Below are positions 1-64,000 of a stretch of DNA of 64,000 nt, piece by piece. The translations under genes and the position numbers were made by a program. Below the pieces are notes generated by a model. That model did not search any database. It saw only the letters and a list, made by a program, of their open reading frames with translations, and had not been told where the DNA came from. Numbering within the stretch: position 1 is the stretch's first letter; each line of letters starts with the position of its first letter. This DNA is from Rhizobium leguminosarum (lineage in GTDB: Bacteria; Pseudomonadota; Alphaproteobacteria; Rhizobiales; Rhizobiaceae): positions 2,666,001 to 2,730,000 of the forward strand of contig NZ_CP016286.1 of the NCBI RefSeq assembly GCF_001679785.1. The letters are read 5' to 3'.

Positions 1-1
1 G

Positions 2-553
2 CCGCAGACCTTCATGAACCTTTCCGGCGAGTCCGTCGGCGAGGCGATGCGTTTCTACAAGCTCCAGCCGGCCGATCTCGTGGCCATCTACGACGAGCTC
101 GACCTTCCCCAGGGCAAGGCGCGGCTGAAGACCGGCGGCGGCCACAACGGCCACAACGGCATCAAGTCGCTCGATGCCCATTGCGGCAGGGAATACCGAC
201 GGCTACGCCTCGGTATCGGCCATCCCGGCATCAAGGAAATGGTGCAGAACCATGTGCTCGGCGATTTCGCCAAGGCCGACAAGGCCTGGCTGGAGCCGCT
301 TCTCGACACGCTCGCCGACAATGCCGACATGCTGGTGCGAAACGAAGATTCGCAGCTGATGAACAAGATTGCGCTGGCGCTCGGCGGAAAGGCCGAGGAG
401 GAGAAACCGGCGAAAGAAAAGAAGGACGCCGAGAAGAAGCCGGCCGGCCAGTCGCATATCCATCAGGCCCGCAACCACAATCAGCCGAAGTTGCCGGCCA
501 CCGGCCCGATGGCCGACATGCTGAAAAAGATGTTCGGCAAAAAGGGCGATTGA
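2..553 (+). CDS. pth: Peptidyl-tRNA hydrolase, 3' part
   Basis: Pth cleaves the ester bond of peptidyl-tRNAs that drop off the ribosome and so recycles tRNA in the cytoplasm. The reading frame is open from base 2, so the N-terminus with the catalytic His lies outside the window; 183 residues remain. Visible family features are PQTFMNLSGESV, the DELDLPxGKxRLKxGGGxxGHNGxKS core and RLRLGIGHPG. After the catalytic core (about residue 120 of the visible part) comes a Lys/Glu-rich, low-complexity C-terminal extension, as in other rhizobial Pth proteins. An acetyltransferase gene follows 5 bp downstream and is probably co-transcribed. Confidence 0.95.
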   Translation, partial: PQTFMNLSGESVGEAMRFYKLQPADLVAIYDELDLPQGKARLKTGGGHNGHNGIKSLDAHCGREYRRLRLGIGHPGIKEMVQNHVLGDFAKADKAWLEPLLDTLADNADMLVRNEDSQLMNKIALALGGKAEEEKPAKEKKDAEKKPAGQSHIHQARNHNQPKLPATGPMADMLKKMFGKKGD

Positions 554-558
554 GACCG

Positions 559-1011
559 ATGCCGGATCAAGACGTCATCATCCGCCCGGCTGCCCGCGGC
601 GATCTCGCCGGTCTCATGACACTTTACCGTCACCTGAACCCCGCCGATCCGGTTCTTGACGAGGCCATTGCCGAAGAACGCTTTTCCGCCATCCTGGCCC
701 AGCCCGGCATGACCGTCTTCATCGGTTTCGCGGGTGAGGTCGCCGTCGCCACCGTCACAAGCGTCGTCGTGCCGAACCTGACACGGAACGGCGCGCCCTA
801 TGCGCTCATCGAAAACGTCGTCACCCATGCCGATCATCGCAAGCGCAGTTATGCCCGCACCGTCATCGGCCACGCGGTCGCCGAGGCCTGGAACGCCGGA
901 TGCTACAAGGTGATGCTGCTTACCGGCTCGAAGAATCCGGCAACGTTGCGCTTCTATGAGAATTGCGGTTTCGTGCAGGAAAAGACCGGCTATCAGATCC
1001 GCCGGCCCTGA
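559..1011 (+). CDS. GNAT-family N-acetyltransferase
   Basis: A 150-residue single-domain GNAT protein, expected to transfer an acetyl group from acetyl-CoA to an amine; the substrate cannot be read from sequence. The N-terminal strand IIRPAARGDL, the ENVVTHADHRKRSYARTVI segment (motif A, acetyl-CoA binding) and the C-terminal NPATLRFYENCGFVQEK (motif B) fit the family. The ATG at 559 is chosen because it directly follows the pth stop and gives a normal-length protein. A longer in-frame extension upstream overlaps pth and is rejected. Confidence 0.85.
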   Translation: MPDQDVIIRPAARGDLAGLMTLYRHLNPADPVLDEAIAEERFSAILAQPGMTVFIGFAGEVAVATVTSVVVPNLTRNGAPYALIENVVTHADHRKRSYARTVIGHAVAEAWNAGCYKVMLLTGSKNPATLRFYENCGFVQEKTGYQIRRP

Positions 1012-1042
1012 CTCCATATTCGGGGCGGCCCTCGGAAAGCGC

Positions 1043-1354
1043 CTATTCCTCCGGTTCGGTGGTGAACATCAGCGGAAAGCCCATGCCTTTGGCAAGGTCG
1101 ATGCCTTCCTTGGCTTTGGTCTCGGCGATATCCCTGACGCAGACCACGACCACGCAGGAACCAAGCTTGTGCGCCGTCATCATCACCCGGTAGCCGGTCT
1201 CCTCGCTCATGCGGAAGACGGCCTTCAGGATCGTGATCACCAGTTCGCGCGGCGTATAATCGTCATTGACGAGAATGACCTTGTAGAGCTTTGGCTTGTC
1301 CAGCTTGAGCTTCACTTTGGTCTTCGGTTTCAGGGCAATGTCATTGTCACTCAT
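1043..1354 (-). CDS. clpS: ClpS-type Clp protease adaptor
   Basis: ClpS binds the N-domain of ClpA and delivers N-end-rule substrates to ClpAP. The 103-residue product has a charged N-terminal tail followed by the ClpS core YKVILVNDDYTPRE, with the ND-D residues of the N-degron pocket, then MSEETGYRVMMTAHKLG and a C-terminal MGFPLMFTTEPEE. Alphaproteobacteria usually carry two ClpS paralogues; I cannot tell from this window alone which this is. The start at MSDND is preferred over an upstream ATG that adds a non-conserved 19-residue leader. Its converging neighbour is the GNAT gene. Confidence 0.9.
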   Translation of the reverse strand: MSDNDIALKPKTKVKLKLDKPKLYKVILVNDDYTPRELVITILKAVFRMSEETGYRVMMTAHKLGSCVVVVCVRDIAETKAKEGIDLAKGMGFPLMFTTEPEE

Positions 1355-1450
1355 CGGAAAAACCCACCCGTTGATGACATGGAAAAGGCGGAGAAAAACA
1401 TCCGCCATCAATATATTGCACCGTAAGCACGGCAGTTCAATGACGGAGTG

Positions 1451-1849
1451 TTATTCCGCGGAGAGCAGGAGGCAATTCTGGCCGGCTTTTTCCAGGATTG
1501 CGGCAGCCTTCTTGTCGAATGTCACGAATGTTTCGCCGCCAAGCCTGCGACCTTCGAAGACGATGATGCCATCGGCGAAGTCCCCGCCAGCATCGAGAAA
1601 GGATAATCCGGCTTCGACGGCAACTCTGTCATAGACAACCTTCCTGTCCGATATCAGCAGCCGGATGGCCGCTGATATCTCTGAAGCGCTCTTGCGATAG
1701 ACCCGGCTGGCGACCCAGACGAATTCGCAAAACGTCAGATTGGAAATGAACAGGCGTTCGGCCTCGCGCATGAACGTCCTTGCACGCTCAGTTTGCTTCG
1801 GATCGTCGTGCACGGCCGAACGTACGAGCACATTCGAATCAACGATCAT
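1451..1849 (-). CDS. PIN-domain toxin, VapC type
   Basis: A 132-residue PIN-domain protein, by family an Mg-dependent RNase acting as the toxin of a type II toxin-antitoxin pair. Acidic residues expected for the PIN active site are visible: D4 in MIVDSNV, E42 in the FCEFVW segment, and D89/D93 in the GGDFADGII segment, followed by TFDKKA. The start overlaps the 3' end of the upstream antitoxin gene by 11 bp, the usual toxin-antitoxin coupling. The RNA target is unknown. Confidence 0.85.
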   Translation of the reverse strand: MIVDSNVLVRSAVHDDPKQTERARTFMREAERLFISNLTFCEFVWVASRVYRKSASEISAAIRLLISDRKVVYDRVAVEAGLSFLDAGGDFADGIIVFEGRRLGGETFVTFDKKAAAILEKAGQNCLLLSAE

Positions 1850-2117
1850 TGTCGACGCCGACCTCGCCTGCCCAGCCCGCCTTTATGGCCTCATCGATCT
1901 CTTCGAGCGTCGCATGAATATTCACCTTATTCTCCAAACTCCCGAAGAAGCTTTCCACCGAGCCGGCGACCGGCCGCCTCCCAACAGCAACGACCTCCAG
2001 TTTGCCGCCAGGCAGGAGATCGACATCGATCTTGTCGCCAGGCCTGACCCCGAGATGCTGAAGCACCTCCTTTTTCAGGGTGACCTGCCCCTTTGCCGTC
2101 ACAGTCAGAGTTGCCAT
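1839..2117 (-). CDS. AbrB/MazE-fold antitoxin, VapB type
   Basis: A 92-residue DNA-binding antitoxin. The N-terminal swapped-hairpin AbrB motif is clear (TVTAKGQVTLKKEVLQHLGVRPGDKIDVDLLPGGKLEV split over residues 5-42), followed by a toxin-neutralising acidic tail. It precedes and overlaps the PIN-domain toxin gene, and such pairs normally autorepress through the AbrB domain. The pair sits between clpS and ychF with no sign of a mobile element around it. Confidence 0.85.
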   Translation of the reverse strand: MATLTVTAKGQVTLKKEVLQHLGVRPGDKIDVDLLPGGKLEVVAVGRRPVAGSVESFFGSLENKVNIHATLEEIDEAIKAGWAGEVGVDNDR

Positions 2118-2206
2118 GCTGATGGTATCCTTTGCTCAAAAAGTAAGGCTAAACCGCCTTACCTTCAAGCCGAGCGCCTCAGCTTTTTCAATTCATGTTG
2201 CGAACC

Positions 2207-2235
2207 CTTGACCCAGGGCGGCCATTCCCGCATAG
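2207..2235 (+). promoter_or_regulatory. Candidate sigma-70 promoter of ychF
   Basis: CTTGAC at 2207-2212 is identical to the rhizobial -35 consensus. After 17 bp comes GCATAG (2230-2235), a weak match to the -10 consensus. It lies 36 bp upstream of the ychF start. The call is inferred from sequence match only. Confidence 0.4.
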
Positions 2236-2270
2236 GCAGGGCAAAGTTACCAAGAGATATGGATCAAGCC

Positions 2271-3374
2271 ATGGGCTTCAAATGCGGTATCGTCGGGCTG
2301 CCGAATGTCGGCAAATCGACCCTCTTCAACGCGCTCACCAAGACGGCGGCGGCACAGGCGGCGAACTACCCCTTCTGCACCATCGAGCCGAACACCGGCG
2401 AAGTCGCCGTTCCCGATCCGCGCATGCGCAAGCTTGCCGACATCGCCAAGTCGAAAGAACTGATCCCGACCCGCATCTCCTTCGTCGATATCGCCGGCCT
2501 GGTGCGCGGCGCCTCGAAGGGTGAAGGCCTCGGCAACCAGTTCCTCGCCAATATCCGCGAGGTCGATGCCATCGTCCATGTACTCCGCTGCTTCGAAGAC
2601 AGCGACATCACTCATGTCGAGGGCCGCATCAACCCGGTCGCCGATGCCGAGACGATCGAGACCGAGCTGATGCTTGCGGACCTCGAAAGCCTGGAGCGCC
2701 GCACCGAGCAGACACGCAAGCGCGCCACCGGCAAGGACAAGGATTCGGTGGCGATGCTGCCGATCATGGAAGCCTCGCTGAAGCTGCTCAACGAAGGCAA
2801 ACCGGTTCGCACGCTGCTGTCGACGCTCGATGCGGAAGAAATCGTCATCCTCAAGAGCCTCAATCTTCTGACCTCGCATCCGGTGCTCTACGTCTGCAAC
2901 GTCGCCGAAGGCGATGCTTCGACCGGCAACGAATTCACCGAAACCGTTGCCGTCATGGCGAAGGAACAGGGTGCCGAAACCGTCGTCATCTCGGCGGCGA
3001 TCGAGTCTGAGGTCGCCCAGCTTCCCGAGGAGGAAGCCAAGGAATTCCTCTCCGCCCTCGACCTTGACGAGGCCGGCCTCGACCGGTTGATCCGCGCCGG
3101 CTACAAGCTGCTCCACCTCATTACCTATTTTACCGTCGGCCCGAAGGAAACGCGCGCCTGGACGATCGAACGCGGCACCAAGGCGCCGCAGGCCGCCGGC
3201 GTCATCCATTCGGATTTCGAGCGCGGCTTCATCCGCGCCAACACCATCGCCTATGATGACTACATCAAATACAACGGCGAAGTCGGCGCCAAGGATGCCG
3301 GCAAGGCGCGCGACGAAGGCAAGGAATACGTCGTCCAGGACGGCGACGTCATCCATTTCCGCTTCAACACCTAA
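2271..3374 (+). CDS. ychF: Redox-regulated ATPase YchF (Obg/OLA1 family)
   Basis: YchF is a ribosome-associated P-loop NTPase of the Obg family that prefers ATP and is linked to stress and translation control. The 367-residue product begins MGFKCGIVGLPNVGKST, with the G1 loop GLPNVGKS, then NYPFCTIEPN (switch I), VDIAGLV (G3) and a C-terminal TGS domain ending GDVIHFRFNT. The noncanonical G4 region (YVCNVAE, in place of NKxD) is typical of YchF and explains ATP preference. The ATG at 2271 gives the conserved N-terminus; an ATG 12 bp upstream (2259) is the alternative. Confidence 0.95.
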   Translation: MGFKCGIVGLPNVGKSTLFNALTKTAAAQAANYPFCTIEPNTGEVAVPDPRMRKLADIAKSKELIPTRISFVDIAGLVRGASKGEGLGNQFLANIREVDAIVHVLRCFEDSDITHVEGRINPVADAETIETELMLADLESLERRTEQTRKRATGKDKDSVAMLPIMEASLKLLNEGKPVRTLLSTLDAEEIVILKSLNLLTSHPVLYVCNVAEGDASTGNEFTETVAVMAKEQGAETVVISAAIESEVAQLPEEEAKEFLSALDLDEAGLDRLIRAGYKLLHLITYFTVGPKETRAWTIERGTKAPQAAGVIHSDFERGFIRANTIAYDDYIKYNGEVGAKDAGKARDEGKEYVVQDGDVIHFRFNT

Positions 3375-3375
3375 A

Positions 3376-3477
3376 GCAATTCCAGGCAAAGCGCGAAGCG
3401 ATTTTCGCCGGGAATTGCATGAAAATAAAAGGTTAGAACGGTTCTGCGCTTCCATGCAAAGCTGAACCGCTCTAACC
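3376..3477. repeat. Intergenic palindromic repeat, two hairpins
   Basis: Two adjacent inverted repeats follow the ychF stop codon. The first has 8-bp arms GCAATTCC (3376-3383) and GGAATTGC (3411-3418). The second has 14-bp arms (3431-3444 and 3464-3477) with one mismatch. This nested-palindrome layout resembles dispersed Rhizobium intergenic repeats (the RIME/ABC type known from Sinorhizobium). The second hairpin may also serve as a bidirectional terminator between converging ychF and the DUF2157 gene. Confidence 0.6.
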
Positions 3478-3541
3478 GAAAACCGCTGCTGTCCCGACCA
3501 ATGTTGTCGCCCAACTGCTCAGCAGATTGGGCGACCTAGCT

Positions 3542-4657
3542 TTACGGCGTCGCCGCCAAGACGGCAGGCGGCAGTCTTTGCGAAATGGCGGCCGGCAGCG
3601 CCCGCAGCACGATGCGGCGCAGCGGCATCCAGCCTGTTCCGATGATGAGCACGATCGCTCCGACGACGATCAGCGTCGTGAAGATATAGGTGTCAACCGT
3701 CGCATTCCCCTGCCGGAAAATGCCGTAGATCGCAAAACCAAGCGACAGCAGGCCTGACGTGACGAAGGCGCGCCGATCGATGACAAGGCCGATCAGCATC
3801 AACACCACCACGCTGATAACAATGATGGGCGTCTTGATCGACACCGCCTGGGCAACATCGAGCAAATTGCCGTCGAACGACATCAGCAGCCTTACGCTGA
3901 AGAGCAGAGCCGGTGCCGCGCCGAGGTGAAGCCAGAAGGCGATATCGGAGCGTGTCGTCCGGCGCAACCGGTCGCCGAGGTCGAAATACAGCGCCGTTGC
4001 AAACAGCCCGAGCGCGCAAACGAGGAAGACCACCGCGAGCAGGAGGGGATGGTTGGAGAAGAATTGCGGATCGCCGCTCGCCCATTGCATGAGGCGCAAT
4101 AGCAGGGTGAGCACCAGCGCAAGGGCCGAAGTGATGCAGAGCGCCAGCGACAGCGGCACGCGGTACCGGGCATAATAGAGGCCGAGAATGATCGGGAAGC
4201 CGGCGACGAACTGCGTCGCCTCCGCCCCGATATCATTGAAGACTGATGTTCCCGGCTTAAAGAAGAAGGACATCAGCAGGAATGTCCAGCAGAGCAGCGC
4301 AATCGTCAGGCTGACGGCCGGCAAAGCGAGCCGCTGGCGGCGCACCAGGATTTCCGAAAGCACGATGATCGCAGGCAGCACGGCATAGAGTGCGGCAAGC
4401 CCCCAGAGGCCGCCGAGCGCCACCACGACGCCGATGGTGATCAGCACGTCGTGGAAGCCGCGCACGAAGCGTGGCGTCTCGGTATCCGACCAGGAGGCCT
4501 GCCCCTCCGCTTCCATTGCCGGCTGTGCCTCAGCGACCCCACCCCCGATGACGGCGACCCCGCGCTCCGTCAGGAACGGCAGAAGACGCCCGCCCGCCTC
4601 CGGCGAAATCAGCTCCTGGCGCACGGCCTCGTCGAGTATCGACCTTAGTTCAGTCAT
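3542..4657 (-). CDS. DUF2157 polytopic membrane protein
   Basis: A 371-residue inner-membrane protein of unknown function. A soluble N-terminal segment of about 65 residues (MTELRSILDEAVRQELISPEAGGRLLPFL, the DUF2157-like helical start) precedes roughly ten hydrophobic segments, among them VLITIGVVVALGGLWGL and PAIIVLSEIL. There is no catalytic motif that I can recognise. It is monocistronic, divergent from the maoC pair and convergent with ychF. Confidence 0.75.
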   Translation of the reverse strand: MTELRSILDEAVRQELISPEAGGRLLPFLTERGVAVIGGGVAEAQPAMEAEGQASWSDTETPRFVRGFHDVLITIGVVVALGGLWGLAALYAVLPAIIVLSEILVRRQRLALPAVSLTIALLCWTFLLMSFFFKPGTSVFNDIGAEATQFVAGFPIILGLYYARYRVPLSLALCITSALALVLTLLLRLMQWASGDPQFFSNHPLLLAVVFLVCALGLFATALYFDLGDRLRRTTRSDIAFWLHLGAAPALLFSVRLLMSFDGNLLDVAQAVSIKTPIIVISVVVLMLIGLVIDRRAFVTSGLLSLGFAIYGIFRQGNATVDTYIFTTLIVVGAIVLIIGTGWMPLRRIVLRALPAAISQRLPPAVLAATP

Positions 4658-4738
4658 GCCGGTTTATCTCCCCGGAATCATTGAGCCCGCGCGGATGCTA
4701 TTGTAAGCATTGTGCTCTGCATATGGCGGGAGAAGCGA

Positions 4739-5230
4739 ATGTCGGCAGAAAAGCTTTCCTTCGAGGATTTCCAGCCCGGTCGCCGCTTCGCGCTTGGCCC
4801 GAAGCCGGTGACCACCGATGAAATCGTTGAGTTCGCAAGCGAATTCGACCCGCAACCGATGCATCTCGATGAGGCTGCCGGCCGCGCCAGCATTCTCGGC
4901 GGCCTTGCCGCCTCCGGCTGGCACACTTCTTCGATGTTCATGCGCATGATGGCCGACAGCTACGTGCTGAACTCGCTCTGCGAAGGTGCGCCCGGCGTCG
5001 ATCTGATGGAATGGCGAAAGCCGGTGCTTGCCGGCGACACGCTGTCCGGCCACTCGACCGTGCTTGAAGCCCGGCCGATGCGATCGCGCCCCGGCATCGG
5101 CATCGTCAAGTTTCGCCACGAGGTGGAAAACCAGCGCGGCGAACTCGTCTGCGTATCGGAGAATTCGGTCATGTTCGGCATGCGCGCCCGGCCAGCCGAT
5201 ATCGCCATAAACCCGGAGACATCAGCATGA
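4739..5230 (+). CDS. MaoC-like (R)-specific hydratase, first copy
   Basis: A 163-residue hot-dog-fold protein of the MaoC dehydratase family, which hydrates enoyl-CoA type substrates. The hydratase motif FASEFDPQPMHLDEAAG (catalytic Asp and His at about residues 36 and 41) and the ASGWHTSSM segment are present. The start at 4739 follows a GGCGGGAGAAG ribosome site and is preferred to a longer frame from 4712. It is followed immediately by a paralogous maoC gene, so the two may form a heteromeric hydratase; the substrate is unknown. Confidence 0.85.
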   Translation: MSAEKLSFEDFQPGRRFALGPKPVTTDEIVEFASEFDPQPMHLDEAAGRASILGGLAASGWHTSSMFMRMMADSYVLNSLCEGAPGVDLMEWRKPVLAGDTLSGHSTVLEARPMRSRPGIGIVKFRHEVENQRGELVCVSENSVMFGMRARPADIAINPETSA

Positions 5231-5251
5231 GCCCGGAGGCGTCAGCATGAG
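5212..5251 (+). repeat. 20-bp tandem duplication at the maoC-maoC junction
   Basis: Two copies of a 20-bp unit (5212-5231 and 5232-5251) match at 18 positions: CCCGGAGACATCAGCATGAG and CCCGGAGGCGTCAGCATGAG. Each unit carries a purine-rich GGAG and an ATGA start/stop overlap. As a result the first maoC stop (5228-5230) overlaps an ATG at 5227 that opens a 7-residue frame (MSPEASA), whose stop overlaps the second maoC start at 5247. Confidence 0.9.
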
Positions 5252-5714
5252 AATGTCCGAGCTTTACGCGGTTGGCGAGAAGGCCGAGATCGGCAGCTAC
5301 ATTTTTACCGAGGAAAACATCATCCGTTTCGCGGCGCGCTACGATCCGCAGCGTTTCCACGTCGACAAAGAAGCCGCGAAAGACACCCTCTTCGGCGATC
5401 TCTGCGCCTCAGGCTGGCACACCACCGCCGCCTGGATGCGGACCTTCCTCGCTTTTTGGGAAAGGCAGAGCGCCGCACTCGCGCAAAACGGCCTGACGTC
5501 GCCGAACCTCGGCCCTTCGCCCGGTTTCCAGAAACTGCAATGGCTGCGGCCGGTCTTCGCAGGCGACGTCGTCAGCTATTCCGTCGCCTTACTCTCCAGC
5601 CGGGCGCTTGCGTCGCGGCCGGGATGGCACCTCAACACCATCCTCTGCGAGGGTGTCAATCAAAACGGCGATGCCGTCATCCGCTTCGAAAGCGGTGTGC
5701 TCGAATTCGACTGA
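5247..5714 (+). CDS. MaoC-like (R)-specific hydratase, second copy
   Basis: A 155-residue paralogue of the preceding gene. It has the same FAARYDPQRFHVDKEAA motif with the catalytic Asp/His pair and the shared ASGWHTTAAWMR segment. An ATG at 5253 (MSELYAVGEK) is an equally plausible start and lies a better distance from the GGAG at 5235-5238. Translation is probably coupled to the upstream gene through the duplicated ATGA junction. The two copies likely act together on an acyl-CoA substrate that cannot be identified from sequence. Confidence 0.85.
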   Translation: MRMSELYAVGEKAEIGSYIFTEENIIRFAARYDPQRFHVDKEAAKDTLFGDLCASGWHTTAAWMRTFLAFWERQSAALAQNGLTSPNLGPSPGFQKLQWLRPVFAGDVVSYSVALLSSRALASRPGWHLNTILCEGVNQNGDAVIRFESGVLEFD

Positions 5715-5738
5715 CGCCGCAGGCAGGAGTACGAGGGT

Positions 5739-6281
5739 TCAGTGGCCGGAGAATTCGACCAGCGTATGCACGACGACGCCGAGCTCTTCCAGCTTCCTGC
5801 GGCCGCCAAGATCCGGCAGGTCGATGACGAAACAGGCGCCAACCACTTCCGCGCCGATCTGGCGCAGCAGCTTCGTCGCGCCGACCGCCGTGCCGCCGGT
5901 GGCGATCAGGTCGTCGACCAGGATCACCTTCTCGCCGGGCTGGACAGCATCGCGATGCATCTCCATCTCGTCGACGCCATATTCCAGGCTGTAGGCGATG
6001 CGCACGGTCTCGTGCGGCAGCTTGCCCTTCTTGCGGATCGGTACGAAGCCTGAGGAAAGCTGGTGCGCCACCGCGCCGCCGAGGATGAAGCCGCGCGCCT
6101 CCATGCCGGCGATCTTGTCGATCTTCATGCCGGCATAGGGCTGCACGAGTTCGTCAACCGCCCGGCGGAAAGCCCGAGGGTTGCCGAGCAGCGTGGTGAT
6201 GTCGCGGAAGATGATGCCGGGCTTGGGATAGTCAGGAATGGAGCGGATGCTGGCTGCGAGCTCCGAAGTCGTATTGTTCAT
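5739..6281 (-). CDS. apt: Adenine phosphoribosyltransferase
   Basis: Apt makes AMP from adenine and PRPP in purine salvage. The 180-residue protein carries [19 protein letters not shown] at the N-terminus, [11 protein letters not shown], the [11 protein letters not shown] loop and the PRPP-binding motif [13 protein letters not shown]. The ATG at 6281 gives the usual family length; a longer upstream frame would add a non-conserved 23-residue leader. It lies downstream of the petABC operon on the same strand but is separated from it by a strong terminator, so it probably has its own promoter in the 6282-6347 interval. Confidence 0.95.
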
Positions 6282-6345
6282 GGAAAATCCATATCTGCGA
6301 ACGCATGAAACTGGCCGCACCCTACCAATTGCCAGGGGCGGAACC

Positions 6346-6378
6346 AACAAAAAAGGCGGCCCGTAGGCCGCCTTTCGA
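6346..6378 (-). terminator. Rho-independent terminator of petABC
   Basis: A perfect 10-bp stem (6352-6361 with 6366-6375) closes a CGTA loop. On the minus strand the stem runs into a T tract, about 40 bp after the petC stop. Confidence 0.9.
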
Positions 6379-6396
6379 AATCCGGCGGGGAACCGC

Positions 6397-7278
6397 TCAA
6401 TGTTCCTTATTGGCGTAGATCGAGCGCTTCGTCAGGTAGATCAGCACCGTGAAGATCGCCAGGAAGATCATCACCATGAAGCCCGTGCGCTTGCGCTCCT
6501 CGAGATGCGGCTCCGCTGCCCACATCAGGAAGGCGGTGACATCCTTCGAATACTGGTCGACCGTCGCCGGCGCGCCGTCATCATAGGTCACCTGGCCGTC
6601 AGCGAGCGGCTTTGGCATGGCAAGGACGGCGGCAGCATTGAAATAAGGGTTATAATGTCCCCCCTGCGGCACCTGGAAACCGGCCGGCGGCTCTTCATAG
6701 CCGGTCAGCAGTGCGTGGATATAGTCCGGGCCGCTTTCCTGATATTGCGTGAAAATGTCGAAAACGAACTGCGGAAAGCCGCGCTCGACTGAGCGGGCCT
6801 TGGCAATCAGCGAAAAATCGGGCGGAGCCGCGCCATTGTTGGAAGCAGCCGCGGCTTCAGCATTGGGGAAAGGCGACGGGAAGTAATCGGAAGGAACCGC
6901 CTTGCGGGTAAACATCTCGCCGCTGGCGTCGGGACCATCCTGGACCTCGTAGTTCGCGGCGAAGGCCTTCACCTGCGCCTCGGAATAGCCGAGCTCGTGG
7001 AGCGTGCGGAAAGGCACGAGCTTCATCGAATGACAGGCTGCACAGACTTCCGTGTAGACCTTGAGGCCGCGCTGGAGCTGGCCCTTGTCGTAATGGCCGA
7101 ACGGACCGGCGAAAGACCATTCCTCCTCCTTCGGATGCTTCAGCGGATAATGCGGCGTCTCACCTTCCGCGTGATGGGCCGGAGCCGCACCATTGGCGGG
7201 CGCCTCCTCGGCCAGAGCCGCGCCGCTGAGACCGGCAACGACAGCGAGCGAGAGAATGCTTGCAACAAGCGTTTTCAT
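6397..7278 (-). CDS. petC: Cytochrome c1 of the bc1 complex
   Basis: Cytochrome c1 passes electrons from the Rieske protein to soluble or membrane cytochrome c in the periplasm. The 293-residue precursor starts with a Sec signal peptide ([22 protein letters not shown] then AEE). The heme site VCAACHSM lies near residue 85, a methionine-containing segment supplies the sixth ligand, and a C-terminal anchor ([18 protein letters not shown]) holds it in the membrane. It is the last gene of petABC. Unlike Bradyrhizobium fbcH, where cytochromes b and c1 are made as one polyprotein, the two are separate genes here. Confidence 0.95.
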
Positions 7279-7303
7279 GTTTCTATTCCCTTCCGTCGCG
7301 CGC

Positions 7304-8584
7304 TTACGCATTGGCCGCTGCACTGGCGGCAGCTGTCTTGTTGCGCTTCTCGAGCACCGCTTCGGTGATCGAGTTCGGGATGCGGCGCGGCGTCTCGAGG
7401 AGGCCGAGCACCGGCATGGCAACCAGGAAGAATGCGAAGTAGAGGAGCGTGCAGACCTGAGAGATCCAGACGAAGTCACCTTCCGCCGGCTGCGATCCGA
7501 GCCAGCCGAGGATGATCGCGTTGATCACGAACAGCCAGTAGAACACCTTGTACCAGGGACGATAGACCGCGGAGCGAACCTTGGAAGTGTCGAGCCAGGG
7601 CAGGAAGAACAGCACGATGATCGCACCGAACATCACCAGCACGCCCCCGAGCTTGGAATCGATCGGGCCGACGTTGAAGGTGATCGAACGCAGCATCGCG
7701 TAGAACGGCAGGAAGTACCATTCCGGAACGATGTGGGCTGGCGTCTTCAACGGGTCGGCCGGGATGTAGTTGTCGGCATGGCCGAGGAAGTTCGGCATGT
7801 AGAAGACGAAATAGGCATAGACCAGCAGGAAGACCGATACACCGAGAGCATCCTTCATGGTCGCATAGGGCGTGAAGCGCACCGTGTCCGTCTTCGTCTT
7901 AACCTCGACGCCCGTCGGGTTCGTCTGGCCGACGACATGCAGCGCCCAGATGTGCAGGATGACGACGCCGGCAATCATGAAGGGCAGCAGGTAATGCAGC
8001 GAGAAAAAGCGGTTCAGCGTCGGCTGTTCGACGGCAAAGCCGCCGAGTAGGAACTGCTGCAACCATTCGCCAATCAGGGGAAAGGCCGAGAAGAAGCCGG
8101 TGATGACGGTCGCACCCCAGAAGGACATCTGGCCCCAGGGCAGAACGTACCCCATGAAGCCGGTCGCCATCATCAGGAGATAAATGACCACACCGAGAAT
8201 CCAGAGAATTTCTCGCGGCGCCTTGTAGGAGCCGTAGTAGAGGCCGCGGGCAATATGCAGGTAGACCGCGACGAAGAAGAAAGACGCGCCATTGGCATGC
8301 ATATAGCGCAGCAGCCAGCCATGATTGACGTCGCGCATGATCTTTTCAACGGAGTTGAAGGCAATCGTCGTCTCGGCGGCATAGTGCATGGCGAGAACCA
8401 CACCCGTCAATATCTGCAGGATCAGCATGACGGAGAGCATTGCGCCAAAAGTATAGGCATAGTTCAGGTTACGCGGAACCGGATAGGCGACGAAACTATC
8501 ATAGACCATGCGCGGCAGCGGAAGGCGCGCATCGACCCATTTCTCGAGGCCGGTTGATGGCTCGTAGCTGGAATGGCCACTCAT
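7304..8584 (-). CDS. petB: Cytochrome b of the bc1 complex
   Basis: Cytochrome b carries hemes bL and bH and both quinone sites of ubiquinol:cytochrome c oxidoreductase. The 426-residue protein has the expected eight membrane helices, with paired histidines in the second and fourth helices ([18 protein letters not shown] and the LHYLLPF region). The Qo-site signature PEWYF appears as [14 protein letters not shown]. The gene is 14 bp downstream of petA and 25 bp upstream of petC in one transcription unit. Confidence 0.97.
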
Positions 8585-8598
8585 ATATCAGTCTCCCC

Positions 8599-9177
8599 TC
8601 AACCGATCTTGATTTTGGTATCGGACACAAATGAAAAGGTCGGGATTGCCAGGTTCTCCGGCGCAGGACCTTTGCGAATGCGGCCAGCCGTGTCGTAGAC
8701 CGAGCCATGGCAGGGACAGAACCAACCATTGTATTCGCCGGCCTGGCCGAGCGGTACGCAGCCGAGATGCGTGCAGGTGCCGATCATGACGATCCAGTTT
8801 TCCTTGTCCTTGCCGCCCGAACGGTCAACACCCGTTGCCTGAGCGTCGGCGGGAAGGTTTGCATTGCGCGCGATCGGGTCCTTGAGATCCGACAGCGGAA
8901 CATCGGCTGCGGCCGTCACTTCTTCCGGGGTGCGATTGCGGATGAAGATCGGTTTGCCGCGCCATTTGACCGTCAGCGACATGCCGGGTTCCAGGCTGGC
9001 AACGTCGACTTCGATTGAGGCGAGAGCGAGCGTCGAAGCGTCAGGACGCATCTGATCGATGAACGGCCAAGCGACCGCGACGGCGCCGACGGCGCCCGCC
9101 ATACCAGTGGTGAGATAAAGGAAATCACGGCGAGTGGGTTCGCCCGTGCCCTCGCTTGTCGTTTCGTGTTCGCTCAC
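8599..9177 (-). CDS. petA: Rieske iron-sulfur subunit of the bc1 complex
   Basis: The Rieske subunit takes an electron from ubiquinol in the Qo site. The 192-residue protein has a Tat-like N-terminal anchor (TRRDFLYLTTGMAGAVGAVA) and both 2Fe-2S ligand boxes, CTHLGC and CPCHGS. I chose the GTG at 9177 because an AGAGG site lies 9-13 bases upstream and the length matches the family. An ATG three codons earlier would abut that ribosome site. First gene of petABC. Confidence 0.95.
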   Translation of the reverse strand: MSEHETTSEGTGEPTRRDFLYLTTGMAGAVGAVAVAWPFIDQMRPDASTLALASIEVDVASLEPGMSLTVKWRGKPIFIRNRTPEEVTAAADVPLSDLKDPIARNANLPADAQATGVDRSGGKDKENWIVMIGTCTHLGCVPLGQAGEYNGWFCPCHGSVYDTAGRIRKGPAPENLAIPTFSFVSDTKIKIG

Positions 9178-9460
9178 GGCTAACATCCTCTGCGCAATTT
9201 TCGCGGAATTCCGCCCTACCCCTCTACCGGCGAATCTCTCTAGACACAATTCGGCCATAGATTCCCCAGCAATCCGGCGCGTTCTATGCTTGATCGCAAA
9301 TTATGTCCAGCCTTGGCAAGGGGATGAGGGCACAATGTCGCGGGAAATTTCGGATGAATTTTTTAAGGCAAACACACGCTTGCCGTTATGTTGCATTGCA
9401 ACAAAAAAGCCCTCGTGATAGGCGCAGTCCAAGCCATGCCAGCGAGCCGGACCGGAGCGG

Positions 9461-10393
9461 ATGAGAGACACGATTTTTTGCGTATTCAGCGTTCTTACGA
9501 CGCTCGTTCTCGCCATTGTCTCCCTGCGATACGTCACCGATTTCTATCTGCTATCCTTCTTTTACAGCTTCCAGGTCCATCTGGCGGTGGCCGGCGCGGC
9601 GGCTTCCTTCGCAGCGCTTCTCGTCAAGCGGCACTGGTATGGCCTGCTGACGCTCGCGGTATCGGCGGTCCTTGCAGTCCATGGCATTGCGATGATGCGC
9701 GAATTCGTCGAACCATCAGTCGAAGAGAGCCGCCCGGCCCTCTTCAGGCTGATGTCCTTCAACATCGAGAACGATAATTTCGCAAACGGCCCTCACATCG
9801 CCGACATGGTCATCGCCTCAGGCGCCGACGTCGTCAACATCCTGGAGGCCGAACCGCTGCTGTCGGAACTGCCGCGGTTGTTGAAGACCTATCCCTATTA
9901 TATCGGCTGCGGCGTCGGCATGGAGCAATGCGATACGTTGGTGCTGTCGAAGCGTCCGCTGATCGAACCCCGAATCCGCAATCTCGGCCTGCTCTGGCGC
10001 AACCGGTTGACGATCTCGACGATCAATTTCGATGGCCAGAAGGTCAATTTCCTCGCCGCGCACCTGACCAAACCTTATTACGACGAGTTCCACGGCCTGG
10101 AGGTCTGGGATCTCGCGGAGGTCATCCCTACCCTTTCGGGACCGCTCGTTCTGGCCGGTGATTTCAATACGTCGATTCTCGCGCCCGACATGCAGTATCT
10201 CATGCGCACTCAAGGCTTGGGCACGGCATCGCTGGAGCCCGCGACATGGCCGATCCGCGCCGGCGCCTTCGGTATTCCGATCGATCATATCTTTACCCGC
10301 GCGCCGCTGCGGCTGAAATCGGTCCGCCGCATCGAGAACGGCTTCGGATCAAATCATTTTGGCCTCATGGCGGAATTCGTCGTCGACCCTTGA
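9461..10393 (+). CDS. Membrane-anchored endonuclease/exonuclease/phosphatase family protein
   Basis: A 310-residue protein with about three N-terminal membrane helices (residues 1-85) and a C-terminal EEP-fold domain. Metal-dependent phosphoesterase residues are visible: SFNIEND near the domain start (Asn and Glu), VLAGDFNTS (Asp and Asn) and the terminal GSNHFGLMAEF (His). This topology puts the catalytic domain in the periplasm or on the membrane face. The substrate is unknown. Its 3' end overlaps the 3' end of the opposing ABC transporter gene by 45 bp. Confidence 0.85.
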   Translation: MRDTIFCVFSVLTTLVLAIVSLRYVTDFYLLSFFYSFQVHLAVAGAAASFAALLVKRHWYGLLTLAVSAVLAVHGIAMMREFVEPSVEESRPALFRLMSFNIENDNFANGPHIADMVIASGADVVNILEAEPLLSELPRLLKTYPYYIGCGVGMEQCDTLVLSKRPLIEPRIRNLGLLWRNRLTISTINFDGQKVNFLAAHLTKPYYDEFHGLEVWDLAEVIPTLSGPLVLAGDFNTSILAPDMQYLMRTQGLGTASLEPATWPIRAGAFGIPIDHIFTRAPLRLKSVRRIENGFGSNHFGLMAEFVVDP

Positions 10394-12262
10394 GCCTGCA
10401 TCCTCATCCGTAGCAAGGAAGCCGCCGGACTGGCGCGCCCAAAGTTCGGCATAGAGCCCGCCGTGGCGAAGCAGTGCATCATGGCTGCCTTCCTCGATGA
10501 TCCGTCCGAGATCGACGACGATCAGCCGATCGAGCGCGGCGATCGTCGACAGCCGATGGGCGATCGCAAGCACCGTCTTGCCTTCCATGATCCGGTGGAG
10601 ATTGGACTGGATCGCTTCTTCCACTTCCGAATCGAGCGCCGACGTCGCCTCGTCGAGAACGAGGATCGGCGCGTCCTTCAGCATGACGCGGGCAATGGCG
10701 ATACGCTGCCGCTGCCCGCCGGACAGTTTGACGCCGCGTTCGCCGACATGCGCATCGAAACCTCTGCGGCCCTGCTGATCCTGCAGGCGTTCGATGAAGT
10801 CGATGGCTTCGGCGCGCCTGGCCGCCTCGACCAGCCCCTCCTCGCCGGCATCGGGCCGCCCGAACAGGATGTTGTCGCGCACCGAACGATGCAGCAGCGA
10901 GGTGTCCTGGCTGACGACGCCGATCTGCATCCTGAGAGATTCCTGCGTCACGGCTGATATATCCTGGCCGTCGATCAGAATACGGCCGTCCTGAATATCG
11001 TAGAGGCGCAATAGCAGGTTCATCAGCGTCGATTTCCCGGCGCCCGAACGGCCGACGATCCCGACCTTTTCGCCCGGGCGGATGGTCAGCGAGAAATTCT
11101 CGACGACCGGCTGGTGGCCCTTGCCGTAGCGGAAGGAAACATTGTCGAAACGGATGCCGGGCTGCCGGATCACCAAGCTCCTCGCATCGGTCCGGTCGAC
11201 GAGCCCCAGAGGCTGGGAGATCAGCTCGGCGGCGTTCTGGATGGTGCCGAGGTTGCGCATGATGCCGTTGAATTGCGTCATCAACCGTCCGAGCAGGAAA
11301 TTCAGCCTGAGCACCAGCGCCAGCGAAAACGCCACCGCACCCGAGCTGATGAGGCCGCGCAGCCAGAGATCGACGCTCAGGCCCGCCATCGTCACGATCA
11401 TCAGGCCGGAAAGCAGCGCCATCGAGGCCCTGACGCCGGTGATGAACCGCGTGAATCGCAACACCGTATCCTGATAAATATCGAAGCCTTGCCGCATGTA
11501 GCGGTCGGTCTCCTCGTCGCGTGCAAACAGCTTCAGCGTCTGCATGTTGCTGTAGGAATCGACCATCCTGCCGTTCAGCATCGATCCGGCTTCCGCCGTT
11601 TCGCGGGAATGATGGCGGATCCGCGGGACGAAGTGGCGGGCAAGCAGGCTGAAGGCGCCAAGCCAGAACAGCACGACAGCGGCAAGGGAAAAGTCCAGCC
11701 GGGCGACGAGCACGAGCGTCGTTACGGCATAGATGCCGACGAACCAGACGCTTTCCATCAGCGAGGTGACGAGATCGCCGGTGGCCTGTCCCGCCGACCA
11801 GACCTTGGTGACGATGCGTCCGGAAAAATCGGTCTGGAAGAACGACAAGGATTGCCTGGAGACGTGGAGATAGGATTGCCAGCGTGCGAGATTGTAAAAA
11901 CCCGGCGTGATCACCTGCTGGTCGACGAGCGCGATAAGGAAGGCGATGACGAAGCGCACGAGCCCGATGAGGGCGAGCATGCCGAACAGCTCGCCGCCAT
12001 GGGCAGCGAGAAGGCCGCTCCAGCCGGCCCCCGGCGTGATGCTGCCGAGGATATCGACGAGCCGCCCGACGAACCAGAAGAGCGCTGCCTCGATCGCCGC
12101 CGACGCGCCGCCGAGAACAAGCATGGCGATGAACGGCGTCCTCGCCTGGCCGATATAGAACCAGATGAAACCGAGCGTCGAGCGCGGCGGCTGGAGATTG
12201 GCGCGTGGGCGGAACGGATCGATCCAGGTTTCGAACCGGCGGAGGATGGGGCTTAAGAACAT
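10349..12262 (-). CDS. ABC exporter, fused permease/ATPase, first copy
   Basis: A 637-residue half-transporter of the ABC type 1 exporter class. Six membrane helices (about residues 40-320) precede an ATP-binding domain with Walker A GRSGAGKS, signature LSGGQRQR, Walker B ILVLDEATSALD and H-loop AHRLST. It shares its domain layout and the C-terminal motif RQSGGFL with the ABC gene at 13360-15216, so the pair could be a heterodimer or a duplicated homodimer. The substrate cannot be assigned. Its last 15 codons are antisense to the upstream EEP gene. Confidence 0.9.
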   Translation of the reverse strand: MFLSPILRRFETWIDPFRPRANLQPPRSTLGFIWFYIGQARTPFIAMLVLGGASAAIEAALFWFVGRLVDILGSITPGAGWSGLLAAHGGELFGMLALIGLVRFVIAFLIALVDQQVITPGFYNLARWQSYLHVSRQSLSFFQTDFSGRIVTKVWSAGQATGDLVTSLMESVWFVGIYAVTTLVLVARLDFSLAAVVLFWLGAFSLLARHFVPRIRHHSRETAEAGSMLNGRMVDSYSNMQTLKLFARDEETDRYMRQGFDIYQDTVLRFTRFITGVRASMALLSGLMIVTMAGLSVDLWLRGLISSGAVAFSLALVLRLNFLLGRLMTQFNGIMRNLGTIQNAAELISQPLGLVDRTDARSLVIRQPGIRFDNVSFRYGKGHQPVVENFSLTIRPGEKVGIVGRSGAGKSTLMNLLLRLYDIQDGRILIDGQDISAVTQESLRMQIGVVSQDTSLLHRSVRDNILFGRPDAGEEGLVEAARRAEAIDFIERLQDQQGRRGFDAHVGERGVKLSGGQRQRIAIARVMLKDAPILVLDEATSALDSEVEEAIQSNLHRIMEGKTVLAIAHRLSTIAALDRLIVVDLGRIIEEGSHDALLRHGGLYAELWARQSGGFLATDEDAGSRVDDEFRHEAKMI

Positions 12263-12424
12263 GGAAGCGATATAGGCGGAATAACCGGACCGGCAAAGGG
12301 AATGAAAAGCGACCGAAACCTTATATTTTGGTAATTAATGGTAACATCGGCGGCATACCCATTGAATGCCCCCGAACCGGTCACAATCTCACGTTACGAT
12401 CGCGCTTTACCGGAGACCACTTCC

Positions 12425-12655
12425 ATGGAAACGAAAATGCTCGATGTGCATATTCCGCTTCCGCTTGCAGAAAGGCTGGATGCCTTGGCATTCGCCCTGG
12501 GGTTGCCGCGCGACGAGATCGTCGCCGAGGCCATTGCCACCTGGATCGATCAGGAGGAACACCGCCGCCTCGTCGCGCTGCGCACGATCGCCGCCGCCAA
12601 CACCATGGTGGTCGTCGAAACTCACCGCGTGATCGATTGGGCCGACAGTTTGTGA
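12425..12655 (+). CDS. Orphan ribbon-helix-helix protein
   Basis: A 76-residue protein with a CopG/RHH-like N-terminus (MLDVHIPLPLAERLDALAFALGLPRDEIVAEAIATW split over residues 5-40). Such proteins are usually antitoxins or small repressors. No toxin gene follows on this strand: the next genes are an opposing ParDE pair, so it looks like an orphan antitoxin or a repressor of the adjacent genes. The start at METKML is chosen over a longer frame from 12338. Confidence 0.65.
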   Translation: METKMLDVHIPLPLAERLDALAFALGLPRDEIVAEAIATWIDQEEHRRLVALRTIAAANTMVVVETHRVIDWADSL

Positions 12656-12690
12656 GCGGAAAAACAAGCTCCGCATGGTCGTCGCGGGCG

Positions 12691-13005
12691 TCAATCCTCG
12701 CCAAGAATACCGATAACATCCCGGCGGCCGTGCAGAACGCGCAAGATCGTAACTGCTTCACTCTCAACGATATAATAAGCGCGAATATCCTCGAAACCTG
12801 AAACAGGCCATGATCTAACGCCCGCCAAATGCGAATTGACAAATGTTTTAGGCGTGCCGGAATGAGGATAGTCGAGAAGGCGTGTGAAAGACTGCTCGGT
12901 CGCATGCAGGAACCGCAGACCGAGCTCCTCTCCACCATGCTCCGCAAGATAGGCAAGCTGTAACAGTATATCGTTGCGAGCTACCGGCTTGACTGTAAGC
13001 CTCAC
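12691..13005 (-). CDS. parE: ParE/RelE-superfamily toxin
   Basis: A 104-residue toxin of the ParE/RelE fold. The N-terminal helix region (VKPVARNDILLQLAYLAEHGGEELGLRF) is followed by LLDYPHSGTP and the C-terminal ITILRVLHGRRDV strand typical of ParE. ParE members poison DNA gyrase, but this is inferred from family. The start overlaps the 3' end of the antitoxin gene by 4 bp. Confidence 0.88.
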   Translation of the reverse strand: MRLTVKPVARNDILLQLAYLAEHGGEELGLRFLHATEQSFTRLLDYPHSGTPKTFVNSHLAGVRSWPVSGFEDIRAYYIVESEAVTILRVLHGRRDVIGILGED

Positions 13006-13271
13006 GGCGACTTCTTTTTACTCTGCGCGGCTAGCAACTGCGCGGCATCTTTTCTCAGATCGCTCCAGAATGCCGGCGTTGCCTCCATGGCATCACCCGA
13101 TGCCAGGCCCTCGAGCAGCAAAGCCTCGAGCCGCGCCTCGTTTTCGCGCGCCTGCGCATCACGAACGAGGCCGCGGAAATATTCGCTGACATTGCCATAG
13201 CCCTTGCTGGCCATCTGACTTTCGACAAAAGCCTTGAGGCTGTCTGGCAGTGAAATCGTCACGGTCGCCAT
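13002..13271 (-). CDS. parD: ParD-like ribbon-helix-helix antitoxin
   Basis: An 89-residue antitoxin: MATVTISLPDSLKAFVESQ with GYGNVSEYFRGLVRDAQ forms the ParD ribbon-helix-helix, followed by an acidic/helical tail that would bind the ParE groove. The ATG at 13271 gives the conserved MATVTISLP start. The pair sits between two paralogous ABC exporters and is transcribed in their direction. Confidence 0.88.
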   Translation of the reverse strand: MATVTISLPDSLKAFVESQMASKGYGNVSEYFRGLVRDAQARENEARLEALLLEGLASGDAMEATPAFWSDLRKDAAQLLAAQSKKKSP

Positions 13272-13359
13272 AGGCGATATCCTTGTTGAGACCAGGAAAT
13301 GTAGCACAGCTTCTTAATTGTTCTCAACAGTTAAGCAGGCCCGCAGGGAGGGCCGAGCT

Positions 13360-15216
13360 TTATTCCGCCGCCACTTCCGCTTCGTCGGCGTGATCGGAGA
13401 GGAAGCCGCCGGACTGGCGGTTCCAGAGGTCGGCATAGATACCGCCTGCTTCGATCAGTTCGCTGTGCGAGCCGGCCTCGATGATCCGGCCCTTGTCGAG
13501 CACGATCAGCCGGTCCATCTCCGTCAGCGTCGAAAGCCGGTGGGCGATGGCGATCACCGTCTTGCCCTCCATCAAGGCGAAGAGGTTTTCCTGGATCGCC
13601 GCCTCGACTTCCGAATCGAGCGCCGAGGTCGCCTCGTCGAGCACCAGGATCGGCGCGTCCTTCAGGAAGACGCGGGCGATCGCGACGCGCTGCCGCTGGC
13701 CGCCTGACAGTTTGACGCCGCGTTCGCCGACCTGCGCGTCGAGCCCCGCGCGGCCCTGCATGTCGACGAGGCCTTCGATGAACTCCCAGGCATTGGCGCG
13801 TTTGGCGGCCTCGATCACCTCGTCGTCCGTTGCTTCGGGACGGCCATAGGCGATGTTGTCGCGGATCGAGCGATGCAACAGCGAGGTGTCCTGCGTCACC
13901 ACGCCGATCAGCGAACGCAGGCTTTCCTGCGAGACGCCGGCGATATCCTGCCCGTCGATGGTGATGCGGCCGGTCTCCAGATCGTAAAAGCGCAGCAGCA
14001 GGTTCATCAGCGTCGTCTTGCCGGCACCGGAACGGCCGACCAGACCGACCTTCTCGCCTGCCTTGATGTCGAGAGACAGGTTGTCGATGACGCCCTTGCT
14101 CTTGCCGTAGTGGAAGCGGATGCGGTCGTAGTGGATCGCGCCCTTCTTCGCCGTCAGGGTGGGTGCGCCCGGCTTGTCGACGATGTCGTGCTGTTTGCTC
14201 ATCATCTCCATGCCGTCATAGACCGTCCCGATATTCTCGAACAGCGCCGAGACTTCCCACATGATCCATTGCGACATGCCGTTGACGCGCATGGCAAGAC
14301 CGATAGCGATGGCGATGGCGCCGACCGAGATCGCCCCGTTCAGCCAGAACCAGATCGACAGGCCCGAGATGACGAAGAGCGCAACGCAGTTGTTCACATA
14401 GACGAAGATGTGGAAGAGCGTCACCTTGCGCATCTGCTTGTGCACGGTCTGCAGGAACTCGTCCATGCCCTCCTTGGCATAGACCTCCTCGCGGCCCGCA
14501 TGCGAAAACAGCTTGACCGTCGCGATATTCGTATAGCTGTCGACCACGCGGCCCGTCATCATCGAACGCGCATCCGCCTGCGCCGCCGCGATCTTGCGAA
14601 GCCGCGGCACGAAATAGGCGACGATGCTGATATAGACCGCGAGCCAGACGAGGATCGGGATCATCAGCCGCCAGTCCGCCGCCGCAATCACGATGATCAT
14701 CGTCAGGAAGTAGGTGACGACATAGACGAAGACGTCGAGGATCTTCATCACCGTTTCACGTACGGCAAGCGAGGTCTGCATCACCTTGGTGGCGACACGC
14801 CCGGCAAACTCGTTGGCAAAGAACGACATGCTGTGGCGCAGCAGAAAGCGGTGCATCTGCCAGCGTGCGATCATCGGATAATTGCCGAGCATCATCTGGT
14901 GCATGATGAAAGACTCGAGCCCAGCCGTCAGCGGCAGGCCGACCAGCACCAGCGCCGCCATCCAGAAAAGCTTGTGGCCTTCTCTCTCCAGGAATGTGGC
15001 GCGGTCGGCATTGGTCAGCCAATCGACGATGTCGCCGAGGAACTGGAAGAGCGCCACTTCGCCGATAGCGATCAGCGCGGTCAGCACGGCCATCAGGCCG
15101 AGCCAGGGCGCAGCCGGCTTGCTGTAATGCCAGCAAAAGGCAAAGAGACCTTTCGGCGGGGCGACAGGGTCCTCGCTGGGAAAGGGATTGAGTCGCTGTT
15201 CGAACCAGCCAAACAT
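13360..15216 (-). CDS. ABC exporter, fused permease/ATPase, second copy
   Basis: A 618-residue type 1 ABC half-exporter. An N-terminal membrane domain (about residues 30-320) is followed by an ATPase domain with Walker A GRSGAGKT, signature LSGGQRQR, Walker B ILVLDEATSALD and AHRLST. The start at MFGWFEQRLNPF is preferred to an upstream frame with no membrane logic. It is a paralogue of the gene at 10349-12262, sharing the DTSLLHRSxRDNI and LWxRQSGGFL segments, with a ParDE pair between them. Substrate unknown. Confidence 0.9.
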   Translation of the reverse strand: MFGWFEQRLNPFPSEDPVAPPKGLFAFCWHYSKPAAPWLGLMAVLTALIAIGEVALFQFLGDIVDWLTNADRATFLEREGHKLFWMAALVLVGLPLTAGLESFIMHQMMLGNYPMIARWQMHRFLLRHSMSFFANEFAGRVATKVMQTSLAVRETVMKILDVFVYVVTYFLTMIIVIAAADWRLMIPILVWLAVYISIVAYFVPRLRKIAAAQADARSMMTGRVVDSYTNIATVKLFSHAGREEVYAKEGMDEFLQTVHKQMRKVTLFHIFVYVNNCVALFVISGLSIWFWLNGAISVGAIAIAIGLAMRVNGMSQWIMWEVSALFENIGTVYDGMEMMSKQHDIVDKPGAPTLTAKKGAIHYDRIRFHYGKSKGVIDNLSLDIKAGEKVGLVGRSGAGKTTLMNLLLRFYDLETGRITIDGQDIAGVSQESLRSLIGVVTQDTSLLHRSIRDNIAYGRPEATDDEVIEAAKRANAWEFIEGLVDMQGRAGLDAQVGERGVKLSGGQRQRVAIARVFLKDAPILVLDEATSALDSEVEAAIQENLFALMEGKTVIAIAHRLSTLTEMDRLIVLDKGRIIEAGSHSELIEAGGIYADLWNRQSGGFLSDHADEAEVAAE

Positions 15217-15602
15217 GAAATTGCTCCGAAACGTCAGCGTTCCGGCTCCCGGCTTCGCGCCATCCCAGCGCCATGCAAGCACATATGGGAACCGAACGTT
15301 CAAGGGGCGAGGCTGAGACAGCCGCACAATGGATCAAAAAAGGAAATTCAGGGAAGAAACCCGCACTATCGGCGGAAAATCGCACCGCTTGGCATCACGG
15401 CCGGGAGGCGCACATACAGCAAAATATTCATTCTGGCGCTCCTTGCTGGCGATTGAAGATATGCACCGATAACGCGAAAACGAGGAATTTTCCAGCCCTG
15501 TTGTGCCAAAAATTTCATCTCTTCGGGTCAAAACGCGCCCTGTTGCGCCGAAATCACAGTTGCATTAGGCCTTGAGCGGCGAAAGCAGGAAAACGGCGCA
15601 TC
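15217..15602. other. Divergent intergenic region
   Basis: A 386-bp gap between the divergent ABC exporter and trmL-like genes. It must contain both promoters, but I see no clean consensus pair, no large inverted repeat and no convincing small ORF. Confidence 0.5.
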
Positions 15603-16064
15603 ATGACTTCACTCAGACTGGCACTCTATCAGCCGGATATAGCAGGCAATACGGGCACCATCCTGCGTCTTGCCGCCTGCCTTGGCTTCGCGGTCGATCT
15701 GATCGAACCCGCCGGCTTCGACATCTCCGACCGCAACCTGAAACGAGCCGGCATGGACTATATCGCCGCCGCCGCCCTCACCCGCCATGTCAACTGGGAC
15801 CGCTTCGAGGCGTGGCGTCTGAGCACCGGCCGCCGCCTGATCCTCGCCTCGACAAAGGCTGCGGAGCGCTACACCGATCTTGCTTTCCGCCCGGACGATG
15901 TCCTGCTCTTCGGTCGCGAAAGCGCCGGCGTGCCGGACCAGGTGCATGAGAGCGCCGACGCCCGCATCCTGATCCCGATGATCGAAGGCCAGCGGTCGAT
16001 CAACGTCGCCGTCTCGGCCGCCATGATCGTCGGCGAGGCGATGCGCCAAACCGTCTGGGCCTGA
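15603..16064 (+). CDS. trmL: tRNA (cytidine/uridine-34-2'-O)-methyltransferase, TrmL-like
   Basis: A SPOUT-class methyltransferase expected to methylate the wobble-position ribose of certain leucine tRNAs. The 153-residue protein has the TrmL core layout: LALYQPDIAGNTGTILRLAACLGF at the N-terminus, VLLFGRESAGVP, and the knotted C-terminus IPMIEGQRSINVAVSAAMIVGEAMRQ. Length and motifs match E. coli TrmL (YibK). It appears monocistronic. Confidence 0.92.
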   Translation: MTSLRLALYQPDIAGNTGTILRLAACLGFAVDLIEPAGFDISDRNLKRAGMDYIAAAALTRHVNWDRFEAWRLSTGRRLILASTKAAERYTDLAFRPDDVLLFGRESAGVPDQVHESADARILIPMIEGQRSINVAVSAAMIVGEAMRQTVWA

Positions 16065-16203
16065 CGGACACCGGCGCTGGCGGAGAAAAGTTCGCGGAAT
16101 TGCCGATCCGCTCCTGAATATGTCGCAAAATAACGTTGTCTATCCGTCAAACCGGCGTATATTTATTAGCCGGGCAATCAAAAATTCAGTATTGGCCTCC
16201 ATG

Positions 16204-16221
16204 ATTCCAACAAGTTGGAAT
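16204..16221. promoter_or_regulatory. Perfect palindrome upstream of the Na/Pi cotransporter gene
   Basis: ATTCCAAC-AA-GTTGGAAT: 8-bp arms with a 2-bp spacer, 60 bp before the start codon at 16281. The size and position fit an operator for a dimeric repressor; the protein is unknown. Confidence 0.5.
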
Positions 16222-16280
16222 GGCCATGTGAGGAAAACCGCATTTCTCCAGATCCGTGAAAGAAGAATAAAAACAACAAA

Positions 16281-17927
16281 ATGGACTCTACAATCATCAT
16301 GATCAACCTGTTCGGCGCCGTGGCTCTGCTGCTGTTCGGCCTCGCCCAGGTAAAGGATGGCGTGTCCAGGGCCTTCGGCGCCCGCCTGAGAACAGGTCTG
16401 GCGACCGGCACACGCGGCAGCCTTCGTTCTTTCCTGTCAGGCCTCGTCGCAACCATCGCGCTGCAGAGCTCCACGGCAACGGCATTGATGACGGCCTCCT
16501 TCGTCGAGCGTGACCTGATCAAGCCGCGCATGGCGCAGATTGTCCTGCTCGGCGCCAATGTCGGCACCGCGATCACCGCCTGGATCGTGGCAACGGGCAT
16601 CGAATGGCTCTCTCCGCTTCTGATCCTTGCCGGGATCGTGCTTTGCCGCGGCCGTTCCAGCACCAGCCAGGGGGGCGGCACGGCGCTGATCGGCATCGGG
16701 CTGATGCTGTTGTCGCTGCACCTCCTTGGCCTTGCGACGGAACCGATGCGCGCCTCTCCCGCCCTTGCCGCCTTCATCGGCCTGCTGGACGGCGCCCTGC
16801 CCGTGGCCATGATCGTCTCGGCAGCACTTGCCTTCGCGTCCTCGTCGAGCCTTGCGGTGGTGGTGCTCATCCTGTCGCTCGCCTCGGCCGGCGTGGTCTC
16901 CGCCGAACTCGTCATCGTGCTCGTGCTCGGCGCCAATCTCGGCGGCGCAATACCGCCTGTCGTCGCGACATTGTCCGGCCCGGTTTCGGCTCGGCGCGTC
17001 ACTCTCGGCAATCTCGCCGTCCGCACGCTTGGCTGCCTCGTCGCCCTGCCGCTGGCCGGATATGGCGCGGAACTCATCCAAATGCTGCCCTTTGGTCCTG
17101 CCAAGCTGCCGGTCGACGCGCATCTTGCCTTCAACCTTCTGCTGGCGGCGCTGGCCTGGCCATTCTCCCGGCCGCTCGCCGCCCTGATGGCCAGGCTGGT
17201 GCCGGATCAGGCCGAGCCTGACAGCGCCCCGAAATATCTGGATGCGCAGGAGCTTTCAACTCCAGTCGTTGCCCTTGCCAGCGCCACCCGCGAGGTGCTC
17301 GGCGTCGGTGACCTGATCGAGCGCATGCTGATCCGTGTCTCCGAAGCCTTCGAGCGTAACGACGCATCGAAGCTTGCCGAGATATCCGCCCTCGAAGAGC
17401 GCGTCGACCGGCTGCAGCAGGCGGTGAAGGTCTATCTCTCGAAGCTCGGCCGCGAGGGTCTCAGCGACGAGAACGCCCGCCGCTCGATCGTCGTCATCGA
17501 TTACGCGATCAATCTCGAACATATGGGCGATATCATCGAGAAGGGCCTGGCGGAGCAGGTGGCGAAGAAAATCTCTCTCGGTTTAAAATTTTCCGAGGAC
17601 GGTCATCAGGAACTGCGCAAGCTGTTCGATCTGACGATCGACAATCTGCGCGTCGCCCAGACGATCTTCGTCACCCGCGATTTCAATCTGGCGCGCCAGA
17701 TGATGGAGGTAAAGGTCGAGGTGCGCCGGATGGAGAAACAGTCTGCCGAGCGCCACCTCGAACGCCTTCGTGACGGCCGCGCCGACAGCCTTCAGACGAG
17801 TTCGCTGCATCTCGACATGTTGCGCGACCTGAAGCGCCTCAACGCCCACATCGTGTCCGTGGCGCATCCGATCATGGATGAAAGCGGCCTGCTGATCGAA
17901 AGCCGCGTGCGCACCGCTGCGAAGTGA
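16281..17927 (+). CDS. Na/Pi cotransporter family protein with PhoU-like C-terminus
   Basis: A 548-residue membrane protein of the NptA/PNaS family, which imports phosphate with sodium. The family repeat appears twice: LVATIALQSSTATALMTASFV with LLGANVGTAITAW, then ALAFASSSSLAVVVLILS with LVLGANLGGAIPP. The C-terminal 200 residues are helical and charged (ALEERVDRLQQAVKVYLSKLG, DYAINLEHMGDIIEKG), like a PhoU domain. Regulation may act through the palindrome at 16204-16221. I found no convincing Pho box. Confidence 0.88.
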   Translation: MDSTIIMINLFGAVALLLFGLAQVKDGVSRAFGARLRTGLATGTRGSLRSFLSGLVATIALQSSTATALMTASFVERDLIKPRMAQIVLLGANVGTAITAWIVATGIEWLSPLLILAGIVLCRGRSSTSQGGGTALIGIGLMLLSLHLLGLATEPMRASPALAAFIGLLDGALPVAMIVSAALAFASSSSLAVVVLILSLASAGVVSAELVIVLVLGANLGGAIPPVVATLSGPVSARRVTLGNLAVRTLGCLVALPLAGYGAELIQMLPFGPAKLPVDAHLAFNLLLAALAWPFSRPLAALMARLVPDQAEPDSAPKYLDAQELSTPVVALASATREVLGVGDLIERMLIRVSEAFERNDASKLAEISALEERVDRLQQAVKVYLSKLGREGLSDENARRSIVVIDYAINLEHMGDIIEKGLAEQVAKKISLGLKFSEDGHQELRKLFDLTIDNLRVAQTIFVTRDFNLARQMMEVKVEVRRMEKQSAERHLERLRDGRADSLQTSSLHLDMLRDLKRLNAHIVSVAHPIMDESGLLIESRVRTAAK

Positions 17928-17930
17928 CGG

Positions 17931-18191
17931 TCAATCGGCCGAAGGCAGGCGGCGCATGGTGAATTCGATCTGGTCGCCGTCGAGCTGGCGCCAGCTTTCC
18001 ACCTCGGTCCAGTAGGCGGCTTTCGGATATTCGTCGAACCATTCGCGCGCCTTGGCGCGTGCGTCCATGAGGCCGAGGCAATATGTCTCACGCACGAAAT
18101 GGTCCTTCTTGCTCGGGGGATTTTCCGCCCGATGTCTCGCTATCCTGCGCTTCAGGCCGTCGAAAGACGGAGGCCCTGGAACTTTTTTCAT
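17931..18191 (-). CDS. Small conserved hypothetical protein
   Basis: An 86-residue basic protein of unknown function, beginning MKKVPGPPSFDGLKRR and containing FVRETYCLGLMDARAKAREWFDEYP. There is no signal peptide or membrane segment. The start at 18191 is supported by a strong GAGGAGG ribosome site. It converges on the Na/Pi cotransporter gene, the stop codons lying 3 bp apart, and is divergent from hemF. Confidence 0.6.
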   Translation of the reverse strand: MKKVPGPPSFDGLKRRIARHRAENPPSKKDHFVRETYCLGLMDARAKAREWFDEYPKAAYWTEVESWRQLDGDQIEFTMRRLPSAD

Positions 18192-18366
18192 CACACCTAC
18201 CTCCTCGGAAAAGGTAATATCGAAATTCTCGATTTGCGAGTCGAATCTTGGAAGCGCCCAGTGCCTGCCTTGGCTTGGCGAGATGCAGCACCAACTGCTA
18301 ATCATGGCGGGCAATCAAGAATGAGCGAGTCGCCTCCGAAGGAGATGTCGACCGTCGGAGGCGTAA

Positions 18367-19278
18367 ATGGAAAGACCGGAACTGCCGATCGGCTTGCCTG
18401 ACGATATCGAAGAGAAGAAGGCTGCCGCCCGCAATTGGTTCGAGGGATTGCGCGATACGATCTGCGCCTCCTTCGAAGCCATCGAGGATGAGCTGGAAGG
18501 GCCGCTGTCCGACCAGGAGCCCGGCCGCTTCGTCGCCAAGGACTGGTCACGCGAAAACGGCGCCGGCGGCGGTGGCCGGATGTCGATGATGGAAGGCCGC
18601 GTCTTCGAAAAGGTCGGCGTCCATACCTCCACCGTCTACGGCGAATTCGCCCCGGATTTCCGCGCCCAGATACCCGGCGCCAAGGACGATCCGCGTTTCT
18701 GGGCCTCGGGCATCTCGCTGATCGCCCATCCCGTCAACCCCAACGTTCCGGCCGTACATATGAACACCCGCATGGTCGTCACCACCAGCCGCTGGTTCGG
18801 CGGCGGCGCCGACCTGACGCCGGTGCTGTCGCGCCGCCGCACCCAGGAAGACGAGGACAGCCAGCTCTTTCACAAGGCCATGGAAATCGCCTGCCGCAAC
18901 CATGCCGTTGCCGATTACGACGCCTACAAGGCCTGGTGCGACGACTATTTCTTTCTGAAACACCGCAACGAGGCCCGCGGCATCGGCGGCATCTTCTATG
19001 ACTGGCTGCATTCGAGCGAGGAAGCCGGCGGCTGGGACGCCGATTTCGCCTTCACGCGTGATGTCGGCCGGGCTTTCGCCATGGTCTATCCAAAAATCGT
19101 CCGCTCCAACTTCAATAAATTGTGGACAGAGGCCGATCGCGACGAACAATTGATCCGCCGAGGCCGCTACGTCGAATTTAATCTGCTGTATGATCGCGGC
19201 ACGATCTTCGGCCTGAAGACCGGCGGCAACGTTGAATCCATTCTCTCGTCGTTGCCCCCCGTCGTCCGCTGGCCATGA
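18367..19278 (+). CDS. hemF: Oxygen-dependent coproporphyrinogen III oxidase
   Basis: HemF decarboxylates coproporphyrinogen III to protoporphyrinogen IX using oxygen, in heme synthesis. The 303-residue protein contains the family blocks [29 protein letters not shown] (read in parts), [30 protein letters not shown] and the C-terminal [23 protein letters not shown]. It is a stand-alone plus-strand gene, functionally related to the cytochrome bc1 and heme-uptake genes in this window but not linked to them. Confidence 0.96.
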
Positions 19279-19381
19279 AACTGTGATATCTCATCGATAA
19301 ATTCGAGGTGATAGACCTTCACGAAAACTCAGTGCGTCCTAACTTTGTATGTATGTGCGTAACAATCGGAGGAGGATTGTC

Positions 19382-19651
19382 ATGACGATACAAAGTGGCT
19401 CGCCTGCGTCCGCGGATGTCCAGGAAACATCCCGCACGATCGACACCCCGGAGTTTCTAACGCGCATCGCCGAGCAACTCAGGACGAAGAGCGGCTCGGA
19501 TCTGCCGCTTTCCTGCTTCATCGAGCAGGTCAAGCTGCAACTGGCCGGCGGAAAGTCGCCGGAACAGCTGCAGAACGAAGCAGCGGCCGCCAACAGCAAC
19601 ATGCCCCGCCATCTCTTGGATACCTACAAAGCCTGGGCAATGCCCGACTGA
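19382..19651 (+). CDS. Small hypothetical protein
   Basis: An 89-residue soluble protein of unknown function: MTIQSGSPASADVQETSRTI, then a helical segment DTPEFLTRIAEQLRTKSG and LQLAGGKSPEQLQNEAAAANS. The ATG at 19382 sits 8 bp after a GGAGGAGG ribosome site, which decides the start. It appears independent of hemF. Confidence 0.6.
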   Translation: MTIQSGSPASADVQETSRTIDTPEFLTRIAEQLRTKSGSDLPLSCFIEQVKLQLAGGKSPEQLQNEAAAANSNMPRHLLDTYKAWAMPD

Positions 19652-19765
19652 CACGGCCTTTACTGGCCGGCATGTCGATGCCGGCCGGAACCTTCCCTCC
19701 CCCCGCACATTCATAAATCGCGTAAGATCGCGATCGTCGTTGTGTTTCGAACAGAGGAGAAGACC

Positions 19766-19951
19766 ATGCGACTTTTCGAATGCGGCACTCTCGTTCCGGG
19801 CTGCGCCTGGCATACAAGGGCAGATAGCGACGCCGAGGTCGTCCGCCGTGCCGTCGAGCACCTGAAAAATGCTCACGGCGAAACCACGGTCCGCGAGAAC
19901 ATGGTGGATAATATCAAAGCTCGTATTCGCGACGAAGTGAACGCAGCCTGA
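19766..19951 (+). CDS. DUF1059 small protein
   Basis: A 61-residue protein of the DUF1059 family: MRLFECGTLVPGCAWHTRAD (with the CxxxxPGC pattern), then AVEHLKNAHG and a C-terminal charged helix. The paired Cys and His residues suggest a small metal-binding or zinc-ribbon-like fold, an inference. A GAGGAGAAG ribosome site precedes the ATG at 19766. Its stop codon abuts the 3' end of the opposing cca gene, with no gap. Confidence 0.75.
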   Translation: MRLFECGTLVPGCAWHTRADSDAEVVRRAVEHLKNAHGETTVRENMVDNIKARIRDEVNAA

Positions 19952-21205
19952 TTATTGCACGCGGTCCTGCAACCGGGCGAGCAGCGCCGCCCGGTCGGAA
20001 ACGAAGTTTTCCTCCACCCATTGGTTTTCCAGACCGGCCAGCAGCTCGCCGACGCGCGGGCCGGAGGCGATTCCTGCCGAAATCACGTCGCCGCCATTCA
20101 GCGGAAACCGAGGCTTCTGCCACTGCACTGCCCTGTCCAGCAGCTTGATGAGCCGCGCCGACCGTGCCATCTCGTCGAAATCGACTTCAGCCTTGCCGCG
20201 CGCAACCGCAAGCGCCAGCTTCAGCCGTGTCGTGATGCCGTCGGCGCCGTTGCGGTAAAGCAACCGTTCGAAGGCCGCCGACGACATCTCGTCATTAACC
20301 GGCGCTGCCGTTGACCACGCCTTGAGAGTGGCCGCTTCCGCATTCGAGAGCTTGAGCCGGGCGGCAAGCGCCTCCATGCGCGCCGCATCGGGCGGCACGA
20401 TCGCCGCAAGACGCAGCAGCGGATCGGGCGTCCAGACGAGCGCCTTTTCGGTGGCGATCAGCGAAGGGATCGCATCGATCCCCCATCGCTCCGACTCCGG
20501 CAGGATTTCCGTCAGAACCGCCACCTGCCGCATCCAGAGCAGCGCGCGGCCAGGATCGTCGGCGCCAAGCAACTTTCGCAGTTCAGACCAGACGCGTTCT
20601 GCCGAAAGCGTCGTCAGTTTCGAACGCGCGACGGAACACGCCTTCAGCCCCTCGGCATCCGGCCGCCCGGAACCGTAATAGGCAAAGAAGCGGAAGAAGC
20701 GCAGGATACGCAAATGATCCTCGGCAATACGCCTTGCGGCATCGCCGATGAAGCGGATGTTGCGCGTCTCGATGTCGGCAAGCCCGCCGACGAGATCCAC
20801 CACCTCGCCCCCCGCATCGGCATAAAGCGCGTTGATCGTCAGATCCCGTCGTTCGGCGTCTGCCTTCCAGTCGGTGCTGAAGGCAACCTTGGCATGGCGT
20901 CCGTCGGTCTCGACGTCGGTGCGAAGGGTCGTCACCTCGAAGGGCTTGCCGTCGATGACGAGCGTCACCGTGCCGTGCTCCAGGCCGGTTGGGACTGCCT
21001 TGATGCCGGCCGCCGCCGCCCGCTCCATCACCGCCTCCGGTCTGAGTGTCGTGGCTATGTCGACATCATTGACCGGCAGGCCCATCAGGCTGTTGCGCAC
21101 CGCTCCGCCAACCACCCGCCCTTCCCCGCCATCGGCGTTGAGAAGCACTAAAATCCGGCCGAGGGCTGGGTCGCGGAACCATGCTTGGTCGGCGATGCCG
21201 GTCAT
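19952..21205 (-). CDS. cca: CCA-adding tRNA nucleotidyltransferase
   Basis: A class II nucleotidyltransferase that adds or repairs the 3' CCA end of tRNAs (or a poly(A) polymerase of the same family). The 417-residue protein has the G-G and D-x-D motifs in RVVGGAVRNSLMG and NDVDIATTL, then RRDLTINALYAD and the EDHLRILRFFRFFAYYG segment. Its ATG overlaps the stop of the upstream NUDIX gene (ATGA at 21202-21205), making it the last gene of a coupled three-gene operon. Confidence 0.92.
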   Translation of the reverse strand: MTGIADQAWFRDPALGRILVLLNADGGEGRVVGGAVRNSLMGLPVNDVDIATTLRPEAVMERAAAAGIKAVPTGLEHGTVTLVIDGKPFEVTTLRTDVETDGRHAKVAFSTDWKADAERRDLTINALYADAGGEVVDLVGGLADIETRNIRFIGDAARRIAEDHLRILRFFRFFAYYGSGRPDAEGLKACSVARSKLTTLSAERVWSELRKLLGADDPGRALLWMRQVAVLTEILPESERWGIDAIPSLIATEKALVWTPDPLLRLAAIVPPDAARMEALAARLKLSNAEAATLKAWSTAAPVNDEMSSAAFERLLYRNGADGITTRLKLALAVARGKAEVDFDEMARSARLIKLLDRAVQWQKPRFPLNGGDVISAGIASGPRVGELLAGLENQWVEENFVSDRAALLARLQDRVQ

Positions 21206-21852
21206 GCATAAAGCCTTTCGTAAAGCGTGCGGACGATGCCGGCGGTGATGCCCCAGATCATTCTGGTTTCATAGGGCACGCGGTAGAAATGCCGGTCGAT
21301 GCCGTCGATGACACGTCTGTCGCGGGTGTGATTGGCAGGATCCATCAGGAAGGAAAGCGGCACCTCGAACACGTCGTCCACCTCGGTCGGGTTCAGCGTC
21401 AGCGCAAAGCCCGGCGTGACGACGCCGAGCACCGGCGTAATGCGGAAGCCCGTCGAGGCAAGGTAATTCGGCAGCCGCCCGACGGTTTCGACGAAGGAAC
21501 CGGCCAGGCCGATCTCCTCTTCCGTTTCTCGGATCGCCGCCATTTCGGGCGAGATATCGGCGGGATCGATCGAGCCGCCGGGAAAGGCGATCTGCCCGGA
21601 ATGTTTGCGCAGCGTCGCCGTGCGCTTGGTGAAGATCACATGCGCCTCCTCGCCGTCGTCGACGACGGGCACGAGCACGGCGGCGTCGCGCAGCTTGAAG
21701 GTCTCGACCTCGGCCACGATATCGGGATTGAGGATGTGGTCTCCATGATCGCGCCAGGCATGGTCGACCGGCCCGCCATTCTGGTTAAGCGCGCGGCGGC
21801 GGAATTCAGCTGCGGAAAACAGCGGATAACGGTGGGTGATCGCATCATTCAT
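21202..21852 (-). CDS. NUDIX hydrolase, CoA pyrophosphatase type
   Basis: A 216-residue NUDIX protein of the NudL/CoA pyrophosphatase group. The NUDIX box is complete (GGSIDPADISPEMAAIRETEEEIGL, in two parts: GGSID and the REx2EE segment), preceded by the group-specific KRTATLRKHSGQIAFPGG. CoA or acyl-CoA is the expected substrate. The ATG at 21852 overlaps the DUF1285 stop (ATGA at 21849-21852), and a TTG two codons earlier is less likely. Middle gene of DUF1285-NUDIX-cca. Confidence 0.9.
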   Translation of the reverse strand: MNDAITHRYPLFSAAEFRRRALNQNGGPVDHAWRDHGDHILNPDIVAEVETFKLRDAAVLVPVVDDGEEAHVIFTKRTATLRKHSGQIAFPGGSIDPADISPEMAAIRETEEEIGLAGSFVETVGRLPNYLASTGFRITPVLGVVTPGFALTLNPTEVDDVFEVPLSFLMDPANHTRDRRVIDGIDRHFYRVPYETRMIWGITAGIVRTLYERLYA

Positions 21853-22472
21853 CGGCAAAGCGCATCCAGTTCGTCGGCCGGCATCATCGCAAAGACCTCT
21901 CCGGCGGAGCGGACGGCGAACATCGCCTGTCCCTCGACCTCGAGCGTCTCCCCGAGCGCCACCAGTTCATACATCACCGCACGCGACACCAGCGCCTCCA
22001 GCCGCCCGCGCACATGCAGATAGGGTTTCAATTCGGCATTCGCGCCCGCAATGGCAAAGCGCAGCCGATGCTCTCCTCCCGCCTCCACCACATCACCGAC
22101 ATTGGTGCGGAAGGTCAGCACCTGCTGGCCTTGCCCCTCCGTCACGCTCATCTCCACGGCGATGAAAGGAGCGTCAACGACCCTTATACCGACCTTTTCC
22201 ACAGGAGTTACGAGATAGGTCTTCTGGTCGTCATCTTTTCTTAAAACCGTCGAGAACAGCCGCACCAACGCCGGTCGGCCGATCGGCGTGCCCATGTAGA
22301 ACCAGGTACCATCAGCCCGGATTTCCATGTCGATATCGCCGCAGAAAGGCGGATTCCACCGCTCGACCGGCGGTAATCCTCGTTTTTTGCCGGCATTTTC
22401 CTGAGACGCGCGCGAAATCAGTGCGGCAAGTCCCGCCGCATCCGCCTGTCCGCTGATTTCCTCGGCTGCCAT
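21849..22472 (-). CDS. DUF1285 protein
   Basis: A 207-residue soluble protein of the DUF1285 family, whose role is unknown. Recognisable blocks are PPVERWNPPFCGDIDMEIRADGTWFYMGTPIGRPALVRLFSTVL (in parts), VEKVGIRVVDAPFIAVEM and PYLHVRGRLEALVSRAVMYEL. It is the first gene of the coupled operon with the CoA-type NUDIX hydrolase and cca, a neighbour arrangement seen across Rhizobiales. It is divergent from the moxR gene, so the 158-bp gap must hold both promoters. Confidence 0.85.
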   Translation of the reverse strand: MAAEEISGQADAAGLAALISRASQENAGKKRGLPPVERWNPPFCGDIDMEIRADGTWFYMGTPIGRPALVRLFSTVLRKDDDQKTYLVTPVEKVGIRVVDAPFIAVEMSVTEGQGQQVLTFRTNVGDVVEAGGEHRLRFAIAGANAELKPYLHVRGRLEALVSRAVMYELVALGETLEVEGQAMFAVRSAGEVFAMMPADELDALCR

Positions 22473-22630
22473 TCTTCCGTCCCGGTTTGTCCTTAACGAA
22501 GTAAAGTCACGAGATAGTCATTCGCAACGAACTTGTCAGCCCGTCACATCTCCATAACTCTATCGGGCATGAGGCACATGTTTAAGTCCGCCGATTCGCT
22601 GCCGAATGATTTCAGCCGTTGGAGATACGC

Positions 22631-23641
22631 ATGGGTATGATGAAGACAGAAGCCAGCCTCGATGAAAAGGCGATCGTCGCCGCCGCCGAAAAGGCGCTCT
22701 CCGATATCGCCGCCATCCGCGGTGAAGTCTCGAAAGTAATCTTCGGCCAGGAAAGCGTCGTCGAGAACACCATTCTCGCCGTGCTGTCAGGCGGCCATGC
22801 CCTGCTCGTCGGCGTTCCCGGCCTTGCCAAGACCAGACTGGTGACGACGCTCGGCGAGGTGCTCGGCCTTGCCGCCAACCGCATCCAGTTCACGCCTGAT
22901 CTGATGCCCTCGGATATTCTCGGCTCCGAGGTGATGGACCAGGACGACAGTGGACGCCGCTCCTTCCGTTTCGTCAAGGGCCCGGTCTTCGCCCAGCTCC
23001 TGATGGCCGACGAGATCAACCGTGCCTCGCCGCGTACCCAGTCGGCCCTCCTGCAATCCATGCAGGAATACCATATCACGATCGCCGGCCAGCGTTATGA
23101 CCTGCCGGCGCCCTTCCATGTGCTTGCCACCCAGAACCCGCTCGAGCAGGAAGGCACCTATCCCCTGCCCGAAGCCCAGCTCGACCGCTTCCTGCTGCAG
23201 GTCGACGTCAATTACCCTGAACTCGCCGCCGAGCGCCAGATCCTGCTTGAGACGACGGGCCTGGGCGAAACCCGGCCGGAAGCCATCATCGATGCACAGC
23301 GGCTGCTCGAGATCCAGACCCTGGTGCGCCAGATGCCGGTGAGCGACACGGTCGTCGATGCCATCCTGGCGCTGGTGCGTTCCGCCCGCCCAGGACAGGG
23401 CAATGCCTCGACCGACAAGAATGTCGCCTGGGGCCCCGGCCCGCGCGCCGGCCAAGCGATGATGCTCTGCGCGCGTGCCCGCGCGCTCTACGAAGGCCGT
23501 CTCGCCCCGTCTCTGGACGATATCTTCGCGCTCGCCGAACCCATTCTTCAGCACCGCATGGCGCTGACTTTCGCCGCCCGCGCCGAAGGCATGTCTGTGC
23601 GTGATGTCATCGCCGGACTGGTCAAGCAGGCAAAGGGATAA
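22631..23641 (+). CDS. MoxR-family AAA+ ATPase
   Basis: A 336-residue MoxR ATPase, likely a chaperone that acts with the VWA-type proteins encoded next to it. Visible are Walker A GVPGLAKTR, Walker B LLMADEINRA, the sensor ATQNPLEQEGTYPLPEAQLDRF and the C-terminal AAA lid. The start at 22631 (MGMMKTEASL) follows a TTGGAG ribosome site. First gene of a plus-strand operon with DUF58, DUF4159 and a second membrane protein, all closely spaced. Confidence 0.92.
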   Translation: MGMMKTEASLDEKAIVAAAEKALSDIAAIRGEVSKVIFGQESVVENTILAVLSGGHALLVGVPGLAKTRLVTTLGEVLGLAANRIQFTPDLMPSDILGSEVMDQDDSGRRSFRFVKGPVFAQLLMADEINRASPRTQSALLQSMQEYHITIAGQRYDLPAPFHVLATQNPLEQEGTYPLPEAQLDRFLLQVDVNYPELAAERQILLETTGLGETRPEAIIDAQRLLEIQTLVRQMPVSDTVVDAILALVRSARPGQGNASTDKNVAWGPGPRAGQAMMLCARARALYEGRLAPSLDDIFALAEPILQHRMALTFAARAEGMSVRDVIAGLVKQAKG

Positions 23642-23654
23642 GGAAGCCGGACGC

Positions 23655-24575
23655 GTGGCATCTATCGGACAGATCGTCAACCCGACGTCAGGCAGCGATG
23701 CCCTTTCCCGCGCCAGGCAGCGGGCCGCCCTGGTGCCGGACTGCCTGGTGGAAGCCAAGCGCATCGCCAACACGGTGATCGCCGGCTGGCATGGCCGCCG
23801 CAAGCGCGGCATCGGCGAGAATTTCTGGCAGTTCCGTCCCTATGCCGAGGGCGAGAGCCTGTCGCGCATCGATTGGCGTCGCTCCGCCCGCGACGATCAT
23901 ACCTATGTGCGCGAGCGCGAATGGGAGGCAGCGCATACGATCTGGCTCTGGTGCGACATGTCGCCCTCGATGATGTACAAGTCGAGCTATGGCAGCGTCT
24001 CCAAGGAAAGCCGCGCGCTGGTCATCATGCTGGCGCTTGCCGAAATCCTCGCCCGCTCCGGCGAGCGCATCGGCTGCCCCGGCATCATGGAACCTGCCTC
24101 CGCCCGTAACGCCGCCGAACGCCTCGCAGCCGCTCTCATGCACACGCCGCTGACCGGCGGCCTGCCGGAAACGGCGATGATCCGCGGCTGGAGCGACCTC
24201 GTCCTTATCGGCGATTTCCTCGACGATGCGCCGGCAATCATGGAACGGCTCGGCCCGCTTGCCCGCCGTGGCCTGCGCGGCCACGTGGTCGAGATATCAG
24301 ATCCCGCCGAGGAGATATTCCCCTATAGCGGCCGCACCGAATTCACCGATCCGGAGAGCGGCGCCAAGCTTATCTCCGGCCGCGCCGAACATATCCGCGA
24401 GGCCTATCGCACCGCCTATCTCGCCCGCAGGGACAGCCTCGGCCAGTCGCTGCGCCATCTTGGCTGGACCTTCGCGAGCCACCGTACCGATCACCTTGCG
24501 TCGGAGGCGCTGGTCGCGGTGCACATGTATTTGTCCGGCATGCCGGCCAAGGCAACGCATGGAGGGCAGCTATGA
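23655..24575 (+). CDS. DUF58 protein with VWA-like fold
   Basis: A 306-residue protein of the DUF58 family, which partners MoxR ATPases. The family core GIGENFWQFRPYAEGESLSRIDWRRSARDD (read in parts) is intact, and WLWCDMSPSM is the MIDAS-like strand of a von Willebrand A fold. The GTG at 23655 is chosen as start because it follows moxR by 13 bp with an AAGGA site; a longer frame would overlap moxR. The 3' end overlaps the DUF4159 start by 4 bp (ATGA). Confidence 0.88.
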   Translation: MASIGQIVNPTSGSDALSRARQRAALVPDCLVEAKRIANTVIAGWHGRRKRGIGENFWQFRPYAEGESLSRIDWRRSARDDHTYVREREWEAAHTIWLWCDMSPSMMYKSSYGSVSKESRALVIMLALAEILARSGERIGCPGIMEPASARNAAERLAAALMHTPLTGGLPETAMIRGWSDLVLIGDFLDDAPAIMERLGPLARRGLRGHVVEISDPAEEIFPYSGRTEFTDPESGAKLISGRAEHIREAYRTAYLARRDSLGQSLRHLGWTFASHRTDHLASEALVAVHMYLSGMPAKATHGGQL

Positions 24576-27385
24576 ACGCCCTTCCCTTCGCTTTCGCCTA
24601 TCCCGCCATTCTCGGCGCGCTCCTTGCCTTGCCCGTCATCTGGTGGCTGCTGCGGCTGACGCCGCCACGTCCGAAGACCGAGGTCTTTCCGCCGCTGAAA
24701 ATTCTCGCCTCGGTGCTAAAGCGCGAGGAGACGCCGGCGCAAAGCCCGTGGTGGCTGACGCTGCTGCGCATGCTGCTCGCTGCCGCCATCATCCTTGCGA
24801 TCGCCGATCCGGTTTTCAATCCACGCACCAGTTCACTCGCATCAGGTGGCCCACTCGTCCTCTTCGTCGACAACAGTTGGGCGGCGGCACCCGACTGGGA
24901 GCGCCGCATCCAGACCGCCGACGCATTGATAGACGATGCCGAATCCGCCGGCACGCCAGTGTCGATCGCCTTCACCGCCGATCCGACCAACGACGCCGTG
25001 CCCGGCACCGCCGCTGCCGCCCGCGACAAGCTGCGCGCCGCCGAGCCACGACCGCTTGTGCCGGACCGCGAACGCGCCTTCCAGGCGCTGCGCGCCGCGC
25101 TGAACGGCATCAAGCCCGGTACCCTCGCCTTCCTGACCGACGGCGCCGCCGCCAAGCCCGACGACGCGACGGTGCGCAGGCTCGCCGAACTCCAATCCGC
25201 CGATCTCCGCCTGATCGAGGGCGATGCCGCGCGGACAGTCGCGATCACGGCGGCCAACAATGCGGCGGATGCCATGACCGTCAAGGTCACGCGGCTCAAC
25301 AGTGCGCAGGCCGCATCAGTAGCGCTGAACGCCGTCGATACCCAGGGCCGCTCGATCGCCAATGGCAGGGCGGATTTCCGCCCCGGCCAGAGCGTTGCGA
25401 CCAGTTCGATCACCGCCCCCTTCGAGATGCGCAACGATTTCGCGCGCGTCAGCGTCGATAATGGCGCGACGGCAGGCGCCGTCCACCTTCTCGACGACGC
25501 ATTCAAGCGCCGCCGCGTCGTCTTGCTGTCAGGTGGAGGAGGGGACGAGTTCCAGCCGCTGCTCTCGCCGCTCTATTACATCCAGCGGGCGCTGCAACCC
25601 TATGCGGATCTGATCCAACCTGCCGATTCCGATCTTTCGGTCGCAATACCAAAACTTCTCGCCAGCAATCCCTCGATCATTATCATGGCCGATATCGGCC
25701 GGCTTCCGGAGGAGACCTACGAGCCTTTGACGCGCTGGATATCGAATGGCGGCATGCTCCTGCGTTTTGCCGGCCCGCGCATGGCGGCAGCCCCTGCGGA
25801 CGATCCGCTGATCCCTGTCATCCTGCGTCAGGGAGAACGGGCGCTGGGCGGCACCTTGTCCTGGAGCGAGCCGCAGTCGCTTGCCGAATTTCCGAGTTTC
25901 GGGCCTTTCGCCGGCATAGCGCGTCCCTCCGATGTCGTCGTCAAGCGGCAGGTGCTTGCCGAACCGACACCCGATCTTGCCGAACGAACCTGGGCGAGCC
26001 TGGCTGACGGCACGCCGCTCGTGACGATGAAGCAGCTCGCCTCCGGCCAGATCGTCCTGTTTCACGTCACCGCGGAAGCGACCTGGTCCGATCTGCCGAT
26101 CTCAGGCACTTTCGTCGACATGCTGCGCCACCTCCTGCAGATATCGCGCTCGGGCGGCGTGACATCGGAGGCGCGCGGCAATACGCGGGTCTCCGAAACC
26201 CTGCCGCCATTCCGCATGCTGACGGCCAAGGGCACGCTCGTCTCCGAGACAGGATCGGCGCGGCCGCTCATTCCACAGGCCGGTGTCGAACCGACGGCAA
26301 ATTTCGACAACCCGCCCGGGCTCTACGGTTCGGAGGATGGTTTCACCTCCCTGAACGTGCTGCCCGAGAACGCCGAACTGAAGCCGATCGACACAACAGG
26401 GACCAATGCCGTGCGCGAAGGCCTGATCGGCGGCGAAAGCTGGTCTGCAAAACCCGCACTCTTTCTCGCAGCTTTCCTGCTGCTCTTGGCCGATAGCCTG
26501 ATCGTCCTCTTCATGAATGGCGCATTCTCGCGAATGCGCCCGGCTGTCCGCACCGCCGCGATGATCGCGGTCGCGGTCTGCGCCGGCTTTCTCATCCAAC
26601 CCGGCACGCTTCACGCTGACGACTCCCAACCCGGCGACGACCTCATCCTGCAAAGACTTGATAACACCCACCTCGCCTATGTCGTCACCGGCGAACAGGA
26701 CGTGGACAATATATCCGAGCGCGGTCTTGAGGGACTGACCCAGTTCCTGACTTTTCGCACGACGCTGGAGCCGGCGCCGCCCGTCGGCATCGACCTCACG
26801 AAAGACGAGCTCTCCTTTTATCCGATCATCTACTGGCCGGTTTCGGCAACGGCGCCGATGCCATCGTCGGCGGCGATCAGCCGTATCGATGCCTATATGC
26901 GCAATGGCGGCACCGTGCTTTTCGATACGCGCGATCAGATCAGCGCATTGGACAATGGCGGCAATGTCAGCGCCAACGGTGAGAGGCTGCAGGCAATTCT
27001 CGCCAATCTCGACATTCCGGCGCTCGAGCCGGTACCATCAGATCACGTGCTGACGAAATCCTTCTATCTCCTGTCGAGCTTTCCCGGTCGCTATGCCGGC
27101 AGCCCTCTCTGGATCGAGGCCCGGCAAGGCGGTCAGGGGCCGAGCGAAAAATCGGCGGCGACGGCCGACGGCGTTTCGCCGATCCTGATCACCGGCAATG
27201 ATTTCGCCGGCGCCTGGGCGATCGACGAGAACGGCGTACCGATACTGCCGACCGTGCCGTCGGATGAAACGCAGCGCGAATATGCCTACCGTTCCGGCGT
27301 CAACATCATGATGTACATGCTGACCGGCAACTACAAGACCGACCAGGTCCATGTTCCCGACCTCCTCGAACGGTTAGGACAATGA
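24572..27385 (+). CDS. DUF4159 protein with BatA-like membrane N-terminus
   Basis: A 937-residue membrane protein. Two N-terminal helices enclose the BatA-like segment (PAILGALLALPVIWWLLRLTPP, and RMLLAAAIILAIADPVF); a VWA-like region begins LVLFVDNSWAA. Two more helices near residues 630-680 precede a C-terminal DUF4159 domain of about 210 residues (ILQRLDNTHLAYVVTG, LSFYPIIYWPVS, GGTVLFDTRDQ, SFPGRYAGSPLWIEA). The domain order suggests a periplasmic sensor or assembly factor served by the MoxR ATPase. The function is not established. Confidence 0.85.
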   Translation: MNALPFAFAYPAILGALLALPVIWWLLRLTPPRPKTEVFPPLKILASVLKREETPAQSPWWLTLLRMLLAAAIILAIADPVFNPRTSSLASGGPLVLFVDNSWAAAPDWERRIQTADALIDDAESAGTPVSIAFTADPTNDAVPGTAAAARDKLRAAEPRPLVPDRERAFQALRAALNGIKPGTLAFLTDGAAAKPDDATVRRLAELQSADLRLIEGDAARTVAITAANNAADAMTVKVTRLNSAQAASVALNAVDTQGRSIANGRADFRPGQSVATSSITAPFEMRNDFARVSVDNGATAGAVHLLDDAFKRRRVVLLSGGGGDEFQPLLSPLYYIQRALQPYADLIQPADSDLSVAIPKLLASNPSIIIMADIGRLPEETYEPLTRWISNGGMLLRFAGPRMAAAPADDPLIPVILRQGERALGGTLSWSEPQSLAEFPSFGPFAGIARPSDVVVKRQVLAEPTPDLAERTWASLADGTPLVTMKQLASGQIVLFHVTAEATWSDLPISGTFVDMLRHLLQISRSGGVTSEARGNTRVSETLPPFRMLTAKGTLVSETGSARPLIPQAGVEPTANFDNPPGLYGSEDGFTSLNVLPENAELKPIDTTGTNAVREGLIGGESWSAKPALFLAAFLLLLADSLIVLFMNGAFSRMRPAVRTAAMIAVAVCAGFLIQPGTLHADDSQPGDDLILQRLDNTHLAYVVTGEQDVDNISERGLEGLTQFLTFRTTLEPAPPVGIDLTKDELSFYPIIYWPVSATAPMPSSAAISRIDAYMRNGGTVLFDTRDQISALDNGGNVSANGERLQAILANLDIPALEPVPSDHVLTKSFYLLSSFPGRYAGSPLWIEARQGGQGPSEKSAATADGVSPILITGNDFAGAWAIDENGVPILPTVPSDETQREYAYRSGVNIMMYMLTGNYKTDQVHVPDLLERLGQ

Positions 27386-27386
27386 G

Positions 27387-29456
27387 ATGACATTCGACTT
27401 TTCGCCCTTCCTGCCCTGGTCGGTTCTGGCTGCATTGGCTGTCGTCAGCGCTGTTATCGCCGCCTTCGCGATCTGGCGCGGCATTCGCGGCGCCTGGGTC
27501 AGAACGCTGGCAGCACTCGCCATGCTGACCGCGCTTGCTAATCCTGTGCTGCTGCAGGAAGATCGGGATCAGTTGTCGACGATCGTTCCCGTTCTTGTCG
27601 ATCGAAGCCAGAGCCAGCAGACGCCCGATCGCGTCAAGATGACCGACGATGCGCTTGCGGCCTTGAAGGGACAGCTCGCCCGTTTCCCCCAGATAGAGCC
27701 CCGCTTCGTCGATGTCGAAGGCGACGTCAATTCCGACGTGCCGTCCACGCGCTTGTTCGACGCACTGTCGGCCAACATTGCCGATGTCCCGCCCGCCCGT
27801 ATCGGCGGCGCCATCATGCTGACCGACGGTGAAGTCCATGATGTTCCTGGCGCCAATCAGGCGCTCGGCTTCGACGCGCCGATCCATGGCCTCGTAACCG
27901 GCAAGGCCAACGAATTCGATCGTCGCATCGAAGTCATCAAGGGACCGCGCTTCGGCATCGTCAACGAAGAGCAGCAGGTGATCTTGCGCGTCTTCGACGA
28001 CGGCCCGAGCCCCGGCGGCACGGCCGATGTCACGGTCAAGCTGAATGGTGACGAGATCGCCACCCTGCAGGCGACACCCGGGCAGGATACGCCGTTCTCC
28101 TTCAAGGTGCCGGGTGGCGGCAGCAATGTGCTCGAATTCTCGGTCGCAGCACTTCCCGGCGAAGTCACCACCGCCAACAACCGCGCCGTCCATGTCATCG
28201 ACGGCATCCGCCAGAATCTCCGCGTCCTGCTTGTCTCCGGTGAGCCGCATGCCGGCGAGCGCGCCTGGCGCAACCTGCTGAAATCCGATGCCTCGGTCGA
28301 TCTCGTCCACTTCACCATCCTGCGTCCGCCGGAAAAGCAGGACGGCACGCCGATCAACGAGCTGTCGCTGATTGCCTTCCCGACGCGCGAGCTCTTCGTC
28401 GACAAGATTAAGGATTTCGACCTGATCATCTTCGATCGCTACCAGCACCGCGGCGTGCTGCCGCTGCTCTATTACGATTACATCGCGCAATATGTCGACA
28501 ATGGCGGCGCGCTGCTGATCGCCGCCGGTCCCGAGCATGCTGGCCCCGATTCCATTGCACTGACGCCGCTTTCCTCGGTTCTGCCCGCAACGCCCACCGG
28601 AGAGATGATCGAGAAGGCCTTCTATCCCCGCCTCTCCGAGGAAGGCCGTAAACATCCGGTCACGCGCGGCCTTGATGGTTCGGGCGAGGACCCGCCGCAT
28701 TGGGGCCGCTGGTTCCGCAGTGTCGATGTCGACCGGCCACAGGGCGAGACGATCATGCTCGGCGCCGACAACCACCCGCTGCTGGTGCTGAACCGCGCCG
28801 GCCAGGGCCGCGTCGCCATGCTGCTTTCCGATCAGGGCTGGCTCTGGGCGCGCGGCTTCGAAGGCGGCGGTCCGAACGTTTCGCTCTATCGCCGTATCGC
28901 CCATTGGCTGATGAAGGAGCCCGCACTCGAGGAAGAAGCGCTAACGGCGCGCGCCTCCGGCCGAACGCTTGAAGTCACCCGCCAGACGATCGGCGACAAT
29001 CCCGGCAATGCCACCGTGCGTTATCCCTCCGGCAAGACCGAAACCCTGCCGCTCACCCAGTCCGAACCCGGGCTCTACAAGGCCGAGAAGAGGATGGACG
29101 AAATCGGCCTCTTCGAAGTCCGCAACGGCAGGCTGTCGACGCTTGTCCATATCGGCGCCGTCGACGCACCGGAATTCAAGGCGATGATCTCGACGACCGA
29201 TGTACTCCAGCCGGTCGCCGACAGAAGCAAGGGTCTCGTCGCCCGCGTCTCCAACGCAAATGGCGCGATCTCCGTGCCGCCGATCCTGCCGGTGCGCGGC
29301 CAGGTCCGCGTCTCCGACAACGATCGCATGATGATCCGCATGACCAACGAAACTGTTTTGAAGGGCATCAACACGCTGCCGCTCTTTGCCGGTTTCGCCG
29401 GCGTCGGCATCCTGCTGCTCGCCTTCGGCGCCATGTGGTGGCGTGAAGGGCGCTAA
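27387..29456 (+). CDS. Large membrane protein with VWA/amidotransferase-like fold
   Basis: A 689-residue protein with two N-terminal membrane helices and one C-terminal helix (LFAGFAGVGILLLAFGAMWW). The soluble part has a VWA-like strand (TIVPVLVDRSQSQQ, GGAIMLTDGEVHD) and a later class I glutamine-amidotransferase-like region (DNGGALLIAAGPEH) without an obvious catalytic Cys. It starts 1 bp after the DUF4159 stop and so completes the MoxR operon. The role is unknown; the layout matches MoxR/Bat-type cell-envelope systems. Confidence 0.75.
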   Translation: MTFDFSPFLPWSVLAALAVVSAVIAAFAIWRGIRGAWVRTLAALAMLTALANPVLLQEDRDQLSTIVPVLVDRSQSQQTPDRVKMTDDALAALKGQLARFPQIEPRFVDVEGDVNSDVPSTRLFDALSANIADVPPARIGGAIMLTDGEVHDVPGANQALGFDAPIHGLVTGKANEFDRRIEVIKGPRFGIVNEEQQVILRVFDDGPSPGGTADVTVKLNGDEIATLQATPGQDTPFSFKVPGGGSNVLEFSVAALPGEVTTANNRAVHVIDGIRQNLRVLLVSGEPHAGERAWRNLLKSDASVDLVHFTILRPPEKQDGTPINELSLIAFPTRELFVDKIKDFDLIIFDRYQHRGVLPLLYYDYIAQYVDNGGALLIAAGPEHAGPDSIALTPLSSVLPATPTGEMIEKAFYPRLSEEGRKHPVTRGLDGSGEDPPHWGRWFRSVDVDRPQGETIMLGADNHPLLVLNRAGQGRVAMLLSDQGWLWARGFEGGGPNVSLYRRIAHWLMKEPALEEEALTARASGRTLEVTRQTIGDNPGNATVRYPSGKTETLPLTQSEPGLYKAEKRMDEIGLFEVRNGRLSTLVHIGAVDAPEFKAMISTTDVLQPVADRSKGLVARVSNANGAISVPPILPVRGQVRVSDNDRMMIRMTNETVLKGINTLPLFAGFAGVGILLLAFGAMWWREGR

Positions 29457-29460
29457 TCTC

Positions 29461-29877
29461 ATGCCGGAATTCGAGCTCACCGCCTCTCCCTCGCCGGAGG
29501 ACCAGGCGGTGATCACCGATGCGCTCTCGGCCTTCAACAACGCCGATATCGGCCCATCCGATCGCCGGCCGCTCGCGGTCCTCATCCGCGATACCGACGG
29601 CAAGGTGACGGGCGGTCTTTCAGGCTTCACCGCCTGGGGCTGGCTCTTCACCCAGATGCTCTACATTCCCGATACCCTGCGCGGCACCGGTATATCAGGC
29701 AATATCCTCGCAAAGGCGGAAGAAGAGGCGAGAGCCAGGGGGTGCCGCGGCGCCTGGATCGACACCTTCAACCCGCAGGCTCTGCGCGCCTATCTGCGTC
29801 AGGGTTATGAGGTTTTCGGAGAGCTTGAGGACTTCCCGGAAGGCCGCACGCGCAGCTTCCTCCGGAAAAGCCTATAG
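29461..29877 (+). CDS. GNAT-family N-acetyltransferase
   Basis: A 138-residue GNAT protein starting 4 bp after the preceding gene. The motif A region is MLYIPDTLRGTGISGNILAKAEEEARARGCRGAWIDTFN (in parts), followed by PQALRAYLRQGYEVFGEL. Acetyl donor by family; substrate unknown. The start MPEFELTASP is set by the upstream stop. It may be a passenger at the end of the MoxR operon. Confidence 0.85.
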   Translation: MPEFELTASPSPEDQAVITDALSAFNNADIGPSDRRPLAVLIRDTDGKVTGGLSGFTAWGWLFTQMLYIPDTLRGTGISGNILAKAEEEARARGCRGAWIDTFNPQALRAYLRQGYEVFGELEDFPEGRTRSFLRKSL

Positions 29878-29885
29878 AGCATGAT

Positions 29886-29910
29886 ATTTTAGGCCGACCC
29901 GGCCTAAAAT
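29886..29910. terminator. Hairpin after the MoxR-GNAT operon
   Basis: A perfect 10-bp stem (ATTTTAGGCC / GGCCTAAAAT) closes a GACCC loop, 9 bp after the acetyltransferase stop. The AT-rich base can act as a terminator in both directions between the converging GNAT genes. The flanking AGAGCATGAT resembles the edge of a common Rhizobium intergenic repeat. Confidence 0.6.
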
Positions 29911-29938
29911 CATCCTGTTCTAGCGGGCTGTTGCAAGA

Positions 29939-30439
29939 TCATTCGCGCCAGGCGATCGTGCCCTTCAGCCGCGCGTGCACGCCCTCGGCGATCGGAACGA
30001 CGAGCACGCGGCCGGGATCGACGGGGCCTGGAAAAGACAGCGCGTTATAGGCGACCTTCTCGAAGCCGAGCGGGCCGTAATAGGGTGGATCGCCGACGAG
30101 GATGACGGCTTCTGAGCCCTTGCGTCTTGCCGCCTCCACCGCGATCCGCACCAGTTCCCGGCCGATGCCCTTGTTCTTGTGGGAGGGGCGGACGGCGAGC
30201 GGGCCGAGCAGATGTCCCTTCACCGTTCCAGCCAGCACCGGCGTCATGCGCACGGAGGCGATCGTCTCACCATTATCGGTGCAGATGAAGGAAAGCGACA
30301 GATCATGCGGCCCCTGCTCACGGATGCGCGCGGCAGCGCGCGTGAAGCGGCCCGGACCGAAGGCTTCTTCGTTGATGTGTTCGATGGCGGCGTCATGAGA
30401 CGCGTCTTCAGTGAGGTAGACGAGATCGTGCTTGTACAT
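29939..30439 (-). CDS. GNAT-family N-acetyltransferase, YhbS-like
   Basis: A 166-residue GNAT protein. The core is HLLGPLAVRPSHKNKGIGRELVRIAVEAARRKGSEAVILVGDPPYYGPLGFEKV (read in parts), matching the YhbS-type acetyltransferases whose targets are mostly unknown. The start at MYKHDLVYLTED is chosen because the domain begins there; the longer upstream frame encodes no recognisable protein sequence. Confidence 0.82.
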   Translation of the reverse strand: MYKHDLVYLTEDASHDAAIEHINEEAFGPGRFTRAAARIREQGPHDLSLSFICTDNGETIASVRMTPVLAGTVKGHLLGPLAVRPSHKNKGIGRELVRIAVEAARRKGSEAVILVGDPPYYGPLGFEKVAYNALSFPGPVDPGRVLVVPIAEGVHARLKGTIAWRE

Positions 30440-30767
30440 GATGACAGAAACCGGATGGACAGATTGATGGGTCTCGAACACGCCTTGGGCGTTCGGGAGC
30501 ATCAGCGTCGTCGCGGGTTTCTGGAAATGAACATCAAGCAGGGGTCCGAAAATCGTGAAAAGGCCGATAGCAGGAAAAATTTCCGCCGTCCAACCCAAAA
30601 TGCACGACCGCAGCGCCGCGCATCTTTTCGAGACCCACAAAGGTCGCTGCAACACTGAATTATGCGGTCCCCGGACGATGTGACACACTGTTCAATCTTT
30701 GCCGCCTGTAAAGCCCTGCCATCTGCGATATCTTTCGTTCCAACACGCAATCAAGGGAATGAAGATC
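30440..30767. other. Divergent intergenic region
   Basis: About 328 bp between the GNAT gene and the glutathionyl-hydroquinone reductase gene. Open frames here are not convincing, and I see no strong hairpin or promoter consensus. Confidence 0.4.
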
Positions 30768-31778
30768 ATGGGAATGCTGGTGGACGGCGTCTGGCATGAT
30801 GCCTGGTACGACACGAACGAGAGCAAGGGCCATTTCAAGCGGCAGCCCTCGCAGTTCCGCAACTGGGTGACATCGGACGGTGGGGCCGGCCCTTCCGGCA
30901 GCGGCGGCTTCAAGGCCGAGGCCGGGCGTTACCATCTCTATGTCTCGCTCGCCTGCCCCTGGGCGCATCGCACGCTGATCTTCCGCAAGCTGAAGAAGCT
31001 CGAAGAACTGATCTCGGTCTCGGTCGTCGATCCGCTGATGCTCGAGAACGGCTGGGAATTCAAGGTCGGCGACGGTGCCACCGGCGACCACCTCTTCGGC
31101 GTCGCAGCGCTTTGGCAGATCTATGTCAGGGCCGATCCGCACTATTCCGGCCGCGTCACCGTTCCCGTGCTCTGGGACAAGAAGACCGGCACGATCGTCA
31201 ACAACGAATCCGCCGAGATCATCCGCATGTTCAACGGCGCCTTCGACGGGCTGACCGGCTCGACAGCCGATTTCTATCCCGAGGACCTTCGCTCCGAAAT
31301 CGATGCGCTGAACGCCACCATCTACGACACCGTCAATAACGGCGTCTACAAGGCGGGCTTTGCCACCACCCAGGAGGCCTATGCGGAAAACGTCGGCACG
31401 CTGTTCGAAACACTCGACATGCTCGACGAACGCCTCGGCAAGGGTCGCTACCTCTTCGGCAACCATCAGACCGAGGCCGACTGGCGCCTGTTCACCACGC
31501 TGGTGCGCTTCGACGCCGTCTATGTCGGCCATTTCAAGTGCAACATCCGCCGCATCGCCGACTACCGCAACCTGCCTGACTATCTGCGCGACCTCTACCA
31601 GACGGCGGGCGTTGCCGAGACGGTGAACCTCAACCACATCAAGCAGCACTATTACCGCAGCCACAGGACGATCAATCCGACCGGTATCGTTCCCGTCGGT
31701 CCGGCGCTCGATCTCGACAGTCCGCACGGCCGTGCTACAGCGCCGCGCGTCTTTTCAGACGCGCAAAGGACGCTGTAG
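30768..31778 (+). CDS. Glutathionyl-hydroquinone reductase (YqjG/PcpF type)
   Basis: A 336-residue xi-class glutathione S-transferase that reduces glutathionyl-hydroquinones. The catalytic motif CPWA (Cys63, SLACPWAHRTL) and the conserved RVTVPVLWDKKTGTIVNNESAEIIRMF region define the class. The ATG at 30768 is better spaced from the AAGGGA site than the ATG at 30759. The last 14 residues (ATAPRVFSDAQRTL) and the stop codon come from a palindromic repeat (31735-31778) also found at the end of the HxlR gene, so the native C-terminus was probably replaced. Confidence 0.9.
   Translation: MGMLVDGVWHDAWYDTNESKGHFKRQPSQFRNWVTSDGGAGPSGSGGFKAEAGRYHLYVSLACPWAHRTLIFRKLKKLEELISVSVVDPLMLENGWEFKVGDGATGDHLFGVAALWQIYVRADPHYSGRVTVPVLWDKKTGTIVNNESAEIIRMFNGAFDGLTGSTADFYPEDLRSEIDALNATIYDTVNNGVYKAGFATTQEAYAENVGTLFETLDMLDERLGKGRYLFGNHQTEADWRLFTTLVRFDAVYVGHFKCNIRRIADYRNLPDYLRDLYQTAGVAETVNLNHIKQHYYRSHRTINPTGIVPVGPALDLDSPHGRATAPRVFSDAQRTL
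31735..31778. repeat. Palindromic repeat, copy 1, inside a gene end
   Basis: A 44-bp nested palindrome: outer arms CTACAGCG (31735-31742) and CGCTGTAG (31771-31778), inner arms CGCGTCT (31746-31752) and AGACGCG (31757-31763). It is identical at 40 of 44 positions to the copy at 37036-37079. It encodes the tail of the glutathionyl-hydroquinone reductase and supplies its TAG stop. About 20 bp of further similarity continues downstream. Confidence 0.9.
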
Positions 31779-31801
31779 CAGTTTGAATGGCTGCCTGAAG
31801 C

Positions 31802-32281
31802 TTACCAGCGGTCGGCAGGCTCCTGCTCGCCGCGAAGCTCGGCGAGACGGCGATGCGTCGCCTTGGTCGTGCCCTCGGGCAGGCTGTCGAGGGAAAAGAA
31901 GCCGCTGTCGGATATCTCCCAGTCCGGCGGCCGCGGCGCCGTCTGCTCGACGGTCGCGCGGTAGAAGACGACATGGTCGCGCCTTGTGGTCGTGGTATTG
32001 AAATAGACTTGGAACAGCTGCGGCTTGCCGATGATCCTGAGGTTGCCCTCCTCGCGCAATTCCTTGACGAGCGCTTCCTCGACCGTCTCGTTGCGCTCCA
32101 GCCCGCCGCCCGGCATGTGCCAGCCGCCGATATAGCTGTGGCGCACGAGAAAGATGCGCCCGTCTGCATCGAAACAGGCGGCCCGCACGCCCACGGTCAT
32201 GCTGCGGACGAAGCTGAAATAGACATGCAGCAGGCGCAACGCCACCCTTATGAGAAGGGGCCGGTTCTCTTGATCCACCAT
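31802..32281 (-). CDS. NUDIX hydrolase
   Basis: A 159-residue NUDIX protein with a complete box (GGGLERNETVEEALVKELREEGNL, in parts GGGLERNE and REEG). The upstream HSYIGGWHMPGGG is the usual entry strand. The N-terminal LLIRVALRLLHVYFSFVRSMTVGVRA carries a hydrophobic segment seen in membrane-associated NUDIX relatives. The substrate is unknown. It converges on the glutathionyl-hydroquinone reductase gene across the palindromic repeat and is divergent from a phosphoesterase gene. Confidence 0.85.
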   Translation of the reverse strand: MVDQENRPLLIRVALRLLHVYFSFVRSMTVGVRAACFDADGRIFLVRHSYIGGWHMPGGGLERNETVEEALVKELREEGNLRIIGKPQLFQVYFNTTTTRRDHVVFYRATVEQTAPRPPDWEISDSGFFSLDSLPEGTTKATHRRLAELRGEQEPADRW

Positions 32282-32351
32282 CGCTCCGTTTCAGCTCTTC
32301 ATCGCGCCGGATGTGTTTGATTTGTCAATAAGCTGGTCTATGTCTCGTAGC

Positions 32352-33260
32352 ATGTTCAAGCTCGCGCATATCTCCGACGTCCACCTCGGGCCGTTGCCCA
32401 GTCTTTCCATTCAAGAGCTGTTTTCAAAACGCATAACAGGCTTTGTGAACTGGCATCGAAATCGACGCAAGCACCTTTTCGGCAGCACGTTGGATCTGCT
32501 GCTCGACGACATCCGCGCCCATCAGGCCGATCACCTGGCCGTCACCGGGGACCTCGTCAATCTGGCGAGCGGCATCGAGATCCGCTCGGCCGCCGCCTGG
32601 CTGCGCGCGCTCGGCGATCCCGCAGACACGTCGGTCGTTCCCGGCAATCACGATGCCTATGTACCCGGCTCCTACGAGAAGTCGATGCGCGCCTGGTACG
32701 ATTATGTCCGCGGCGATCTCGCTCCACCGCAGTGGCAGGACGACCGCCATATCTTTCCTTATCTGCGCGTTCGCGGCAAAGTCGCGATTGTCGGCTGTTC
32801 GACGGCGGTCGCCACCCCTCCCTTCGCCGCCTCTGGCTTTTTCGGCGCGCGACAGGCCCGCGATACTGTCAACATACTGCGTGCGGCTGGCGAAGCCGGT
32901 CTCTTCCGCGTCGTCATGATCCATCACCCGCCGATCCGCGGCGCCACGGCCTTCTATAAACGGATGATCGGCATCCGCCGCTTCGCCGCCGTGATTTCGA
33001 CGGGCGGCGCCGAACTCGTGCTGCACGGACATACGCACCTGAACACGCTAAATTGGCTGCGCGGCCAGATGCAGCCGGTGCCGGTCGTCGGTATCGCCTC
33101 TGCCTCGCAGGGACCGGGCAGCATCAAGCCGCCCGCCGCCTACAACCTCTTCTCCATCGATGGCTCTCCCGGTGCCTGGGAACTCAGCGGCGAGCGCTTC
33201 AGCCTCAACAGGGCTGGCGACGCGGTGATGCCGGAAAGCGCCGATATTTTCGCGTCTTAG
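32352..33260 (+). CDS. Calcineurin-like metallophosphoesterase
   Basis: A 302-residue phosphoesterase. The dinuclear metal motifs are complete: D-x-H in AHISDVHLG, GDxx in VTGDLVNL, GNHD in VVPGNHDAY, then a His in IHHPP and GHTH in LHGHTHLN. The substrate (cyclic nucleotide, lipid-linked diphosphate or other) cannot be assigned. Start uncertain: the ATG at 32352 (MFKLAH) matches the fold start; an ATG at 32340 would add four residues. Confidence 0.88.
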   Translation: MFKLAHISDVHLGPLPSLSIQELFSKRITGFVNWHRNRRKHLFGSTLDLLLDDIRAHQADHLAVTGDLVNLASGIEIRSAAAWLRALGDPADTSVVPGNHDAYVPGSYEKSMRAWYDYVRGDLAPPQWQDDRHIFPYLRVRGKVAIVGCSTAVATPPFAASGFFGARQARDTVNILRAAGEAGLFRVVMIHHPPIRGATAFYKRMIGIRRFAAVISTGGAELVLHGHTHLNTLNWLRGQMQPVPVVGIASASQGPGSIKPPAAYNLFSIDGSPGAWELSGERFSLNRAGDAVMPESADIFAS

Positions 33261-33419
33261 CTCCAGTTCCAGACTCTTTTTGTGCAGCACTTGAATCGAT
33301 CTGCGAGGACGTCCTGCCGCCGCCGCAACAATTGCCACAGAGGTTGCTTACCCTCTTGGTATTTTTAGTGGTAAGCGTACAATCCGAGCAAATGCATTGC
33401 CTGAGAACGGAGCGCGCTG

Positions 33420-33980
33420 ATGACTTCTTCTTTCCGTCACCTGTCCAGACTTTCGCTCGCCGCCGGCTTTGCCTTCGGCATCGCCACGGCCGCTTTCGCG
33501 GCCGGCGACAGCAACGATGATACCAATCCGCCGCCGAAGACCCAGACTACCAAGACCTGCACCGGCGGCAAGGTCTGGGACAAGGCCAAGAAGGAATGTG
33601 TCAACCCCAAGAAGAGCAGCTTCAACGACGACGATCTCTATCAGTTCGCCCGCGAATTTGCCTATGCCGGCCAGTATGACAACGCCATCACCGTGCTCAA
33701 TCTCGCTCGCAACCAGAACGACCCGCGCGTCCTGAACTATCTCGGCTACGCCAACCGCAAGGCCGGCCGCATGGAGCTTGGCATGTCCTACTACCGCAAG
33801 GCGCTGCAGGCGGATGAGAATTATATCCTCGCCCGCTCCTATATGGGCATGGCGCTGGTGGAACAGGGAGACATCCAGGGTGCTCGCGTCCAGCTTGTCG
33901 AAATCCGTGATCGCGGCGGCGAAGGCACCTGGGCCTATCGCTCCCTGCTGCAAAGCTTGAACGGCTACAAGACATATTGA
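33420..33980 (+). CDS. Secreted TPR-repeat protein
   Basis: A 186-residue protein with a signal peptide (residues 1-27, ending ATAAFAAG), a Thr/Pro/Lys-rich segment with two cysteines, and then TPR-like helices (YQFAREFAYAGQYDNAITVLNLARNQNDPRVLNYLGYANRKAGRMELGMSYYRKALQADENYILARSYMGMALVEQGDI, in parts). Its position directly upstream of the ECF sigma gene suggests a periplasmic partner, but 187 bp separate them, so co-transcription is not shown. Confidence 0.85.
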   Translation: MTSSFRHLSRLSLAAGFAFGIATAAFAAGDSNDDTNPPPKTQTTKTCTGGKVWDKAKKECVNPKKSSFNDDDLYQFAREFAYAGQYDNAITVLNLARNQNDPRVLNYLGYANRKAGRMELGMSYYRKALQADENYILARSYMGMALVEQGDIQGARVQLVEIRDRGGEGTWAYRSLLQSLNGYKTY

Positions 33981-34167
33981 CGCAAGCTTTGCACGCCACA
34001 ATACGAAAATCCCTTGGGAAAGAGGGATGAAGACGACCGGATGCTTGCGAAGTGCAGGAGACTTGTTTCATAAAGCGCATGCATCGACGGCGTCGATAAA
34101 GTCGGTTTCGCGCCCGACGGCGAACCCTTCGTCCGCGAAACCATTGTGAATGCTTCTTGGATAGACA

Positions 34168-34677
34168 ATGCGTCAGCCCGCAACGACCATCGATCTCCGG
34201 CGTGATCTCGTCGGCCTCCTGCCCCGCCTTCGCCGCTTCGCGATCACGCTCGCGGGCGAGGTTGCCGTGGCCGATGAACTCGTTCAGGCTGTCTGTCAGC
34301 GCGCCGTCTCCAAAGGTCATCAATGGAGCGGCGAAGGCCGGCTGGAAAGCTGGATCTACACGCTTGCCCGCCAGCAATGGACCGACGACAACCGCAAGCG
34401 CAAGCCGAAGGCTTCCGTCCGCGGCAACGTCACCGATATTCGCGAGGCCGCACGCGAACGCTCGGCCGCGGTCGATCCCGACACCATCCATCACATGATT
34501 TCCGATATGCCGGATGGCGTTTCCAGCATGTTCCTGCTGGTCGACGTCGAAGGCCACAGCTACCAGCAGGCAGCCGACATCATGGGCATTCCGGTGGCAA
34601 ACGTCGTCTCGCAGCTCGCGACCGCGAGGCTGCATTTCGCCGGGCTTGCCGGCACCCACCCGATCCACAGGTTCTGA
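34168..34677 (+). CDS. ECF-family RNA polymerase sigma factor
   Basis: A 169-residue sigma factor of the extracytoplasmic-function class. Region 2 spans about residues 15-75 (LPRLRRFAITLAGEVAVADELVQAVCQRA, SWIYTLARQQWTDDNRKRK) and region 4 spans residues 105-160 (SMFLLVDVEGHSYQQAADIMGIPVANVVSQLATARLHF, in parts). The next gene encodes a membrane protein with an anti-sigma-like N-terminus, beginning 2 bp downstream. Target promoters are unknown. Confidence 0.9.
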   Translation: MRQPATTIDLRRDLVGLLPRLRRFAITLAGEVAVADELVQAVCQRAVSKGHQWSGEGRLESWIYTLARQQWTDDNRKRKPKASVRGNVTDIREAARERSAAVDPDTIHHMISDMPDGVSSMFLLVDVEGHSYQQAADIMGIPVANVVSQLATARLHFAGLAGTHPIHRF

Positions 34678-34679
34678 AT

Positions 34680-35525
34680 TTGCTCGATCTTAGGAAATTG
34701 CCGCTCGAAGCCCAGCTCACCGCTCTTCTCGACGGCGAAGTCTCGCCCGAACAGCGGCAAGAACTGGAGCAGCGTCTGGCAGGCGACGAGAATGCACGCC
34801 GACTGCATGAGAAGCTGCGTCACGGGGCTGATTTCGGCCGCCGCCGCCTCGACGATATCCTGAAGGAGCCTGTACCGCTCGCCCTCGTCCGCTCGATCAA
34901 GAGCACGCAGCCGCCGAAAACGCCGATCGCCCAGCGCGCCACGCGCCCGCAAGTGAAACTGGCGCCGAGCGGCCCGCAGGCGCTGGCCGCTGCCCTCATC
35001 CTCTTTGTCGTCGGTTGCGGTATCGGCTATTTCGTCGGCACCGCGCCGGATGCCGACGAGATTGCCAGCACGGCTACCACCAATGCGGCACCGGCCAATA
35101 CCAGCGACTGGCTGGGCGACGTCACCGCCTATCAGCGCCTGCTGATCCGCCAGCCCCGTCATCTCGTCGAAGTGCCCGCCTCGCAGGCCGAGGAAATCTC
35201 CAGCTGGCTGACGACGGCGATCGGCGTGCCCTTCCGCGTGCCGGATCTGAGCGCCGAAGCCTGGACCTTCCAGGGCGCGCGCGTCATCCTTGGCGACAGC
35301 CGCCCAGTCGGACAGCTCGTCTATTCTAATTCCGATGGCGACATCATCTCCATTTGCTTCCGCAAGGACGCGCAGCCGCCGGAGACCGACGACTTCAAGG
35401 AAACGATCAAGGACGAGATCGGCCTCGTGACCTGGCACAATGCCGGCACCTCCTACGTACTCGCCGGCCCCTCCGCCGAAGCAACGCTCGGCCAGCTCGC
35501 CATGGAGATCGCCACCGCGATCTGA
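34680..35525 (+). CDS. Putative transmembrane anti-sigma factor
   Basis: A 281-residue protein. The cytoplasmic N-terminal segment (TALLDGEVSPEQRQELEQRLAGDENARRLHEKL) looks like an anti-sigma domain, residues 101-120 form one membrane helix (ALAAALILFVVGCGIGYFVG), and the rest is a periplasmic sensor region of unknown fold. The start is uncertain: no ATG lies near the sigma stop, and I chose the TTG at 34680; a second in-frame TTG is at 34698. Its place right after the ECF gene supports the role. Confidence 0.75.
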   Translation: MLDLRKLPLEAQLTALLDGEVSPEQRQELEQRLAGDENARRLHEKLRHGADFGRRRLDDILKEPVPLALVRSIKSTQPPKTPIAQRATRPQVKLAPSGPQALAAALILFVVGCGIGYFVGTAPDADEIASTATTNAAPANTSDWLGDVTAYQRLLIRQPRHLVEVPASQAEEISSWLTTAIGVPFRVPDLSAEAWTFQGARVILGDSRPVGQLVYSNSDGDIISICFRKDAQPPETDDFKETIKDEIGLVTWHNAGTSYVLAGPSAEATLGQLAMEIATAI

Positions 35526-35582
35526 TTGCCGGAGCATGATGCCGAGCGGTATCGCACGACATCGTGCGTCGCCTTCTTTGAT

Positions 35583-36563
35583 TTAAGGCACCAGCACCAC
35601 CTTGCCGACCGCACGCCGCCCTTCGATGGCGCGATGCGCTTCCGCCGCTTGATGCAGTGGGAAACGACCGCCGTCGATAACCGTCACGACGCCCGCCGCG
35701 GCAAGCTCGAAGAGCTCGGCAAGATCCTCACGCACCCCCTGAGGCGTCAGCAGCGGCAATAACGAAAATCCCTTGATTGACTGATTGTCATCAAGCATGT
35801 GCTCGACATCGGCCGCCTCAAGCCCGAACCGCCCCATCGCCGCCAGCACAAGCTCGCCGCAAGGCGCCAGCGCATCGAGTGCCGCACTTGAAAACACGCC
35901 GCCGACGGTTTCATAGATGATATCCGCGCCGAGCCCTCCGGTCAGCTTCTTGACGTCCTCCTGCCAGCCGGGCGCCGTATAATCGGCCGCGTGATCGGCG
36001 CCGAGAGACAGGGAAAGCGCCCTCTTCTCGTCACTGCTCGCCGCCGCGATCACCATCTTCGCCCCGTCACGTCTCGCGAGCTGTACAAGCAGCGACCCGA
36101 CACCGCCCGCTGCAGCACTCACGAGAACATTCTTGCCTTTCGCGGGACTGCGGCGCAGCAGATGCAGCGCCGTCAGTCCCTGCACCATCAGCGCCGCAGC
36201 CGCCTCGAACGAAACCGCATCAGGCAGTTGCACCACCGCCCCGCCGTCGACCGCGACGAATTCGGCATAGCCGCCCGAACCGCGCCCGATCGCGAAGAGA
36301 GGAACTGCAACCCGCATGCCAATGAGCGAGCGGTCGGCACCAGGTCCTGCTCGCTCGATCGTACCTGCGACCTCGACACCGGGAAACATCGGCAGATTGG
36401 GCGTTACGGCATAACGGTCGGTCCGCATCAACACCTCGAAGAAGTTGACACCCGCCGCATGGACGCGGAGGAGAACCTCCCCCGGCCCCGGCTCGGGGAC
36501 CGGCAGTTCCAAGACCTTGAGGACATCGGGCGGACCGAAGCGAGTGAATTGGACGGCTTTCAT
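35583..36563 (-). CDS. Zinc-less quinone oxidoreductase, medium-chain dehydrogenase family
   Basis: A 326-residue NADPH-dependent quinone oxidoreductase-like protein. The N-terminus MKAVQFTRFGPPDVLKVLELPVPEPGPGEVLLRV and the nucleotide-binding VLVSAAAGGVGSLLVQLARRDGA identify the family, and the zinc ligands of alcohol dehydrogenases are absent. It is divergent from an HxlR regulator 101 bp away, the usual layout for quinone- or aldehyde-responsive pairs. The hairpin at 35553-35568 may terminate the converging anti-sigma transcript. Confidence 0.88.
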   Translation of the reverse strand: MKAVQFTRFGPPDVLKVLELPVPEPGPGEVLLRVHAAGVNFFEVLMRTDRYAVTPNLPMFPGVEVAGTIERAGPGADRSLIGMRVAVPLFAIGRGSGGYAEFVAVDGGAVVQLPDAVSFEAAAALMVQGLTALHLLRRSPAKGKNVLVSAAAGGVGSLLVQLARRDGAKMVIAAASSDEKRALSLSLGADHAADYTAPGWQEDVKKLTGGLGADIIYETVGGVFSSAALDALAPCGELVLAAMGRFGLEAADVEHMLDDNQSIKGFSLLPLLTPQGVREDLAELFELAAAGVVTVIDGGRFPLHQAAEAHRAIEGRRAVGKVVLVP

Positions 36564-36664
36564 GGCAGATGCACCTCACGTCTGATTGGCGTGGGGCCGG
36601 TTTAGCAATAGACTATCAGATAAAAATACACACTCTTTCGTGCCATACCCACCAGGAGGTGACC

Positions 36665-37084
36665 ATGGCTGAGCCGATGAAAAGACTCCCCGAGCTGCCG
36701 GTTGAGCGTGCGCTGAAGGTGATCTCAGGACGCTGGAAGCCCATCATCCTCTATTACGTCTTCTCCGGCCCGAAGCGTCTTTCGGAGTTGAAGCGGATGA
36801 TGCCCGCCATTACCCAGAAGGTGCTGATCCAGCAGCTGCGCGAGATGGAGGACCACGGGCTGGTCGCTCGCCAAGTCTTTGCCGAGGTCCCCGCCCGTGT
36901 CGAATACAGCGCGACTGACCTCGGCCTCGGCCTCGAACCGGTGCTGCTGGCGCTCTGCCAATGGGGCCAGCGCCACGCAGAGGCGCGAAATGAAGCCGGC
37001 GAGATTTGCCGACTGCATCGTCAGGCCGCGCCGCGCTACAGCGCCGCGCGTCTTTTCAGATGCGCACAGGACGCTGCACTTTGA
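36665..37084 (+). CDS. HxlR-family winged-helix regulator
   Basis: A 139-residue winged-helix protein of the HxlR family (RALKVISGRWKPIILYYVFSGPKRLSELKRMMPAITQKVLIQQLREMEDHGLVAR, in parts). It probably controls the divergent quinone oxidoreductase gene. The redox cysteine usually found near the N-terminus (CPVE) is a leucine here (LPVE), so sensing must differ. The last 15 residues (YSAARLFRCAQDAAL) are encoded by the palindromic repeat at 37036-37079. The start is set by CAGGAGG 7 bp upstream. Confidence 0.85.
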   Translation: MAEPMKRLPELPVERALKVISGRWKPIILYYVFSGPKRLSELKRMMPAITQKVLIQQLREMEDHGLVARQVFAEVPARVEYSATDLGLGLEPVLLALCQWGQRHAEARNEAGEICRLHRQAAPRYSAARLFRCAQDAAL

Positions 37085-37136
37085 AATGCTGCATAATTTT
37101 ATCCCTAAATCGATTCCGATTTAAGGAATTATGCAG
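37036..37136. repeat. Composite palindromic repeat, copy 2
   Basis: The first part (37036-37079) is the same 44-bp palindrome as at 31735-31778, with 40 of 44 positions identical. The second part is a further palindrome with 10-bp arms (CTGCATAATT at 37089-37098, AATTATGCAG at 37127-37136) enclosing 7-bp arms TAAATCG and CGATTTA. Copy 1 carries only a decayed start of this second part. The element overlaps the 3' end of the HxlR gene. Confidence 0.88.
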
Positions 37137-37167
37137 TAGTGCGGTCGCGGCCTGAGGCCTTCCGAAA

Positions 37168-38919
37168 TCAGGCCTTGCCGGCCTTCACGTCGAGCACGCG
37201 GTTAGCGGCCGAGACGATCGCTTCCAGCGATGCCGCGACGATGTTGGTATTGATGCCGGCGCCGAAGAGTTTGCCGCCGGGATAGGAGGTCTCGACATAG
37301 GAGATCGCCGCCGCGTTCGAGCCATGCTGGAGCGAATGCTCGGAATAGTCCTCGACCGACATCTCGATGCCGAGATACTGCGACAGCGCATTGATGAAGC
37401 CGTCGATCGGACCGTTGCCGCGCCCTTCGATGCGCTTGATCTCCCCATTGTCGGTGATCTCGGCTGCGACGATCCGCTGGCCCTTGTGCTCGGTGTCGGG
37501 ATAGGTGTGATGGTCGATGAAGCGCAGGCGGCCCTCCGGCTGCGTCACGTAGCGCTCGATGAAGCGGTCGTAGATGCGCCGGGACGGAAGCTCCTTGCCC
37601 TCTACGTCGGTGATGCGCTGGATATCCTCGCGGAATTCCACCTGCAGGTTGCGCGGCAGGTTCAGCCCGTAATCCTGCTGCAGGATATAGGCGATGCCGC
37701 CCTTGCCGGACTGAGAGTTGATGCGGATGATCGCCTCGTAGGAACGACCGACATCGCGCGGATCGATCGGCAGGTACGGGACCTCCCACACGGGATGGTT
37801 AGCGACCTGTGCTGCCTTCATGCCCTTGTTGATCGCATCCTGATGCGAGCCGGAGAAGGCCGTATAGACCAGCTCACCGACATAGGGATGACGCTCGCCG
37901 ATCGCCATCTGGTTCGAATATTCGAACACTTCCTTGATGCGTTCGATATTCGAGCAGTCGATCTCGGGATCGACGCCTTGCGTGAACATGTTCAGCGCCA
38001 TCGTCACCATGTCGACATTGCCGGTACGCTCGCCATTGCCGAACAACGTGCCTTCGACGCGGTCGGCGCCTGCCAGCAGTGCCAGTTCGGCAGCAGCAAT
38101 GCCGGTGCCGCGGTCGTTATGCGGATGCAGCGAAACGATCAGGTTCTCGCGATTGTCGAGGTTGCGGCACATCCATTCAATCTGGTCGGCATAGACGTTC
38201 GGCGTCGCCATCTCGACGGTGGACGGCAGGTTGATGATCAGCTTGTTGTCGGGCGTCGGCTTGACGACCTCGATGACGGCATTGCAGATCTCCAGCGCCA
38301 CATCGAGTTCCGTGCCGGTAAAGCTCTCCGGGGAATATTCGAAACGGTAACCGCCGCCGGCCTTCGTGGCCATATCGGTGATCATCTTGGCGGCATCGAC
38401 GGCGATCTGCTTGATGCCTTGCACATCCTTGGCGAAGACGACGCGGCGCTGCAACTCGCTGGTCGAGTTGTAGAAGTGCACGATCGGCCGGTTTGCGCCT
38501 TCCAGCGCTTCGAAGGTGCGGGTGATGAGTTCCGGGCGGCACTGCACCAGCACCTGCAGGGAGACGTCGTCGGGCACATTGCGCTCCTCCACGCACCAGC
38601 GGGCGAAGTCGAAATCGGTCTGCGAAGCCGAGGGGAAACCGATCTCGATTTCCTTGAAGCCCATCTCGATCAGCAGGTGGAACATGCGCGCCTTGCGATC
38701 ATGGCCCATCGGGTCGACGAGCGCCTGGTTGCCGTCGCGCAGGTCGACCGAGCACCAGACCGGTGCCTTGGTAATGGTCTTCGTCGGCCATGTGCGGTCG
38801 GGAATGTTCACCTGCGGATAGGCCCGGTATTTCACTGCGGCGTCGGGCATGCCTTTTGCGGGGCTCATCTCGCTCTTGGAGGCCATCTTATCTCGGGGGG
38901 ATTGCGTCTTCGCGTCCAT
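37168..38919 (-). CDS. leuA: 2-isopropylmalate synthase
   Basis: LeuA condenses acetyl-CoA with 2-oxoisovalerate, the first committed step of leucine synthesis. The 583-residue protein has the TIM-barrel catalytic part (WCSVDLRDGNQAL, EIGFPSASQTDFDF, LHPHNDRGTGIAAAE with the His metal ligands, GNGERTGNVD) and a C-terminal LeuA dimer/regulatory domain (GNGPIDGFINAL) that normally gives leucine feedback. The start at MDAKTQSP follows ACGAGGAG. It is preceded by a Leu-rich leader frame (39074-39199) suggesting transcription attenuation. Confidence 0.97.
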   Translation of the reverse strand: MDAKTQSPRDKMASKSEMSPAKGMPDAAVKYRAYPQVNIPDRTWPTKTITKAPVWCSVDLRDGNQALVDPMGHDRKARMFHLLIEMGFKEIEIGFPSASQTDFDFARWCVEERNVPDDVSLQVLVQCRPELITRTFEALEGANRPIVHFYNSTSELQRRVVFAKDVQGIKQIAVDAAKMITDMATKAGGGYRFEYSPESFTGTELDVALEICNAVIEVVKPTPDNKLIINLPSTVEMATPNVYADQIEWMCRNLDNRENLIVSLHPHNDRGTGIAAAELALLAGADRVEGTLFGNGERTGNVDMVTMALNMFTQGVDPEIDCSNIERIKEVFEYSNQMAIGERHPYVGELVYTAFSGSHQDAINKGMKAAQVANHPVWEVPYLPIDPRDVGRSYEAIIRINSQSGKGGIAYILQQDYGLNLPRNLQVEFREDIQRITDVEGKELPSRRIYDRFIERYVTQPEGRLRFIDHHTYPDTEHKGQRIVAAEITDNGEIKRIEGRGNGPIDGFINALSQYLGIEMSVEDYSEHSLQHGSNAAAISYVETSYPGGKLFGAGINTNIVAASLEAIVSAANRVLDVKAGKA

Positions 38920-39031
38920 CGTGTCGTCTCCTCGTCCCGGCATTTGCCCGCTCTTAGCCGATCACGTCGGGCTTGGCGATAAACAAATGCGGACCTTGTC
39001 GGTCGTTAGGTCAATTTTGAAAGTGAGTCGC

Positions 39032-39075
39032 GAGGAGCGATGGCCGGGCGGGCTTTCGGCCGCCGGGCGCTCCTC
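39032..39075 (-). promoter_or_regulatory. Candidate leuA attenuator hairpin
   Basis: Perfect 8-bp arms GAGGAGCG (39075-39068 on the minus strand) and CGCTCCTC (39039-39032) enclose a very GC-rich interior with further pairing. The left arm overlaps the leader stop codon and could alternatively pair with CTCCTC in the Leu codons. There is no clear T tract. Confidence 0.5.
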
Positions 39076-39199
39076 AAAGGACCCGGCAACCGCGCGTAAG
39101 GCCGAGGAGAAGAAGCGAGGTCAGGGCGCGCGAGACGTCACGCAGGGCGATGCGGCCGCGTGCAATCGTGTCAGAAATTCTGGCGCCAGTGGTCTTCAT
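39074..39199 (-). CDS. Candidate leuA leader peptide
   Basis: A 41-codon frame ending LTSLLLLGLTRGCRVL, with the codon run CTT CTT CTC CTC GGC CTT just before the stop, 155 bp upstream of leuA on the same strand. Leucine-rich leaders commonly control leuA by attenuation. The promoter geometry (see 39208-39236) matches trpL in this window and puts transcription start close to the ATG, so it would be leaderless. CTCCTC in the Leu codons can pair with GAGGAG after the stop. I see no clean U tract, so the mechanism is not proven. Confidence 0.65.
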   Translation of the reverse strand: MKTTGARISDTIARGRIALRDVSRALTSLLLLGLTRGCRVL

Positions 39200-39207
39200 G
39201 ACCGCGC

Positions 39208-39236
39208 TTATAGCCTCGGACGGTAAAGCTGGCAAG
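39208..39236 (-). promoter_or_regulatory. Promoter of the leuA leader
   Basis: On the minus strand CTTGCC (39231-39236), a 17-bp spacer, then CTATAA (39208-39213), against the rhizobial consensus CTTGAC-N17-CTATAT. Only 8 bp separate the -10 box from the leader ATG. Confidence 0.65.
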
Positions 39237-39347
39237 TCCTTGCCCGCTTTTGGTCGTCGCCAACGGTCGACGAACTGCCAGCCTATTGCCGGCGGAGGTG
39301 CCTGAAAGCGCCAGGATCCGGCATTTGGAGAGTACAACGACCCTCCG

Positions 39348-40547
39348 TTACCTCGACTGAGCCCGGGCTTTCCAAATCTTCACCAGCCGCGACAGCGCCA
39401 GCATCAGCCCACCGGCGATCAGGCCCCAGAAGGCGCCGGAAATACCGCCGAAGGAAACGCCGGAGGCGGTGACGAGGAAGGTGATTGCCGCCGCCTCGCG
39501 CGAGTCAGGCGCCTGGAAAGCCGACATTGCCGAGGACGAGAAGGCGCCGACCAGCGCCAACCCCGCCACCGCCTCGATCAGGATCGGAGGCGCGAGCGCG
39601 ACGAAGGCCGTCACCGCGCCGGCGAGCAACCCGAGGATGATATAACCGACGCCGGCGATCAGGGACGCCCAATAGCGCCGCTTCGGATCGGCATGGGCAT
39701 CCTGTCCAGCGCACATCGCCGCGGTGATTGCCGCCAGATTGACGGCGTGGCCGCCGAACGGCGCCGAGAGCAGCGAGAAAAAGCCGGTGACGGCAAAGAG
39801 CGGACCGGGCTTCGGATCGTAGTGATTGACCTTCAGCACCGCGATACCCGGAATGTTCTGCGAGGCCATGGTGACGATGAAGAGCGGCAACGCGATCGAG
39901 ACGAGGCCGGCAAGATTGAACACCGGCCGGACGATCTCCGCCGTCGGCACCAGTGATTGTTCCAACGAACCCAGCGCACCGTCATGGATATCGACGCCGA
40001 AGGCGAGCACCAGCACGAAAGCCGCAAGTGCTGCCGGCACCGCCCAGAGCCGCTTGAAGGCGCCGACGACGATCCAGGCGAGAACGATCGGCAGACCGAG
40101 CAGCGGATTGAAGCCGATTGCCTTCACCGGCGCGAAGCAGAGGCCGAGCAGCACGCCAGCAAGCATCGCATTGGCGAGCGGCGCCGGAATGGCAGCAACC
40201 GCCCGGCCGAGCGGCTTGAACAGCCCGGCGACGATGATCAGCGCAGCACAGATCAGGAATGCTCCGACCGCCGCATTGAAGCCGCCCTCGATCGTCCCGG
40301 TGCTTGCCAGCAGTGCCGCACCCGGTGTCGACCAGGCGATGCTGACCGGCAATCGGGTCACCGCACTCAGCACGATCGCGCAGATGCCCATGGAAATTGA
40401 CAATGCCATCAACCCCGAAGCCGCCTGTACCTCCGTCGCGCCGACCGCCTGCAGCCCGTGCAGCACGACGGCAAAGGAGGACGCGGAACCGACGAAGGCG
40501 GTCAGCAGCCCCATGAACAGGGCCTGGACGGAAAAATCTTTGAGCAT
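39348..40547 (-). CDS. benE: BenE-family benzoate/H+ symporter
   Basis: A 399-residue polytopic transporter of the BenE family, about twelve hydrophobic helices. Characteristic blocks are FMGLLTAFVGSASSFAVVLHGLQAVGAT, SITAWSTPGAAL-like IAWSTPGAALLAS, NIPGIAVLKVNHYDPKPGPLFAVTGFFSLLSAPFGGHAVNLAAITAAM (in parts). Benzoate is the family substrate; no benzoate-degradation genes are nearby, so the true substrate is open. Start at MLKDFSVQAL; an ATG ten codons upstream is the alternative. Confidence 0.88.
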   Translation of the reverse strand: MLKDFSVQALFMGLLTAFVGSASSFAVVLHGLQAVGATEVQAASGLMALSISMGICAIVLSAVTRLPVSIAWSTPGAALLASTGTIEGGFNAAVGAFLICAALIIVAGLFKPLGRAVAAIPAPLANAMLAGVLLGLCFAPVKAIGFNPLLGLPIVLAWIVVGAFKRLWAVPAALAAFVLVLAFGVDIHDGALGSLEQSLVPTAEIVRPVFNLAGLVSIALPLFIVTMASQNIPGIAVLKVNHYDPKPGPLFAVTGFFSLLSAPFGGHAVNLAAITAAMCAGQDAHADPKRRYWASLIAGVGYIILGLLAGAVTAFVALAPPILIEAVAGLALVGAFSSSAMSAFQAPDSREAAAITFLVTASGVSFGGISGAFWGLIAGGLMLALSRLVKIWKARAQSR

Positions 40548-40758
40548 GGCGGGACTCGAGCTGCGCGAATGGCGCATGGAGCATGATGGTTGCCGCAGGC
40601 GCAAGCCCGGATTGACGGCATTCGGTTCGCTGCTCACCGATAGAGCGTCATCTGGATTCGAGCGTCACCCGCGCGGAGAAAGTGCCACAACAAACGCCTT
40701 TGCGCTCGGCCGGTACGCGCATAGATTAATCTCCATTCCGTGAGCCGAGGGATGCACG

Positions 40759-41544
40759 ATGACCGACGAAGCACGAACGATTCTCGTTACCGGGGCGACC
40801 GGAGGCATTGGTACGGCAGTCTGCCATCAGCTCGCTGCAAGCGGGTATTCGCTTGTTCTGGCCGCCCGCGACGAGACGAAACTGAAAACGCTTTCCAATG
40901 AGTTGACCGGCGACGGTCATGTCTGGATGCAGCTGGACATGACGAACGATCAGTCAATCCGTCAATTCGGGGAAGAGCTCGCGGCAAGACGCATCACTCT
41001 GGACGGCGTCGTGCTGATGCCGCCGCAAGCCCACAGCACCAATGACCCGATGCCGGGCGCAGACGCCTGGCGGGCGCTGTTTCAGAATTGCTTCATCGGA
41101 CCTCTGGACGTCCTGAAGGCAGCGATCGACCGGATGAACCCAGAACCGGTCAACGGTCGCCGGGCAAAGATCGTCATCATATCGGGAATATCGTCTGCGC
41201 AAGTACTTGGGCACTACGCCACCTCGAACGTGCTGCGCTGCGCCTGGATCGGCGAGGCAAAGACATTGGCCTTCGCGCTCGGCGCCCGCGGCATTCACGT
41301 CAACACGCTTTCGCTCGGAGGCACGCTCTCTCCCTGGTATCGAGAGGGGATCGAAAAGCGCGCCGATGCCGCCGGTATCACGTTTGACCAACGCCTTGCC
41401 GAGGAAACGGCAAACGTACCTCTGGGTAAATACGGAGAACCGGCAGAGGTTGCCGTCGCTGTCGAAGGGCTCCTGTCGCACTTCTCCGATCACATGACCG
41501 GGCTGAACATCATGCATGATGGCGGGTTCACGCGCTCATACTAG
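40759..41544 (+). CDS. Short-chain dehydrogenase/reductase lacking the catalytic Lys
   Basis: A 261-residue SDR-fold protein. The cofactor motif TGATGGIG (residues 11-18), Asn110, the Ser region around residues 142-146 and Tyr153 are present, but the Y-x-x-x-K motif reads Y-A-T-S-N: the active-site lysine is an asparagine (157). The C-terminal DHMTGLNIMHDGGFTRS is normal. It may be an altered-activity or non-enzymatic member. It stands alone between benE and clpP. Confidence 0.82.
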   Translation: MTDEARTILVTGATGGIGTAVCHQLAASGYSLVLAARDETKLKTLSNELTGDGHVWMQLDMTNDQSIRQFGEELAARRITLDGVVLMPPQAHSTNDPMPGADAWRALFQNCFIGPLDVLKAAIDRMNPEPVNGRRAKIVIISGISSAQVLGHYATSNVLRCAWIGEAKTLAFALGARGIHVNTLSLGGTLSPWYREGIEKRADAAGITFDQRLAEETANVPLGKYGEPAEVAVAVEGLLSHFSDHMTGLNIMHDGGFTRSY

Positions 41545-41545
41545 A

Positions 41546-41648
41546 GCATGTCGCGCAAAAGTGTGCCGCGGTTTTGCGACAACGACATGCGTAAAAACAA
41601 AGACCTAAAGCGCGAGGAGCGAATCTGAAAGATCGCGACGCGCTTTAG
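41546..41648. repeat. Intergenic palindromic repeat, two hairpins
   Basis: A first hairpin has arms GCATGTCG plus CGCAAAA (41546-41560) and TTTTGCG plus CGACATGC (41572-41590). A second has arms CTAAAGCGCG (41605-41614) and CGCGCTTTAG (41639-41648). Nested palindromes of this size after a stop codon are typical of dispersed Rhizobium intergenic repeats. Confidence 0.7.
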
Positions 41649-41673
41649 AGCCTTTCGTGGCCCGCAATGAAAT

Positions 41674-41712
41674 GAAACGCCCTCGCCTGCGGTCTGCAGG
41701 CAAGGGCGTTTC
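41674..41712 (-). terminator. Terminator of clpP
   Basis: A long stem GAAACGCCCT/AGGGCGTTTC with inner GCCTGC/GCAGGC, 21 bp after the clpP stop, followed on the minus strand by a T-rich stretch. Confidence 0.8.
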
Positions 41713-41733
41713 AATGGTGCTGGATGCGAAAAC

Positions 41734-42318
41734 TTAGATATCGGCCTGCGACGTCACGATCCGTGAAACGAGGCCATACTCCTTCGCCTCTTCGGCCGAA
41801 AGCCAGTAGTCGCGATCCGTATCCTTATCGATCTTGTCGAGCGGCTGGCCGGTGGCCGCTGCCATGATCCTGTTCAGGCGCTCGTTCATCTTGATGATCT
41901 CGCGCGCCTGGATTTCGATGTCGGATGCCATGCCGCGCGTGCCGCCGGAGGGCTGATGCAGCAGGAAGCGCGTGTTCGGCAGGCACAGGCGCCGCTCCTT
42001 CGGAGTGGCGACATAGATCAGTGCGCCGGCCGAAGCGACCCAGCCGGTACCGATCATCCAGACCTTCGGCTTGATGAACTTGATCATGTCATGGATGGAA
42101 TCGCCGGATTCGACATGGCCGCCGGGCGAATTGACATAGATACGAATGTCCTCGTCGCTGGCCGCGGCAAGCGCCACGAGCTGCGAGCAGACTTTCTGCG
42201 CCAATTCCTGATTGATCGGTCCGTAGATGAAGATCGAACGCGACTTGAAAAGATTCGCCTCCGTTTCCTTGCCGAGCGGCAGTTCCTTCGTCTTGTCGTC
42301 CTGGTCTTCGTCGTTCAT
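41734..42318 (-). CDS. clpP: ATP-dependent Clp protease proteolytic subunit
   Basis: A 194-residue ClpP, the serine protease barrel served by ClpX/ClpA. The triad is complete: Ser96 in GWVASAGAL, His121 in FLLHQPSGG and Asp170 in [18 protein letters not shown]. The sequence around the serine (WVASAG, not the usual AASMG) marks it as a divergent paralogue, as in rhizobia with several clpP genes. The 5' untranslated region carries a TCGCAC-ATA-GTGCGA palindrome (42349-42363). clpS is encoded 40 kb away in this window. Confidence 0.92.
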
Positions 42319-42348
42319 TCGAACCTCTTGGAGATGAATTCGGGTTCC

Positions 42349-42363
42349 TCGCACATAGTGCGA
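42349..42363. promoter_or_regulatory. Palindrome upstream of clpP
   Basis: TCGCAC-ATA-GTGCGA, perfect 6-bp arms, 31-45 bp before the clpP start. It could be an operator or a small 5' hairpin. Confidence 0.4.
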
Positions 42364-42549
42364 CTCAATGCCTAAAACAATGCGGGAAAAACACAAGGCA
42401 CCGAAGCGATGGAGATATCCTTAAGAAGCCGCGCGCCGTTCTGCAAGCCTTACTGAATTGTAACGGCGAAAGGCTTTGAAAAGCCCAAATCGGTTCCTAC
42501 CTCAGCCTCACGCGGCAAACGCCGTATCAGATCACTAGGAGGCAGGACA

Positions 42550-43332
42550 ATGTCACCCGAAGAACGCCAATTGCTGACCGCCCTCTTCGACCGCGTACGC
42601 ACCGCTGCAGCCACACCGCGCGACCGCGACGCCGAAGCCCTGATCGACCAGGCGACGCGCGAACAGCCCTCCGCCACCTATTATCTGGCCCAGGCCGTCA
42701 TCGTTCAGGAAAAGGGGCTGGAGGCGGCTGCCAACCACATCAAGCAACTCGAAGAGCATGTCCGCCAGCTGGAAGCCGGCGAGAGCGAACACCGCCAGGC
42801 CGAACAGGGCGGCGGTTTCCTGAGCTCGATTTTCGGCAATACCCAGACGCAGCAGCCAGCCCCAGTTCCCTCGAATCCTGGCCCCTCCAATCCAGGTCCC
42901 TGGGGCCAGCAGTCCCGTGGCTATGATGATCCCCGCGGCGACGGCAATGCCCGCCAGCCGCCGCAACAGCCGTCCGGCCCCTGGACCCAGCAGGCCTCTG
43001 CGCCGTCTGCCGGCGGCAGCTTCCTGCATGGCGCCCTCGGCACGGCGGCGGGTGTCGCCGGCGGCATGCTGCTTGCCAATTCGCTGAGCGGCATCTTCGG
43101 CAACCACATGTCCTCGCTCGGCTTGGGTTCGCCCTTCGGCGCCAATCCCCTCGGCAATGCCAGCGCACCGACCGAGGAAACCGTCATCAACAATTATTAC
43201 GGCAATGACGACGCCCGTCAGGCCTCCGACAACACAGCCGATGACAACGACGCCAACTTGCAGCAAGCCGATTACGACGGCGGCAGCGATTCCACCGACG
43301 ACTCGTCCGGCGACGATGTTACGGATGTGTGA
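42550..43332 (+). CDS. DUF2076 protein
   Basis: A 260-residue protein of the DUF2076 family, function unknown. The N-terminal 85 residues are helical (MSPEERQLLTALFDRVRTAAATPRDRDAEALIDQA, then AQAVIVQEKGLEAAANHIKQLE). The middle is Pro/Gln/Gly-rich and disordered. A Gly/Ala segment GAAGVAGGMLLANSLSGIFG-like (GTAAGVAGGMLLANSLSGIF) is moderately hydrophobic, and the tail is strongly acidic. Start set by AGGAGG at 42538. Confidence 0.85.
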   Translation: MSPEERQLLTALFDRVRTAAATPRDRDAEALIDQATREQPSATYYLAQAVIVQEKGLEAAANHIKQLEEHVRQLEAGESEHRQAEQGGGFLSSIFGNTQTQQPAPVPSNPGPSNPGPWGQQSRGYDDPRGDGNARQPPQQPSGPWTQQASAPSAGGSFLHGALGTAAGVAGGMLLANSLSGIFGNHMSSLGLGSPFGANPLGNASAPTEETVINNYYGNDDARQASDNTADDNDANLQQADYDGGSDSTDDSSGDDVTDV

Positions 43333-43417
43333 GATCTAGCGGCCGGAGAATGGGCAGCGGTTGATATTGCCGCACCGTCGCCCGGCCCTTCGCTCTAAGC
43401 TCAGGGCGTTCGCCGCT

Positions 43418-43442
43418 GCAATCGATTCACTGGATCGATTGC
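43418..43442. repeat. Small hairpin between DUF2076 and queF
   Basis: Arms GCAATCGAT (43418-43426) and ATCGATTGC (43434-43442) lie between the converging genes; possibly a terminator or repeat edge. Confidence 0.4.
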
Positions 43443-43464
43443 TCGGGCTGCGCCCGACCGCGGC

Positions 43465-43929
43465 TCACCCACGGCCGCGGTAGGTGGCAACGCCTTGTTC
43501 CGGCAGCCACACGCCCTCCGGCGGCTTGCCCGTTTGCCAGAAGACGTCGATCGGAATGCCGCCGCGCGGATACCAGTAGGCGCCGATCCTGAGCCATCTG
43601 GGATCGAGCAGCTCGACGATGCGCTTGGCGATGTAGATCGAGCAATCCTCGTGGAAAGCGCCGTGATTGCGGAAGGAATGCAGGAAGAGCTTCAGCGACT
43701 TCGATTCCACCAGCCATTCGCCCGGAATGTAGTCGATGACGATATGGGCGAAATCCGGTTGCCCGGTCATTGGGCAGAGCGAGGTGAATTCCGGCGCGGT
43801 GAAGCGCACGACGTAATCGGTGCCGGCATGGTTGGACGGCACTTTCTCAAGCACTGCCTCCTCCGGCGATTGCGCGGTTTCGGTCTGCTGACCCAGCATC
43901 GACAAGCTGGAAACATCGGTACTCGGCAT
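43465..43929 (-). CDS. queF: NADPH-dependent 7-cyano-7-deazaguanine reductase
   Basis: QueF reduces preQ0 to preQ1 in queuosine synthesis. The 154-residue unimodular form has the catalytic Cys in [15 protein letters not shown] and the QueF motif [21 protein letters not shown] (in parts ESKSLKLF and FHED). Its ATG overlaps the stop of the upstream CDF transporter by one base (TAATG at 43927-43931), so the two are co-translated. No preQ1 riboswitch fits between them. Confidence 0.95.
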
Positions 43930-44843
43930 TATGCCTCCTTGACGACTTTGACGCGGATGCCGTGAGCCTTTTCGCCCTCCGGCTCCACATGAATTGCGAT
44001 AGTGGCGCCCTCGTGCACCGCCCTGATGGCATCCTCAAGGCGGTCGCATATATCATGTGCCTGCCGTACGGACATGCCCCCAGGCACCACCATGTGGAAA
44101 TCGATGAAGGTGACGGTGCCTGCCCGCCTGGTTTTCAGGTCATGCACGCCGATCGAGCCCTCCGCGTGGGTGGCAATCGCCTGCTTGATCGCCTCCTCCT
44201 CCTGCGGTTCGACCGCCTGGTCCATCAGCCCGCCGATCGATTGCGAGATCACCTTCCAACCCTGATAGAGGATGTTGACGGCAACGAGAATGGCAAGCAC
44301 CGGATCGAAGATCGCATAACCCGTTGCCAGCGCCAGCAGCAGGCCGACAAGCACGCCGACGGAGGTCACCACATCCGACATGATATGCTGCCCGTCCGCC
44401 GAAAGCGCCGCCGAGCGGTGCTTGCGCCCGGTCCGGATCAGCAGCCGCGCCCAGATCGCATTGATGACGCCGGCCGCGAAATTGATCGCAAGACCGAGCA
44501 CCGGTGCATCTAGCATGCGCGGCTCGGAGAGGTAACCGACCGCCTCGTTGACGATCAGCAGCGCGGCGACGACGATCAGCACGCCCTCGGTGACGGCAGA
44601 CAGATATTCCGCCTTGTGATGACCGAAGGGATGGTCGTGATCGGCCGGCTTCTGCGCATAGCGGATGACGAAGAAGGCGATGAAGGCGGCAACGACGTTG
44701 ACTGACGATTCGAGCCCGTCCGACAGCAGCGCCACCGACCCGGTCACCCACCAGGCCACCATCTTCAGCCCCATGACGCCGAGCGACAGCGGAATCCCCC
44801 ACATCGCCAGCTTGCGAACCGTAAGATCGCCGTTGTCACTCAT
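43929..44843 (-). CDS. Cation diffusion facilitator transporter
   Basis: A 304-residue CDF-family metal/proton antiporter, likely exporting Zn, Fe or Mn. It has about six membrane helices ([29 protein letters not shown] with the family Ser-Asp metal residues, then [16 protein letters not shown] and [13 protein letters not shown]). The cytoplasmic C-terminal domain contains [19 protein letters not shown]. The start MSDNGD is chosen over a longer upstream frame. It forms a coupled two-gene operon with queF. Confidence 0.92.
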
Positions 44844-44895
44844 ATCGTTCCCCTGCGGTTGCGAATGAATTGCAGAATTCAAGCCGTTGAAACGC

Positions 44896-44928
44896 AAAAC
44901 CGCCCACGCGAATGTCGCGCAGGCGGTT
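44896..44928 (-). terminator. Terminator after the DUF2161 gene
   Basis: Stem AACCGCC..CGCG / CGCG..GGCGGTT (44898-44928) with loop AATGT, followed on the minus strand by TTTTGCGTTT. It lies between the DUF2161 gene and the CDF gene. Confidence 0.8.
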
Positions 44929-44997
44929 CAGTAGATGGTGATATGGGGGAAGACGGCGGATTTGTCAAAGGGCAATGAGGTTCGCCTTCCGCGTGGC

Positions 44998-45669
44998 TCA
45001 AGGAGCAGGCTCGGAGAGAATAGTCTGCGGCCAGCGCAAGAGTGCCGCCTGCCCTGCAGGCGTCAGGGCGTAGACACCCTTCTCCTTGCGTTCGAACCAT
45101 CCGTAGACGTTGTCGAGCAGGATTCGGCCGGCATTGGGCACCTGCGCCTTCATATCCCGCGGCCGCCCGACCCCACGCTCGATTGCGGCGGCACAGAGCA
45201 GCACCTGCTGACGATAGGCGGTCATGATTGGCGCCCGCGTGCTGCCGCCGACGGCGGGATCGCCGTGGCGGCGCTGATGCTCCTTGACGAGGCGCGTGCG
45301 CCGCTTGGGATTGGTTCGCGGCATCGGCGAGACGGAGCTGACGATGATGCTGACCTCGCCGGCATCGGAGACGCCGAGCATGCCGATGCCGAGCCTGCGG
45401 CAGAGATCGCGATAGCGTTTGTCGGTCTCCCGCCCCCGACCCTTGGCGGAGACGCGGGCCGCGATCCAGACCTCATCGCTCATTGCCGCGCGGTCGACCG
45501 CTTGGAGAACAAGCTCGAGATTGAAGGAGAGCTTGAGTTCGCAGACCACCACGACCGGCGGCTCGGCATCGCTGAGGCCCACGAGATCGCACCCGCCGAC
45601 CTCACCCTTCACGACATAACCCGCCGCCTCCAGGAAAGCTTTGACCGGCAGGTAGAGCGATGTCTCCAT
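44998..45669 (-). CDS. DUF2161 protein, putative phosphodiesterase/nuclease fold
   Basis: A 223-residue soluble protein. The N-terminus (SLYLPVKAFLEAAGYVVKGEVGGCDLVGL then PPVVVVCELKLSFNLELVLQAVDR) resembles a PD-(D/E)xK nuclease core, with E-L-K in CELKLS and Asp in GCDLVG. The C-terminus is a winged-helix-like NAGRILLDNVYGWFERKEKGVYALTPAG. The DUF2161 role is unknown. It is 15 bp downstream of a small hypothetical gene on the same strand, and the pair is bounded by terminators. Confidence 0.78.
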   Translation of the reverse strand: METSLYLPVKAFLEAAGYVVKGEVGGCDLVGLSDAEPPVVVVCELKLSFNLELVLQAVDRAAMSDEVWIAARVSAKGRGRETDKRYRDLCRRLGIGMLGVSDAGEVSIIVSSVSPMPRTNPKRRTRLVKEHQRRHGDPAVGGSTRAPIMTAYRQQVLLCAAAIERGVGRPRDMKAQVPNAGRILLDNVYGWFERKEKGVYALTPAGQAALLRWPQTILSEPAP

Positions 45670-45684
45670 ATTGAAAACCGCGCC

Positions 45685-45924
45685 TCAGGCGGCGTTGAGA
45701 TCGGCAATCTCACCGTATTTTGCAAGCAATCGCGGCGACGACATATCCCCGGTTTCCTCATCGACGATCACGGCATAAGCCGCCACGCCGACGAAACGTT
45801 CCGACATCGCCGATGCGATTTTCTCCGCGCTGACGGAGTTCGATGCCTGGCGCATTTCGCCGGGGACGAGATTGCCGCGGTTCTTGCGGTAAGGGAGAAC
45901 GATGAACTTTTCAGCATTGGCCAC
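45685..45924 (-). CDS. Small conserved hypothetical protein
   Basis: A 79-residue protein of unknown function: MANAEKFIVLPYRKNRGNLVPGEMRQ, then SAEKIASAMSERFVGVAAYAVIVDEETGDMSSPRLLAKYG. There is no membrane or signal segment. It sits just upstream of the DUF2161 gene and just downstream of the trpE terminator, so these two small genes form their own unit. Confidence 0.6.
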   Translation of the reverse strand: MANAEKFIVLPYRKNRGNLVPGEMRQASNSVSAEKIASAMSERFVGVAAYAVIVDEETGDMSSPRLLAKYGEIADLNAA

Positions 45925-45998
45925 GTCGAATATCCCGATTGATCGTTCCTGAAATGTTCTGATTTGCCTGAAGAAGTCAACCGGCCTTTCGAAAACGA

Positions 45999-46031
45999 CC
46001 TGCCGCTCCCCGCAGTCGGGGAAAGGGCAGG
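45999..46031 (-). terminator. Terminator of trpE
   Basis: Stem CCTGCC/GGCAGG with inner TCCCC/GGGGA, 21 bp after the trpE stop. On the minus strand it is followed by TCGTTTTC. Confidence 0.75.
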
Positions 46032-46051
46032 CCGAATAACCGTCGAAATCC

Positions 46052-48241
46052 TCAGGCAGCTTTCGTCTTCACCTTGCGCGCCAGATGCGCCACGACATTT
46101 TCGATCATCCGCATCCCGGCATCGCCACCGAGCGTCATGATCGACTCCGGATGGAACTGCACTGCGGCGATCGGTTCCTTGGCGTGTTCGATGCCCATGA
46201 TCGTGCCGTCGTCGCTTTCCGCCGTGATGATGAACTCACGCGGCAGCGTCGAGGGATCGGCGAAGATCGAGTGGTAGCGGCCGACCGTCACCTCCTTGGC
46301 AAGGCCGGAGAAGACGATGCCCGGCTCCAGCACGCGGATGCGCGAGGGCTTGCCGTGCATCGGCAGCGCCAAATGGCGCAGTTCCCCGCCATAGGCTTCG
46401 GCGAGCGCCTGCAGACCGAGGCAAACGCCGAAGATCGGCAGGTTGCGCGCCCGCGCCTTCTTGATCGTCGCCTTGCAGTCGAAATCCTTGGGCGTTCCGG
46501 GTCCCGGCGACAGCACGACGAGGTCCGGGTTCAGCCGGTCGAAGATTTCCTCCGGCACCGGCGTACGCACGGTCGAAACCGTCGCCCCCGTCTGGCGGAA
46601 GTAATTGGCGAGCGTGTGGACGAAGCTGTCTTCGTGATCGACGAGCAGGATGCTGACGCCCTTGCCGACGCTCGCAACGTCGCGCTGGATCCTGCCGGAA
46701 TTGCCCGTCTTGGCGTCTCGGATGGCGGAAAGCATGGCAGAGGCCTTCAGTTCTGTTTCGGCTTCTTCTTCGTCAGGAATGGAATCGTTGAGCAGCGTCG
46801 CACCGGCGCGCACCTCGGCGATACCATCCTTGATGCGCACGGTGCGCAGCGTCAGGCCGGTGTTCATGTCGCCGTTGAAGCCGACCATGCCGATTGCTCC
46901 ACCATACCATGCGCGTGGGCTCTTTTCATGGCTCTCGATGAAGCGCATCGCCCAGAGCTTCGGGGCGCCGGTGACGGTGACGGCCCAGGCGTGGCTGAGG
47001 AAACCGTCGAAAGCGTCCATGTCGTCGCGCAGCCGCCCTTCGATATGGTCGACCGTGTGGATAAGGCGCGAATACATCTCGATCTGCCGGCGGCCGATCA
47101 CCTTGACCGAACCCGGCTCGCAGACCCGGCTTTTGTCGTTGCGGTCGACATCCGAGCACATGGTGAGCTCGGACTCGTCCTTCTTGGAATTCAGGAGCTT
47201 CAGGATCTGCTCGCTGTCGGCGATCGGGTCGTCGCCACGCTTGATCGTGCCCGAAATCGGGCAGGTCTCGATGCGACGGCCGGAAACGCGCACGAACATT
47301 TCGGGCGAGGCGCCGACCAGATATTCCTGATGGCCGAGATTGATGAAGAAGGAATAAGGCGACGGATTGATCGCCTTCAGCCGCTTTGAAATGTCGGACG
47401 GCTTGCTGTCGCAGCGCTCCATGAATTTCTGCCCGGGCACGACTTCGAAAAGGTCGCCCTTGCGGAAACTTTCCTTCGCCTTGGTGACGAGCTCGGCATA
47501 TTCGCCCGGCCGGTGATCGCTCTTCGGCGGAATGGCATCCGTGTGATTGAAGGGCTCCGCTGCGATATCTTGGGCCTTGCCCTCGGTCGTCACGCCGTCT
47601 TTTTCGAAGTCGTAACGGTCGATCCAGGCCTTGGCGGCGTAGTTGTCGACAACGAGGATCTCGTCCGGCAGGTAGAGCACCATGTCGCGCTGGTCGGAGG
47701 GTCGCGTCAGCTTCAGTTCGATCGCGTCGAACTGGAAGGCGATGTCGTATCCGAAGGCGCCGTAGAACCCGAGGCTCGCATCCGCCTGCGAATAAAACAG
47801 GTCGGTGACGGCGCGCAGCACGGTGAAGACCGTCGGCATCTTCGAACGTTCTTCCTCGGTGAACACCCGGTCCGGCGTCTTGACGGTGAGGTCGAGTCGG
47901 CGGGCCGAGGAAGCGCCGAGCACGATGTCGGACACGGTCTTCAGCCGCTCGGTCACGAAGCCGAGGATCACCTCGCCGCGTTCATTATAGGCCTCGATCC
48001 AGACGTCGCGCCCGAAGGAAGAGATGCCGAGCGGCGGATCGACGACGGCGGTATCCCAGCGCGTATAGCGGCCCGGATATTCGTAGTTCGACGAAAACAC
48101 CGCGCCGCGGCGCTCATCGAGCTTGTCGATATAGGAAGAGACCGCATCGCCGTAGGGGATCGCCCGCCGCTGCCGCGTGACGGATATGCCGCCCTTGGTC
48201 TCGTAGATTTCCGCACCATCATCCCGCAGGATCGTTACCAT
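46052..48241 (-). CDS. trpE: Anthranilate synthase, fused TrpE-TrpG
   Basis: The 729-residue fusion makes anthranilate from chorismate and glutamine, the first step of tryptophan synthesis. The N-terminal 500 residues are the chorismate-binding TrpE part ([42 protein letters not shown]). The rest is a class I glutamine amidotransferase with the catalytic Cys in [16 protein letters not shown], His in VQFHPES and the oxyanion region SPGPGTP. The fusion is typical of rhizobia. It is controlled by the trpL attenuator upstream. Confidence 0.97.
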
Positions 48242-48284
48242 TGTTCCACTCCGTTATCGGGGCCTGGACGACAGGCGGCCATAA

Positions 48285-48318
48285 ACAAAAAAAGCCGCCT
48301 CGAAGTTTCGGGCGGCTC
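48285..48318 (-). terminator. trp attenuator terminator
   Basis: Stem GAGCCGCCC / GGCGGCT (48293-48299 with 48311-48317, inner TCGAA/TTCG) followed on the minus strand by seven T. It lies between trpL and trpE. AGGCGGCC just after trpL can alternatively pair with the terminator arm, the expected antiterminator. Confidence 0.9.
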
Positions 48319-48354
48319 ACTCGTCGTCTTTGGACACGATTGGTCGAGGCCGCC

Positions 48355-48399
48355 TTAGCGAACCCACCACCAAACAGCAATGTTCAAGGACTTGATCAT
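48355..48399 (-). CDS. trpL: trp leader peptide
   Basis: A 14-residue leader, MIKSLNIAVWWWVR, with three consecutive Trp codons. It matches the known Sinorhizobium trpL leader in layout (three Trp near the end). Ribosome stalling at the Trp codons when tryptophan is scarce prevents the terminator at 48285-48318 from forming. The -10 box ends 8 bp before the ATG, so the mRNA probably begins at the start codon and the leader is translated without a ribosome site, as reported for S. meliloti trpL. Confidence 0.95.
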   Translation of the reverse strand: MIKSLNIAVWWWVR

Positions 48400-48407
48400 G
48401 GGAAAAT

Positions 48408-48436
48408 TGTTAGCTTGAGATCAGCGATTGCGCAAG
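48408..48436 (-). promoter_or_regulatory. trpL promoter
   Basis: On the minus strand CTTGCG (48431-48436), a 17-bp spacer, CTAACA (48408-48413), then 8 bp to the trpL ATG. Confidence 0.75.
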
Positions 48437-48451
48437 AGGCGAATGCGGAAT

Positions 48452-48476
48452 GAAAAGGGCGGCCCGAAAGCCGCCC
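48452..48476 (-). terminator. Terminator of the heme receptor gene
   Basis: Stem GGGCGGC (48457-48463) and GCCGCCC (48470-48476), followed on the minus strand by TTTT, 30 bp after the stop codon. Confidence 0.8.
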
Positions 48477-48505
48477 CCTCCCCAGCCTTGAAGGCGTGAT
48501 CGCGA

Positions 48506-50764
48506 TCAGAAAGTCTTGGTGATCGAGACCTTAAACGTACGGCCCGGCTCCGAATACCACTCCCGCGGCTGGGACGCCGTCGCCGAGCTCAGATTGACCT
48601 CGCGCACAGCGAGCGCGTTGTAATGTTCCTGATCAAAAATGTTGTAGACGCCTGCCTGCACGCGCAGGCCCGGCACCTGTTCCGGCGTCCACCAGCCAGT
48701 CAGGTCGACGATTGCGTAGCCGGGCGCATCGAAGGTCGTGTCGCTGGTGTTGCTGACGGGCGTATCGAGATGGTCGGTGAGCATGCCGGCCGACAGCGTC
48801 GAGGAAAGGTCGAAGCCGAAAGTCTCGTTGCTCCAGCCGCCGCCGACGATTGCCTTGAACGGCGCTACTGAGCGCAGGCGCTGTGTGGTTTCTTCATTCC
48901 TACCGTAAGCATAGGCAAGTGAAGCGTGCAGGTTGATGCCGTTGTTGAACGTTTTGACGGCGCTGGCTTCGATACCCGAGATCGTAGCAGCTGCTACGTT
49001 CGTGTAATTGAACTCCGTGAAGCCGGTCACATCCCTTGTCGCCACTGTCTCGATAAAGTTCTGGTAGCGGGTGTGGAAAGCTGCAATCCGACCGGTGAAA
49101 TCGCCCGTATCGAAATTGGCACCGACCTCGATGCCGCGGCCGATTTCCGGGTCCAGATCGGGATTACCGAGCTGGGCGTAGCGGCCCGTCGGGTTGTAGA
49201 AGCGGCTATAGAGTTCGTCCACGGTGGGTGCGCGGAAGCCGACTGCCAGCTGCATGTAGAGCTGCACGTCCGGTGTCACGTCGTATGTCGCAAGAATCTT
49301 CGGTGACAGGCCGGCTTCCGTTCGGTCGTTCAGGTCCCCGAAACGGGTAAGCCCGGTATTGCTTGCGAAACTCCCGCCGGTCGAGGGATTGTAGTTGAAC
49401 CAGTCAAAGCGGAAGCCGGGTGTCAGCGCGAAGCCGGTATTGCCGATTTCGATCTTATCTTCGACAACAAGCCCAAAATTCTGGCTGTCGACATTGGGCA
49501 CTTCCGCCTGATTGTTCAGCGACGGGCAGGTCGTCGATGTCGGGCAAAGGGCCCAGCTATACTGGCTCCAGCTCGAAACGCCGAAGTCAAGGCCCACCCG
49601 AACGGAGTGGCTGAGACCGGAATATTCGAAGTCCTTCGTTGCCGTGCCACTGAAGCCCCAGGTTTCGTTTTCAATCTCGTTGTTACGTCCATAGGCCACA
49701 TTGGCGGTCGTACGGCCCCTGCTGCCGGCTTCCTTCTTCAAATCCAGCCAATAGAGCGTGGCACGCGCACTGCTGAAGAACGCGTCGGAGGACTGCGCTT
49801 CATAATCATAATCGAGCGATACACGATCGCGATCACGCAGCTCGCGACCGTCATAATTGTCGATCATGAAGTTGCGAGGACTGGTGCCTCCCTGGAGTTG
49901 GCGCAGGTCGGTCTTGAGATCGCGGCGGAATCGTTCCGCTGTCAAGCCGATGCGATGGCCACCTTCCAGCTCCTGGCGCAGTTTGAAGAGCAGGCTGTTC
50001 TGATCGAAATCAGCCGGATTCGCCTCGGTGCGAAGAGCACCGTGGCTGTCGTTGTCGCCCATATTGTCGCGTTCATGGCCCTTGCGGTAGCCACCCTGAA
50101 ACAGGATCGACGTGTTGCCGATCTTCTTGGCAGCGGCGGCCGAGCCGGAAATGCTGCGGTCTTCGCTGTCATAGGTCGACTTGACGATCGCACCCCAATC
50201 CCGGCCTTCGGGAATAAGATCCTCCGGCTCCAGCGTATTGAGAACGATGGCGCCGCCGAGCATGCCGGAACCGCCCTTGCTCGAATCCGCGCCGCGCACG
50301 ATATCGAGCGAAGACAGTGAATCGAAATCGAAGGTGTCGCCGCCGCCGTTGGCGTTGGCCGGCGCAAAGGCGCCCTGGCGCGAGCTGTTCGAAATGTAAG
50401 GTATCGGAATGCCGTCGATGGTGGTCAGGATGCGAGCACCGGAAAGGCCACGCAGGTTGAAGCCTGCGTCACCACGCGAATAATTCACGCCTGCATCGAC
50501 GCTGCGCCCGATATCGTCAAAATTGGTGACCTGCTTTTCTTCGAGCTGCTTCGCGGTGATCTCGGTCGCAAGCGGCGTGTCGGCGACGCTGCCCGGCGCC
50601 ACGCGTTTGCCCTTGACGACGATCTTCTGCAGGACAGTGCTGTCCTCCGCGGTGGCTTGCGGCGTGGTGGCCGGAGCGCTTTGCGCGAAAGACTGCGAAA
50701 CGGGAAGAACAACTGTGGCTGCCGTGCAGACCAATAGAACCGAACGCCAATGCCGGACGATCAT
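48506..50764 (-). CDS. hmuR: TonB-dependent heme/hemoglobin receptor
   Basis: A 752-residue outer-membrane receptor that takes up heme in exchange for TonB energy. It has a signal peptide (residues 1-28, ending QSFAQ), a TonB box and plug domain (KIVVKGKRV, NFDDIGRSVDAGVNYSRGDAGFNLRGL) and a beta-barrel. The heme-receptor FRAP and NPDL boxes appear together (FRAPTVDELYSRFYN, GNPDLDPE), and the C-terminus ends in Phe. Its promoter overlaps a RirA-type iron box. The role is iron acquisition; heme-transport genes are not adjacent. Confidence 0.92.
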   Translation of the reverse strand: MIVRHWRSVLLVCTAATVVLPVSQSFAQSAPATTPQATAEDSTVLQKIVVKGKRVAPGSVADTPLATEITAKQLEEKQVTNFDDIGRSVDAGVNYSRGDAGFNLRGLSGARILTTIDGIPIPYISNSSRQGAFAPANANGGGDTFDFDSLSSLDIVRGADSSKGGSGMLGGAIVLNTLEPEDLIPEGRDWGAIVKSTYDSEDRSISGSAAAAKKIGNTSILFQGGYRKGHERDNMGDNDSHGALRTEANPADFDQNSLLFKLRQELEGGHRIGLTAERFRRDLKTDLRQLQGGTSPRNFMIDNYDGRELRDRDRVSLDYDYEAQSSDAFFSSARATLYWLDLKKEAGSRGRTTANVAYGRNNEIENETWGFSGTATKDFEYSGLSHSVRVGLDFGVSSWSQYSWALCPTSTTCPSLNNQAEVPNVDSQNFGLVVEDKIEIGNTGFALTPGFRFDWFNYNPSTGGSFASNTGLTRFGDLNDRTEAGLSPKILATYDVTPDVQLYMQLAVGFRAPTVDELYSRFYNPTGRYAQLGNPDLDPEIGRGIEVGANFDTGDFTGRIAAFHTRYQNFIETVATRDVTGFTEFNYTNVAAATISGIEASAVKTFNNGINLHASLAYAYGRNEETTQRLRSVAPFKAIVGGGWSNETFGFDLSSTLSAGMLTDHLDTPVSNTSDTTFDAPGYAIVDLTGWWTPEQVPGLRVQAGVYNIFDQEHYNALAVREVNLSSATASQPREWYSEPGRTFKVSITKTF

Positions 50765-50878
50765 AACCTACCCTCTCATGATGATTACCGGGCTGGCTGG
50801 TCGTGGCGTGTCGCACGCTCGAGGGGCTGGCTGGGCTTTTGCGGATGAAGACGAAGTAGAACTCCGCCTTCTTTTTGC

Positions 50879-50907
50879 CGCATAAAAAACATGACGAGCG
50901 TTGTCAA
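50879..50907 (-). promoter_or_regulatory. Iron-regulated promoter of hmuR with IRO box
   Basis: The motif TGA-N9-TCA (50892-50906) is the iron-responsive operator bound by RirA. On the minus strand it overlaps a -35 TTGACA (50902-50907), a 17-bp spacer and TATGCG (50879-50884). Bound repressor would block the promoter under iron sufficiency. Confidence 0.7.
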
Positions 50908-51030
50908 CATAAGTCGCCGGTTTATGTTGAATATTCGTCAAGTTTAGCGAACTTCAGTGACGTTGCACAATTGCAACGAAAAACGCCCTCATGCGTTGTC
51001 TTTAGCCACGGATATGAGGAATCGGACGCG

Positions 51031-51981
51031 TTGAGAAAACTTTCGACATTGGCGATCCTTCTCGCCGCAACCGCCTTTCTTGCCGGCGCCCGCCTGCCCC
51101 CGCGAGGCCCGATGCCCGAACCTCGGCCAGATGCCGGACAGGCGACCAGCCCCACCTCCCCCTCTTCGGAAAAGGCGCAACCGCCCGCGCCTGAAGAGGT
51201 CCCGGCCCCGCAGCCGAAACCCGATGTAAAGAATCCGGAGGAACCGGCATCAAGCCGGCCGCCAGCGCCGCAGGCCGCACCTTCAAAGCCCGGGCCGGCA
51301 GAGCCGATGCAAGGTCCGCCGCTGCCGCCGGGCAGCCCCGAAAGCTCGCAGCCGCCGGAAGAAGCTAAGCCACCCGGCGAGCAGACACTTGAAGAGCAAA
51401 ACCTGACGATCGAACCCGAAAGCGATGCCGAGCATGCCGAATGCACGGCCGCCCTTCAGTCCCTGGGCGTCGTCTTCAAGGACACGCCGCGCATCGACGA
51501 CGGCAACGGTTGCGGCATCGACAAGCCGATCATCGTCTCTGAAGCCCTGCCCGGCATCAAGCTGAAGCCGGAGGCGACGATCCGCTGCCCGGCGGCACTC
51601 GCCCTTGCCCGCTGGATGAAGGACAGCGTCATCCCCGCTGCCTCCGCCGCCCTGCCGGAGCAGGGCCGCATCACCACCGTCAACCAGGCGACGTCCTATA
51701 TGTGCCGCCTGCGCAACGGCGCCGGAACCGGCAAGGTCTCCGAACATGCCCGCGGCAACGCCATCGATATTGCGAGCTTCCACTTCGAAAAGGGCGAGGA
51801 TGTCGCCGTCCGCTCCCGCCGCGAGGATTCGACCCTCACCGCCGCCTTCCAGCGCACCGTCAGCGCCGCCGGCTGCCTCTACTTCACCACCGTCCTCGAC
51901 CCCGAAAGCGACGCCGCCCACGAAACCCATTTCCATCTCGACATCATCGAGAGGAAGGGTGGCTATCGTTATTGCCATTAG
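51031..51981 (+). CDS. Extensin-family secreted protein, LAS-metallopeptidase-like
   Basis: A 316-residue protein with a signal peptide (LRKLSTLAILLAATAFLAG) and a Pro-rich linker to about residue 110. The C-terminal extensin-like domain resembles zinc peptidases of the VanY/MepA (LAS) fold: HARGNAIDI and HFHLDI supply the expected H, D and H ligands. It likely acts on peptidoglycan, an inference. The TTG at 51031 is chosen because GAGGA lies 9 bp upstream and no ATG fits. Divergent from hmuR. Confidence 0.82.
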   Translation: MRKLSTLAILLAATAFLAGARLPPRGPMPEPRPDAGQATSPTSPSSEKAQPPAPEEVPAPQPKPDVKNPEEPASSRPPAPQAAPSKPGPAEPMQGPPLPPGSPESSQPPEEAKPPGEQTLEEQNLTIEPESDAEHAECTAALQSLGVVFKDTPRIDDGNGCGIDKPIIVSEALPGIKLKPEATIRCPAALALARWMKDSVIPAASAALPEQGRITTVNQATSYMCRLRNGAGTGKVSEHARGNAIDIASFHFEKGEDVAVRSRREDSTLTAAFQRTVSAAGCLYFTTVLDPESDAAHETHFHLDIIERKGGYRYCH

Positions 51982-52066
51982 TTATTTCCAAGAATTGCGA
52001 TTCCCGCTTGAATCGGGATATCCAACCACTAAACTTCGGCACGAAGGAACCGGCGGAGTGCCTACC

Positions 52067-52312
52067 ATGACCTTGTTGAGCTTCCAGATGAAAGATTCCA
52101 CAGTTTCCCGTCTGGATCGCCTAGCCGAAAGGCGAAAGCTTTCGTCGGCCGAAATCGCAGCCGTCGCGATCGAAGAATTCATCGAACGGGAGGAATGGCA
52201 ACTCTCCGAGATCGAGGCTGCCGTTCGCGAAGCCGAGCAAAGTGACTTCGCCTCCGATGAGGAGGTCGCCGCAATCCTGTCAAAATATATCGGCAGCCCT
52301 TCTGGAAAATGA
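52067..52312 (+). CDS. RHH antitoxin, ParD-like
   Basis: An 81-residue antitoxin: MTLLSFQMKDSTVSRLDRLAERRKLSSAEIAAVAIEEFIEREEWQLSEIEAAVREAEQ (in parts) is a ribbon-helix-helix with an acidic helical tail. Its stop overlaps the toxin start by 4 bp (ATGA). Second ParDE-type pair in the window, not similar in detail to the one at 12691-13271. Start ATG at 52067; an internal ATG (MKDST) is possible. Confidence 0.82.
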   Translation: MTLLSFQMKDSTVSRLDRLAERRKLSSAEIAAVAIEEFIEREEWQLSEIEAAVREAEQSDFASDEEVAAILSKYIGSPSGK

Positions 52313-52599
52313 GCCTGCGTATCAAATGGAGCCGCAGAGCGCTTGCCCGCCTTGATCATATCGGCGCTTACATCGCCCGTCACGATCAAGGCGCCGCAGG
52401 GAGGGTCATCGCCCGTATCCAATCCATCGTGGAGACACTGCCAGATTATCCGTTGATGGGAAAAGTCGGTCGTGTCGCAGGGACAAGGGAAATGGTGCTA
52501 AGCGACATTCCCTATATTGTCGCATATCGCGCTAAAGAAAACGAAATTGAAATTCTAACCATCTTGCATACATCTCTGCGGTGGCCGAAGAGCTTCTGA
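52309..52599 (+). CDS. ParE/RelE-superfamily toxin
   Basis: A 96-residue toxin of the ParE/RelE fold: IKWSRRALARLDHIGAYIARHDQGAA, then LPDYPLMGKVGRV and the terminal IEILTILHTSLRWP. It partners the RHH antitoxin at 52067-52312 through an ATGA overlap. It converges on fhs with 8 bp between the stop codons. The target is unknown. Confidence 0.85.
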   Translation: MSLRIKWSRRALARLDHIGAYIARHDQGAAGRVIARIQSIVETLPDYPLMGKVGRVAGTREMVLSDIPYIVAYRAKENEIEILTILHTSLRWPKSF

Positions 52600-52607
52600 A
52601 GCCGGCT

Positions 52608-54287
52608 CTAAAACAACCCCTCGATATAACCCTGGTCGTTCAGGAAAATCCGTTCCGCCGACGGAGATTTCGGCAGGCCCGGCATCGTCATGATCTCGCC
52701 GGTGATGGCGACGACGAAGCCCGCTCCCGCCGAAAGCCGCACCTCTCGCACGGTGACGATGTGGCCTTCCGGCGCGCCGCGCAGGTTCGGATCGGTGGAG
52801 AAGGAATATTGCGTCTTCGCCATGCAGATCGGCAGCTTGCCGTAACCCTGCTCCTCCCATGTCTGCAACTGGTCGCGCACCGCCTTGTCGGCCGTCACCT
52901 CGCCGGCATGGTAGATCTTCGAGGCGACGATCTCGATCTTCTCGAACAGCGAAAGATCGTCGCCGTAAAGCGGCTGGAATTTCGCCTGCCCAGATTCGGC
53001 CAGTTCCACCACCTTGTGCGCCAGTTCCTCGATGCCGGCCGAACCCAGCGCCCAATGGCGGCAGAGGATCGCCTCGGCGCCAAGCCTCGAGACGAATTCC
53101 TTGACTGCCGCGATCTCGGCGTCGGTATCCGAGACGAAATGGTTGATCGCCACGACGACGGGCACGCCGAAACGGCGCACATTGGCGACGTGCCGGCCAA
53201 GATTGGCGCAGCCCTTCTTCAGGGCCGCGACATCCTCCGTGCCGAGATCTTCCTTCTTCACCCCGCCATTCATCTTCAGCGCCCGGACGGTCGCGACGAT
53301 CACCGCCGCATCCGGCTTCAGCCCCGCCTTGCGGCACTTGATGTCGAAGAATTTTTCCGCTCCGAGATCGGCGCCGAACCCTGCTTCCGTCACCACATAG
53401 TCGCCGAGCTTCAGCGCCGTCTTCGTCGCCGTCACCGAGTTGCAGCCATGGGCGATATTGGCGAAAGGCCCGCCATGCACGAAGGCCGGATTGTTCTCGA
53501 GCGTCTGCACCAGGTTCGGCTGCATCGCATCTTTCAACAGCACCGCCATGGCGCCGTCGGCCTTCAGGTCGCGCGCATGCACCGGCGTCCTGTCGAAACG
53601 ATAGCCGATGATGATGTCGCCGAGCCGCTGCTCCAGATCCTTGAGGTCGGTGGCGAGGCAGAGGATCGCCATCACCTCGGAGGCGACGGTGATGTCGAAC
53701 CCGCCCTGGCGCGGGAAACCGTTGGCGACGCCGCCGAGCGATGCGACCATGCTTCTGAGCGCCCGGTCGTTCATGTCCATGACCCGCCGCCAGGTGATGC
53801 GGCGGATGTCGATATTCTCTTCGTTGCCCCAGTAGATGTGGTTGTCGACCATAGCCGCCAGCAGATTGTGCGCCGATGTGATTGCATGGAAATCGCCGGT
53901 GAAATGCAGGTTGATGTCTTCCATCGGCACGACCTGCGCATAACCGCCGCCGGCCGCCCCGCCCTTGACACCGAAGCACGGACCGAGCGAGGCCTCGCGG
54001 ATGCAGACAATGGCCTTCTTGCCGATCCGGTTCAACCCGTCGCCGAGCCCGACGGTGGTGGTCGTCTTGCCCTCGCCGGCCGGTGTCGGATTGATCGCGG
54101 TGACGAGAATCAGCTTGCCGTCCGTCTTGCCCGCTTGCGCGGCGATGAACTCGGCGCTGACCTTCGCCTTGTCGTGACCATAAGGAACGAGCTGCTCGAC
54201 CGGAATGCCCAGTTTCGCCCCGATTTCGAAGATCGGCTTTTTGGCCGCAGCGCGCGCGATTTCGATATCGGATTTGATTGATGGCAT
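52608..54287 (-). CDS. fhs: Formate-tetrahydrofolate ligase
   Basis: Fhs makes 10-formyl-THF from formate, THF and ATP. The 559-residue protein has the P-loop in [21 protein letters not shown] (read as [13 protein letters not shown]), the [32 protein letters not shown] core and the C-terminal [18 protein letters not shown] motif. It appears single-gene. The 5' region shows no riboswitch that I recognise. Confidence 0.97.
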
Positions 54288-54480
54288 GGATGTTCCCCGT
54301 CCGACCTCCGCGGGAGCGGAGTCGTTGCTTTCCTCTTCATCGAGATAGCGAAATATCGGCGGGGTGTGAATAGCGCCACGCCTTGCGGCCGCTAAACGGG
54401 CAACACGAGGCGCCTTCGGAGCTTAAACAAGCAGCAGCCCAGCGCAAAAACGCCGCGCTACGCTCTTTGGCGTCCTGAGA

Positions 54481-56160
54481 TCAATTGACCGAAGCCGCAA
54501 CAGGAACGGTCTCTGCCTCAGCTTTTCTCGGGCATCGAAGGCTTTCCTTCGCCTCCGGCCCACAGACATGCAAGCCGGGCTTTTCATCATAAGGGATGAT
54601 ACCATTGACGATGCCAAACTTGAGCGCCTGGGAACGAAGTATAGTCCCTCGCTCAATTGATGTCGCGAACATCATCGTCTCGTATGTCTCGGCGCTCACG
54701 CCCATCTCGTCGAAATAAGCGAAGAATCTCGTATATTCAGCCGTCGTGGGCCTGACGAGGCCGATCGAGGAATATCCGACAATCCGCGGCGTTCCGCTCA
54801 TCAGGACAAGAGTACAGCTTGAAAGGCAATACGCACGGCCGGCAAAGACTTCTCCCTCGGTCGGTCCGCTTTTGGCGATGCTGGCTTTGCAACGCGGATC
54901 CAGCTTTGGACAATTCGGCAACTGCGTTCTGCCAATCGAGGTCTCCAGACCTGCAGCACGGATCATACGCCCCATCCCGAATGCCGCATCCATGTCCCCG
55001 CCATTAGACTGAAGGACGATAGGCAGCTTTCTTTCGCCGAGCGTCGTCAACATCGCCTTCAGCCGAGCCGGCGTATCCGGCGTGATGTCTCCATCCGCAG
55101 AAATCCACTGCGTGCACTCTTCCCGGCAGTTGCCATTGGACATCAGGAGGAAGTCCATCGGCTGGGTTTTCGGTAGTTTCTCGGTTGTCTCTGTGGCCGC
55201 ATCCTGCACGGGCGCCTGAGATAAAGGCGCCTTGGCCACCACAGGGGCTTCGGCTACCGGATGGCTGTGACAGACAGCCTCGGCCGCTGCATCTGGGGCG
55301 CAGAGCGGCATGCCGGGCCACTCATTGTAGGACAACATGTCCGTGATGAGACCTGTTCGAAGTGCCTCCGTAGCCGGTACGATATTGATGTTGTCAGGCG
55401 TGGCGCTCATCATCAGACCGATCACATCTTCGCTGACGCCCATTTCCTTCAAATAGGCCGTCAAAGCAGCGGTAGCCTTCTTTCCAAGTTTGGTGGAACT
55501 GCTCTGCCCCGCCACCTTGCGTCCAACCTCCTTGCGGGAGATTTCCTTCTTCTTGCCATTCACGATCTTGTATTCAATGCGATAGGAAACTCGCACCTTG
55601 TTGTAGACGGTCGTGATCTGGTGGACGCCGATAAAGGCCCATTGCGACGAGACACGCGACACACCGCCCGCCAACGCCAGTGGACACGCGGAAAAACAGT
55701 ATGCACCAGCCGAATAAGTGTAACCGACCGCGCTACCGTCCTTGGCAATAGCGGCTTCGCAGCGCGTGTCCCCAACGGGGCATCCCTTCAGCCGCGTGCC
55801 GCCGACCGCCGTTTCCAGCCCGGCCTTGCGGATCATCCGGCCCATCGCGTAGGCGGCATCGACGTCGCCACCCTCAGAACGGAAAACGACAGGCAATTTA
55901 CGGCCGCCGATCTTCTTGAGCATTTTTCTCAGCCGCGCGGGCGTATCGGACGTTATGCGCCCCTCCGCCGATATCCATTCCGGACAGTTTTCCTGGCAGA
56001 GAAGACTGCGCACGAGGATGAAGCTCATCGGCGGCTGTGCCGCCTTCTTCTCCCCGGCAGCCTGCGAGGTTGCCGCTCCGATCGGCAAGGTCAAAAGGAG
56101 AAAAACAAGTAATAATCTGGAAAACAGACACTTCACCAAAAAGGAAACTGCAAAGCGCAC
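54481..56160 (-). CDS. Secreted protein with two ClpP-like domains, second degenerate
   Basis: A 559-residue protein with an N-terminal signal segment (VKCLFSRLLLVFLLLTLPIGAATSQA) and two homologous domains. Domain 1 (about 46-275): CQENCPEWISAEGRITSDTPARL, SEGGDVDAA (95-103), Ser157 in YCFSACPLAL, His180 in FIGVHQITT, Asp274. Domain 2 (about 335-540) repeats these but has V469 and G520 where His180 and Asp274 align, and lacks the 50-residue insert at 186-236. It resembles periplasmic ClpP-like hydrolases; domain 2 is probably a non-catalytic copy. Confidence 0.8.
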   Translation of the reverse strand: MRFAVSFLVKCLFSRLLLVFLLLTLPIGAATSQAAGEKKAAQPPMSFILVRSLLCQENCPEWISAEGRITSDTPARLRKMLKKIGGRKLPVVFRSEGGDVDAAYAMGRMIRKAGLETAVGGTRLKGCPVGDTRCEAAIAKDGSAVGYTYSAGAYCFSACPLALAGGVSRVSSQWAFIGVHQITTVYNKVRVSYRIEYKIVNGKKKEISRKEVGRKVAGQSSSTKLGKKATAALTAYLKEMGVSEDVIGLMMSATPDNINIVPATEALRTGLITDMLSYNEWPGMPLCAPDAAAEAVCHSHPVAEAPVVAKAPLSQAPVQDAATETTEKLPKTQPMDFLLMSNGNCREECTQWISADGDITPDTPARLKAMLTTLGERKLPIVLQSNGGDMDAAFGMGRMIRAAGLETSIGRTQLPNCPKLDPRCKASIAKSGPTEGEVFAGRAYCLSSCTLVLMSGTPRIVGYSSIGLVRPTTAEYTRFFAYFDEMGVSAETYETMMFATSIERGTILRSQALKFGIVNGIIPYDEKPGLHVCGPEAKESLRCPRKAEAETVPVAASVN

Positions 56161-56556
56161 GATTAAATTGCCTCAACTGTACTGAGCATACGCTTAGCAA
56201 TTGGATTGACTGCCAGCAAGTCGGATTTCGCCACCTGCCGCCATCCTTCTTATCTCTGCTCTGACCCGCTGCGGCCGCGTTCACGCAGTTCACCCGCTCC
56301 AGCGCAAAGCGCTGCAGGCAGACCGGTCCACCACCTTTGCGCCCGTGCCGGAGAGAGCCGAGTTCTTCCGCAAAACTCTCCCAAGTGATTCTCTCCTTGC
56401 CCGGCTGCGCGAGACCATCCCTATGCCGCAGTGAAAGAACTCAGAGATACCGCAACGCTATTTTTGCAAGTCGAAACTCAACCGGCGCGCGCACTGCCGT
56501 GGCTAATTATTCACAATTCGAATGAATCGGCTTGCGTTACGTCAATTGGGGCTAGC
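56161..56556. other. Intergenic region with possible decayed gene
   Basis: About 396 bp between the ClpP-like gene and the IS element. The frame at 56210-56434 is open for 74 codons with protein-like composition near its end (PVPERAEFFRKTLPSDSLL, LRETIPMPQ) but no start codon, and could be the 3' remnant of a lost gene. I see no strong promoter for the LuxR gene on this side of the IS. Confidence 0.4.
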
Positions 56557-57558
56557 TGTTTAGTCCCGGCATTTGATGGTGCATTATTTTCCTTAGAATG
56601 GAGGGAGGCACTATGGGCCAGGTTCTACACGGGAGCGCCACAACGACAGAGGCAATCCGTCGAGCAATACAAAATAGTGAAGAGAGCCTGAGAGCGCTTT
56701 CAAAGCGGTATGGGGTCAATCAGAAGACAATAGCCAAATGGAAGAGACGGACATCATTGGCCGATCTTCCGACAGGCCCGAAGGACCCGCATTCGACAAT
56801 CCTCTCCCTTGAAGAAGAAGCCGTCATCGTCGCCTTTCGCAGGCATACATTGCTGCCTCTTGATGACTGCCTCTATGCCCTTCAACCGACGATCCCGCAT
56901 CTGACACGTTCGTCCCTGCACAGGTGTCTGCAGCGCCACGGCATTTCACGCCTGCCGGAAGTGAAAGGCGACAAAGAACCGAAGAAAAAGTTCAAAAGCT
57001 ACCCGATCGGCTACTTCCACGTCGATATTGCCGAGGTGCAGACGGCTGAGGGCAAGCTCTATCTCTTCGTGGCGATTGATCGCACGTCCAAGTTCGCCTT
57101 CGCTGAGCTCTATGCCAAAGCTGGCAAGATGAATGCCGCCCAGTTCCTGCGCAACCTGATCGCGGCGGTGCCCTACACCATCCATACTATCCTGACCGAT
57201 AATGGCATCCAGTTCACCAACCGGGCCTGTGACCAAAATGCCTTCCAGCACATCTTCGACCGAGTCTGTGAGGAATACGAGATCGAGCATCGCCTGACAA
57301 AGGTTAAGCACCCATGGACCAATGGGCAGGTCGAGCGGATGAACCGGACGATCAAGGAAGCGACTGTCAAGCGCTTCCACTACGACGATCACGCACAACT
57401 GAAAAAGCATCTCGCCGACTTCATCGACGCCTACAATTTTGGGCGCAGGCTCAAGACACTAAAGGGCCTCACCCCCTACGAGTTCATCTGCAAAAGGTGG
57501 ACTTCCGAGCCAGATCGATTCATCATCGATCCTATCCATCAAATGCCGGGACTAAACA
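56557..57558 (+). mobile_element. IS481-family insertion sequence
   Basis: A complete 1002-bp IS. It has perfect 23-bp terminal inverted repeats (TGTTTAGTCCCGGCATTTG.. at 56557-56579 and its complement at 57536-57558) and a 6-bp target duplication GCTAGC on both sides (56551-56556 and 57559-57564). GCTAGC fits the NCTAGN target of IS481. It contains one transposase gene. It lies 63 bp upstream of the LuxR gene and so replaces that gene's native upstream region. Confidence 0.95.
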
Positions 57559-57563
57559 GCTAG
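56613..57563 (+). CDS. IS481-family transposase
   Basis: A 316-residue DDE transposase: N-terminal HTH (NSEESLRALSKRYGVNQKTIAKWKRR) and catalytic Asp138 (YFHVDIAEV), Asp196 (ILTDNGIQF) and Glu241 (NGQVERMNR). The ATG at 56613 follows GAGGGAGG. The last complete codon and the TAG stop extend past the inverted repeat into the target duplication (57559-57564), so the stop codon is supplied by the CTAG target. The gene looks intact and possibly active. Confidence 0.95.
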   Translation: MGQVLHGSATTTEAIRRAIQNSEESLRALSKRYGVNQKTIAKWKRRTSLADLPTGPKDPHSTILSLEEEAVIVAFRRHTLLPLDDCLYALQPTIPHLTRSSLHRCLQRHGISRLPEVKGDKEPKKKFKSYPIGYFHVDIAEVQTAEGKLYLFVAIDRTSKFAFAELYAKAGKMNAAQFLRNLIAAVPYTIHTILTDNGIQFTNRACDQNAFQHIFDRVCEEYEIEHRLTKVKHPWTNGQVERMNRTIKEATVKRFHYDDHAQLKKHLADFIDAYNFGRRLKTLKGLTPYEFICKRWTSEPDRFIIDPIHQMPGLNS

Positions 57564-57621
57564 CATCCCGCCGATTTTCTGTATTTGATAGCGTTAACAT
57601 TGGGCTGCCGGGGGCGTACAA

Positions 57622-58347
57622 ATGTCTTACATGACTACCTCTGAAAGACAGTCATTGCTTTCGGCAGAACTTTCGACCGCACGAACGCGGAGCCTGTTTG
57701 CGCAGGCGCTTGGCAGGGTCTCCACATCCTTCGGATTGTCGCATGCAACACTGATGCACGCCCCCTCCCCGGAAGACCTTCTCTTGAAACCCCTGCTGAT
57801 CGAGAGCTCGCTTCCGGGCGCCTATGTCAGGGATTTCGACCGTGCCCACATGATGCGCGACTGCCCTTTCGGCGTAAGGCTGAGGGAGTCTGCCGTGCCG
57901 CCGGCATGGCACCTCAACGACGCCTCCAATGGTCAGGCTTTCTCCGCCGAACTGCGTGTCCTGATGCTGCGCCATGTCATACCGGCAGGCATTGCCATGC
58001 CGACCATTGCAGCCGACGGCCAGCGCCTGGTCTTCTGGTTCTGCGGCGAGCGCGCCGCACTGGGCCAGAGCGAAATCAACGAGCTGGCAATGATCATTCT
58101 CCATGCACTGAATGCATACAATGCAGTCAAACGTAACGAGGAATGCGCGCATAACGCGCTGTCAACTCGAGAACTAGAAGTTGTGCGCTGGACTGCCCAA
58201 GGCAAGACCTCGATCGAAATCGGTCAGATCCTGACGCTCTCGGACCATACTGTGAACGCCTATATGACGAACGCGATCAAAAAACTCGATTGCGTCAACC
58301 GGACCCAGTTGGTAGCTAAGGCAATTCGATTGAAGCTGATCAGCTGA
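57622..58347 (+). CDS. LuxR-family regulator with autoinducer-binding-like domain
   Basis: A 241-residue regulator. The C-terminal HTH is canonical (LSTRELEVVRWTAQGKTSIEIGQILTLSDHTVNAYMTNAIKKLDCVNRTQLVAKAI, in parts). The N-terminal 165 residues have the LuxR ligand-domain size, but the usual acyl-homoserine-lactone ligand residues are not obvious. There is no luxI nearby, so it is a possible solo regulator. An IS481-family element has inserted 63 bp upstream and may have removed or replaced the promoter. A PAS-domain gene follows 46 bp downstream. Confidence 0.85.
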   Translation: MSYMTTSERQSLLSAELSTARTRSLFAQALGRVSTSFGLSHATLMHAPSPEDLLLKPLLIESSLPGAYVRDFDRAHMMRDCPFGVRLRESAVPPAWHLNDASNGQAFSAELRVLMLRHVIPAGIAMPTIAADGQRLVFWFCGERAALGQSEINELAMIILHALNAYNAVKRNEECAHNALSTRELEVVRWTAQGKTSIEIGQILTLSDHTVNAYMTNAIKKLDCVNRTQLVAKAIRLKLIS

Positions 58348-58393
58348 GGCATCAGAAGAGAGTCGGCACGTCGTCCGGTGATCTGGGGGAATC

Positions 58394-58855
58394 GTGCCTC
58401 TTCACTTCGAACAGCCCGTTATTGACAAGACAGAACAATCCCGCGCCCACATCGGCATCACCGATGCGGAAGTCGTCCAGATGCTTGCTGCCTATCGTCT
58501 TTTCGGCTTCTGGCGCATCGACATCGAGACAGGACATTTCTTTGCAAGCGAGGATGTCCATGCGATCTTCGGCCTCTCCTACAGCGACGGCCCTGTCAAC
58601 CTGACAGAGCTCATGTCGCGCATCCACGAGGAGGACCGCAGCCTGATCGCCCAAACCTTCGAAGAGGCGAGCCGTCACGGCGTCGGCTTCCATTTCGTTT
58701 ATCGCGTCGACAACCGGCTTGGCGGCTACAAGCTGGTGCGTAGCGTCGGCCGCTTCCGAAACGATGAAAGCGGCGGCGGCATCGTCGGCATCACCTATGA
58801 ATTCGTCGAGAAACTGCGCGTCGTCGGCTTCGAGGACAACACGATACCCCGCTGA
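58394..58855 (+). CDS. PAS-domain protein
   Basis: A 153-residue protein built around one PAS domain (LAAYRLFGFWRIDIETGHFFASEDVHAIFGLSYSDGPVNLTELMSRIHEEDRSLI, then FHFVYRVDNRLGGYKLVRSVGRF, in parts). It has no output domain, so it may modulate a partner by protein contact. The GTG at 58394 is chosen from GGGGA at 58386-58390. It follows the LuxR gene closely and may share its transcript. Confidence 0.8.
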   Translation: MPLHFEQPVIDKTEQSRAHIGITDAEVVQMLAAYRLFGFWRIDIETGHFFASEDVHAIFGLSYSDGPVNLTELMSRIHEEDRSLIAQTFEEASRHGVGFHFVYRVDNRLGGYKLVRSVGRFRNDESGGGIVGITYEFVEKLRVVGFEDNTIPR

Positions 58856-58866
58856 CCCCAGACGTT

Positions 58867-59997
58867 TTAGCGGTCAAGCACCGAGCGGATCTCGACGAGG
58901 TTCGAGCGCACCCTCAGAATATAGAAGCCCATAGTGGCGAGATGGCTCGGCATGATCCAGCCGTCCTCGCGGCCGTTCGAGATGATCGCGGGCTGGATGC
59001 GCAGTGCGGCCTGGAACTGCCGCGTCGTGCTGCCCCAGATCGCGCCGAGATTACGTTCCTGCACCACCTGCGAGAAATCCGCCTGGGCGGCGGCAAGGAT
59101 GGCGTAGTAGGCATAGAGCTGGCCATAGGCGAACCAGAACCGGTCGTCGGCACGGGTATCGAACCAGCCGCGATTGTGGTTTTCCGAGCGCTCGGCGAGC
59201 ATGTCGGAGGTGCCGCCGAGATCGTTGGCGATGCGGTCGATGAACTGCATCAGATTGTCGGCGCGGCCGTCGAAAACGACGTTGCAGAGGGCGAGATCTG
59301 TGTTGAACTTGCGCAGGCTGCCTATCGCCGAGCGGTAATAGGAGGGCGTCGGCGTCTTTGGCCCGAAGGGGTTGAGGCCGAAATACCAGCTGTTTTCGTC
59401 GAACTGCAGATTGCCGCGCGCGCTCTGCAGGTCGTTGTTAATGCCCGAGGTGCCGCGCACACGCCCGAGCGTATCGACCAGCTCCGCCGAAGTCCGCCGG
59501 ACCGCCTGGTTGATACCGCGCTGGAAAGAGGCCTTGTTGTCGAGGAAGGGCGTATGATCCCAGTCGATGCCGAAGAAGCCCATCTTGTAGAGCAGCATGG
59601 AGGAGATCCATGCGTTCTGGTTGACATTGAAATCGGTCAGATCGGCCGCGACGTCGACGATCGCCGAGCGCTGGCAGGCCTTTGGCGCCGTCGTACTGGC
59701 GCCCTCGGCGACCGGCACTTCCTGCCCGGCGGCAGCCTTGCGTTCGGAAAGCCGGTACTGGTCGACGAATGCGGTGTTGAAATTCGACCAGACCTGCGTC
59801 TGCCAGAAGAAATAACCGTAGAGCACGACCAGCAGCGCCACGAAAGCGATGACCGGCAGCCGGATCATCCAGCTCCGGCGCTGATACCAGCCGTGCGCGG
59901 CAAGAAAGGGCCAAAAGGCCCAGGCGGAAAACAGGCGGGCCCAACGGCCGATCGTCTGGCCGATCAGCCTGAAAAAACCGGCTATCCGGTCAAGCAT
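58867..59997 (-). CDS. DUF2333 membrane-anchored protein
   Basis: A 376-residue protein with one N-terminal membrane helix (PVIAFVALLVVLYGYFFW, about residues 48-65) and a large periplasmic-facing region. DUF2333 blocks include SSMLLYKMGFFGIDWDHTPFLDNKASFQRG and NLQFDENSWYFGLNPFGPKTP. The function is unknown. A second uncharacterised gene follows upstream on the same strand (60145-61221), 147 bp apart, so both could be part of one envelope module. Confidence 0.82.
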   Translation of the reverse strand: MLDRIAGFFRLIGQTIGRWARLFSAWAFWPFLAAHGWYQRRSWMIRLPVIAFVALLVVLYGYFFWQTQVWSNFNTAFVDQYRLSERKAAAGQEVPVAEGASTTAPKACQRSAIVDVAADLTDFNVNQNAWISSMLLYKMGFFGIDWDHTPFLDNKASFQRGINQAVRRTSAELVDTLGRVRGTSGINNDLQSARGNLQFDENSWYFGLNPFGPKTPTPSYYRSAIGSLRKFNTDLALCNVVFDGRADNLMQFIDRIANDLGGTSDMLAERSENHNRGWFDTRADDRFWFAYGQLYAYYAILAAAQADFSQVVQERNLGAIWGSTTRQFQAALRIQPAIISNGREDGWIMPSHLATMGFYILRVRSNLVEIRSVLDR

Positions 59998-60144
59998 CGT
60001 CGTCTCCTGTCAGGCGAGGCGAACATCGGGACATTGCCGCCCCGCTGCATCCCACATATGCGCTCAATGAGCCGAGCACAACACAAGCCCTTCGATTTTT
60101 CGGACTGAAAGCATTGCGCAAGAGCGGTATTGCAGCCCTGCTGG

Positions 60145-61221
60145 TCAGGAGCGCAGGAAAGGTAGGCTGAAACGGAAGGACCTGCGCGCCGTGTCGATCA
60201 GAGGCGCTCCCGATGTTTCCGGCGGCGGTTCGGCATAGGTCGGAAACCTTCTGGCGAATTCGAGATTGGCGCGGCTCTTGCGCCGCTCCAGATCCTGGGC
60301 AACCAGCATGCCCTTCTCGAACAGTCTGATCGGCGCGGCGATATCCGGAAAGAGTTCCGGCTTGATCCTGACCTTCATGCCCGGTCGGTCGGTATCGACC
60401 TGCGCCTGGTAGATGATCAGCCGTTCTTCCACGTCGATCAACAGCTTGCGCAGCAGCACGTTGCCGGCGGCGATCCGACCGTTCAGCGAATCGACAAAGG
60501 CCTGGAACAGGCCGATGAAGCGCTCACGCCTTTGGCTGTCGTCGCGCATCTCGTGCTCCCCGGCGGAAATCCGCTCGGCCTCCGCCTTCAGCGCCCGCCG
60601 CTCCGCCTCCATCTGCTCCCAATGCGCCCTGTTGCCATAGACGCCGATCCGGCCCTGCGTCGTCAGCGCCTTGGCATTGAGCTCCTTCATCTTGAGGCGG
60701 GCGATATCGATGGAAACGACCAGCCGACGCCTCTGCTCGACGATATCGACAAGGCTGAGTTCGGCGGCCTTGTGCCGTTCGGTGAGTGCGGCGCGCTGGC
60801 CGGCAATCAGCCCCGCGAGCGCGTCCGATTTCGTCAAAAGGTCGAGCAGCCGCTCGATGACGGGCGCTTCGCGCACACGTTCGGTATACATGCGCCACAT
60901 CCGTTGGCGCGACACCCAGCCGGCCATCTTCTCGCGCAGCGTCAACCCCCGGAAACTGTCGAGATCGGCTGAAACCTCGGCCGTCAACCGATCGAGGCAA
61001 AAGACCAGCTCGGCCAGTTGGGCGTCGAGCGCCGCAGCATCGGCGATATGGGCCTGGAAGCGGGCATTCTGCTCGAGGAAGACCTCGTCGGCCGATCGTG
61101 TTTCGTCACCGCTGAAGGCGCCGATCGCCGCCACGCAATAGGCACCCTCGGCCGCAATCCTTTCGGCAAGGCTACCTGCGGCTTCATACTGGCTGTCGAA
61201 TGGCGGGGGTTTGCGCACCAA
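60145..61221 (-). CDS. Coiled-coil hypothetical protein
   Basis: A 358-residue soluble protein of unknown function. Long predicted-helical, charged stretches (HKAAELSLVDIVEQRRRLVVSIDIARLKMKELNAKAL, GNRAHWEQMEAERRALKAEAERISAGEHEMRDDSQRRERFIGLFQAFVDSL, in parts) suggest coiled coils, and the C-terminus carries LERRKSRANLEFARRFPTYAEPP. No enzymatic motif is visible. It sits beside the DUF2333 gene and next to a MITE-like element. Confidence 0.65.
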   Translation of the reverse strand: MVRKPPPFDSQYEAAGSLAERIAAEGAYCVAAIGAFSGDETRSADEVFLEQNARFQAHIADAAALDAQLAELVFCLDRLTAEVSADLDSFRGLTLREKMAGWVSRQRMWRMYTERVREAPVIERLLDLLTKSDALAGLIAGQRAALTERHKAAELSLVDIVEQRRRLVVSIDIARLKMKELNAKALTTQGRIGVYGNRAHWEQMEAERRALKAEAERISAGEHEMRDDSQRRERFIGLFQAFVDSLNGRIAAGNVLLRKLLIDVEERLIIYQAQVDTDRPGMKVRIKPELFPDIAAPIRLFEKGMLVAQDLERRKSRANLEFARRFPTYAEPPPETSGAPLIDTARRSFRFSLPFLRS

Positions 61222-61252
61222 GCTTCTCCAAGGAATCTCCTGCCCCCAAGCT

Positions 61253-61518
61253 AGAGCCTTTCCTGGTCAGATTGAAGCATTCTGTTGGCTCAAACGGAGT
61301 CGGATGGTCGATCGGCCGGCGCGTGTCGTAGCCAAGCTCTACGGCCAAGCCGGCCGGTCGATCAGCCGGCCCGTTTCAGCCAACCCTCCCGCAGATTTGC
61401 CTGGCAAATCTGCAAGACTTTAGAATCGCCGGCGCACCTATTGCTTCGCATAGCGAAGCAGTGCGGCCGGTGGGCCGGGCATCCGCCAGAATGCTCCAAG
61501 CTGACCAGGAAAGGCTCT
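61253..61518. mobile_element. MITE-like element with 31-bp inverted repeats
   Basis: Terminal inverted repeats at 61253-61283 and 61488-61518: AGAGCCTTTCCTGGTCAG, five variable bases, then AGCATTCT at the left end; the right end matches in reverse complement at 27 or more of 31 positions. The 266-bp interior has no ORF but several palindromes (CAGATTTGCCTGGCAAATCTG-like at about 61392-61412; TTGCTTCGCATAGCGAAGCA). No target duplication is evident. It lies between the coiled-coil gene and tdk. Confidence 0.8.
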
Positions 61519-61560
61519 GGTCGCTTGCGGCGCCAAAGAAAACAGGCAGCGTCGCCGGCT

Positions 61561-62163
61561 TCAGACCGGCTCGGCGATCCAGGCACCGTTCATCGCGTCG
61601 TCCCAGTGCCTGCGGCAGAGCGAAACATATTTCTCATTGCCGCCGACGTCGATCTGCGCGCCTTCGTGCAGCACCTTTCCTTCCGCGTCGAGCCGCACCA
61701 CCATCGTTGCCTTGCGCCCGCAATGGCAGATCGTGCGCACCTCGCGCATTTCGTCGGCGATCGCCAAGAGCTCCTGCGAGGCCGGAAACAGCTTGCCCTG
61801 GAAATCGGTTCTCAGCCCGTAGACCATCACAGGGATGCCGAGCCTGTCGACGACACGGGCAAGCTGCCAGACATGGACAGGCGTCATGAAATGCGCCTCG
61901 TCGACGAAGATGCAGGAAATCGGTGCTCCTTCGCCACTCAGCGTCGCAACCAACCGGAACAGATCCTCATGCGGCTCGAAGGGAATGGCGCTGGCCTCCA
62001 GGCCGATCCGCGAGCCGATGACGCCTCGGCCCGCGCGCTCGTCGAAGGCCGCGATCAGCTGCACCGTGCGCATGCCGCGCTCCTGGTAATTATAGGAGGC
62101 CTGCAGCAGCATCGTCGACTTGCCGGCGTTCATCGTCGAGTAGTTGAAATAGAGTTTTGCCAT
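61561..62163 (-). CDS. tdk: Thymidine kinase
   Basis: A type II thymidine kinase (200 residues) that phosphorylates thymidine in pyrimidine salvage. The P-loop STMNAGKSTML, the catalytic Glu in FVDEAHFM, the lasso region YGLRTDFQGKLFPAS and zinc-binding Cys residues (CHCGRKA, CRRH) are present. The ATG at 62163 gives the family length. It is divergent from choX. Confidence 0.96.
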   Translation of the reverse strand: MAKLYFNYSTMNAGKSTMLLQASYNYQERGMRTVQLIAAFDERAGRGVIGSRIGLEASAIPFEPHEDLFRLVATLSGEGAPISCIFVDEAHFMTPVHVWQLARVVDRLGIPVMVYGLRTDFQGKLFPASQELLAIADEMREVRTICHCGRKATMVVRLDAEGKVLHEGAQIDVGGNEKYVSLCRRHWDDAMNGAWIAEPV

Positions 62164-62397
62164 CCGATTTCTCCTTGATCGGCTTATTGAAAGCTCGGAA
62201 TGGCAAAGAAAAGCCCTGAGTGAGCGATAATCACAGGAATCCGGCTCGAAACCGCTGAAAGCCCCGAAAACAAGGCATTGCCAAAAGTCCGCCGACGTCG
62301 CAATCGCATGGGTCGATACGGCGCAAACGCACTGAGGTCGCTTGTCAAACTCGGTTATTGATGATTGGCTTGGGAGCTTAAAGACTGGGAGTCTAAA

Positions 62398-63354
62398 ATG
62401 AAAACAACAAGCACGTTCAAACTCGTTACTGCAACTGCCGTCGCCGCCCTCTCCGTTGCTACCGCCGCCTTCGCTGCCGAACCCGACAGCTGCTCCACCG
62501 TTCGTTTCTCGGACGTCGGCTGGACGGATATCACCGCCACCACCGCCACCGCATCCGTCGTCTTGAAGAGCATCGGCTATCAGACCGACATCAAGGTTCT
62601 CTCGGTGCCGGTCACCTATACCTCGCTGAAGAACAAGGACATCGATATCTTCCTCGGCAACTGGATGCCGACACAGGAAAAGGACGTCCGGCCCTATATC
62701 GACGACAAGTCGGTTGAATCCTTCGGCCCCAACCTCGTCGGCGCCAAGTATACGCTTGCCACCAACGCCAAGGGAGCCGAACTCGGCATCAAGGACTTCA
62801 AGGACATCGCCGCCCATAAGGACGATCTCGACGGCAAGATCTATGGCATCGAGCCCGGCAATGACGGCAACCGCCTCGTCATGGACATGATCGAGAAGAA
62901 CGAGTTCGGCCTGAAGGATCTGGAAGTCGTCGAGTCCTCCGAACAGGGCATGCTCGCCCAGGTCGCTCGTGCAGACAAAGCGGGCAAGCCCGTTGTCTTC
63001 CTCGGCTGGGAACCCCATCCGATGAACACCAACTTCAAGCTGACCTACCTCACAGGCGGCGACAACGTCTTCGGCCCTGACTTCGGCGGTGCCAAGGTCT
63101 TCACCAACGTGCGTGCCGGTTATCTCGACGAATGCCCGAATGTCGGCATGATGTTGAAGAACTTGAAGTTCTCCCTCGACATGGAGAACCAGATCATGGG
63201 CAAGATCCTTAACGACGGCAAGGAGCCGGAAGCTGCGGCTTCCGAATGGCTGAAGGCGAACCCCGCAGCGCTCGAGCCCTGGCTTGCGGGCGTCAAGACC
63301 CGCGACGGCAGCGGCGAGGCCCTCGCGGCGGCCAAGACCGGCCTCGGCCTCTAA
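62398..63354 (+). CDS. choX: Choline ABC transporter, periplasmic binding protein
   Basis: ChoX binds choline in the periplasm for uptake as osmoprotectant precursor and carbon source. The 318-residue precursor has a signal peptide (LVTATAVAALSVATAAFA) and the quaternary-amine binding core: VRFSDVGWTDI, FLGNWMPTQEKDV, VVFLGWEPHPMNTNF, which supply the aromatic box Trp residues. It is followed by choW after a strong intergenic hairpin. Confidence 0.95.
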   Translation: MKTTSTFKLVTATAVAALSVATAAFAAEPDSCSTVRFSDVGWTDITATTATASVVLKSIGYQTDIKVLSVPVTYTSLKNKDIDIFLGNWMPTQEKDVRPYIDDKSVESFGPNLVGAKYTLATNAKGAELGIKDFKDIAAHKDDLDGKIYGIEPGNDGNRLVMDMIEKNEFGLKDLEVVESSEQGMLAQVARADKAGKPVVFLGWEPHPMNTNFKLTYLTGGDNVFGPDFGGAKVFTNVRAGYLDECPNVGMMLKNLKFSLDMENQIMGKILNDGKEPEAAASEWLKANPAALEPWLAGVKTRDGSGEALAAAKTGLGL

Positions 63355-63361
63355 TGATATG

Positions 63362-63393
63362 AACGGGGCGGCTCGCCGCCCCGTTTCATTTTT
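63362..63393 (+). terminator. Hairpin between choX and choW
   Basis: A perfect stem (AACGGGGCGG / CCGCCCCGTT) closes CTCG and is followed by TTTCATTTTT. It sits inside the cho operon and likely gives partial termination, raising choX over choW, as in many binding-protein operons. Confidence 0.8.
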
Positions 63394-63426
63394 GTCCGAT
63401 TGTTGTTTTTTTGGATAGGCGCGCCC

Positions 63427-64000
63427 TTGAATTGGATCACCGAATTTAAGATTCCCGTTGGCCCCTGGGCCAAGTCCTTCGTGGATTGGCTGACCTCGAA
63501 CGGCGAATGGTTCTTCAACCAGATCGCCTTCCTGCTGTCGAGCGCGATAGACGGCCTGCTCTTCGTGCTGCAGAAGCCTCATCCGCTGATCGTCATCGCT
63601 GCCATCACCGCCATCGCCTTTTGGCTGCGCCGGTCGATCGCGGTTGCCGTCTTCACCTGTCTCGGGCTGCTGCTGATCGTGAACCAGGACTATTGGAAGG
63701 AAACGACGGAGACGCTCGCTCTCGTGCTCGCCGCCACCTTCGTCTGTATGGTGATCGGTATTCCGCTCGGCATTGCCGCCGCCCGCCGCCCTTGGGTCTA
63801 TGCTGCCATGCGCCCGGTGCTCGATCTCATGCAGACCATACCGACATTCGTCTATCTGATCCCGGCGCTCATCCTGTTCGGGCTCGGCATGGTGCCGGGC
63901 CTGATTGCGACCGTCATCTTCGCAATCCCCGCCCCGATCCGGCTGACGCGTCTCGGCATCATCTCGACGCCACCGTCCCTCGTCGAAGCCGCCGTGGCTT
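63427..64000 (+). CDS. choW: Choline ABC transporter permease, 5' part
   Basis: The permease of the choline transporter, running off the window end with 191 codons visible. The start TTG at 63427 gives LNWITEFKIPVGPWAKSFVDWLTSNGEWFF, the usual ChoW/ProW N-terminus, and a GGATAGG site lies upstream. Helices (VIAAITAIAFWLRR, VFTCLGLLLIVNQDYW, FVCMVIGIPLGIAAARRP) and the start of the permease signature (PVLDLMQTIPTFVYLIPALILFGLGMVPGLIATVIFAIP) are visible. No ATG is available nearby. Confidence 0.9.
   Translation, partial: MNWITEFKIPVGPWAKSFVDWLTSNGEWFFNQIAFLLSSAIDGLLFVLQKPHPLIVIAAITAIAFWLRRSIAVAVFTCLGLLLIVNQDYWKETTETLALVLAATFVCMVIGIPLGIAAARRPWVYAAMRPVLDLMQTIPTFVYLIPALILFGLGMVPGLIATVIFAIPAPIRLTRLGIISTPPSLVEAAVA

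Follow-up and report, generated by a model that had tools for sequence, protein, structure and literature searches.

The leuA gene of Rhizobium leguminosarum is preceded by a short, leucine-rich reading frame. This leader is probably a ribosome-mediated attenuator of leuA that senses leucyl-tRNA, is translated from a leaderless message, and operates without a U tract; its response to leucine and its direction of control are what we infer from comparison with related loci. The window analyzed here is a stretch of 64,000 nucleotides (NCBI RefSeq assembly GCF_001679785.1, contig NZ_CP016286.1, positions 2,666,001 to 2,730,000), and all coordinates are positions within it. If the proposal is correct, leaderless attenuation in rhizobia is a shared design rather than a quirk of trp, given a leuA leader in 104 of 109 sampled genera of the family. 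It also poses the question of how an attenuator with no U tract in nearly all species examined switches its gene off. Several rhizobia require leucine biosynthesis in order to nodulate, and a control point at leuA would therefore be of practical relevance.

The leader reading frame and its leucine run

The promoter, the leader and leuA lie on the minus strand as follows.

39231..39236, minus strand: CTTGCC, -35 element of the promoter predicted for the leader (exact match)
39208..39213, minus strand: -10 element CTATAA, 8 nt upstream of the leader ATG
39074..39199, minus strand: leader ORF of 41 aa, MKTTGARISDTIARGRIALRDVSRALTSLLLLGLTRGCRVL, predicted to be leaderless (transcript start at or next to the ATG)
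39098..39115, minus strand: putative regulatory run CTT CTT CTC CTC GGC CTT, from sequence and codon counts
38928..38933, minus strand: GAGGAG, likely Shine-Dalgarno sequence of leuA (ATG 38919), from sequence
37168..38919, minus strand: leuA, 2-isopropylmalate synthase of the leuA_yeast type (TIGR00970, 773.6 bits, cut-off 697.4)

The leader frame opens with an ATG at 39199, comprises 41 codons, and closes with a TGA at 39076-39074, preceding leuA on the same strand. The positions of the promoter, ATG, 41 codons and stop given in an earlier note on this DNA all agree with the window sequence. Its description of the frame as ending in the Leu run does not, as seven codons (ACG CGC GGT TGC CGG GTC CTT) come after the run, and they carry the best conserved helix. 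A short ORF with a run of end-product codons upstream of a gene of the same pathway, here leuA, is a feature of attenuators.

The leucine codons of the leaders are strongly biased. CUU or CUC accounts for 86.6% of them across 80 loci, versus 23.3% in leuA (79 loci). Within the last 17 leader codons of the 80 loci, CUU makes up 58.9% and CUC 27.7% of the Leu codons (n = 462), and the leuA genes of 79 loci use 3.5% CUU, 19.8% CUC and 63.7% CUG (n = 2891). Under the theory of selective charging, a charging sensor might rely on consecutive codons that share a single tRNA. The bias is smaller, however, when set against the 26 long ORFs of the window itself, in which 13.2% of Leu codons are CUU and 34.0% are CUC, or about 47% together, and this counts against the attenuator reading.

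A predicted leaderless start

In the window, the leader promoter consists of CTTGCC, 17 nt, CTATAA, and 8 nt to the ATG. The exact string occurs once in the window, and six matches are found with up to two mismatches, versus 1.55 expected. The promoter search took the best score per locus over 170 nt in 80 loci, blind to any ATG; the score combined a -35 element as generally given for rhizobia with a -10 element modelled on the window's own and made no use of the ATG. An in-frame ATG lies 6-10 nt past the best -10 element in 74 of the 80 loci, compared with 3.3% in a null generated by shifting the -10 box, and in 59 of 64 loci once near-identical rows are removed. Among those 74 loci, the ATG is exactly 8 nt past the -10 element in 50, and the spacer is 17 nt in 68. 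These data strongly suggest that the leader transcript starts at or beside the ATG and is leaderless, as had been proposed. The likeness to trpL noted earlier is also borne out, since trpL in the window has CTTGCG-N17-CTAACA at 48436-48408 and likewise 8 nt to its ATG.

Two overlapping helices at the end of the leader

Two RNA structures were found around the leader stop codon, both on the minus strand.

39081..39092, minus strand: 5' strand of helix A, CGGUUGCCGGGU, contained in the leader ORF, predicted from covariation
39057..39068, minus strand: 3' strand of helix A, GCCCGGCGGCCG, downstream of the leader stop, predicted from covariation
39032..39075, minus strand: hairpin B, with arms GAGGAGCG (39075-39068) and CGCUCCUC (39039-39032), overlapping the 3' strand of helix A

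Helix A joins the end of the leader frame to bases past its stop through 12 bp. Covariation was examined in alignments of 64 of the 80 loci, rows at least 90% identical having been removed. Standard pairs occupy 766 of 768 cells of helix A, versus 18-53% in slid versions. Compensatory cells number 27, compared with 10.4 when partners are shuffled, and none of 500 shuffles gets there, although the shuffles ignore relatedness. Because many of the changes are G-U tolerated, 97.5% of cells are still paired with shuffled partners; the weight therefore rests on the 27 compensatory cells versus 10.4. Pairs changed on both sides number only 3, versus 1.6 in shuffles, 45 of 500 of which reach 3. Mapped onto a leuA protein tree, the 5' strand of helix A requires no fewer than 33 changes and the 3' strand 24, at least 57 in all, and 2 cells remain unpaired. 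Two genomes of another family, L114 and L115, keep helix A, with the GGAG/CUCC arms absent by eye. Helix A, which the earlier note missed, is the likely switch element.

The C-terminus of the leader peptide reads RGCRV(R/L/Q/H) or GDRR(V/A)R in 63 of 79 named loci, and 38 leaders of 41 aa are 81% identical over residues 27-41. Some changes in helix A alter the peptide, from GC to DR, yet pairing persists, and for this reason the conserved peptide end looks like the shadow of an RNA. The shared ending could alternatively mark a functional micropeptide that is no sensor, and the S. meliloti trp leader peptide is reported to act in trans (PMC10117765, PMC7298713). We regard a micropeptide as very improbable and rejected it on the divergence of the N-terminal part, where residues 2-24 are only 31% identical among the same 38 leaders. 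The shift from GC to DR under a helix that stays paired also argues against it, as does the finding that 28 of 29 examined matches to a helix A model sit before leuA.

Hairpin B was examined in the same way. The stretch 39078-39030 of the window folds at -28.5 kcal/mol (z -3.3), and longer leader stretches are of ordinary stability (z -0.76 and -0.44). The earlier note had paired the GAGGAG after the stop with CGCTCCTC, and the alignments support this: 90.8% of cells are paired across the 64 loci, versus 88.9% shuffled, and 14 are compensatory, versus 3.6 in shuffles that ignore relatedness. Four pairs are changed on both sides, a number that 36 of 500 shuffles reach, and the innermost pair fails in 30 of 64 loci. 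The same GAGGAG had been given the Leu codons as an alternative partner. That pairing is 87.5% complementary, but its 2 compensatory cells match the 1.9 of shuffles. As an antiterminator it was rejected, given this lack of covariation and at most a weak preference in energy (own partner -8.28, swapped -8.00, shuffled -7.54). The earlier reading thus stands in part: the leucine leader, the leaderless start, the conservation of the Leu run and the pairing of GAGGAG with CGCTCCTC are retained, and the pairing of the Leu codons with GAGGAG is given up.

Positions 39068-39057 belong to both helix A and hairpin B, each of which covaries. The bases of the helix A 3' strand pair within hairpin B in 62 of 64 folds, so helix A and the inner part of B are mutually exclusive; this inner pairing is only moderately stronger than one with shuffled partners (mean z -1.3). 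Strict exclusion of helix A is limited to that inner part. The outer part could coexist with helix A in a pseudoknot, with 98.4% of cells paired and both helices covarying (against shuffles that ignore relatedness). Hairpin B has the lower energy in 55 of 64 loci (mean -24.3 versus -21.0 for helix A), in a comparison that favors B by scoring helix A as a fixed helix and B at its minimum energy.

The compatibility of two covarying helices is what would be expected if a protein or ligand recognized a pseudoknot of helix A and outer B and the ORF were translated only incidentally, and protein binding is proposed for the actinobacterial LEU element in an excerpt of PMC1262725. We consider such a structured RNA unlikely. 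An in-frame Leu run before leuA in 79 of 79 loci, the promoter-ATG spacing and the bias toward CUY codons are hard to explain without translation.

Conservation among relatives

The named loci were taken as the best 80, and hence the nearest, among 593 confirmed; one (L109) was dropped because it has no upstream DNA, and the 80-locus set is the window plus the remaining 79 named relatives. A leader was scored as an ATG-started ORF upstream of leuA with at least four Leu in seven residues. All 79 named relatives have an equivalent Leu-rich frame, in Rhizobium, Agrobacterium, Sinorhizobium, Mesorhizobium and Brucella among others. A chance Leu run is thereby ruled out, and the proposals of a leucine leader for leuA and of a Leu run kept upstream of related leuA genes both hold at these loci. 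The nearest named relatives of leuA itself, among the best 80 of 593, are from Rhizobium (R. aethiopicum, 96%).

Two further samples extend the comparison. In the genus sample, 79 of 80 genomes have a leuA match, and the leader is present at all 30 loci fetched, one of which is the window's own. A leuA of the leuA_yeast type is found in 39 of the 297 genomes that make up the order sample. All 17 order-sample loci from families f1 or f184 carry a leader of the same kind (two of these genomes are also among the 30 of the genus sample). They belong to 29 order loci besides the window's own; 7 others (f196) have a leader of another type ending in LLLSxP, and the remaining 5 have none by the ATG test, L142 being unreadable and L141 and L143 showing a GTG-started Leu run by eye. 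This second type of leuA leader, ending in LLLSxP or CTCCTCCTTAGCCGCCCCTGA, occurs in families f196 and f221 (L134-L141, L143). By eye, it has a CCCCTGAG...CTCAGGGG-like hairpin with no evident U tract.

A covariance model built on helix A, R1, matches 234 of the 247 genomes sampled in the family and 104 of 109 genera, with a single match in each genome except one, which has two. Of the matches fetched, 28 of 29 lie within 400 nt before leuA on the same strand, and the other is 1217 nt from the best aligned piece of leuA. Nine of the 13 family genomes without an R1 match are also without a leuA match at E ≤ 1e-60. Among the four that have leuA, inspection by eye shows a diverged copy in L209, a decayed one in L208 (Leu run still present, helix A only in traces, stop not in place), and nothing recognizable in L207 and L210. 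The genomes of L207, L208 and L210, which keep leuA with the leader absent or decayed, are 1.0-1.3 Mb in size.

Across the class, R1 matches 4 of 385 genomes under strict filters that lose weak matches: the window's own, L114 and L115 (true by eye), and L116 (doubtful). Other alphaproteobacterial families have a Leu-rich short ORF before leuA at 19 of 30 loci (L148-L177), fetched from 111 genomes with a match and scored by a looser test that admits ATG or GTG starts and has no chance control. Seventeen of these 19 ORFs end 231-309 nt before the match, and their sequences differ from the rhizobial leader. On the strength of these 19 loci, leucine leaders at leuA may be common across the class, with folds specific to each clade.

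The region after hairpin B

Hairpin B is followed by one further element.

39007..39031, minus strand: linker following hairpin B, rich in A and C and poor in G across loci, with no U tract

In 77 of 80 loci, among them the window, the first 8 nt after hairpin B contain fewer than five U; in this count and in the codon counts above, the stop of the window's own row, one of 80, was placed one base off. At least five U in an 8-nt segment anywhere in the first 20 nt occur in only 8 of 64 loci. The longest U run counted from the base of the hairpin B stem is at most 3 in 61 of 64 loci, 4 in two and 5 in one. At two loci (L091 and L099) the fold picked a smaller hairpin, and neither has a U tract by eye; an AT-rich Bartonella locus (L108) has three U in the first eight nt after the hairpin. 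A scan of the leader strand for intrinsic terminators called none, and the same scan also misses that of trpL. Because 77 of 80 loci are without a U tract, hairpin B is not a standard intrinsic terminator, and the doubt about a terminator raised earlier, for want of a clean T tract, was justified. The absence also counts against our preferred attenuator, in that a defining feature of the classical kind fails.

The base composition of this region is skewed. The 25 nt after hairpin B have a C/G ratio of 1.94, with C exceeding G in 56 of 64 loci, G at 14% and A at 33%; in the next 25 nt the ratio is a balanced 1.04. Such a G-poor composition would be compatible with either a short Rho site or a linker kept single-stranded. 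In a Rho-dependent form of the attenuator, which we put forward tentatively, a ribosome ending at the leader stop would let Rho load on the C-rich, G-poor stretch behind hairpin B, whereas a stalled ribosome together with helix A would block loading. The lack of a U tract and the confinement of the skew to the first 25 nt are consistent with this form. However, about 25 nt is short for a Rho loading site as generally described, the stretch is rich in A as well, which could be true of any single-stranded linker, and the leader ORF itself leans to C (C exceeds G in 46 of 64 loci).

A consensus fold of the Rhizobiaceae rows between hairpin B and leuA gave no structure. A patch at 38990-38952 on the minus strand, GCATTTGTTTATCGCCAAG...GATCGGCTAAGAG, recurs in many aligned Rhizobiaceae rows between hairpin B and leuA and could be a second promoter or an operator that bypasses the attenuator.

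The start region of leuA was considered as a target as well. Two in-frame ATGs, at 38919 and 38943 on the minus strand, are 24 nt apart, and GAGGAG stands just before the downstream one. An attenuator acting on translation would have the same leader and switch, with the leuA Shine-Dalgarno sequence masked in the OFF state by the free CUCCUC arm or by the Leu codons, the latter resembling the base stem described for the actinobacterial LEU element; we judge this rather unlikely. It fits the lack of a U tract after hairpin B, and in the minimum-energy fold of the window's entire leader the leuA GAGGAG is paired with the Leu codons. A locus's own start region also does better than a swapped one, both for the Leu run (-12.56 versus -12.09, fraction 0.045; shuffled -11.34, a weak preference) and for the hairpin arm (-9.04 versus -8.59, fraction 0.027). 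The swap tests ignore relatedness, however, and Leu codons, being rich in pyrimidines, pair with any Shine-Dalgarno sequence that is rich in purines. Masking by the arm was rejected: its pairing is no better than with a shuffled partner (-8.95), being lower with the own start region in only 31 of 64 loci, and it has the wrong sign, because formation of helix A during starvation frees the arm.

Proposed mechanism

Our analysis allows us to outline how the leucyl-tRNA-sensing attenuator would work. Transcription would start at or beside the leader ATG, and the peptide would be translated from the leaderless message. When leucyl-tRNA is short, the ribosome would stall on the CUU/CUC run with its front edge just before helix A. 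Helix A could then form, removing bases needed by hairpin B, and leuA would be expressed (ON). When leucine is plentiful, the ribosome would reach the stop codon and occlude the 5' strand of helix A, so that hairpin B would form instead and leuA expression would fall (OFF). In the window, the fourth Leu codon is 12 nt before GGUUGCCGGG, and the stop codon is in the loop of helix A, a geometry that fits this scheme, given the usual size of the ribosome footprint. For the OFF state, we infer that transcription ends prematurely with no canonical U tract, possibly with help from Rho, and rank such termination, with or without Rho, ahead of translational masking.

A broader version of this mechanism is possible, though we would give it less credence. 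The leader would be a family-wide switch outside Rfam and a leaderless leucine sensor, its ON state being the pseudoknot of helix A with the outer stem of B and its OFF state the hairpin, acting by a route other than intrinsic termination; the short leader transcript and peptide might also act in trans, as those of trp in S. meliloti reportedly do.

Comparison with known systems

In the enterobacterial leu attenuator (Leu_leader, RF00512), Leu codons lie in a leader peptide before the leu genes, and alternative hairpins form. The rhizobial leader differs in that it has no Rfam match, no U tract and a predicted leaderless start. An Rfam search of the leader region returned four matches with E values of 1.5 to 9.9, none of them Leu_leader, and all four were rejected as far below gathering scores.

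Alphaproteobacterial ilv attenuators were reportedly described by Vitreschak et al. 2004. They share with the leuA leader the attenuation of a branched-chain gene by a leader peptide, within the same bacterial class, and differ in the gene; an ilvB leader is mentioned in an excerpt of PMC1273637. A literature search of titles and the beginnings of abstracts, among the matches listed, found no rhizobial leuA leader. We claim no priority, because Vitreschak et al. 2004 or Lopatovskaya et al. 2010 may already mention such leaders.

In gene, leader and lack of a terminator there is a likeness to the actinobacterial LEU element of leuA (Seliverstov et al. 2005, PMC1262725). As far as excerpts of that paper describe it, both have a leader with a Leu run, a leuA of the leuA_yeast type, no evident terminator, and a possible pseudoknot versus an alternative hairpin; the leuA of C. 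glutamicum scores above the leuA_yeast cut-off. The two RNAs, compared by description, differ in their stems, since the base stem of the LEU element is formed by the Leu codons with the leuA Shine-Dalgarno sequence, whereas the covarying rhizobial stems lie elsewhere. The C. diphtheriae leader, given as MNRANLLLLRRGGSQA in an excerpt of PMC5784534, is without the RGCRV/GDRRV end in that form.

As proposed, the leu leader works like a classical attenuator and like trpL, yet it is outside the classical intrinsic-terminator kind, in which we do not file it because the U-tract feature fails. It resembles trpL in having an ORF predicted to be leaderless, 8 nt from the -10 element to the ATG in the window, a run of end-product codons and a position before a biosynthetic gene. 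The two differ in that trpL in the window is followed by a T run (TTTTTTTGTTT, by eye), and the leu element has no U tract. We take the trpL (rnTrpL) attenuator of S. meliloti to be RcsR1 (RF02552). Within the window, RF02552 matches only the trpL copy and not the leu leader. In S. meliloti, the trpL message is reported to be leaderless in an excerpt of PMC10117765. The trpL leader of the window, at 48288-48436 on the minus strand, has the layout CTTGNN-N17-CTAACA-8-ATG and matches RcsR1 at 111.8 bits; the Rfam entry classes RcsR1 as an sRNA, though it spans the trp leader region.
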